Below, one piece after another: positions 1-33,923 of a DNA stretch of 33,923 nucleotides; positions within the stretch are counted from its first letter, which is position 1, and every line of letters begins with the position of its first letter. Below the pieces are notes generated by a model. That model was not told the origin of the DNA. It worked only from the letters and a program-made list of their open reading frames with translations, and ran no database searches. The stretch lies in contig JAFCCG010000008.1 in NCBI GenBank assembly GCA_017610335.1, positions 1-33,923 on the forward strand. Reading direction: 5' to 3'. Origin of the DNA: Chloroflexota bacterium. Lineage in GTDB: Archaea > Iainarchaeota > Iainarchaeia > Iainarchaeales > GCA-2688035. Made by a program: the position numbers and the translations under genes.

Positions 1-1
1 A

Positions 2-394
2 TTACAAAGGGTTGCAATTGCAGGATGTCTTTCACAGGAAGCAGACATAATCCTAATGGATGAACCATCAGCACATCTGGATGTAGAGCAGAGGCTTAAT
101 GCAACAAAGGCAATCAGAAGCATTGTAAACACGAGAAATGTTTCGGCTCTGATTATCGACCACGACCTTGTTTTTTTGGATTACTTATCTGACAGAATAA
201 TGTTCTTTGACGGAATTCCATCAAAAGAAGGAATTGCAAATATACCTACAGGAATGGAACAGGGAATGAATGACCTGCTGGGAAGCCTTGGCATTACTTT
301 GAGAAGGGAAAAAAACGGAAGACCAAGAATAAACAAGCTTGGAAGCGTTCTTGACAGAGAACAAAAAGAAAAAGGAAATTATTATTACACGTGA
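2..394 (+). CDS. ABCE1/RLI-type ribosome-recycling ATPase, C-terminal part (truncated by window start)
   Basis: Open frame from base 2: LQRVAIAGCLSQEADIILMDEPSAHLDVEQR...SALIIDHDLVFLDYLSDRIMFFDG; Walker B/D-loop and H-loop typical of ABCE1 NBD2. Confidence 0.93.
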   Translation, partial: LQRVAIAGCLSQEADIILMDEPSAHLDVEQRLNATKAIRSIVNTRNVSALIIDHDLVFLDYLSDRIMFFDGIPSKEGIANIPTGMEQGMNDLLGSLGITLRREKNGRPRINKLGSVLDREQKEKGNYYYT

Positions 395-498
395 ACAAAC
401 ACATTGCTTAGCGTTAGTAAATAGCCTCAGCAGGAGTTAACTTCATCATTGCTGTAGGTATCGTATGGTGTTAATGCCTTAAAATTAACGGTTTTTCT

Positions 499-520
499 TC
501 ACCGGAAACCTGCTCTCCCG
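499..520 (-). repeat. Dispersed hairpin element GAGAGCAGGTTTCCGGTGA, copy A
   Basis: 19-nt match (reverse strand) to 19946-19964. Confidence 0.6.
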
Positions 521-568
521 AATAGTTTATTAATGACTTTTTCCTTTGTATTGGCAGTAGGTAGTAAT

Positions 569-1399
569 ATGAGGTATAATAGGCAGAAGCTTTTGCTGCG
601 GGTGGTTAAGGTCTTGTCTGGGAAAGGTATCTCTTCCAGGACCTATTTAGTGAAGGCTATGTTCCTTTTGAGGCAGAGGCTTGGCTTTGATGCAGTTGGC
701 TATAATTTCTTTCCGTACAAATACGGGCCATTTTCCAATGTGATTTATGAGGACTTTGGGGCTTTGGAGAAAGAAGGTCTGTTTGATGAGGCAGATTTAC
801 GTTTAACTAGAAAAGGAAAAATATTTGTTGAAGCTCTGAATGAAAACGAAGAGGTTTCTTCTGAGTTGAATAGGATCCTTTCTGATTTTCCCAGCACTTT
901 TAAAATTAGGACTTTTGTTTATGCCAATTACCCAGAGTTTACTATTCGCAGTACTTCCTTGAAAAAAAAGCCAGTGAAAGAACGTGGCATTTGTTCGATT
1001 GGTTATGAGGGCAAAACCATTGACTCTTTTTTGAATGAGTTAACCCAGCATAATGTTTCTTTGCTTGTTGATGTTAGGCGGAATGCGTTTAGCATGAAGA
1101 AAGGCTTTTCCAAGAACCAGTTAAATTACTATTTGGAAAAGGCTGGAATTGGTTACGTGCATTTTCCCGAGCTTGGCATCGAATCCAAAAAAAGAAAAGA
1201 CTTGGATTCTGTGGCTGACTATAAGAAATTGTTTAAGGAGTATAGAAAAACCTTGCCTGCTAAAAAGGAAAAAATTGAAAAGCTTAAGAAATTAGGAAAA
1301 AATGCTAAGGTTTCTTTGATGTGTTTTGAAGCTGACAAGAATTTTTGCCATCGCGGAGTCTTAAGCGACTTTTTAGGGGACGAGGTTGTTCACATTTGA
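569..1399 (+). CDS. DUF488-family protein with N-terminal YwgA/Panacea-like domain
   Basis: C-terminal half has the DUF488 signature (SIGYEGKTIDSFLNEL...LLVDVRRNAFS..KGFSK..L...HFPELGI...MCFEADKNFCHR). N-terminal ~100 aa contain 'FLLRQRLGFDAVGYNFFPYKYGPFSNVIYEDFGALEKEGLF'. ATG 533 also possible; ATG 569 has a better upstream GGTAG. Confidence 0.8.
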   Translation: MRYNRQKLLLRVVKVLSGKGISSRTYLVKAMFLLRQRLGFDAVGYNFFPYKYGPFSNVIYEDFGALEKEGLFDEADLRLTRKGKIFVEALNENEEVSSELNRILSDFPSTFKIRTFVYANYPEFTIRSTSLKKKPVKERGICSIGYEGKTIDSFLNELTQHNVSLLVDVRRNAFSMKKGFSKNQLNYYLEKAGIGYVHFPELGIESKKRKDLDSVADYKKLFKEYRKTLPAKKEKIEKLKKLGKNAKVSLMCFEADKNFCHRGVLSDFLGDEVVHI

Positions 1400-2163
1400 A
1401 GGAAAAAATTCTCATTCTGACAAAGACATACCCAAACCTTAGCAGGAAATATGTTGAAACAGTCTGCACTGCAGGCGTTACTGGCAAAGGAGAGTGGAGA
1501 CGGCTTTACCCGGTTCCTTTTAGGAAACTTCCTTTCAACCAGCGTTTCAAAAAGTTTGACTGGATAGAAGCCGATACCATGAAAAACACTAAAGAAAAGC
1601 TGAAGCGAAAAGAATCCTATAAGGTTAATGCTGATTCCATCAGAGTCTTGGGCAATGTTGGAACTGGTGCAAGCCGTGACTGGAAGGAAAGGAACAAGCT
1701 TTTGCTGCCTCTTGCAAACAAGTCTCTTGAGGAACTGGAAGGATTAAAGAAAACCATGAAGGTTTCTCTTGGTATGGTTAAGCCTGCCGAGTTGATGGAT
1801 TTTACTTTGACTCCCATAGATGAGTGTCGCGGCTGGGAAAAGGATTTGATTGAAGGCTCACAAAAAACTCTTTCTGGAATTTACAAGTCTCCCTTGGATA
1901 AAATCCCCTGGAAATTTTCCTATGTATTCAAATGTAATGACTCTGGTTGTTCAGGTCATTCCATAATGTGTGAGGACTGGGAGCTGTTAGAATCGTGGCG
2001 TTCCTGGAAGAACAAGTACAAGACAGACCAACTATTGTGGCAAAAACTCAAACAGAAATACTTTGACTGGATGAAAAAGAGAAACCTGCACTTTATTGTC
2101 GGTACCGAATCCAGATACAACAAATTCCTAATAATTGGCCTCTACTACCCGCCAAAACAATAG
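1396..2163 (+). CDS. Conserved protein of unknown function, DUF488 partner
   Basis: TTG start overlaps the DUF488 stop (TTGA). KILILTKTYPNLSRKYVETVCTAGVTGKGEWRRLYPVPFRKL resembles uncharacterised proteins I recall encoded beside DUF488 genes. Confidence 0.7.
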   Translation: MKEKILILTKTYPNLSRKYVETVCTAGVTGKGEWRRLYPVPFRKLPFNQRFKKFDWIEADTMKNTKEKLKRKESYKVNADSIRVLGNVGTGASRDWKERNKLLLPLANKSLEELEGLKKTMKVSLGMVKPAELMDFTLTPIDECRGWEKDLIEGSQKTLSGIYKSPLDKIPWKFSYVFKCNDSGCSGHSIMCEDWELLESWRSWKNKYKTDQLLWQKLKQKYFDWMKKRNLHFIVGTESRYNKFLIIGLYYPPKQ

Positions 2164-2325
2164 GCACACAATGTTTTACTTTTTTCTCTTCAACCAGAAA
2201 TCAACAAGCTTGTTTATTATGTCGCCGTAAACTTACTATAAACACCCTAGGATACTATAGTTGTTAACCTTATCATTGCCTGCAGAAAAACAATTTAAAG
2301 CAATTGCTTGCTTTAGTATTATATC

Positions 2326-3372
2326 ATGAGAATATTAAAGATTGACAAAAAAGAAAATTTTTTACATCTTGTTCCAGAAATAGAGGACGATTTGTGGCAT
2401 CTTGAAAGAATAATAGAAAAACACGACCTTGTTTCAGGTTTAAGTGACAGAAAAATAAAACCAAAAGAAGCAGGAGAAAAACCAATAAGGGTAAAGATGT
2501 TTATCGAACTTGACGTTGACAATGTTGAATTTCATAGATTTTTGGGACAGCTTAGAGTAAGCGGAATCATTAAGAGTGGAAAACCTGCAGAGTTTTTGGA
2601 AATGGGAGCACAGCATTCGCTTGAAATATGCATTGGAAAGGACGTGAAAATAAAAAAGCAGGCTTTGAAAAAATTCCAAATTGAAAGAATAAAAAAAGCA
2701 GCAGAATCGACAAAAAAAGGAAAGATTTTGCTGGTAGTGCTTGATGATGAACAGGCAAACATTGCAATTTTAAGAGAATTTGAACTTGATGAAAAAGCTT
2801 CTTTGAAAAGTGGCAAATCAGGAAAGCAATTCAAAGGAAAAGACACGAGCGGAAAATATTTTACAGAAATTCTTGAAAAGATTATTGAAATAAAGCCGGA
2901 AAAGGCAATTATTGCAGGACCAGGGTTTACAAAAGAAGAATTTCAAAAGTTTTTAGAAGAAAAAGGAAAACCAAAAGAAATGCAGTTCTTTTTTATGGCA
3001 ACAAACAGTATAGGAAAAACAGGACTGCAGGAATTGCTTAAAGGAAATGCCTTGGAAAAGATTGCGCAGGAAATGCAGCTTGTAAAAGAAACAGGTCTTG
3101 TTGAAAAGATTTTGGCTGAACTTGGAAAAAACTCTGGCTTGGTTGAATATGGCCCAAAAGAAGTTGAAAAGGCTATTGAAGCAGGTGCAGTGCAAATGCT
3201 GGTTGTTGCAGACAAGTTTTTGCTCGAAAAACGGGAAGAAGCTGAAAAAATGATGCAAAAAGCAGAGAAAACAGGCTCTGAAGTACATTTAATAAATGCA
3301 GAACATGAAGCAGGAAAGCAGTTACAAAACCTTGGAGGCATTGCAGCAATCTTAAGATACAAGATTACCTGA
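2326..3372 (+). CDS. pelA: Pelota (Dom34) mRNA surveillance protein
   Basis: MRILKIDKKENFLHLVPEIEDDLWHL..., IRVKMFIELDVDNVEFHRFLGQLRVSGII, central VVLDDEQANIAIL, C-terminal eRF1 domain 3-like region. Confidence 0.93.
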   Translation: MRILKIDKKENFLHLVPEIEDDLWHLERIIEKHDLVSGLSDRKIKPKEAGEKPIRVKMFIELDVDNVEFHRFLGQLRVSGIIKSGKPAEFLEMGAQHSLEICIGKDVKIKKQALKKFQIERIKKAAESTKKGKILLVVLDDEQANIAILREFELDEKASLKSGKSGKQFKGKDTSGKYFTEILEKIIEIKPEKAIIAGPGFTKEEFQKFLEEKGKPKEMQFFFMATNSIGKTGLQELLKGNALEKIAQEMQLVKETGLVEKILAELGKNSGLVEYGPKEVEKAIEAGAVQMLVVADKFLLEKREEAEKMMQKAEKTGSEVHLINAEHEAGKQLQNLGGIAAILRYKIT

Positions 3373-3415
3373 ACTGTTTTTAATTATATTCAGCCCTTTT
3401 TCAATTGGTGAGTTT

Positions 3416-4981
3416 TTGGAAGAAAAAAAAGAAGAATGTGGTATAGCAGCAGTTTCCCTGCCAAAAAACATGAAAAACCCGCCAATAGGGGGTGCTGCAT
3501 ACTATTTGTATAAAATGCTGTTGCAACAACAGCACCGTGGCCAAAACAGTGCAGGAATTACAACTTACAGGAAACAAAGAATGCAAATAATTGACACCTA
3601 CAAAGAACTCGGAATAGTAAACAAGGTTTTCAGAAGCTACGATATGAAAAAAAACAAATCAATTTTGGAGCATTATTCAGGAACAAAAGGAATAGGACAT
3701 GTAAGGTATGCTACAAGCGGAAGTGACAAGGCAGGAAATGCACAGCCTTTTGAAAGGCATCATGGAAGGCTTTGGAAATGGTTCAGCTTTGTATACAACG
3801 GGCATATAGCAAACTTTTCCGAATTAAAAAAAGAACTCAGGTCTGCAAGCTATCATTTGGTGCACAATACAGACACAGAACTTGTAATGCACTATATCTC
3901 AAAACTGCTCGCAGGAAACAAAAAACCAGACCTTGCCAATCTTTTTGGAGAACTTAGTGAAACTTTTGACGGAGCATACAATATTTCATATATTAATGCT
4001 GAAGGGCTACTGGCGGTTGTAAGAGACCCTTTAGGAATAAGACCAGCGTGTTACAATTACAATAATGGATTTTTCATAGCAGCAAGCGAATCATGCGCTC
4101 TCACAAGTTATGAAATTGAAGATATAAAAAATATTAAACCAGGCGAAATAGTAATTATCGAAAACGATTCTGTTGAAGTAAAAAGATTTGCAAAAAAGAA
4201 AAAGGCTGCGCACTGCATGTTTGAATGGGTTTATTTTTCAAATCCTGCCTCAGTACTTGACAATGCAAGTGTTTATGAAACAAGATGGAAGCTTGGGGAA
4301 AAGCTTGCAAGAAATGAAACAATGGATATCAAAGACAAAGACTTTGTGGTTGTTGCCGTGCCTGATACTGCAAAACCTGCAGCAGCAGGTTATGCTAACA
4401 AAACAGGGTTGCCGTCAATGGAAGGCCTTATAAGAAACAGGTATGTTGGCCGAACATTTATTGAAAGCGGGAACAGGCTTGAAATTGCAAGGGAAAAATA
4501 CAATGTTAACAAGTCTGTTATTGAAGGAAAAAAAGTGATATTGGTTGATGACAGCATTGTAAGAGGGACAACTGGAAAGGCCTTTATTGAAATGCTTAGA
4601 AAAAGGGGCAAGCCAAAAGAAATTCATATGAGGGTAAGCTGTCCCCCGATAAAGTATCCTTGCTATTACGGAACAGATATGTCAACATTGCATGAGCTTG
4701 CAGCACCAAAGCATATGTCATTGGATGAAGTACAGGCGATAGGAATTGATGTTTCAGACAAGGTTATTGAAAAGATTGGCAAAGAAATGGGATTAGACAG
4801 CCTTGCATACCAAAAAATTGAAGGAGTCAAAAAATCAATTAATTTGCCTGAAGAAAGCGACGGGCTTTGCATGGCATGCCTTACAGGAAAATACCCGACA
4901 GAATGCGGGAAAAAACTGTTCTGCAAGGCATTGCAGGAATTTGTAAAAAATCCAAAAAAAAAGCACAAGAGAATTGTTTAA
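3416..4981 (+). CDS. purF: Amidophosphoribosyltransferase (PurF), copy 1
   Basis: Class II glutaminase Cys (EECGIAAV), QQHRGQNSAGI, NRYVGRTFI, PRTase loop VILVDDSIVRGTT, Fe-S-type Cys positions (AHC, YPC, LCMAC). TTG start with upstream GGTGAG. Confidence 0.93.
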   Translation: MEEKKEECGIAAVSLPKNMKNPPIGGAAYYLYKMLLQQQHRGQNSAGITTYRKQRMQIIDTYKELGIVNKVFRSYDMKKNKSILEHYSGTKGIGHVRYATSGSDKAGNAQPFERHHGRLWKWFSFVYNGHIANFSELKKELRSASYHLVHNTDTELVMHYISKLLAGNKKPDLANLFGELSETFDGAYNISYINAEGLLAVVRDPLGIRPACYNYNNGFFIAASESCALTSYEIEDIKNIKPGEIVIIENDSVEVKRFAKKKKAAHCMFEWVYFSNPASVLDNASVYETRWKLGEKLARNETMDIKDKDFVVVAVPDTAKPAAAGYANKTGLPSMEGLIRNRYVGRTFIESGNRLEIAREKYNVNKSVIEGKKVILVDDSIVRGTTGKAFIEMLRKRGKPKEIHMRVSCPPIKYPCYYGTDMSTLHELAAPKHMSLDEVQAIGIDVSDKVIEKIGKEMGLDSLAYQKIEGVKKSINLPEESDGLCMACLTGKYPTECGKKLFCKALQEFVKNPKKKHKRIV

Positions 4982-5095
4982 TCAATCCCTGGCTTAGCGA
5001 AAAAAATAAAGATACAAAATCAGCTGATTGCTTTTTAATGATTTTTGAATTGTTTTTTTATTATTGAGCTAATTTTTTGGAGTTAGTGAATAGCT

Positions 5096-6460
5096 TTGAG
5101 CGAAATTAAGGAAAACTGCGGAGTTTTCGGAATTTACAGCAATGGCGATGTTGTTAAACGAATTCATTTAGCACTTCATTTTTTACAACACCGTGGTCAA
5201 CAATACTGCGGAATAGCCACAAGCAACAAAAACAAGATAATAATTCAAAGCCATAAAGGAAGTGTTGACCCAACATTTACAAGAGAAGATTTTGAAACTT
5301 TGCAAGGAAATTTTGGAATAGGGCATGTAAGTCTGAATGACAGGCAGCCAATGACACTCCATAGCAAACTTGGTGATTTTGCAATATGCTTTAATGGAAA
5401 CATTGCAAATGCAGGCGATTTAATACCACAGTTTAAAAAAAGAGGCTACAGTTTTTGGCTTGACAGTCAGGTTGAACTCCTTGCAAAAATTATTGCACAG
5501 GAAGAAAGCTTTGTTGAAGGAATTGAAGCAATAAATAAGACTATTGAAGGAAGCTACTGTATTCTGATTCTTACACCTGACGGAATTTTTGCAGCAAGAG
5601 ACAAATTTGGATTTAAACCGCTTATTCTGGGAAACAATGGAAAAGATTATGCCGTTGCATCAGAAAGCAGGGCTTTACAGAATTTGGATATGGAAATTGA
5701 AAGAGATGTAAAACCAGGCGAAATTGTTTTTATTGACGGAACAGGCTTTAAGACATTAAAGCATTTGCCAGAAAAAAGAACCGCACACTGTGCATTTGAA
5801 TGGGCATATACAGCAAGCGTTGATTCAGTAATTGACGGAGTTTCAGTTGACAAAGCAAGAAACAATATGGGGGCAATGCTTGCAAGAAAAGACAAGGGAA
5901 AACTTGAAGCAGATATTGTTGCACCTGTTCCAAACAGCGGAATAGGACATGCTGAAGGATATCATTTGGAAAGCGGTATTCCGTTGAAAAGCGTCTTTTT
6001 GCTTGACAGGTACGGTGACAGAAGCTATACTCAGGCAACACAAGGAGAACGGGATAGCATGGCAAAGAAAAAATTAAGCGTTTTAAGAGAAGCTGTTAAA
6101 GGAAAAAGAATTGTAATATGTGATGACAGTATTGTAAGAGGAACACAAATTAGAGAAAAAGTAAAGGAATTGAAAAAAGCAGGTGCAAAAGAAGTTCATG
6201 TCAGAATTGCGGTTCCACCGTTAATGCACCCTTGTAGATATGGAATTGCAACAAAAGACTATGACGAATTAATTGCAAGAAAAATGTCTGTTGAAGGAAT
6301 ATGCAAATATATTGAAGCAGACAGCCTGCGTTATAATACATTGAAAGATCTGTTTGAAGCAATTGGAAAGGGACCGAATGAAATGTGCCTTTATTGCTGG
6401 GATGGCAAGACAGTAGAAGAAAAACAAAAAAAGATTACAGAACCAGTTAATAGAGCCTGA
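5096..6460 (+). CDS. Amidophosphoribosyltransferase-like paralog, copy 2
   Basis: NCGVFGIYS, LQHRGQQYCGIAT, IVICDDSIVRGTQ, Fe-S-type Cys positions (AHC, HPC, MCLYC). RYVGRTFI is replaced by RYGDRSYTQ. TTG start. Confidence 0.87.
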   Translation: MSEIKENCGVFGIYSNGDVVKRIHLALHFLQHRGQQYCGIATSNKNKIIIQSHKGSVDPTFTREDFETLQGNFGIGHVSLNDRQPMTLHSKLGDFAICFNGNIANAGDLIPQFKKRGYSFWLDSQVELLAKIIAQEESFVEGIEAINKTIEGSYCILILTPDGIFAARDKFGFKPLILGNNGKDYAVASESRALQNLDMEIERDVKPGEIVFIDGTGFKTLKHLPEKRTAHCAFEWAYTASVDSVIDGVSVDKARNNMGAMLARKDKGKLEADIVAPVPNSGIGHAEGYHLESGIPLKSVFLLDRYGDRSYTQATQGERDSMAKKKLSVLREAVKGKRIVICDDSIVRGTQIREKVKELKKAGAKEVHVRIAVPPLMHPCRYGIATKDYDELIARKMSVEGICKYIEADSLRYNTLKDLFEAIGKGPNEMCLYCWDGKTVEEKQKKITEPVNRA

Positions 6461-6495
6461 ATTCAAACAAATTAATTGACCCTAATTCAAACCAG

Positions 6496-6855
6496 TTAAT
6501 CAACCCTGAATTCGAGCCATTTTATTCTTTTATTTTCAACAAGTTGCTTTATTTGTTTCTGTCTTTGATTAAGCTGACTTGAAGCTGTTTTGAATTCACA
6601 GAACACTATTTCGTTTTCGTCAAATAAAACCCCGTCAATTGGATTACCAAGAAAACGAAATTGCTGCGGGTTATATGGAAAAGATTCAATAAAAGGAATA
6701 AATTGCTCAGTAAGCTGACCATATTTTACTGCCTGACTTCTTTTTTTAAAACGCAAATCCTCAATAGTTTGCCTTAGAGAAAAAACTTTTTTAATTAAGA
6801 AAATTAGAATGAGAAATAAAACAATTGAAATGCCCAATAAAAAAAATTCAAACAT
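6496..6855 (-). CDS. Membrane-anchored Holliday-junction-resolvase-like endonuclease (COG4741-type)
   Basis: N-terminal TM helix, basic linker, then PIDGVLFDENEIVFCEFKTASSQLNQRQKQI (PD-(D/E)XK-like D...E-x-K). Confidence 0.72.
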   Translation of the reverse strand: MFEFFLLGISIVLFLILIFLIKKVFSLRQTIEDLRFKKRSQAVKYGQLTEQFIPFIESFPYNPQQFRFLGNPIDGVLFDENEIVFCEFKTASSQLNQRQKQIKQLVENKRIKWLEFRVD

Positions 6856-6892
6856 ATAAAGCCACTATATAGAATTGCGAATTAAAAAACGC

Positions 6893-7294
6893 TTAAAAGT
6901 ACTGAGGACAAGCCTGCCCTGAGTCACCTTTTGAAAGAATAACAAGTTTGAATTTTTTGCCGGATTCTCTTAAAGCAGCAAGCAATGCTATATGCTCTTT
7001 TCCACTTCCACTAATTAACGAAACACATATTTCATCCATATCAGGAAGCTTTTCCTTAATTGTGTCTTTTAAAATTCCAAAACCAACTCTGTTATTTACC
7101 AATATCCAGTCAAGTTCTTTTTTAGGAACAGGCTTTCCATCAGATCCATCTTTTTTAAACGGTGAAAAATTTTCTTGGCCCCATTCATTTCCAACAAGCA
7201 GAATTTTATCCCATTCTTCTTCAGTAATAAGTCTTGCAATATGACCCCATGTTCCTTTTCCAATTCCTAAAACAGCTAAAAGCGCTCTTGTCAT
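6893..7294 (-). CDS. Small Rossmann/CARF-like protein
   Basis: MTRALLAVLGIGKGTWGHIARLI... DEICVSLISGSGKEHIALLAALRESGKKFKLVIL resembles the CARF motif (hydrophobic-S/T-GG/SG-K-x-x-A-L). Confidence 0.5.
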   Translation of the reverse strand: MTRALLAVLGIGKGTWGHIARLITEEEWDKILLVGNEWGQENFSPFKKDGSDGKPVPKKELDWILVNNRVGFGILKDTIKEKLPDMDEICVSLISGSGKEHIALLAALRESGKKFKLVILSKGDSGQACPQYF

Positions 7295-7367
7295 TCAGTT
7301 TCCTTCTTTAAAAAATCCAATATATAATATATATTAGATTCTGGAAAAAGCTTTTAAAAGAAGACGA

Positions 7368-7673
7368 TTATGCCTTGAAGAATTTGCTTACTTTTTTATA
7401 TGCTGAAAAAAGTTTTTTTCCATCATTGGTTATTACATAAAAATCTTTTGAATCAAGCTTTACACTTGCAATTACCTTGTGTTCAATTAATTTTTTCAGA
7501 GAACACCTTATCTTTTGCTCACTTGTTTCTGGAAAAAGCTTTTTCAAACCAACCATACTTTTGCTTCCTAAACCTACTTTTTCCAGAACCTCTAAAGAAA
7601 AAGAGTCCTTACTTAGTTTGAAAAAATACGGATTTCGCTCAAGGAAAAGAATCCAATTATCTTCAGGCCCCAT
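7368..7673 (-). CDS. Winged-helix DNA-binding protein
   Basis: 101 aa; KVGLGSKSMVGLKKLFPETSEQKIRCSLKKLIEHKVIASVKLDSKDFYVITNDGKKL has wHTH plus wing character. Confidence 0.6.
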   Translation of the reverse strand: MGPEDNWILFLERNPYFFKLSKDSFSLEVLEKVGLGSKSMVGLKKLFPETSEQKIRCSLKKLIEHKVIASVKLDSKDFYVITNDGKKLFSAYKKVSKFFKA

Positions 7674-7699
7674 AAGTAAAACAATAAGTTCAAGGTTGT

Positions 7700-9211
7700 T
7701 TAAATGGTTTTTGATACAAAAGAACCGTCAGGCTTAAAGCCCTGAGAATAATAATAAGGTTTTACTCCAAGCCCGCTTATTACCAAAAGCTTTTTTGCAT
7801 CAAAATCAAAAGAAATTTCTTCAGCTTTTCTTAACAGAGATTTTCCAAAACCCTTGTGCTGTAAGGCCTGTTCTTTTCTTTCATGCAAAGATAAAGGTAA
7901 ACCAAAAACACGAAGTTCCCTTAGAAGACTGGTATCAGACCTTATTTCTTCCATAAAAGGATTTGCAGGCAGTCTAAGTCTTGCAAAACCAAACAAACAC
8001 TGCCTTTTTTTGTCCTCCAAAGAAATAAAAAATTCTTTTCCATTGCTTGCATTATATTTTTCAACAAACATTTGGGCATCACTTGCATAAAGTCCTTTGC
8101 GTGAAAGAAGTCCAAGCTGCCTAAGATTGCTTTTCTTTACACCTGCTGCAATAAGCTGTGCAGGAATATCACGCTGGATGCGCATTATCCTAGTCCACCT
8201 TGGCACAAAACTTTTTGTATAAGAAAGTAGCTTTACAGCATTTTCTGTTGAAAAGGATTCATATTTTCCCTGCTTCCACAAAGAGTAAAGCTTTGTCCCC
8301 TCAATCACAAGACAGGGATATATTTTAAGATTGTCAGGCATAAAATCAGGATTTTTGAAAAGTTCCTTTAATGCTTTTTTATCCTCCGAAAATGAAACAG
8401 AGGGAAGACCAGGCATGTAATGATATGTGACCTTAAAACAGGAATCCTTCAAAAGTTCTGTTGCATTTACAACATCTGCAACACTATGCCCTCGTTTTAT
8501 TTTTTTATAGGCTTTATCATAAATTGTTTGAACACCAAGTTCACACCTGGTTCCACCAAACCTGAGCATTTGCCCAATTTCCTTTTTTCCGCAAAAATCA
8601 GGTCTTGTTTCAAAAGTAATTCCTGCAATTCTTGTTTTGCTTTTCTCAGCCAGTTTTTTTGCAGCCTCAATTGTTTTTGCCTTTGAATTGCACAGGGCAT
8701 TAATTGAAGAAAGCAAAAACTTTTCCTGATAAGCTTTTGTCTGACTTAAAAAAGTTCCACCCATTACAATTAATTCAATCTTACCAGTATTATGCCCTGC
8801 TTCTCTAAGCTGACATATTCTGTTTTCAATCTGTTTTTTTGGATCAAAACCCATTGCAACCGCTCTCATTGTTGCAGGCTCTTTCCCAGTATAGCTTTTA
8901 GGCGTTTTTTTCCCTGGCAAAAGACTCCCAGGACAATAAATGCATTCACCAGGACAGTTATGAGGCTTTGACATTATTGCAACAACAGTTATTCCACTCA
9001 GACTCCTTGTGGGCTTTACTTTAAGCAGATTTAGTAAAACATCAGTTCTCTTTTTTGCAAAAGAAAGAATTGTTGCATTTGACGGCATATTAGAAAGTTT
9101 ATACTTTGAACAAAGCGCAATCTTTACTTCATTCAACAGGTCTCTTGAAACAATTTTTCCTGATTCAATCAGAGAAATTAAATCAAGCGAATAGGCTTTT
9201 GTCTTATCCAA
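7700..9211 (-). CDS. elp3: Elp3 family tRNA uridine(34) acetyltransferase (radical SAM plus GNAT)
   Basis: PTRSLSGITVVAIMSKPHNCPGECIYCPG, GGTFLSQ, C-terminal GNAT HKGFGKSLLRKAEE...YYYSQGF. Confidence 0.95.
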   Translation of the reverse strand: MDKTKAYSLDLISLIESGKIVSRDLLNEVKIALCSKYKLSNMPSNATILSFAKKRTDVLLNLLKVKPTRSLSGITVVAIMSKPHNCPGECIYCPGSLLPGKKTPKSYTGKEPATMRAVAMGFDPKKQIENRICQLREAGHNTGKIELIVMGGTFLSQTKAYQEKFLLSSINALCNSKAKTIEAAKKLAEKSKTRIAGITFETRPDFCGKKEIGQMLRFGGTRCELGVQTIYDKAYKKIKRGHSVADVVNATELLKDSCFKVTYHYMPGLPSVSFSEDKKALKELFKNPDFMPDNLKIYPCLVIEGTKLYSLWKQGKYESFSTENAVKLLSYTKSFVPRWTRIMRIQRDIPAQLIAAGVKKSNLRQLGLLSRKGLYASDAQMFVEKYNASNGKEFFISLEDKKRQCLFGFARLRLPANPFMEEIRSDTSLLRELRVFGLPLSLHERKEQALQHKGFGKSLLRKAEEISFDFDAKKLLVISGLGVKPYYYSQGFKPDGSFVSKTI

Positions 9212-9230
9212 AAGGAATCACACAAATAAA

Positions 9231-10010
9231 TTAAAAAAAGCTAAGCAGGCTACTGATTAAATAATACGGAAGCATCCCGGGAGAGAAAAAAGGAAAGCCA
9301 GCTGCAGGAGCCCTAAACATGCCGACAAGATTAGGCTTTACATCAAGCTTTGCAGGAAAGATGATACTTTGTCCATTCAAAGCCGAATAAACTTCAAAGG
9401 AAAAAATTTTTTCACCATAAGAATAAGGCATTACTTCAAGTTGAATCTGCCCTGTTTCAAGAGGCCCTATTTCAATTGTTTTCCCTGAAAACCAATAATA
9501 AGGCAAAATGCTTTCAACTATAATCAAATGAGAAGCAATTGAATCATTGTTAATTGTTAAAACAAATTCAGCCGGCTGACCAAGAGTTGCATCAATTGTA
9601 AGACTTTCAAAAGAAATATCAAGCAAACTTTCGTTGACAGAAACTGAACCATAAAAGGATTCATTTAAACTTGGAATTGAATCATTTGCAAGAATAAACG
9701 TTATGCGCTGTGTGCTTATTTCCGCATCTGGCGAAACAGAAATCAAAGCAATTAATGTTTTATCTGTTTCAACCGTTTCAGACTCCCAACCTGCAGGCAA
9801 ACCTTCAACCCCAATGGTTACCCAGTCACTGCCTAAATCGCTTTTTTTCTTCACGACAACTTTTAGAATTTCGCCCATTGCAATTTTTCCAAAGGAAATT
9901 TTACCACCATCAGAAAGTTTGGTATCAACAGGTTCTACAATAGATATTGCAGCAAAAGCCTGACTAGCAAGCATCAGAAAGCAAAATATTACAAGCAATT
10001 TTTTAAACAA
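9231..10010 (-). CDS. Secreted/cell-surface protein with signal peptide and C-terminal hydrophobic tail
   Basis: MFKKLLVIFCFLMLASQAFA signal peptide, beta-rich Ig-like body, hydrophobic C-terminus GMLPYYLISSLLSFF. Confidence 0.6.
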   Translation of the reverse strand: MFKKLLVIFCFLMLASQAFAAISIVEPVDTKLSDGGKISFGKIAMGEILKVVVKKKSDLGSDWVTIGVEGLPAGWESETVETDKTLIALISVSPDAEISTQRITFILANDSIPSLNESFYGSVSVNESLLDISFESLTIDATLGQPAEFVLTINNDSIASHLIIVESILPYYWFSGKTIEIGPLETGQIQLEVMPYSYGEKIFSFEVYSALNGQSIIFPAKLDVKPNLVGMFRAPAAGFPFFSPGMLPYYLISSLLSFF

Positions 10011-10061
10011 TTACAACCCCTATAATATTATACTCTTAACAAAATTAAAAAGGTATCTGAA

Positions 10062-10703
10062 ATGAAAATACTTGCTATTGGAGATATCCACGGTTCTGTA
10101 GCCAAAGTACAAAAGATAGTAGAACTTATACATAACAAGAATGTTGATTTAATACTAATAACTGGAGATTTAACAGAATTCGGAGACGTAAGGGAAGCAG
10201 AAGAAGTGCTAAATTCACTTAAAGGTTTTAAAATTTTGGCTGTTCCAGGAAATATGGATAGCGAGGCTGTTTTACAGTTACTTGAAAAAAAAGGAATTTC
10301 ATTGCATGGCAAAAAAGAAAAAATCAGCAAATATACTTTCATCGGATTTGGGGGCGGACTTGAAGACAATGCAGGCAATTTTCTTTCAAACGAAAAAAAA
10401 ATAAAAAAAACATTGCGTGAATTAATGCAAGGAGAAAAAAATATTATATTGCTTACACATTTGCCACCATTTAACACAAGCATTGATAAATCAAGCAATG
10501 GAATGTCAATTGGAAGCAAAGCAGTAAAAGAAATTTTGGAAAAAACGCAGCCGATTGTTCACCTCTGCGGACATGCCCACAGTTCTTTTGGTGAAGAAAA
10601 AATCGGAAAAATAATTAGCATCAATATCGGAGCAGTGAAAGAAGGCAGGACAGTATTACTTGAATTGGGAGAGGAATTAAAATGGAAAGAACTATTGATT
10701 TAA
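10062..10703 (+). CDS. Calcineurin-like metallophosphoesterase (Icc-related)
   Basis: GDIHGS, ITGDLTEFG, VPGNMDS, THLPP, CGHAHSSFG motifs. Confidence 0.92.
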   Translation: MKILAIGDIHGSVAKVQKIVELIHNKNVDLILITGDLTEFGDVREAEEVLNSLKGFKILAVPGNMDSEAVLQLLEKKGISLHGKKEKISKYTFIGFGGGLEDNAGNFLSNEKKIKKTLRELMQGEKNIILLTHLPPFNTSIDKSSNGMSIGSKAVKEILEKTQPIVHLCGHAHSSFGEEKIGKIISINIGAVKEGRTVLLELGEELKWKELLI

Positions 10704-11305
10704 ATAAAAAAAATTACATCTGCATTGAGCGTTTTGCAATGGTTAAGGCAATGCACAAAAAAAGTCTGGAAAAGGCAATTGCAGAAAAAAAAGCTGACTT
10801 GCAGATTATTTCATTATGCAGGTTTGTTTCAAAGACAAAGAATTTTTTCACAAGCAGTAGTTGTGCAGGAAGAATAATTTTACTACAACTTCCAAAAGGC
10901 GAAAACAAAAGAGATGCATGCTTTCACAGAAAATGGCATCGTATTGTAAAAGAAAAAGAGCTATGGGACGGAATTGATGCAGAAACCAAAGGCGAACTTT
11001 GGTTCAAACTAGACCCATTTATTTTTCACGTTGGAGCAAATAGTTTAGAAAATGCAAAAAAGGTTTTGACTGCAATGACAAAAGCCGGAGTGAAAAGAGG
11101 CGGAATAATTGTTGCAAAGCCAGGAAAGTTTTTGATTGAATTGCAGGGAAGTCAGGGAATTGCATTTCCGGTAAAAAAAGAAAAAAAGGTTTTGGTTGAA
11201 AAAGGATATATGAGATACATTCTTGAACGAGCAAACGAAAAACTTGAAAAAAATTATACATTACTTAAAAGACTTGAAAAGGAATTTAAAAAAGAATTGA
11301 AATAA
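10682..11305 (+). CDS. taw3: tRNA wybutosine-family methyltransferase Taw3
   Basis: FFTSSSCAGRIILLQLP, DPFIFHVGANSLENAKKVLTAMTKAGVKRGGIIV, IELQGSQGIAFPV; characteristic TYW3/Taw3 blocks. Confidence 0.9.
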   Translation: MERTIDLNKKNYICIERFAMVKAMHKKSLEKAIAEKKADLQIISLCRFVSKTKNFFTSSSCAGRIILLQLPKGENKRDACFHRKWHRIVKEKELWDGIDAETKGELWFKLDPFIFHVGANSLENAKKVLTAMTKAGVKRGGIIVAKPGKFLIELQGSQGIAFPVKKEKKVLVEKGYMRYILERANEKLEKNYTLLKRLEKEFKKELK

Positions 11306-11371
11306 ATTGGAAAAAATTGAAATGCTTTAGAAAAGAATTGAAACGACCAAAATACAACGTTCTTTTTTCAA

Positions 11372-12931
11372 TCAGGGTTCACGAAAGAAATCAGCAACCT
11401 TTTTAAGAATTATTTCAGGATTAAAATAATACTGTTGTATTAGTGCTTCAACCAAACTTCTTTCCCTGATTCCTCTTCCAACCATATATTGCAGAATTTT
11501 TTTTCTTATCTGAATTTCTCTCTTTAATTCATTTTTGCTCATCCCAACTGCTGTTGCAAGCTTTTCAATCAATGAACTTGGCACCTTTGTCCGATTGGTT
11601 TTGCCTATTTTTTCATCAAGTTCAAAAACATTATTCAAAAGCACTGTTTCATCCATTCGGCCTATTTCGGCAACCTGTTTTATATTCCTTAAAATGCCTA
11701 TGTCCTTGTTGTAACGCCTTTGCATTACAATTACCATATCAAGCAATGGAATCATTTGTTCAGGAACATCCATTGGAGCATTTTTAAGCCTTAGAATCAT
11801 TTCCCTTGCACTATTACTGTGCAAAGTTCCCAAAATTCCCCTGTGACCGGTATCCATTGCAACAAAAAGAGTTTGAGATTCGACACTCCTTACCTCCCCT
11901 ACAATTATCCTGTCAGGCCTCATCCTCAAAGTATTTTTAAGCAAATCATCCATTGACACAGCAAGCACGTCTTTGATTTTTGGTTTGGTTTCCAGCTGAA
12001 TCCAATTTTCCCTTGCACCCAAATCAAGTTCAATAGTGTCCTCAATTGAAATTATTCGCTCTTCAAAAGGAATAAACGAAATCAGAACATTCATAAGAGT
12101 TGTTTTTCCTGAACCGGTTCCGCCAGTAATTATTGTGTTCATTGGATGCATCCCTATTCCCTGAATCATTGCCCAAAGAAATGCCGCAAGCTCTGCATCA
12201 AGAGTATTGTTTGAAATAAGATCAATTATTGAAATTGGAATAGAACTAAATTTTCTTATAGTAAGAGTATGACCAAAAGGACTTATGTAATTGAAAGTGG
12301 CATTTGCCCTGCTCCCATCAGGAAGTCTTGCGTCAAGCAAAGGATGCAATTCATTAAACTGCCGGCCTACTGTTGCAGAAATTCTTTTAATTAAATTAAA
12401 CACTCCGCTTTTTTCAGTTACCAAAATGTTTGTTTTACAATTCCCATATTTTCTGTGAAAAACAAAAACATTCCTGTTAAAGCCATTTATCATTATTTCT
12501 TCAAGCTGAGGGTCAAGCATTAAAGAACTTAGGTCACCATAGCCAATGGTTGAATTCAAAACATGTTTTAAGAAATCCTGCTTGTGTTCAATACCAAGTA
12601 CTTCAGTTATTGGCAAAAGATTAAGTTTGAGAATTTCCAACTGTTTTGCATTTGGTAAAAGGCCTGTAAGAGAATTGATATCGATAAACTGCACAACACC
12701 ACTTCTAAACTGATCAATTATAGATGCGTTCTTTGAGCCAATTTCTGAAAGAATTGAATTTAAGGAAGAAGCCCTTAGGATTATTTTTATTAAAATTCTT
12801 GCTTTTCGCAATTCCTCGGCGTCAAGAATTGACGGATTGATTTCATAAAGATTATAGGGAAATCCTTCGAAAATTTTTGCGCCATGTTCGTTTTCAAACA
12901 ATGCACCTTTTACTGAAACAATCTTAACCAT
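11372..12931 (-). CDS. Type II/IV secretion system ATPase (archaeal VirB11/CpaF-like)
   Basis: ITGGTGSGKTTLMNVLISFIP, ISIEDTIELDL, RMRPDRIIVGEVRSVE, MDTGHRGILGTLHSNSA. Likely ATG at 12931 (MVKIVSVKG). Confidence 0.92.
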   Translation of the reverse strand: MVKIVSVKGALFENEHGAKIFEGFPYNLYEINPSILDAEELRKARILIKIILRASSLNSILSEIGSKNASIIDQFRSGVVQFIDINSLTGLLPNAKQLEILKLNLLPITEVLGIEHKQDFLKHVLNSTIGYGDLSSLMLDPQLEEIMINGFNRNVFVFHRKYGNCKTNILVTEKSGVFNLIKRISATVGRQFNELHPLLDARLPDGSRANATFNYISPFGHTLTIRKFSSIPISIIDLISNNTLDAELAAFLWAMIQGIGMHPMNTIITGGTGSGKTTLMNVLISFIPFEERIISIEDTIELDLGARENWIQLETKPKIKDVLAVSMDDLLKNTLRMRPDRIIVGEVRSVESQTLFVAMDTGHRGILGTLHSNSAREMILRLKNAPMDVPEQMIPLLDMVIVMQRRYNKDIGILRNIKQVAEIGRMDETVLLNNVFELDEKIGKTNRTKVPSSLIEKLATAVGMSKNELKREIQIRKKILQYMVGRGIRERSLVEALIQQYYFNPEIILKKVADFFREP

Positions 12932-12997
12932 ATAGAATAGTAGTATATAAAACAAATTCATATATAATAGTATTACCAAAATAATCTGGCGTTAAAT

Positions 12998-14386
12998 ATG
13001 CACAACAAAAAGCTTCTCGAATATGTTCTAAAAAAAATCACACCGGGCAAACAGGAAAGAAAAAAACAGGAAAAGCTTGCTGAAAAAATAATTGAAAATA
13101 TAAAAAAAACAAGCGGAAGCCATGTTGACGTAATGCTATGTGGCTCCAATGCAAGAGACACGCATTTGAAGGGAGATAATGATTTAGACATTTTTGTGCT
13201 GTTTCCTGAAAAGCTTGAAAGACAGGAATTTGAAAAGGAAGGATTAAGAATTGGGAAAAAGGTTTTTCGTGGGCACAAATGGGAAAAAGCGTTTTCAGAA
13301 CACCCTTACATTAAGGGAAAGATTGAAGGATTTGATGTTGAAATAGTTCCAAGCTATAAAGTAAGCAAAGGAGAATTAAAACAAAGTGCTGTGGACAGAA
13401 GCCCTTTCCATAATATTTTTTTGAAAAAAAAACTTGTTGGAAAAAAGAAGGGAGAAGCAAGACTTTTAAGACAATTTTTGAAAGGAATTAAATGTTACGG
13501 GGCAGATACAAAAGCAAGCTCTGTACCAGGCTATGTTGTAGAGCTTTTAATACTGGAATATGGTTCTTTTGAAAAAACAGTAAAAGCAATCAGTGAATGG
13601 AAACAGGGACAAACAATTGATTTGGGCAAGTATTGGAAAAAAATAGAAGCAAGAAAACTGTTTCCAACAGCACCATTAATTATTATTGACCCGGTTGACA
13701 AAAACAGAAATGTTGCCGCGGCCCTTTCAATAAATCAGTTCAGCAGAATGATTGTAGCAAGCAAAGCTTTTTTGATTAAACCAAGCAAAAGCTTTTTCTT
13801 TGGCAAAAAAGAAAAGGCATGGACTGTAAAACGGCTTAATGCAATGCTGCAAAAAAAAGAACTAGTTGCAATAAAGCTTGGCTTTCCAAAAAAGGCATTG
13901 GCTGATATAGTATGGGGACAGATTCAAAGATTTGCAAGAAAAATTGAAAAGCAACTTGGATTAAACGGATTTAAGGTCGTAAGAAGTGAAGCCTGGACAG
14001 ATGAAAAAGAAGCAATAGTAATAGTATTTGAAATTGAATCAAGAATTTTGCAAAAAAGCATGGTAAAGCAAGGGCCTTTTGTAACAGATGAAAAAAACAG
14101 CAAAGCATTTTTGAACGCACATCCAAAAGTAATTGCAGGACCAAGAATTGAATCAGGAAGATGGATTATAGAAATTGCAAGAAAATATACAAATATTGAA
14201 AAATTCCTGAGAGATTTTTTGAAGAAAGAAAAAAGGGTTGAAAAAGGCGCATTGAAAAAAGCAATGAATAAAAAGTGCAGAATTTTACAAGAAGACAATC
14301 TTGTCAACCTTTACAAAAAAAACAAAGAGTTTGCAGAATTTCTTACAACTTATTTGAAAGGAGAAGAAGACTTTTTGGGGTACTGA
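12998..14386 (+). CDS. cca: Archaeal class I CCA-adding enzyme
   Basis: VMLCGSNARDTHLKGDNDLDIFVLFP nucleotidyltransferase motif; ITPGKQERKKQEKLAEKI; HAKVIAGPRIESGRW-like C-terminal block. Confidence 0.94.
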   Translation: MHNKKLLEYVLKKITPGKQERKKQEKLAEKIIENIKKTSGSHVDVMLCGSNARDTHLKGDNDLDIFVLFPEKLERQEFEKEGLRIGKKVFRGHKWEKAFSEHPYIKGKIEGFDVEIVPSYKVSKGELKQSAVDRSPFHNIFLKKKLVGKKKGEARLLRQFLKGIKCYGADTKASSVPGYVVELLILEYGSFEKTVKAISEWKQGQTIDLGKYWKKIEARKLFPTAPLIIIDPVDKNRNVAAALSINQFSRMIVASKAFLIKPSKSFFFGKKEKAWTVKRLNAMLQKKELVAIKLGFPKKALADIVWGQIQRFARKIEKQLGLNGFKVVRSEAWTDEKEAIVIVFEIESRILQKSMVKQGPFVTDEKNSKAFLNAHPKVIAGPRIESGRWIIEIARKYTNIEKFLRDFLKKEKRVEKGALKKAMNKKCRILQEDNLVNLYKKNKEFAEFLTTYLKGEEDFLGY

Positions 14387-14388
14387 AT

Positions 14389-14616
14389 TCAAAGCAACTT
14401 AAAAAATTTCTCTCTTGAAATTTTTAACTCCCTCTTAATTATCTGATTCAACAAGCCAACCTTTATTGGTTTGTTCTTGTGAAATGGAATAACAACAGTT
14501 CTTCCATCAGAGTGTTCAAATGATATATGGCTTCCTTTTTGTCTTGCTTTTTTAAAACCAAATTTTAAAATAATCTTTACAAGCTTCTGTGAACTAATTG
14601 ACTTCAACTTAGGCAT
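14389..14616 (-). CDS. hicA: HicA-family toxin (mRNA interferase)
   Basis: MPKLKSISSQKLVKIILKFGFKKARQKGSHISFEHSDGRTVVIPFHKNKPIKVGLLNQIIKR; catalytic GSHISF His. Confidence 0.9.
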   Translation of the reverse strand: MPKLKSISSQKLVKIILKFGFKKARQKGSHISFEHSDGRTVVIPFHKNKPIKVGLLNQIIKRELKISREKFFKLL

Positions 14617-14830
14617 GGACAACAATCTCTTCCATGGCAACAAAATTAGACTTGATTTTTTTCTTTTGCACTGCTACTGTTTCCAAATACAATTCAATGG
14701 CCTCTTTGATGTTCTCTTTGGTTTCATTTAGAGTATCACCCTGAGAATAACAACCAGGCAAAGCAGGAACAGAGGCAATAAAGCCGCTGTCTTCGTCCTT
14801 TTCAAAAAGAACCTCAAACTTTTTTTCCAA
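14609..14830 (-). CDS. hicB: HicB-family antitoxin
   Basis: DEDSGFIASVPALPGCYSQGDTLNETKENIKEAIELYLE; overlaps hicA by 8 nt. Confidence 0.9.
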   Translation of the reverse strand: MEKKFEVLFEKDEDSGFIASVPALPGCYSQGDTLNETKENIKEAIELYLETVAVQKKKIKSNFVAMEEIVVHA

Positions 14831-14883
14831 AAAAAAACACCTCTAATAAAATATACACAGACCATTATAAAAATTATTCTGTA

Positions 14884-15297
14884 TCAAATTTTTTCCTCTG
14901 TCAAAACCTTTATTCCGTTTTTTTCAATCAAATCCGCTGTAATTCCTTTGCCTTTTATAAGCTTGCCGGTGAAACTACCGTCAAAGACCTTTCCAAAGCC
15001 ACAACTAGGACTCTTGGTTTTAAGAATTGCTTCCTTTGCCCCAACAAGCTTTGCAATTCTCAAAATCTTTTCTGCACCAGCCAGCACTTGCTTTGTTACA
15101 TCAATACCAGACATAGTCAAAACCATGCCATTGCAAAGCTCCATTGTTTCCCTTGGAATTGAAAAACCAGCAAGCAATTCAGGACAAACAGGAATTGCCT
15201 TACCTTCTTTTACAAGAGCAACTGCCTTTTCGTTTGCACTGTTTTTGGCATCGTGACGGCAATTTATTCCTGCAAGGCAGGCACTAACAAGTTTCAT
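14884..15297 (-). CDS. DUF523 (YbbK/TudS-like) protein
   Basis: VSACLAGINCRHDAK, VCPELLAG, AILKTKSPSCGFGKVFDGSFTG. Confidence 0.92.
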   Translation of the reverse strand: MKLVSACLAGINCRHDAKNSANEKAVALVKEGKAIPVCPELLAGFSIPRETMELCNGMVLTMSGIDVTKQVLAGAEKILRIAKLVGAKEAILKTKSPSCGFGKVFDGSFTGKLIKGKGITADLIEKNGIKVLTEEKI

Positions 15298-15303
15298 CTT
15301 TTG

Positions 15304-15885
15304 TCAAATTCGCCTGATTGTCTTGTAGAGCCAGATGGTGTCATCAAATTTTCCGTTTTTTAGCATTGAGCCCTTTTGAAGCCTTCCGCACTCTTTGAAA
15401 CCAAGCCTTTTGTGAAGCCTTGCACTTCTCCTGTTTTTTGCAAAATATCCCGACTCAATTATTTTATAATTTGTTTCCTTTTTTGCAAGCTCCAATATTC
15501 TTTTTCCAAGCCTTGAGCCAATACCAAGCCCGGTAAGATTTTCCTTGAGCATTATTCCAAATGTCCCAATATGCGCACCTGACTCATACTGATAGGGCTG
15601 AATGGAAGCATCCCCAACAAGCTTACTTTCAACCTCAACAAAGAGGACAAAACCATTTTTCTTCTTCATGTTGGACAAGGTCTTCTTTAACCACTCGCGT
15701 TCGCTTTTCAGTGTCTCCGTTTTCCTATGACCAAGATAGTCAGATTCATTCCTGACGCTGTTCACCAGCTTCAAAACAGCCTTCAAATCGCTTTTCTTTG
15801 GGTACCTGAATACAACTTCGATTTCCTTACCGTCCTTGACTTTGACAGAAAAGCTGTCAACGATTTTTCCTTGCTTGAAAGCCAT
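15304..15885 (-). CDS. GNAT-family N-acetyltransferase
   Basis: VFRYPKKSDLKAVLKLVN, GTFGIMLKENLTGLGIGSRLGKRILELAKK, NRRSARLHKRLGFKECGRL. Confidence 0.92.
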   Translation of the reverse strand: MAFKQGKIVDSFSVKVKDGKEIEVVFRYPKKSDLKAVLKLVNSVRNESDYLGHRKTETLKSEREWLKKTLSNMKKKNGFVLFVEVESKLVGDASIQPYQYESGAHIGTFGIMLKENLTGLGIGSRLGKRILELAKKETNYKIIESGYFAKNRRSARLHKRLGFKECGRLQKGSMLKNGKFDDTIWLYKTIRRI

Positions 15886-15886
15886 A

Positions 15887-15958
15887 CGGACCCGGAGGGA
15901 TTCGAACCCCCATAGTTCGGTCCGAAGCCGAATGGTCTATCCATTAGCCTACGGGTCC
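15887..15958 (-). tRNA. tRNA-Arg (anticodon UCG)
   Basis: Minus strand GGACCCGTAGGCTAATGGATAGACCATTCGGCTTCGGACCGAACTATGGGGGTTCGAATCCCTCCGGGTCCG: 7-bp acceptor stem, anticodon stem TTCGG/CCGAA with loop CTTCGGA, T-arm GGGGGTTCGAATCCCTC. Confidence 0.93.
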
Positions 15959-16103
15959 TTATATAGACTATTGGGGTCTAATTCCTTATTTAATATTTGT
16001 TTTGGGAAAAACAACAAAATAACAGTAGCCTTTTTAAATAATCCCTTGAAGAATTATTTAAATCAGATAATTCTTTTTTTAGAATTTTTTTGAGGTAATT
16101 TAT

Positions 16104-16259
16104 ATGAAAATGTGTAGTACATGTAACAAAGAAGTTATGGATGATTTTGTTGAATTTAGGTGTCCGAATTGCGGAAAATCTCCAATTATAAGATGCTTTC
16201 ACTGCAGAAAAACTGCAAAAATTTACAAATGCCCAGAATGCGGTTTTGAAGGACCATAA
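16104..16259 (+). CDS. Small archaeal Zn-ribbon protein (COG2888-like, translation-associated); missing from the ORF track
   Basis: 51 aa: MKMCSTCNKEVMDDFVEFRCPNCGKSPIIRCFHCRKTAKIYKCPECGFEGP; four CxxC knuckles, directly upstream of aEF-1beta. Confidence 0.9.
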   Translation: MKMCSTCNKEVMDDFVEFRCPNCGKSPIIRCFHCRKTAKIYKCPECGFEGP

Positions 16260-16538
16260 GTGAAAAAGGTGTTTTTTTTGGGAAAAACTGTTTTGATTTA
16301 TAAGATTAATGCCAAAGACATGGAAACTCTGGATGAAACTCTTGAAGCACTGAAAGGCGTTAAAGTAGGTGAATTCAGAGATGCTAAAAGAATCCCTATT
16401 GGATTTGGCGCAGAATTCATAAAAGCGGCTTTTACTGTTCCGGAAAAAGACGACAAAGTAGTTGAAGAACTAACAAAAGAAATAAACGCCATTGAGCTTG
16501 TAGAAGACGCTGAAATGGTTGAAATGACACTGCTTTAA
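16260..16538 (+). CDS. ef1b: Translation elongation factor aEF-1beta
   Basis: ALKGVKVGEFRDAKRIPIGFGAEFIKAAFTVPEKD...VEDAEMVEMTLL. TTG at 16278 (MGKTVLIYKI) is a likelier start, preceded by AAAAGGTG. Confidence 0.9.
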   Translation: MKKVFFLGKTVLIYKINAKDMETLDETLEALKGVKVGEFRDAKRIPIGFGAEFIKAAFTVPEKDDKVVEELTKEINAIELVEDAEMVEMTLL

Positions 16539-16624
16539 GGCACTTTTTTTGTAATAAAGCAAAATTGTTTTCTATATCATATTTAATTGTTTTTTGTACC
16601 TATAACTTTTAGAGGAGTGCAAGA

Positions 16625-18688
16625 ATGATTGAAGGCATAAAGCTCAAAGGCTGGAAAACTCATTATGACAGTTCTTTTGAATTTGGAAAAGGAACAAACG
16701 TGTTAGTAGGACAAATGGGGTCGGGAAAAAGCAGTGTAATGGACGCGGTTTGTTTTGCATTATTTGGAACCTTTCCAAGCCTGCAAAGTAGACGTGTTTC
16801 CCTGGAAGAAGTTATAATGACCAAGCCTCACCAGGCAGAAGAAGCAAGTGTAGAACTTGCATTTTCTTATAATAAAAAAAGTTATAGGGTTGAACGAAAA
16901 ATTAAAAAAAAAGGCAGTACTGAAGCAAAAATTTGGTGCGAAAAAAAGGTTTTGGCAGGACCAAAGCCAAGGGATGTCAATCAAGCGGTTGAAAAAGCGA
17001 TTGAAATTAATTACAATTTATTCAGCAGAGCAGTATACAGTGAACAAAACGAAATAGATTCCTTTCTGCGACTAACACCAAGTGAAAGAAAAACAAAGTT
17101 TGACGAGTTATTAGATTTGCAACGATATGATGTTGTAAGAGGAAATGCAGTAACTGCTTCAAACAGGTTTAAGACAATAGCAAAAGAAAAAGCCGCAATT
17201 GTTAAAGAACAAAAAGATTCTTGGGACAAAAAAGGAGAGAAAGAACTTTTGAAAAGAATCGAAGAAAAAGAAAAGGAGAACAAAGAACTTGAAGACAAAG
17301 CAAAAGAAAAAGCACTTGAATCAGAAATGTTGACAAAAGAAAGCAAGGAATTGGAAGAAAAGGAAAAAGAATTTAGAAAAATTAAAGAAGAACTTAGTGG
17401 AAAAACTGCAGCAAAAGCAGAACTGGAAAAAACGATTAAAGAAACAAAAAAAGAGGCCGGGAAAAAAAGTTTGGATGAGATTAAAAAAGAGCAGGAAACC
17501 CTGGCGGAAGAAATTAGGAGATTGGGGAAAAAGATTTTGGAAGCAAAGGGAAAAGAAGAAGCGGAAGGGAAGAAAAAAGTTGAGTTTGGAAAAGAAGCGG
17601 CATTAAGCCAAAAAAAAGCAGAAGAACTCAATAAACATTTGGAAGAATTTAAGGAACTGGGAGCAGAATGCCCTACTTGCAGACAAAAGCTTGAAGTTAA
17701 GACAAGAGAACAGCTTGTGCAAGAAACAGAAGAAGGAATTAAAAAAGCTGCTTCAAAACTCGAAGAAGCATTGAAAAAAGAAGCAGAAGCAAATACGGTG
17801 ATTGAAAAGCTAAAAAAGGAACTGGAAAAAGCAATGGCAGAAAAGGAAAAAACAAGAGAAGAAGAGATTAAACTTGAACAATTAAAAGAAGCAATTATTA
17901 AACTTGTAGAAAAAGAAACGCAAACGGAAAATGTTGCAAAAGAAATTTCCATTCTCGAAAAACGTTTTAAAGAAATTGACTTTAATGAAAAAGAGCTTTT
18001 AGAAAAAAGAAAAAAAGCAATTGAAACAAAAGCATTTGCAGAATCAGCAAAGAAAGAGATTAAAGCAAATTGTCAACTTGTAAAAGAAATGAAAACAGGA
18101 ATTGAAAAAATTGAAAAAACAAAAAAGCAAATTGAAAAATGGGAAGAAAAAATAAAGATTCTTGAATCAAATTCTGAAAAAATGGGATTTTTTGTAAACA
18201 GTCTTATTGCAGCACAAGCCGAACTCAGAGAAACGCTTATTTCAACAATCAATGAAGCAATGCATGATATCTGGCAAAGAATTTATCCCTACAAGGATTA
18301 TGTTTCGGCAAAAATGGATGTTGAAAAAGGAAGCTATGAATTAAAAGCAAAAGAAAAAGGCGGAAACTGGGTTAGAGTCGAAGGAATTTTAAGTGGGGGA
18401 GAAAGAAGTGCTGCGGCAATATGCATCAGGATTGCCTTTTCTTTAGTACTTACAAGAAATCTAAGCTGGCTTATTTTAGACGAGCCAACACACAATTTGG
18501 ACAAAAACGCAGTCGAAACACTTGGAAAAATGATGCAATTGCATTTGCCTTCGATTGTAGAACAGGTTTTTGTAATAACCCACAATGATGAAATGAAAAA
18601 AGCAGCTTCGGCCTCACTTTATATTCTTGAAAGAGAAAAGGATGAGGATGCTGCAACAAAACCTATTCTTGTACCGATTGAAGAGTGA
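16625..18688 (+). CDS. rad50: Rad50 DNA double-strand-break repair ATPase (short, 687 aa)
   Basis: LVGQMGSGKSSVMDAVCFALFG Walker A, zinc hook ECPTCRQKL, ILSGGERSAAAICIRIAFS signature, LILDEPTHNLD Walker B. Confidence 0.93.
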   Translation: MIEGIKLKGWKTHYDSSFEFGKGTNVLVGQMGSGKSSVMDAVCFALFGTFPSLQSRRVSLEEVIMTKPHQAEEASVELAFSYNKKSYRVERKIKKKGSTEAKIWCEKKVLAGPKPRDVNQAVEKAIEINYNLFSRAVYSEQNEIDSFLRLTPSERKTKFDELLDLQRYDVVRGNAVTASNRFKTIAKEKAAIVKEQKDSWDKKGEKELLKRIEEKEKENKELEDKAKEKALESEMLTKESKELEEKEKEFRKIKEELSGKTAAKAELEKTIKETKKEAGKKSLDEIKKEQETLAEEIRRLGKKILEAKGKEEAEGKKKVEFGKEAALSQKKAEELNKHLEEFKELGAECPTCRQKLEVKTREQLVQETEEGIKKAASKLEEALKKEAEANTVIEKLKKELEKAMAEKEKTREEEIKLEQLKEAIIKLVEKETQTENVAKEISILEKRFKEIDFNEKELLEKRKKAIETKAFAESAKKEIKANCQLVKEMKTGIEKIEKTKKQIEKWEEKIKILESNSEKMGFFVNSLIAAQAELRETLISTINEAMHDIWQRIYPYKDYVSAKMDVEKGSYELKAKEKGGNWVRVEGILSGGERSAAAICIRIAFSLVLTRNLSWLILDEPTHNLDKNAVETLGKMMQLHLPSIVEQVFVITHNDEMKKAASASLYILEREKDEDAATKPILVPIEE

Positions 18689-18689
18689 A

Positions 18690-19871
18690 CTACCACCTAA
18701 CAAGTTGAGTGGCTTCCTGTTTCATTGACAAGACTTGCTTCGGGCTTATGCCGTCAGTAGAGGCTTCATCTCTTTCAGGCGTTAATTTGGGCTGTTCCAG
18801 CCCTATCTTACCTATTGTAAGAATATTTATTGAGGCGTTTATGTCCCTGTCTATTTTTAGACCACAATTGAGGCAATTATGTGTTCTTATTGCCAGCGTT
18901 TTTTTGACAATATCTCCACAACCACTGCACTTTTGTGATGTGTTTTTTGGATTCACTTTCACTACTTTTCCACCAGCACTTTCAGCCTTGAAAGAAAGTT
19001 TGTTTGTGAAATCACTCCAACTAACATCTGTTATTGCTCCTGCGAGGCAGTGGTTTTTTACCATTCCTCGCACATTTAAGTTTTCTAAATATATCGTTTC
19101 GTACTTTTCTATAAATTTTCTGCATAGTTTCCAACCAAAGTCATTTCGGACGTTGGCTACTTTTTCATCTACTATTGCCAGCCTTATTCTTGCTTTGTTT
19201 CTGTTGTTACTTCTTTTTGTTGTTTTGCTGAATTCTCTTGCCAGTGTTTTCCTTTTCTTTGCCATTCCTTTCATTGGTTTTGGATGGTCAAAAAACTCAC
19301 CGTTACTTGTGGTAACAAAGTGGTTTAGTCCGAGGTCTATTCCGATTTCGCCTTTGCCGTGTTTTAATCTTTCCGTGGTTGGATTGGCACAGGATATTGT
19401 GATGAAGTATTTTCCGCTTTTGGCTTTTTTGATTGTAAGTGTTTTAGGGGTTCCTGTTATTGGCCTATGATATTTGGTGTTCAGCCAGCCTATTTTTGGA
19501 AAATAGGTTTTCTTGCCTATTTTTTCTGGGTTTACTATTTGTGGGAGAGTGATACTGGCGTATTTGCCATATTTTTTGAAGCGTGGAAAGCCCTTCTTTC
19601 CTTCCCCTCGTTTTACTCTTGCAAAGAAGTTTCTGTATGCTTTGTTTATTCTGTCTGCAACATTCTGGCTAACTTGGGAGTAGGCTTCTTTGTTTTTTCC
19701 TTTTGTTTTTTTAATAAGGTCAAAGCGCGTCAGGCTTGTTTTGTCTTTTTTGTAAGCGTCTTTCTTTAGTGAAAGCAATTCGTTATACAGTTGCCTGCTT
19801 TGTTCTATGTTTTCATCTATGGCTATCGCTTGAGATTTCGCAGGATATATTCGGTATTTGTAGGTTTTCAT
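18690..19871 (-). CDS. tnpB: TnpB RNA-guided nuclease / IS605 OrfB
   Basis: IGIDLGLNHFVTTSNGEF RuvC-I, IYLENLNVRGMVKN, zinc finger TSQKCSGCGDIVKKTLAIRTHNCLNCGLKIDRDINASINIL. Confidence 0.95.
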   Translation of the reverse strand: MKTYKYRIYPAKSQAIAIDENIEQSRQLYNELLSLKKDAYKKDKTSLTRFDLIKKTKGKNKEAYSQVSQNVADRINKAYRNFFARVKRGEGKKGFPRFKKYGKYASITLPQIVNPEKIGKKTYFPKIGWLNTKYHRPITGTPKTLTIKKAKSGKYFITISCANPTTERLKHGKGEIGIDLGLNHFVTTSNGEFFDHPKPMKGMAKKRKTLAREFSKTTKRSNNRNKARIRLAIVDEKVANVRNDFGWKLCRKFIEKYETIYLENLNVRGMVKNHCLAGAITDVSWSDFTNKLSFKAESAGGKVVKVNPKNTSQKCSGCGDIVKKTLAIRTHNCLNCGLKIDRDINASINILTIGKIGLEQPKLTPERDEASTDGISPKQVLSMKQEATQLVRW

Positions 19872-19940
19872 TTTTTCCTTAGCCCCAACATATTTTTTTG
19901 CTTACTGTATAATTTTACTTTTTTCCTTTTTTAAAGGCAA

Positions 19941-19964
19941 GGAAAGAGAGCAGGTTTCCGGTGA
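19941..19964 (+). repeat. Dispersed hairpin element, copy B
   Basis: GGAAAGAGAGCAGGTTTCCGGTGA; GGAAA/TTTCC stem. Confidence 0.6.
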
Positions 19965-20040
19965 TTTTTCCACTAGAAGGATTTCCGATAAAAAAAAGGT
20001 TCGTTCCCACCCCTTGTTCAAACAACCCCCCCCCCCGAAC

Positions 20041-20166
20041 TCAAAAAAAGATTATTGGGGCAGGCATATAAGGTCACCCAGTTATTATGTTGAGACTGCT
20101 GGAAAAGTATCAGCAGAAACTATAAGAAAATACATTAACGGTGTTCGCAATTCAACCACCCGCTAA
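20041..20166 (+). pseudogene. C-terminal relic of IS200-type Y1 transposase TnpA
   Basis: Plus-strand frame SKKDYWGRHIRSPSYYVETAGKVSAETIRKYINGVRNSTTR* matches the TnpA C-terminal pattern (WGxHxxSPSYfVxTxGxvSxeTIxxYI). No upstream catalytic HUH part is visible. Confidence 0.8.
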
Positions 20167-20176
20167 AACGAGTGGT
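20155..20176 (+). repeat. IS605-type left-end hairpin
   Basis: ACCAC-C-CG-CTAAAA-CG-A-GTGGT imperfect palindrome spanning the tnpA relic stop codon. Confidence 0.7.
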
Positions 20177-20241
20177 CTTCTTGCAAATAGGTGATAAAAA
20201 TGTTCAAATTAAAAAAAATAAGAATTAATTAGAAATTGTAA

Positions 20242-20433
20242 TTATTCTTTTTGCCCATTCTTTGTTCTAGTAATAAAGCCTGCAATTCTGTTGCTATCAA
20301 ACTGGCTTAATTCAAAATTGAGATTTTTCAAAACCTGCTTGTTTTTACTAAAATCTATGCCAAATTTTTCAGGGTATTCTTCAAGTAATATTTCGACCCT
20401 GCTTTTGATTGATTTTGAAACCGCCTTACCCAA
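20242..20433 (-). CDS. rps17e: Ribosomal protein eS17 (S17e)
   Basis: 63 aa: MGKAVSKSIKSRVEILLEEYPEKFGIDFSKNKQVL...NRIAGFITRTKN. Confidence 0.92.
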   Translation of the reverse strand: MGKAVSKSIKSRVEILLEEYPEKFGIDFSKNKQVLKNLNFELSQFDSNRIAGFITRTKNGQKE

Positions 20434-20441
20434 ATAAACAC

Positions 20442-20645
20442 CTAGATTGCAATTTTTTCAACACTACCATCTGGAAATTTTCTCATTATAGCCAAAGGCA
20501 GTAACTTTTTTTCAAATTCTTCTTTAGCAAGATCATAAGCAGTAACACCTGGCATTGGTTTAACCAAAGGCGGAGCCTCAAAAGAAAGCTGTAATGCTCT
20601 TGCAGTTATAAGCCTTGCTCTTTCAAATCTTGTTATAGTAGCCAT
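20442..20645 (-). CDS. rpoK: DNA-directed RNA polymerase subunit K (Rpo6)
   Basis: MATITRFERARLITARALQLSFEAPPLV...EFEKKLLPLAIMRKFPDGSVEKI. Confidence 0.92.
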   Translation of the reverse strand: MATITRFERARLITARALQLSFEAPPLVKPMPGVTAYDLAKEEFEKKLLPLAIMRKFPDGSVEKIAI

Positions 20646-20736
20646 ATGAATCAAAAAAAAAGATATTTGATTATAATAAACAGGGCACAAGAGGATTTAA
20701 AAATGTTCTCGTTATTATGGTTTTGCACTGTTTAAA

Positions 20737-21120
20737 TTATTTAATAGGTCTTTTCTGTTTTAGGTATTTTTTAAAATCAAAAAAGTTTGCTTCCATAAAA
20801 CGCGTTTGGCACTTTTCTTTAGCACATAAAGACATATACTGAGTGCACATTTTCTTTTCACCTAATGATTTAAGATACTGGCATTGTTGCCATTCAGGAA
20901 TATTTTTTGACCTTTCAACCGCTTCCTTTTCCGCCTCACTCATTATTTCCATTTTTTTCTTAAGTTCTGACCTTGGTTCCATAACAAGTGAGTCTTTAAC
21001 CTCGGTTGCAACAATTTTAGGATTTTGAATAACAGTAATAGCCTCAGATGGCATTTGCGCAGGTTTTACCAAAACAGGAGTGTTCTTTCTTGCGGCATAA
21101 ACAAGATGATTCAAAGGCAT
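20737..21120 (-). CDS. Hypothetical protein with Cys-containing C-terminal half
   Basis: 127-aa ORF; CQYLKSLGEKKMCTQYMSLCAKEKCQTRF. No recognised family. Confidence 0.55.
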   Translation of the reverse strand: MPLNHLVYAARKNTPVLVKPAQMPSEAITVIQNPKIVATEVKDSLVMEPRSELKKKMEIMSEAEKEAVERSKNIPEWQQCQYLKSLGEKKMCTQYMSLCAKEKCQTRFMEANFFDFKKYLKQKRPIK

Positions 21121-21248
21121 ATAGAGTTAATTAAAGCATTAACTACTTAAAAAGGATTTCGTTCGCCGCCACTGCCGGCGGGTCAGAGCAAGAGTGCAAT
21201 CTTCAGGTGGGTTCGATGGCACGGCTTCGCATAAATTAAAAATTTAAC

Positions 21249-21289
21249 GCCTCGGTCCACTCCATCTTACTCGAAAAATGGACTCAGGC
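21249..21289. repeat. Imperfect hairpin overlapping one copy of the AGCCTCAGTCC repeat family
   Basis: GCCT-CG-GTCC ... GGAC-TC-AGGC inverted repeat. Confidence 0.5.
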
Positions 21290-21334
21290 TGACAATTATT
21301 TTGTTCTTACTAACAGCCCCCCTGTCAAAATTCA

Positions 21335-22099
21335 CTACTTCTTTCTTGTTTTTGCTCTTGAATTTCTTAATTGTTTTGCGCTCTGTCTTCGTTTTTCAAA
21401 GAGAGACATCATTGCAGAAACCTCTCTGTCAAATCTCTTTCTATCCCCCGTAGTTCTGCCAGGTCGCCCTCTTTCTCTAGTTGCAGGACCAACCTCAAAA
21501 CCAGTTGATACATTATAGACACAGTCTTTAAAATAGTTGGTCAGAAAGATTTCTAAACCAAAACCAACTCTTTTTCTATGCCCTCCTTTCTTTCTACCTC
21601 CTCTAAGCAAAATGTTCTGCAAATCACGTCTAATCATCAATGCCCTGAACGCTTCCATAAGAAAAGCTCTTTCCCCGTTTAAAACAAAAAATGAGTCCCT
21701 CGCTCCTTTTCGTTCTCCAACGACCATTTTGATTTCAGCAGAGTTTTTTCCATGCCGTCCCAACGGCTTTACAAGAGCGCGTAACCAAGTTTCGGAAACA
21801 GCTTTTAAGTCGGCATCTAGAATAACCATTACTTTTGCTTTTTCACTCCAACAAATTTTTAGACCCTCCCAAAACGCACGAGCCTTACCCCGGTTTTTCT
21901 TTAGATGAATTACTTGGTCGGCATATTTTTCTGCAATCTCGACAGTTAGTTTATCTGTACTGCCGTCGTTCACAACAATAACTTTTTTGATTAGATTCTT
22001 ATGGCCTCGCTTAATTTTAGCTAGGTCTTGCAAGACCTTTTCAAGGGATTTTCCCTCATTGTAAGCAGGAATCAGAATGTGCAATTCTTTTGCTTCCAT
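21335..22099 (-). CDS. Family 2 glycosyltransferase
   Basis: LHILIPAYNEGKSLEKVL, VIVVNDGSTD, KARAFWEGLK, VMVILDADL. Confidence 0.9.
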   Translation of the reverse strand: MEAKELHILIPAYNEGKSLEKVLQDLAKIKRGHKNLIKKVIVVNDGSTDKLTVEIAEKYADQVIHLKKNRGKARAFWEGLKICWSEKAKVMVILDADLKAVSETWLRALVKPLGRHGKNSAEIKMVVGERKGARDSFFVLNGERAFLMEAFRALMIRRDLQNILLRGGRKKGGHRKRVGFGLEIFLTNYFKDCVYNVSTGFEVGPATRERGRPGRTTGDRKRFDREVSAMMSLFEKRRQSAKQLRNSRAKTRKK

Positions 22100-22187
22100 A
22101 ATGAATTATAGGCAACTATTGATATTTAACCCTAAGTTTCAAAGAAAAATAATTTCAAAAAACCACTTTGAAGGAGTTAAATATCAC

Positions 22188-22205
22188 AGCCTCAGTCCGC
22201 CCATC
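22188..22205. repeat. 18-bp intergenic repeat AGCCTCAGTCCGCCCATC, copy 1
   Basis: Identical to 22835-22852. Confidence 0.8.
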
Positions 22206-22242
22206 CTACTTGTTAGACCAAGGTTTATTTACAAGAATTCAA

Positions 22243-22560
22243 TCAAACTTTGCTTGCTCTGATTAGGATTTCACCATTTTCTTCTTGGATGAAAACTTTT
22301 TCTTTCTCTTTTAAGTGCAGCTTTTTGACTATTTTTGCAGGGATTATTGCTGCAATGCTGTTTCCTACTTTAACAAGCCTTCTTTCTTCTGCCATTGCTT
22401 TCTGCATTGCTTCAATTTTTTCCATTATTTTCTGTGAATACCAGATTTCTTTGCATTTGCCACACTTAAAAGATTCAACCTTTATGCCGGGCTCCACCTC
22501 GTCAAGAATCTTGCGAAGTTTTCCTTTTTCGCACTTTGGGCACTTTTCTCCTTCTAACAT
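22243..22560 (-). CDS. Zn-ribbon plus SpoVT/AbrB-domain protein (putative antitoxin)
   Basis: CPKC...CGKC ribbon, then RRLVKVGNSIAAIIPAKIVKKLHLKEKEKVFIQEENGEILI (AbrB fold). Confidence 0.85.
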   Translation of the reverse strand: MLEGEKCPKCEKGKLRKILDEVEPGIKVESFKCGKCKEIWYSQKIMEKIEAMQKAMAEERRLVKVGNSIAAIIPAKIVKKLHLKEKEKVFIQEENGEILIRASKV

Positions 22561-22563
22561 AGT

Positions 22564-22785
22564 TTATTGCCTCACATTCCAGTAAGCGGTTATCACAAAA
22601 CACTTTTCACCACGGTCTTTCCAAACCACAACAAGTTCGCCTTTCCTATATTTCTTCTTGCTTTTGAACTTGTTTGGCTTTTCATCCAGCTTCTTTTTCC
22701 CTGTTTCAATGCAATCAATTGCAAGCGTTGTATCAATCTCCTTATCCCTACTGTAATGCTTGCTGAAGAAAAACAAACGCTTCAA
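22564..22785 (-). CDS. DUF4258-like protein (putative RelE-like toxin)
   Basis: FFSKHYSRDKEIDTTLAIDCIETGKK...KKYRKGELVVVWKDRGEKCFVITAYWN; ends 3 nt before the AbrB gene. Confidence 0.65.
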   Translation of the reverse strand: MKRLFFFSKHYSRDKEIDTTLAIDCIETGKKKLDEKPNKFKSKKKYRKGELVVVWKDRGEKCFVITAYWNVRQ

Positions 22786-22834
22786 AACAACCGCCTAAAA
22801 TATATATTAATACTAACTAATATAAACATATTGT

Positions 22835-22852
22835 AGCCTCAGTCCGCCCATC
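22835..22852. repeat. 18-bp intergenic repeat AGCCTCAGTCCGCCCATC, copy 2
   Basis: Exact match to 22188-22205. Confidence 0.8.
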
Positions 22853-22869
22853 TTTTATCATTCCCGCTT

Positions 22870-24411
22870 TTACAGCAGCTCTGCGGTTTCAGCGTCTTTT
22901 TCTTCAAGCCCTTGTTCAAACTCAAGCCCTGCTTTTTCAAGACTTTTTTCATGCTTGCTTTCCGCGCTTTTTCTTTCCCTGACCTTAAAGAACAGGGGGT
23001 AGTGGGTTGCTTCTCCCACCAAAAGGGCTTCGCCAACCCTTAAGGAGGTAATCATGTCAATGCTTTTGCTGTCAAGGCCCTCTGAACTTTCCCCAATGTG
23101 TTTCAGGTCATAGGGGTTTGTTATTCTGAGAATAATATGGGTGCCACATTGTGATAATGTGGTTGTGTCAAGCTGCACAGGCCTTTGGGAAACAAGGCAT
23201 AGCGAAGCGCCAAACTTTCTCCCCTCTCTTGCAATTGTTCTGATAATTGAACGGCTTATTGCTGTTTCAGATTTTGCCATTTGCGGCGCGAACTGGTGGG
23301 CTTCTTCCAAAACCATTAGAAAGGGCGGAATTCTATTGCTTCGCCTCTCATTGAAAATCCTTTGCGCAAAATAGCTTACAATCACCTGCTTTTTCTTTAG
23401 GTTTATTGTGTCACTTAAGTCAACAACAGTAAGCTGACCTGGCTTTATCAAATCAGGAATGCTTGGATTATCTATTTTGCCAAAAAGCCTTAGCTCGCGA
23501 AGCATGTCAAGCCATCCAATTAAAGGCCCTTTGCTGTTTTCCTTTATTGCCTTATCCCTTGCAACAGCATCCCTTAGGTCATTCAAATCAAACGGGCCCA
23601 AGCCATCTTTCATCTGCTTTTTCAGCTCGTTTAGAATGCGTCCCAAATCCCTTTTTTGCGGAGCGCTTAAACCAGGAACTATTCCGGCAACAACTCCAAC
23701 GCTTAATTTTGGAACACCGATTTTTATATCTGATGCCTTTACAAGTCTTGTTTTTTTACTATAATCTTTTTTGCCTTTTTCGCTTGGCGGAATGGCAAAA
23801 CAGCTGTATTCGCCGTGGGGGTCCAAAACTATTGTTGCAATGCGCCCTTGTTCTTTTGGCCTGTCCAAAAGCTCTTCAAGGAGAACAGAAACACTGTAAG
23901 ATTTTCCAAAGCCAGACTGGGCAAGAAAACAAACATGTTTTTTTAAAAGCGAGGACATTCCAAGCTTTACTGGAAGGTTGTGATGGTCAACTTCTCCAAG
24001 CAATAATCCATTTTCATCAAAATTTAAAAAGCGTTCAAGGTTTTCTTTGGAAGCAAGCCTTATTCTTGTGCCAGGGCTTGGCGGAAATGTCACACGCTTA
24101 ATTGTTTCGTTTTCAAAATAACCCAAAGGTCTTGTTTTTGCAACAAGATATTCCCATTCAGCTGTTGGAAACTGTTCAGACATTGCAGAACCGTTTTTTT
24201 CAAATTCTTTTACTGAATCTGCTCTTTCAAAATAACGATTTGTTTTTTGTACATCATTTACAAGAGCTATTAATGTTCCTTTGCCAAAATCCATTTCAAC
24301 AAACTGACCTCGGTGAACCTTTCCGTTATTTACAACAAATTCAAGGCTTCCGGGAGAAGGGCCGTCCATGCTGCTTATTACTGTTCCAATGTTTTTCTCG
24401 TCCTTTGTCAT
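22870..24411 (-). CDS. herA: HerA bipolar DNA helicase/translocase
   Basis: GTVISSMDGPSPGSLEFVV HAS barrel, FLAQSGFGKSYSVSVLLEELL Walker A, TIVLDPHGEYSCF, FLMVLEEAHQFAP, IAREGRKFGASLCLVSQRP. Confidence 0.93.
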   Translation of the reverse strand: MTKDEKNIGTVISSMDGPSPGSLEFVVNNGKVHRGQFVEMDFGKGTLIALVNDVQKTNRYFERADSVKEFEKNGSAMSEQFPTAEWEYLVAKTRPLGYFENETIKRVTFPPSPGTRIRLASKENLERFLNFDENGLLLGEVDHHNLPVKLGMSSLLKKHVCFLAQSGFGKSYSVSVLLEELLDRPKEQGRIATIVLDPHGEYSCFAIPPSEKGKKDYSKKTRLVKASDIKIGVPKLSVGVVAGIVPGLSAPQKRDLGRILNELKKQMKDGLGPFDLNDLRDAVARDKAIKENSKGPLIGWLDMLRELRLFGKIDNPSIPDLIKPGQLTVVDLSDTINLKKKQVIVSYFAQRIFNERRSNRIPPFLMVLEEAHQFAPQMAKSETAISRSIIRTIAREGRKFGASLCLVSQRPVQLDTTTLSQCGTHIILRITNPYDLKHIGESSEGLDSKSIDMITSLRVGEALLVGEATHYPLFFKVRERKSAESKHEKSLEKAGLEFEQGLEEKDAETAELL

Positions 24412-24416
24412 AAAAA

Positions 24417-25064
24417 TCACCTTTTCCCCCTTGCAAGATTTTTGGAAAAGACAACATTGCCACCGTAAAACTGTTTTATTGAGATGTTAAACCTTTTTTC
24501 CAGCTGCTTTAGTCTTTTAGTAGAAAGTCCTGTAGAAACTATACCTGTTCCACCAGGTTTCAAAACAGAAACTATTTGAAAAAAAGCTTTTTCAGGCAAA
24601 GGAGTATATATTGTCCCTCCAACAGTTGAGACAACCAAATGAAACTTGTTCTTGCCAAATGTATCAACAAGTTTCATTACGTTTACTTCTTTGTCTGGCC
24701 ATCCAGTACCTCTTCTAACATCGGTTGTTGTTACATTTAATTTTTTACCAAATTCTGATTTTAAAAGTTCGTGTTTTAGACTGCTTCTTCCAGTTCCCTC
24801 ATCCAAAACCTCAAGTTTTTCAGGGAATCTTTTAGAAAGCTTTTGAAGCACTGGTTTAAATTTTATATTATGCCAGGATTCTACATCAGCCAAACTGTCT
24901 ATATCCAATGGCTCTTTAAAGCTCTTCCAATGATCATTTCTCGCTTTCCTTTCCTGCTCTGCAACCAGCTTCTTTTCCTCTAAGGAAACTTGCTCGAAGG
25001 ACATGTTTTTGCGCCTTCTAAGCTGTTTTTGACTTATTTGCATTTTTCTTTTTTTTGGTTTCAA
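24417..25064 (-). CDS. Methyltransferase-like paralog 1 (degenerate motif I)
   Basis: VSLEEKKLVAEQERKA... LEVLDEGTGRSSLKHELL... FHLVVSTVGGTIYTPLPEKAFFQIVSVLKPGGTGIVST. Confidence 0.75.
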   Translation of the reverse strand: MKPKKRKMQISQKQLRRRKNMSFEQVSLEEKKLVAEQERKARNDHWKSFKEPLDIDSLADVESWHNIKFKPVLQKLSKRFPEKLEVLDEGTGRSSLKHELLKSEFGKKLNVTTTDVRRGTGWPDKEVNVMKLVDTFGKNKFHLVVSTVGGTIYTPLPEKAFFQIVSVLKPGGTGIVSTGLSTKRLKQLEKRFNISIKQFYGGNVVFSKNLARGKR

Positions 25065-25070
25065 AAAAAA

Positions 25071-25760
25071 TCACCTTTTCTTCTTCCTGCCAATGTTTTT
25101 TGTGAAAACGATCCCTACTCCAGTCAGTTGCTTTACAGTAATGTTGAATTTTTTTGCTAAATTCTCTAACTGCAAAGGAGTCTTGCTAAAAACAAGATTG
25201 GTTCCAACAACTCCAACACCACCTGGCTTTATAACTGAAACTATTTGATAAAGAGCTTTTTTAGACAAAGAAGAATATTCAGCTCCGCCCGCGGTGGAGA
25301 ACACTAAATGAAATCTGTTTTTGCCAAACTTTTTAACCAAGCCCATTACTTTTACTTTTGTTGTCTTGCTAAAAAAACTGCTTCTTATATCTGTCTTGGT
25401 AACATTCAAATTTTTTCCGAAAGATTTACGCAAACCGGAAGCAAAACTGCTTTTCCCGGCACCTTCATCTAAAACCTCCAATGTCTCATCTTGAAAACGC
25501 AAAAACAGTTTTTCGATAATGGGTTTTATTTTTATGCCGTGAAATTGTTCAACTTCCTTTAGTGTTCTTCTGTCTGTTCTGCTAAAAGCACACTTTCCAA
25601 GGGAGCGGCTGTTCCAAAATGTTTTCTTTGCCGTTTCTTCCTGTTCAGCAACTGCCCTTTTTTCCGCAACAGAAAAATTTGTTAACGAAACATTCTTTCT
25701 TCCGCGTTTCTGTTTTTGCCTTATCTTTGCTTTTCTCTCCACAGCCCTCAAAAAAATCAT
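25071..25760 (-). CDS. Methyltransferase-like paralog 2
   Basis: FSVAEKRAVAEQEETA... LEVLDEGAGKSSFASGL... FHLVFSTAGGAEYSSLSKKALYQIVSVIKPGGVGVVGT. ATG 25760 overlaps the Zn-ribbon stop (ATGA); the longer track ORF start at 25940 is unlikely. Confidence 0.75.
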   Translation of the reverse strand: MIFLRAVERKAKIRQKQKRGRKNVSLTNFSVAEKRAVAEQEETAKKTFWNSRSLGKCAFSRTDRRTLKEVEQFHGIKIKPIIEKLFLRFQDETLEVLDEGAGKSSFASGLRKSFGKNLNVTKTDIRSSFFSKTTKVKVMGLVKKFGKNRFHLVFSTAGGAEYSSLSKKALYQIVSVIKPGGVGVVGTNLVFSKTPLQLENLAKKFNITVKQLTGVGIVFTKNIGRKKKR

Positions 25761-25930
25761 TCTCCTTTCTTCTTCAATTCCTTTACAAACTTTTCGTTTC
25801 CCTTCAGTCCAATTCCCTGATAGCCGCACTTTCCGCATTTGTACTGGTCTCCGAGCTTGCCTCCAAGCAGCCAGCACATGTCGGTTGAGCCACAGGAAGA
25901 GCAGACAATGAATTCTTTTTCTTTCTCCAA
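25757..25930 (-). CDS. 57-aa Zn-ribbon protein, missing from the ORF track
   Basis: TTG start: LEKEKEFIVCSSCGSTDMCWLLGGKLGDQYKCGKCGYQGIGLKGNEKFVKELKKKGE*; two CxxC knuckles, in the third frame between paralogs 2 and 3. Confidence 0.85.
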   Translation of the reverse strand: MEKEKEFIVCSSCGSTDMCWLLGGKLGDQYKCGKCGYQGIGLKGNEKFVKELKKKGE

Positions 25931-25936
25931 ACAAAA

Positions 25937-26596
25937 TCACTTTTTCTTTTTGGTGTTTTTAGTAAAAACAATACTATTAACGCAATCCTCACCTCTGGAC
26001 TCAAAAGACTTAAATGATTGGATATTGATATTAAACGTTTCAGCCAATTGACGAAGCCTTTCTTTTGGAATTCCAGTGGCTATTATTCCTACGCCTCGGG
26101 GTTTCAAAACAGAAACTATTTGAAAAAACGCCTTTTCTGGCACAGGGGAGCGCCATGCCCCACCACCAGTTGAAACCACCAAGTGAAATCGGTTCTCGCC
26201 AAATCTCTCGACCAAGTGTACCACATTAACTATTACATCTGGCTTCTTAGGCATTGGCCACATTATGCCTTTGCATATGTCTGTTGTAGTAACATGCAGG
26301 TCCTTGAAACGCCACAACAACCCCCTCTTCAAACTGCTTCTTCCAGCACCCTCATCCAAAACCTCAAGAGTTTGGTCAGGGAATTTCTTTCTTAATTCTT
26401 TAATTATTGGCTTGAACTTTATGCCATGAATACAATGCTGAATAGCATGTATATTACGCCCAATGGCGCCAAACCACTTTAGCCTTGTTCTAAAAAGTTT
26501 AGCTCTGCGTTCCTGCTCAGCCACGGACTTTTCTTCGCTTGCCGAAAGCTTGTGGAATAAAACCTTCTCCTTTTCCTTTTTATGCATTTCCCTCAA
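25937..26596 (-). CDS. Methyltransferase-like paralog 3
   Basis: LSASEEKSVAEQERRAK... LEVLDEGAGRSSLKRGLL... FHLVVSTGGGAWRSPVPEKAFFQIVSVLKPRGVGIIAT. Confidence 0.75.
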   Translation of the reverse strand: MREMHKKEKEKVLFHKLSASEEKSVAEQERRAKLFRTRLKWFGAIGRNIHAIQHCIHGIKFKPIIKELRKKFPDQTLEVLDEGAGRSSLKRGLLWRFKDLHVTTTDICKGIMWPMPKKPDVIVNVVHLVERFGENRFHLVVSTGGGAWRSPVPEKAFFQIVSVLKPRGVGIIATGIPKERLRQLAETFNINIQSFKSFESRGEDCVNSIVFTKNTKKKK

Positions 26597-26599
26597 ACC

Positions 26600-27697
26600 T
26601 CAAAATGGCCTGCTGTCCCTTCTAAGCCTTAATTTAAATCCCTTGTTCAATTTGTTTAAAATCTTGTCGTAAACTATTTCAATTTCCTGCGAGTGAAGCT
26701 TTGCATGCAGGTCGGCCTCGATTAAAATTGAGGGATAGGCATATTCTCTGTGCATGCAACTTTGAGCAAACACCATTGACGCAACTTTGGAAGCATGCTT
26801 TGAAATACTTTCGCCATTCTGATGCAGGAATTCAACACGCAAAGGTCTGTCAAAAGAAACAGGCTTTAAATAAAATGCTCTGACGCTTTTTGACCATTTT
26901 TCATCAAAATCCATCAGAATAGGGTGCTCTTTTGTGCTGGCAGTGTAATTGAAAGCAAAACTTCTTTCACCTGGCTTTAGCAAATAATCCAAAAGTATTG
27001 CGTCATAACAGCCTTCAAGCTGCCATGAAAGATTTTTCTGGTTTGAAAGAAGTTGTTCCTGCAAAATCTGCCTAAAACGCGAGCCTCTGCTGTCTTCAAC
27101 GCATCCCACAAGCTCACAATCGTTTTTTTCCGCAATTTTGTAAAGTGATTGAAATTGTTTAAGCATTTCATGGTAATCGCTTTTAATTCCACTTTCGTTC
27201 CTTGGCTTGTCAGCATATTGCGGAACAATACTTCCGTCAAGAAAACAAAATTCCGGAGAAAATTTTTCAATAAGGGCTTTTGCTGTTTCAACTTCCTTAA
27301 TTAATCTTTGAATGCTTTTACTGCATTGAAATTCATCAGCTTCCAAACCAGCTTTGCTCAGACTTGGTTCAGGAAAAGCATAAAAGCTAGGGAAGTAATC
27401 GGCTTTTGCAAGCTTTTCTTTTTTATAATTGAACACTGCTCCAACAGCTCTTATTAGCACAAGGTCAAGCGCAAAAAGGTCCTTGTCAATAAAACCAGAG
27501 TCAACACCTGCAATTTTACAATTCAAAGAAGACTTTTCAACCGGGATTATGAGCTTTTCTTCTGCAAGCTCTGGAGATCCTGATTCAAGCAAATTCAATT
27601 TTGTTAAAGGCAAAAGCTTTTCGCTTAAAATCTTCCTTTTTTTATCCAACTCAGAAATGGTTGTAACAGCCTCATTAATAACGCTTGTAATTTCCAT
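26600..27697 (-). CDS. nurA: NurA 5'-3' nuclease
   Basis: IAGVDSGFIDKDLFALDLVLIRAVGAVF, EFCFLDGSIVPQYADKP, ELVGCVEDSRGSRF, C-terminal HASKVASMVFAQSCMHREYAYPSILIEADLHAKL; in an operon with herA. Confidence 0.87.
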   Translation of the reverse strand: MEITSVINEAVTTISELDKKRKILSEKLLPLTKLNLLESGSPELAEEKLIIPVEKSSLNCKIAGVDSGFIDKDLFALDLVLIRAVGAVFNYKKEKLAKADYFPSFYAFPEPSLSKAGLEADEFQCSKSIQRLIKEVETAKALIEKFSPEFCFLDGSIVPQYADKPRNESGIKSDYHEMLKQFQSLYKIAEKNDCELVGCVEDSRGSRFRQILQEQLLSNQKNLSWQLEGCYDAILLDYLLKPGERSFAFNYTASTKEHPILMDFDEKWSKSVRAFYLKPVSFDRPLRVEFLHQNGESISKHASKVASMVFAQSCMHREYAYPSILIEADLHAKLHSQEIEIVYDKILNKLNKGFKLRLRRDSRPF

Positions 27698-27733
27698 CCA
27701 ATAAAATAAGTAAAAATGACATTTAAAAGCTTG

Positions 27734-27756
27734 CGGAAAGAGCAGGCTTCCGGTGA
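27734..27756 (+). repeat. Dispersed hairpin element, copy C
   Basis: CGGAAAGAGCAGGCTTCCGGTGA; 17/19 match to copy B core, CGGAA/TTCCG stem. Confidence 0.6.
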
Positions 27757-27769
27757 AAGATGACTAAAA

Positions 27770-28426
27770 TTATGGCTTTTGGATTCTTATCACAACATCA
27801 ACATATTCAACAAAATCGATTCTCTTTTTTAAATACCTTGCAGTTATTTTTAGATTTGGCCTTTTTTTTCGGAATTTGCTTAGGAATCTTTTCGCCTCTT
27901 CAACCGTGAAATTGTGGGTGCTTGGCTTATAAACTGCAGGAATAACAGTGAAAAGAACACCGCCTGCTTTCAGGTGTGAAATTGAATTTGCAATGCTTTT
28001 TCCAATAAGGCTCTTTGAAAGCACATAATCTTCCCCAAAGCAGTCATAAATCATATCAAATTTGGTGCCGTGCTTTAGCCTTAGGCCTATTCCCTGTTTA
28101 ACTCTGTCAATCTTGGCGAGGTTTTCTGCTTTGACTGTTTTTGAAAGGGTTAAAGCGGTTGCGTGTATTCTTTCAGGATTAAATTGCTTTACTTCTGAAA
28201 GCATTCTTCCGGCGCCGGCACCCTTGTCAAACACTGAAACAGTGCCATTTTTTGCTCGAATTTTTTTGCCGATTGCAATAGTAAGAGAATTTTTGAATGG
28301 AGCCTCTGAAAGAGACCTGTCAAGGTTGTAGGGGTTATCGCCCTTGCCTACATCGTGATTTCTGGCCCACTTAATTGCTTTGCTAAGGCTCTGCCTGTGC
28401 TTTTGCACACTAAGCTTTCTTTTCAT
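27770..28426 (-). CDS. SAM-methyltransferase-like protein (divergent fourth member)
   Basis: VSVFDKGAGAGRMLSEVKQFNPERIHATAL... FDMIYDCFGEDYV... SISHLKAGGVLFTVIP. Confidence 0.65.
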   Translation of the reverse strand: MKRKLSVQKHRQSLSKAIKWARNHDVGKGDNPYNLDRSLSEAPFKNSLTIAIGKKIRAKNGTVSVFDKGAGAGRMLSEVKQFNPERIHATALTLSKTVKAENLAKIDRVKQGIGLRLKHGTKFDMIYDCFGEDYVLSKSLIGKSIANSISHLKAGGVLFTVIPAVYKPSTHNFTVEEAKRFLSKFRKKRPNLKITARYLKKRIDFVEYVDVVIRIQKP

Positions 28427-28535
28427 GCTTAAATATTCATCACTGCAAGAATTTAATTCTTTCCCTTAACTAAAGGCAAAGCTTTTTTAATCTGGGTTTA
28501 CTTACTTTGTAAGAAAGAGATTTCAGGGTGTGAAA

Positions 28536-28910
28536 ATGGCAAGCGCAATTTTTTTGATTAAAAGCATTACACAGCATTGGAGGCCTCCGTTTGGCAAGGA
28601 AATAACAGAGCTTGAAATGGATGTGGACGAAGGAAAAAAGTTTGACGATTTTCCAAAAGAAGGCCCAATTTTCAAACTTGTCAAATGCGACGGAGACAAG
28701 GCATTAATTGAATTCAGCGGAAAATTCACTTTGAAAGGCCATTTGCATCCAAGAAACAGACAAATCTGGATTGAAAAGGACGAAGCAGTAGACTTTGCTT
28801 ATTTATGGGGCGAAGACGGGATAACGAAGAGCCTCAAATTGAAGGAAATTGTTAGGAAAAGTCAGGAAGAAAACCAGCAAATTTTGGAAGAAGGTTTGAA
28901 TCCTAAATAG
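28536..28910 (+). CDS. Hypothetical protein
   Basis: Coding-like composition; MASAIFLIKSITQHWRPPFGKEITELEMDVDEGKK... No recognised family. Confidence 0.6.
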   Translation: MASAIFLIKSITQHWRPPFGKEITELEMDVDEGKKFDDFPKEGPIFKLVKCDGDKALIEFSGKFTLKGHLHPRNRQIWIEKDEAVDFAYLWGEDGITKSLKLKEIVRKSQEENQQILEEGLNPK

Positions 28911-28947
28911 AAGCAAGCCTTAAAAACTGCAAACGCCAAATTATTTC

Positions 28948-29862
28948 ATGCCAAAGCAAAAAAAGACTTCTTCCAATACACAGCGTGGTAGATGGAAACA
29001 AAATATCCGTGCCCGAGGAAAATTTATTAGAAGGGCACTTAGCCTTACGCTGGCTTCAAATAGAGAGATTGCCGATCGGGCTGGTCTGAAAATAACTAAT
29101 CCCATAATCACTATTAACAAGAATGAGGGGATTAGGCCCCCCCCTGAAATGGCGAAAGGTATTGAGGGAACAAGAAAGTCTGATATATTGAAGAAAAGAG
29201 TGAGAAAGGATACAAGAAAAAAAATTGGCTTTTTCAAAACAGAAGCAGAAAAATGGGCTGTTATCAAAAAGTACAATGACCTTATTGAAGAAATCACAGG
29301 CAAGTGGTGGAGATCAGAGCCAGTCAAGAGCGCTTTTGGCAGAAAAAGAAAAGATTTTTTGAAGGAAGTAAAATTGTTTGTATTCAAACAGCTTGACTAC
29401 TTCGACCCTGGGAAAAAAACCAAGAAAAACGAGCCTGCAAAAATAGAACTTTGGATTAAAAAAGGCATTGAGATTATAAGCAAAAGCATTTATTTTGATG
29501 AAAAAAGGGCTTCCGAAAAACAAAAAAACCTCGTTTCAAAAAGAGCTTCCGGCATGGCCGAACCATTTTTTGCAAGAAACCGTGTTCCGGCAACAGCAAA
29601 GCCATTGCTCAAAAAGCTTGGGCTTAGAGTTAACGATGTTGCAGAACTTGGCTACGGAGACATAAAACAACAAATAATTAAGATTTCAGAACAAAAAAAA
29701 ACAGGATTGAGTCAGAGACAGAAAAAGGTTGTAAAAATGAGGCTCGAAGAAAAAACGCTTGATAAAATAGCTGCAAGCCTTGGTTTTCGTTCAAAGGGAC
29801 TTTTTTCAGAATGCGAAAGTGACGCCGCCAAAAAGATTAAGGCCAGAATGGAAAAACTTTAG
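28948..29862 (+). CDS. HTH protein resembling sigma-70 regions 2 and 4
   Basis: LDYFDPGKKTKKNEPAKIELWIKKGIEII (region 2-like) and GLSQRQKKVVKMRLEEKTLDKIAASLGFRSKGLFSECESDAAKKIKARME (region 4-like HTH). Confidence 0.55.
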   Translation: MPKQKKTSSNTQRGRWKQNIRARGKFIRRALSLTLASNREIADRAGLKITNPIITINKNEGIRPPPEMAKGIEGTRKSDILKKRVRKDTRKKIGFFKTEAEKWAVIKKYNDLIEEITGKWWRSEPVKSAFGRKRKDFLKEVKLFVFKQLDYFDPGKKTKKNEPAKIELWIKKGIEIISKSIYFDEKRASEKQKNLVSKRASGMAEPFFARNRVPATAKPLLKKLGLRVNDVAELGYGDIKQQIIKISEQKKTGLSQRQKKVVKMRLEEKTLDKIAASLGFRSKGLFSECESDAAKKIKARMEKL

Positions 29863-29933
29863 TTTGTTAAAAGTTGCGGAAGAAACTTTATCAATCCAAA
29901 ACCTTTAAAAACCTTATATGAACTATATTTCAT

Positions 29934-30251
29934 ATGAAGTCTGGTTCAACCCCTTATCATTTGTGCCTGGACGTGCTTGGAAACTCTTTGCGCATAAACA
30001 TCATTAAAGAACTTGAAAGGGAACCTAAAAATGTTGGAGAACTTGCAAAAGCACTTGGAGAAGAGCAAAGCAAAGTAAGCCATTCTCTTGCTGCTTTGAA
30101 GAAATGCTCTTTTGTTGAAGCTGAAAAGTTTGGAAAGAAAACAATTTACAGGCTTAGTGAAAGTTTGCTGAAAAAAATTGAAGGCGAAAACCTTTTTGAG
30201 GCCCTTGAAAAGCACTATAAGGAACACAGCTGTAAGTGCTGGAGATGCTGA
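29934..30251 (+). CDS. ArsR-like HTH regulator with C-terminal Cys cluster
   Basis: LDVLGNSLRINIIKELEREPKNVGELAKALGEEQSKVSHSLAALKKCSFVEAEKFGKKTIYRLSE...EHSCKCWRC; directly upstream of iscS. Confidence 0.85.
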   Translation: MKSGSTPYHLCLDVLGNSLRINIIKELEREPKNVGELAKALGEEQSKVSHSLAALKKCSFVEAEKFGKKTIYRLSESLLKKIEGENLFEALEKHYKEHSCKCWRC

Positions 30252-30253
30252 TT

Positions 30254-31411
30254 ATGAAACATGTTTATTTGGACCACGCTGCCACAACGCCCTTAGACAA
30301 AAGGGTTTTGGGCGCAATGAAACCATACTTTTCTAAAAAATTTGGAAACGCAGGAAGCCTGCACCTTTTTGGGCAGGAGGCAAGAGAGGCAGTGGAAAAG
30401 GCAAGGGAAAGCATTGCAAAGGCAATTAATGCCAAGCCAGAGGAAATTGTTTTTACAAGCGGAGGAACAGAATCTGACAACATTGCACTGCAAGGTGTGA
30501 TGCGTGCGAACAAGGGCAAAGGAAAAGGTTTGGTTACAAGTGTTTTTGAGCACCCTGCAGTTCTGCGCACAGCAGAAAAGCTGGAAAAAGAAGGCTTTGA
30601 AGCAAGTTATCTGCCGGTAACAAAACAGGGTTTTGTTGAATTGCAGGAAATAAAAAAGTTTTTGAAAAAGGAAACAATTCTTGCATCAGTGATGCATGCA
30701 AACAACGAGATTGGAACAATCCAGCCAATTGAAGAAATTGGAAAACTTTGCAGAGAGAAAGGAATTTTATTCCATTCAGACGCTGTTCAGACAGTAGGAA
30801 AAGAAAGAATTGACGTTGAGAAAATGAATATTGATTTGCTTAGTGCTTCAGCCCACAAGTTTTATGGACCAAAAGGAATTGGTTTTTTGTATGCAAAGCA
30901 GGGGACAAAAATTTATCCGCTAATGCATGGCGGAGGGCATGAAAATGGCTTGAGAAGCGGAACAGAAAACGTTCCAGGAATTGTTGGAATGGAAAAGGCT
31001 TTGGAGATTGCTGTTAAAGAAATGGATGAAGAGAATGAAAAACTGAAAAAGCTGCGAAACAAATTGATTGACGGCTGTCTTGAGATTAAGAATAGCTGGT
31101 TAAACGGCGTAAGAGAACCAAGGCTTGCCGCAAATGCCGCCTTGGGTTTTGATTTTGTTGAAGGAGAAAGCATGATTTTGATGCTAAGTGACAAAGGAAT
31201 TGCTGCAAGCACTGGAAGCGCGTGCAGTACCAAAAGCCTTGAACCAAGCCATGTACTAAGGGCGATTGGATTGCCTCATGTAAAATGCCACGGCTCTTTG
31301 AGATTTACTTTGGGAAGGGCAACAACTGAAAAAGACATTGATTATGTTTTGGAAACACTACCGGGTATTGTGAAAAGGCTTAGGGAAATAAGCCCCTTGG
31401 GGGGAAAATAA
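30254..31411 (+). CDS. iscS: Cysteine desulfurase
   Basis: VYLDHAATTPLDKRVLGAM, FTSGGTESDN, SASAHKFYGPKGIGFLY (PLP Lys), STGSACSTKSLEPSHVL (active Cys). Confidence 0.95.
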   Translation: MKHVYLDHAATTPLDKRVLGAMKPYFSKKFGNAGSLHLFGQEAREAVEKARESIAKAINAKPEEIVFTSGGTESDNIALQGVMRANKGKGKGLVTSVFEHPAVLRTAEKLEKEGFEASYLPVTKQGFVELQEIKKFLKKETILASVMHANNEIGTIQPIEEIGKLCREKGILFHSDAVQTVGKERIDVEKMNIDLLSASAHKFYGPKGIGFLYAKQGTKIYPLMHGGGHENGLRSGTENVPGIVGMEKALEIAVKEMDEENEKLKKLRNKLIDGCLEIKNSWLNGVREPRLAANAALGFDFVEGESMILMLSDKGIAASTGSACSTKSLEPSHVLRAIGLPHVKCHGSLRFTLGRATTEKDIDYVLETLPGIVKRLREISPLGGK

Positions 31412-31412
31412 A

Positions 31413-31805
31413 ATGTATTCAAAAAAGGTTTTGGAGACTTTTCGAAATCCGAAAAATATTGGCGAAATAAAAAACCCAGATGGAGTGGGAAAAATCGGAA
31501 ACGAAAAGTGTGGTGACGTTATGTGGGTTTACATAAAAGTAAGCAAAAACAAGCGAAGTCAGGAAATAATTAAGGACATTAAAGTAAAGACATTCGGATG
31601 CGTCGCGGCTATCAGTACAAGCAGTGTTTTGGCAACAATTGTAAAAGGAATGACTTTAAAAGATGCCTTAAAGATTGACAAGAAACAAATTGCCGAAGAA
31701 TTGGATGGGCTTCCTCCTGCAAAAATGCACTGCAGTGTTCTTTCAATGGATGGTTTGAGAAAAGCAGTTGAAGACTATAGGAATAAAAAAGCAAAGGCTG
31801 ATTAA
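31413..31805 (+). CDS. iscU: Fe-S cluster scaffold IscU/NifU-N
   Basis: MYSKKVLETFRNPKNIGEIKNPDGVGKIGNEKCGDVMWVYIKV, KTFGCVAAISTSS, KMHCSVLSMDGL (three ligand Cys). Confidence 0.95.
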   Translation: MYSKKVLETFRNPKNIGEIKNPDGVGKIGNEKCGDVMWVYIKVSKNKRSQEIIKDIKVKTFGCVAAISTSSVLATIVKGMTLKDALKIDKKQIAEELDGLPPAKMHCSVLSMDGLRKAVEDYRNKKAKAD

Positions 31806-31847
31806 TAATTAAGTTAAGTAGTAATAAGTAATTTGGGTGAAAATGAA

Positions 31848-32189
31848 ATGACTTTAAAACAGGCAATAGTAATGAGGACAGATCTCAAAATGGGAAGGGG
31901 CAAAATAGCCGCTCAAAGCGCCCACGCAAGCGTTGCAGCACTTGAAAAGGTTACTGCGGCGGCATACAATGCATGGGTTTCTCAGGGAATGAAAAAGATT
32001 GTTCTTAAAGTCGGAAGCAAAAAAGAATTACTTGACCTTTTTATGCGGGCAAAGAAAATGTTTCCAACAGCCTTAATTAAAGATGCAGGCATGACACAAG
32101 TAACACCAGGAACACCAACCTGCATTGCAATAGGTCCTGCGGAAGAAATAGATCTAAATATTCTTACAAAAAATATGAAACTACTTTAA
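31848..32189 (+). CDS. pth2: Peptidyl-tRNA hydrolase Pth2
   Basis: KQAIVMRTDLKMGRGKIAAQSAHASVAAL, KDAGMTQVTPGTPTCIAIGPAEEIDLNILT. Confidence 0.95.
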   Translation: MTLKQAIVMRTDLKMGRGKIAAQSAHASVAALEKVTAAAYNAWVSQGMKKIVLKVGSKKELLDLFMRAKKMFPTALIKDAGMTQVTPGTPTCIAIGPAEEIDLNILTKNMKLL

Positions 32190-32206
32190 TTGAATAGCTG
32201 TTCGAG

Positions 32207-32845
32207 TTAAACAAATTCACCGGCAACCATTGAAAGGCAATGTTGTTTAAAATCTGTTGGCTGGGTTGGGAGTGCATTACAAATTGCAGTATCTTCCAAT
32301 TCAACAGCAACTGTTGCATGACACATATAACGCTGAACTTCATCATTTGTAAAAAACTCATCGCAAATTGCAGTCTTTTCAGCCCTAATCTGCGGCTCCA
32401 ATGGCTCAAAACACTGATAAAATTTTTCTATTTTAAATTGATCAAATTCGCCTTCAGTTTCTACACCCAAAAGTAATTCATTGCATGCATCAATCTTTGC
32501 AAGTGTTCCCTCACTTTGAAAACCTACCGCAACACCTCTAATACAATTAATTTTCATTGGCCTGTCCAATATATTTGCACATTTTGATGCATTAAATTCG
32601 TCTCCTGCTTCATAAAGCCAGCAAAGGTCACGAACATATGAAGTATTCTGAGTTCCGCATTCGTCAAAAATGCTTCCTTCTTCAACAGGAATAAGTTCTT
32701 CTTGGGTAAATCCAAATTCATCAATTTCCGGAACATATTCTTCTTCAACCGGAACCGATTCTTGAATTTGATAAGCTACGAAAACAATGGCAGCAATTAC
32801 AATAAAAACAAGAATCGCAATAATGATTATCTTTTGAGTTTCCAT
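32207..32845 (-). CDS. Membrane-anchored Cys-containing extracellular protein
   Basis: N-terminal TM (IIIIAILVFIVIAAIVFVAY), then acidic segment and repeated Cys-containing helices (DLCW, SKCANI, INCIRG, DACNEL, YQCFEP, AICDEF, MCHATVA, AICNAL, HCLSM). Confidence 0.65.
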   Translation of the reverse strand: METQKIIIIAILVFIVIAAIVFVAYQIQESVPVEEEYVPEIDEFGFTQEELIPVEEGSIFDECGTQNTSYVRDLCWLYEAGDEFNASKCANILDRPMKINCIRGVAVGFQSEGTLAKIDACNELLLGVETEGEFDQFKIEKFYQCFEPLEPQIRAEKTAICDEFFTNDEVQRYMCHATVAVELEDTAICNALPTQPTDFKQHCLSMVAGEFV

Positions 32846-32960
32846 TCTCCAATATTAGGTCCTAAGGAATATTTAAACTTCACTAAGAGATAAAACAAGC
32901 TTTCCAATGAGCTGAGATACTTTTATTAAGCGTGAAAGAGATAATAGTTGCGGTGAATTT

Positions 32961-33629
32961 ATGCCCGAAAAAAACACTCCAAGTCAAGCAAGCATTGTTT
33001 CAATCATAAGAGAAATGGTTAAAAGCGGTGAAAGCGAGAAAACCATTCTTTCCTCTTTGAAAGAACTTGGAATAAAAGAAAAAGATGCAAAAAAACTCTT
33101 ACTTTTAGGAGAAGCAGACACTTTTGCCTTGCTTCAGAATGAAATAAACAAAATGGTAAAAGAATATTTTGACAAAGAAAAACCCGCACTTGAAAAACAT
33201 ATAAGAGAAAAAATTAAAAGCGAAGAAAAGGCAATGACCGACAGAGTTGAAAAAAGAGCACTGAATGCATTTAAAGAGGATCAAAAATTTATTGAAAACC
33301 AGGCAACAATGTTTCAGGCAAGAGTTAATCAAAGCGTAAAAAACGTTCTGCAATTAAACCAGCAGACAAGACAACAAATTGCAGACTTGAGCGGACGTGT
33401 TTCAAACAACGAAAGAGAAACATGGTCTTTAAAGGACAGAATTTGCGGAAGCAAAATGATAAGCATTGTAAGCATGATTTTAGTTGCTCTTGAAATAGGG
33501 CTTGTAGCAGCAACAGTTTATCTTATATTAACAGGATTTGGAAACATTCCTTACGGAACACTTGTAACAACAGGAGCAATTGGCGCAATTCTTGCAACAA
33601 TGGTTTTCCTAATAAGACTAAAAATGTGA
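32961..33629 (+). CDS. Hypothetical coiled-coil protein with two C-terminal TM helices
   Basis: Charged helical body, then MISIVSMILVALEIGLVAATVYLIL and GTLVTTGAIGAILATMVFLIRL. Confidence 0.65.
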   Translation: MPEKNTPSQASIVSIIREMVKSGESEKTILSSLKELGIKEKDAKKLLLLGEADTFALLQNEINKMVKEYFDKEKPALEKHIREKIKSEEKAMTDRVEKRALNAFKEDQKFIENQATMFQARVNQSVKNVLQLNQQTRQQIADLSGRVSNNERETWSLKDRICGSKMISIVSMILVALEIGLVAATVYLILTGFGNIPYGTLVTTGAIGAILATMVFLIRLKM

Positions 33630-33923
33630 ACTGCCATCCAACAAGTTGAGTGGCTTCCTGTTTCATTGACAAGGCTTGCTTCGGGCTTATGCTGTCAGTA
33701 GTGGCTTTATCTCTTTCAGGCTTGTATTTGGAGGTGTTCCAGCCCTATCTTACCTATTGTAAGAATGTTTATTGAGGCGTTTATGTCCCTGTCTATTTTT
33801 AGACCGCAGTGGGAGCAGTTGTGTGTTCTTATTGCCAGTGTTTTTTTGGCAATATCTCCACAACCACTGCACTTTTGTGATGTGTTTTTTGGGTTCACTT
33901 TCACTACTTTTCCACCAGCACTT
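33627..33923 (-). mobile_element. Second IS605-type element, right end plus 3' part of frameshifted tnpB (continues beyond window)
   Basis: Strong nucleotide similarity to 18686-18980. Zinc finger TSQKCSGCGDIAKKTLAIRTHNCSHCGLKIDRDINASINIL conserved, then a 1-nt insertion gives an early stop. Confidence 0.88.

Follow-up and report, generated by a model that had tools for sequence, protein, structure and literature searches.

Class I methyltransferase-like paralogs and a zinc-ribbon gene in the nurA–herA interval of a probable Diapherotrites genome

Why should three methyltransferase-like genes and a small zinc-ribbon gene lie between nurA and herA? Archaeal HerA–NurA resects DNA ends (PMC4351679, PMC5715905), and most hyperthermophilic archaea carry both of its genes in one cluster with rad50 and mre11 (PMC2288612). 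The regulation of archaeal HerA–NurA and the processing of blocked ends before resection are a largely open field. In this context, the locus described below raises the question of whether its additional genes belong functionally to the resection machinery or merely share its place on the chromosome.

Gene order and packing of the locus

The window analysed here is the whole of contig C20 (33,923 bp), which belongs to an assembly of 1.29 Mb in 95 contigs with a completeness of 87%. On the minus strand, the genes follow in the order MT4, nurA, MT3, zinc ribbon, MT2, MT1 and herA, with dense packing from nurA to herA (Table 1).

Table 1. Features of the nurA–herA locus in the window (MT, methyltransferase-like).
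Feature	Product	Length (aa)	Position	Strand	Basis or remark
MT4	MTase-like, separate family	218	27770..28426	-	18% identity to MT1; 72 nt upstream of nurA
nurA	Nuclease	365	26600..27697	-	Pfam NurA 6.6e-15, above cut-off
MT3	Class I MTase-like paralog		25937..26596	-	~50% identity to MT1
Zinc ribbon	C4 zinc-ribbon protein	57	25757..25930	-	Four invariant cysteines, 13 homologs
MT2	Class I MTase-like paralog	229	25071..25760	-	51% identity to MT1
MT1	Class I MTase-like paralog	215	24417..25064	-	AF2 and Foldseek; basic N-terminal helices 3-24, 28-43
herA	HerA-family ATPase/translocase	513	22870..24411	-	Pfam DUF87/HerA central domain 1e-26, above cut-off

The gene order and the near contiguity of the genes from nurA to herA agree with the original prediction, as neighbours are separated by 3–12 nt or share a 4-nt overlap. 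MT3 lies 3 nt from nurA with a TTG start and 12 nt from it with the ATG at 26587; the ATG is probably the true start, in agreement with the starts of the orthologs. A further 6 nt separate MT3 from the zinc-ribbon gene, the stop of which overlaps the start of MT2 by 4 nt, and gaps of 6 and 5 nt follow between MT2 and MT1 and between MT1 and herA. Translational coupling is likely, because MT2 and MT1 each end with a stop codon inside a GGTGAT sequence that is the likely ribosome-binding site of the next gene (MT1 and herA, respectively). From the tight junctions and these overlaps, we infer that the genes from nurA to herA are co-transcribed.

A NurA domain and a HerA central ATPase domain are thus encoded together, both above the Pfam cut-offs; the model of the N-terminal HAS-barrel scored 17.3 bits on HerA, its cut-off being 25.2. 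Among the NCBIfam models, those of the archaeal repair HerA match best. The locus resembles the archaeal rad50-mre11-nurA-herA cluster (PMC2288612; for the complex, PMC5715905) in its linked, co-directional nurA and herA and in the proximity of a rad50-like gene (16625-18688). It differs from the hyperthermophile cluster in that this gene lies about 4.2 kb beyond herA in convergent orientation, no mre11 adjoining either the rad50-like gene or nurA–herA was seen within the window, and the interval holds the zinc-ribbon and MTase-like genes.

The gene upstream of nurA, MT4, had also been described as MTase-like. This holds insofar as the Pfam family MTS matches it, below cut-off, but it belongs to a different family, and its interpretation as a fourth copy of the MT1–MT3 paralog was ruled out by its low identity to MT1. 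Orthologs of MT4 are found upstream of nurA in two other genomes (G002 and G012). A single-sequence AF2 model of MT4 had a pLDDT of 48 and was unusable.

Sequence, predicted fold and selection of MT1–MT3

Across some 200 residues, the products of the three central genes are 46–51% identical to one another (MT1 matches MT2 with E = 2e-53 and MT3 with E = 2e-48), and the motifs originally reported for them are common to all three. Judged by this likeness, which goes far beyond chance, they are true paralogs.

A class I MTase fold, named beforehand as the point on which the assignment could fail, was predicted. The AF2 model of MT1, computed from a 10-sequence alignment, has a pLDDT of 85 and a pTM of 0.82 and places this fold behind two basic N-terminal helices. 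The model matched 205 PDB chains in Foldseek at E <= 1e-3, with moderate TM-scores of 0.3-0.5, and nearly all of the best 50 of these 205 matches are SAM-dependent MTases. The archaeal m4(2)C rRNA synthase 8vyd is the top match, UbiG (4kdr) and METTL6 are also among the leading ones, and RsmC and SAMTOR appear in the list as well. Profile comparisons gave weak or sub-threshold matches: the MTase matches in a PDB profile search with the MT family were weak, the best Pfam E-values for MT1–MT3 were 0.003-0.02, all below cut-off (Methyltransf_25/31), and NCBIfam BioC matched MT3 at 1.4e-6 with 28 bits, below its cut-off of 185.

In motif I (D-x-G-x-G), D88, G90 and G92 are nearly invariant among 11 homologs. 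Of the motif residues, E89, S94, D115, S146 and G150 are invariant and G149 nearly so; for E89, S94 and D115, the acidic residue that follows strand 2, this holds across the 11 homologs. The family signature FGK-N-(R/K)-FHLVVST-x-GG extends over strand 4 and the site where catalytic residues usually stand. MT1–MT3 share with class I SAM-dependent MTases the predicted Rossmann-like fold, motif I and an acidic residue following strand 2. They differ from them in falling below the curated cut-offs, in having a serine, invariant in all members, in place of the third glycine of motif I, in the absence of any recognised catalytic motif in MT1–MT3, and in carrying the two additional N-terminal helices. 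The earlier description of the paralogs as degenerate MTases was correct as to the replaced glycine, but the term is too strong, because D-x-G-x-G and the acidic residue are kept. SAM binding by MT1–MT3 looks possible from these positions.

The substituted glycine invites another reading, namely that the paralogs are a pseudo-methyltransferase scaffold or a non-catalytic SAM sensor through which the SAM level tunes HerA–NurA. SAMTOR, a SAM-sensing protein with an MTase fold, is among the structural matches, although it resembles MT1 at the level of the class I fold only, and the PTP-like proteins that occupy the same interval in other lineages mostly have a broken Cys-X5-Arg loop. However, S-T-x-G-G is conserved after strand 4, at the position of the class I catalytic residues, and selection on the gene speaks in the same direction: MT3 and its ortholog in G006 are 75% identical, with dN of 0.15, dS of 0.60 and dN/dS of ~0.25, which indicates purifying selection. 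Conservation of the SAM-site positions weakens the pseudo-methyltransferase version of the original prediction, and we consider this reading quite unlikely.

A lysine/arginine-rich N-terminus is found in almost all MT members, linked to nurA–herA or not. MT1–MT3 might be rRNA or tRNA methyltransferases with a basic RNA-binding tail that are merely co-expressed with HerA–NurA. The top fold match modifies rRNA, METTL6 (tRNA) and RsmC (rRNA) point the same way, and one unlinked MT is located on a contig that also bears translation genes. Matches to the class I fold are unspecific, however, since MTases of lipids and small molecules score alike, and a housekeeping MTase acting on rRNA or tRNA would not usually be patchy in presence and triplicated. 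In our estimate, an RNA substrate is improbable.

Distribution of the genes in the nurA–herA interval

The pair itself is strongly conserved in the phylum. HerA was found in 75 and NurA in 74 of 87 incomplete genomes, and in each of the 57 Diapherotrites genomes in which a single stretch carries both, nurA directly precedes herA in the same orientation. The distance between the two is <=100 nt in 19 of these genomes, 100-350 nt in 12 and >350 nt in 26. Interval gene content was surveyed for this pair alone.

The zinc-ribbon gene is a widespread occupant: it stands in the interval in numerous families of the order, and 19 of its 25 matches at E < 1e-15 are inside the interval or directly beside herA. 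It is probably the longer-established and more widely shared third operon gene in this order of archaea.

Strong matches of the MT family (E <= 1e-35) amount to 14 copies in nine of the 87 genomes. Half of these adjoin nurA or herA and come from five genomes that represent two families: the window has three of them, the intervals of G005, G011 and G017 have one apiece, and G045 has one. Within the family of the window, an MT gene between nurA and herA occurs in three genera, and the interval copies of the window's genome (G000), G005, G011 and G017 form one clade together with the MT of G006 (support 99/98). The G006 gene follows a fragment resembling the C-terminus of the zinc ribbon and ends against ftsZ, and was probably displaced from a nurA–herA locus. 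A contig end interrupts the interval of G005, so that nurA and the MT are on one contig and an MT end, the zinc ribbon and herA on the other. A second MT gene in this genome (contigs C18 and C31) was considered and rejected, as the contig ends nearly overlap and one gene broken by the assembly is likelier.

The MT gene of G045 stands 61 nt upstream of nurA on a separate branch of the tree, so that MT genes probably became associated with nurA on two or more occasions. Unrelated genes surround the remaining unlinked members, and of the 57 intact nurA–herA pairs most lack an MT. Even the closest relatives of the window's genome, G003 and G007 (NurA 92% and 91% identical), have kept nurA, the zinc ribbon and herA with no MT in the interval; all three MTs are therefore dispensable. 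Relative to the zinc ribbon, the MT precedes it in G005, follows it in G011 and G017, and is found on both sides in the window. This variable position and the patchy presence indicate that the MT genes are accessory and prone to loss or movement, yet have been kept at this site in several genera. Recent horizontal insertion of MT1–MT3 was examined by base composition and rejected, their GC of 0.36-0.41 lying in the range of the neighbouring genes.

Recurrent linkage of the homologs to herA–nurA, as originally expected, was thus found for half of the strong members, with that of G006 as an eighth beside its zinc-ribbon remnant, but not for the rest. The association of MT, HerA and NurA is real but lineage-restricted, and with this mixed result an accessory module working with HerA–NurA is plausible only in some lineages.

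In other lineages, the same interval holds two different families. One is PTP-like, related to the DSP-PTPases (Pfam 1e-10, G035), and has a basic C-terminus; the other is a HAD-type phosphatase family (Pfam 1e-23). In the whole phylum, all strong matches of both (seven of seven PTP-like, 12 of 12 HAD) lie at nurA–herA. The query profiles were built from the slot proteins, which favours linked copies, yet no unlinked copy reached the same strength; for HAD, match strength falls from 1e-79 in the linked proteins to 1e-42 in the next matches. Placed in a tree together with 18 unlinked HAD proteins, the linked ones group on the same side of a modestly supported branch (75/72). Some intervals contain unrelated genes, such as toxin-antitoxin pairs, DHFR with ThyA, or a sugar-kinase-like gene, and the slot is therefore not exclusive.

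This last observation agrees with the view that the nurA–herA gap is a permissive insertion slot in which the MTs are passengers with no functional tie to HerA–NurA. The many intervals longer than 350 nt and the closest relatives devoid of MTs fit such a view, and the flanks of the locus are also conserved in the family, so that simple vertical inheritance could hold the MTs in position. On the other hand, the slot is filled repeatedly, in different families, by the same few kinds of protein, two of which occur nowhere else at full strength; a separate branch of MT has come to lie beside nurA in G045; and the packing is tight enough for the MT1 stop to overlap the herA ribosome-binding site. 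We regard the passenger explanation as a serious rival, somewhat less probable than the reading preferred below.

A broader proposal can also be made, though we hold it to be less likely than not: the Diapherotrites slot, which usually includes the zinc ribbon, may receive, depending on the lineage, a class I MTase-like, a PTP-like or a HAD phosphatase-like protein, from three enzyme-like families with no mutual relation that would act as interchangeable end-processing or regulatory partners of HerA–NurA. They would then represent an undescribed accessory layer of archaeal double-strand-break repair. The phosphatase-like proteins that fill the slot elsewhere may hint at end cleaning or at regulation by modification.

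Putative role of the additional genes

HerA-like ATPases paired with nucleases are found repeatedly among defence systems (PMC10853773, PMC11291478), and the anti-phage systems among them (HerA-DUF4297, HerA/FtsK capture) likewise combine a HerA-type translocase with a nuclease. It could be supposed, in line with the modification/self-recognition version of the original prediction, that the MTs modify self DNA and HerA–NurA destroys unmodified DNA; the patchiness of the MTs resembles that of defence genes, and HerA matches the PADLOC HerA models. Nevertheless, this is very improbable. The DNA-methylase motif IV (DPPY/NPPY or PC) is absent, the site after strand 4 reading FHLVVSTxGG. In contrast to the anti-phage systems, the HerA of the locus fits the archaeal repair models better than the anti-phage NCBIfam models (114 and 111 bits, with cut-offs at 800 and 850), its nuclease is NurA, and both are near-universal core genes of the phylum. 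Neither a DUF4297 nor a SIR2 partner was found among the examined neighbours, no MT homologs were found in viral contigs, phages or plasmids, and the remaining slot proteins are phosphatase-like. With strong defence-library matches limited to the HerA ATPase, a restriction-modification or defence reading was rejected.

The explanation that we prefer, tentatively and with somewhat less than even confidence, is that a HerA–NurA operon for DNA-end resection has gained lineage-specific accessory genes. The zinc ribbon would be a general partner gene of HerA–NurA. MT1–MT3 would be dispensable SAM-binding accessory or regulatory factors with a class I MTase fold and a positively charged N-terminal helical pair, co-transcribed and in part translationally coupled with HerA and NurA. 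They may bind the DNA end or the HerA–NurA complex and tune resection, either by methylation of a component or by SAM sensing. Gene order, paralogy, the predicted fold, the conserved SAM-site positions, the linked clade and the differing presence among close relatives were observed, whereas co-expression, binding of SAM and of nucleic acid, and an effect on resection are inferred. This explanation is favoured by the stop/ribosome-binding-site overlaps up to herA, the linked clade, the separate MT beside nurA in G045, the dN/dS value, the fold, the conserved positions, the basic N-terminus and the recurrent slot families. It is disfavoured by the absence of MTs from the closest relatives, by the seven of 14 strong members that are unlinked in the assemblies, by the failure to recognise a catalytic motif and by the unrelated genes of some intervals.

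We found no report of such genes with HerA–NurA in the open-licence literature, so their novelty is not proven. The zinc-ribbon, MTase-like, PTP-like and HAD-like proteins, each largely or wholly confined to the locus, are concrete candidates for accessory subunits, and the slot proteins are small enough for purification together with HerA–NurA and for direct assay.

Phosphatase-related genes between nurA and herA

In three other genomes of the phylum (G040, G043 and G050), the interval between nurA and herA holds genes of the phosphatase-related (PTP-like) family, either in tandem or singly, and their active-site loops are broken. The tandem PTP-like genes are a parallel to the tandem methyltransferase-like paralogs found in this interval of the window.

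Apparent inteins in HerA

HerA is split by apparent inteins, each in one continuous frame, in G003, G017, G018, G020, G034, G040, G046, G064, G065 and G068, and G040 HerA appears to carry two of them. Three insertion sites were recognized; in the numbering of the window HerA they fall at approximately position 172, close to Walker A, position 375 and position 441. In G003 and G017, the first residue of the insert is Cys, its last two residues are HN or GN, and the residue after it is again Cys.

Other genes of the window

Divergent from nurA and upstream of it lies a gene for a small uncharacterised protein (W-x-PPF ... LWG-x-x-GITK), for which no Pfam match was found; this protein is a conserved neighbor of nurA in many genomes, across families. 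Just downstream of herA, a MazE-like antitoxin-domain protein and a DUF4258 protein are encoded, possibly representing a toxin-antitoxin-like pair. Judging from sequence, a putative TnpB-like gene directly abuts the rad50-like gene, and two adjacent genes probably encode PurF-like (amidophosphoribosyltransferase-like) proteins.

Features in the window and in stretches (L) of the compared genomes
Feature	Location	Coordinates	Strand
PurF-like, first	window	3416-4981	+
PurF-like, second	window	5096-6460	+
TnpB-like	window	18690-19871	-
MazE-like and DUF4258	window	22243-22785	-
W-x-PPF protein	window	28530-28910	+
HerA with apparent intein	L057 (G003)	1970-5068	
HerA with apparent intein	L064 (G017)	2209-4773	
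nurA-herA interval with PTP-like genes	L154 (G040)		
nurA-herA interval with PTP-like genes	L141 (G043)		
nurA-herA interval with PTP-like genes	L181 (G050)
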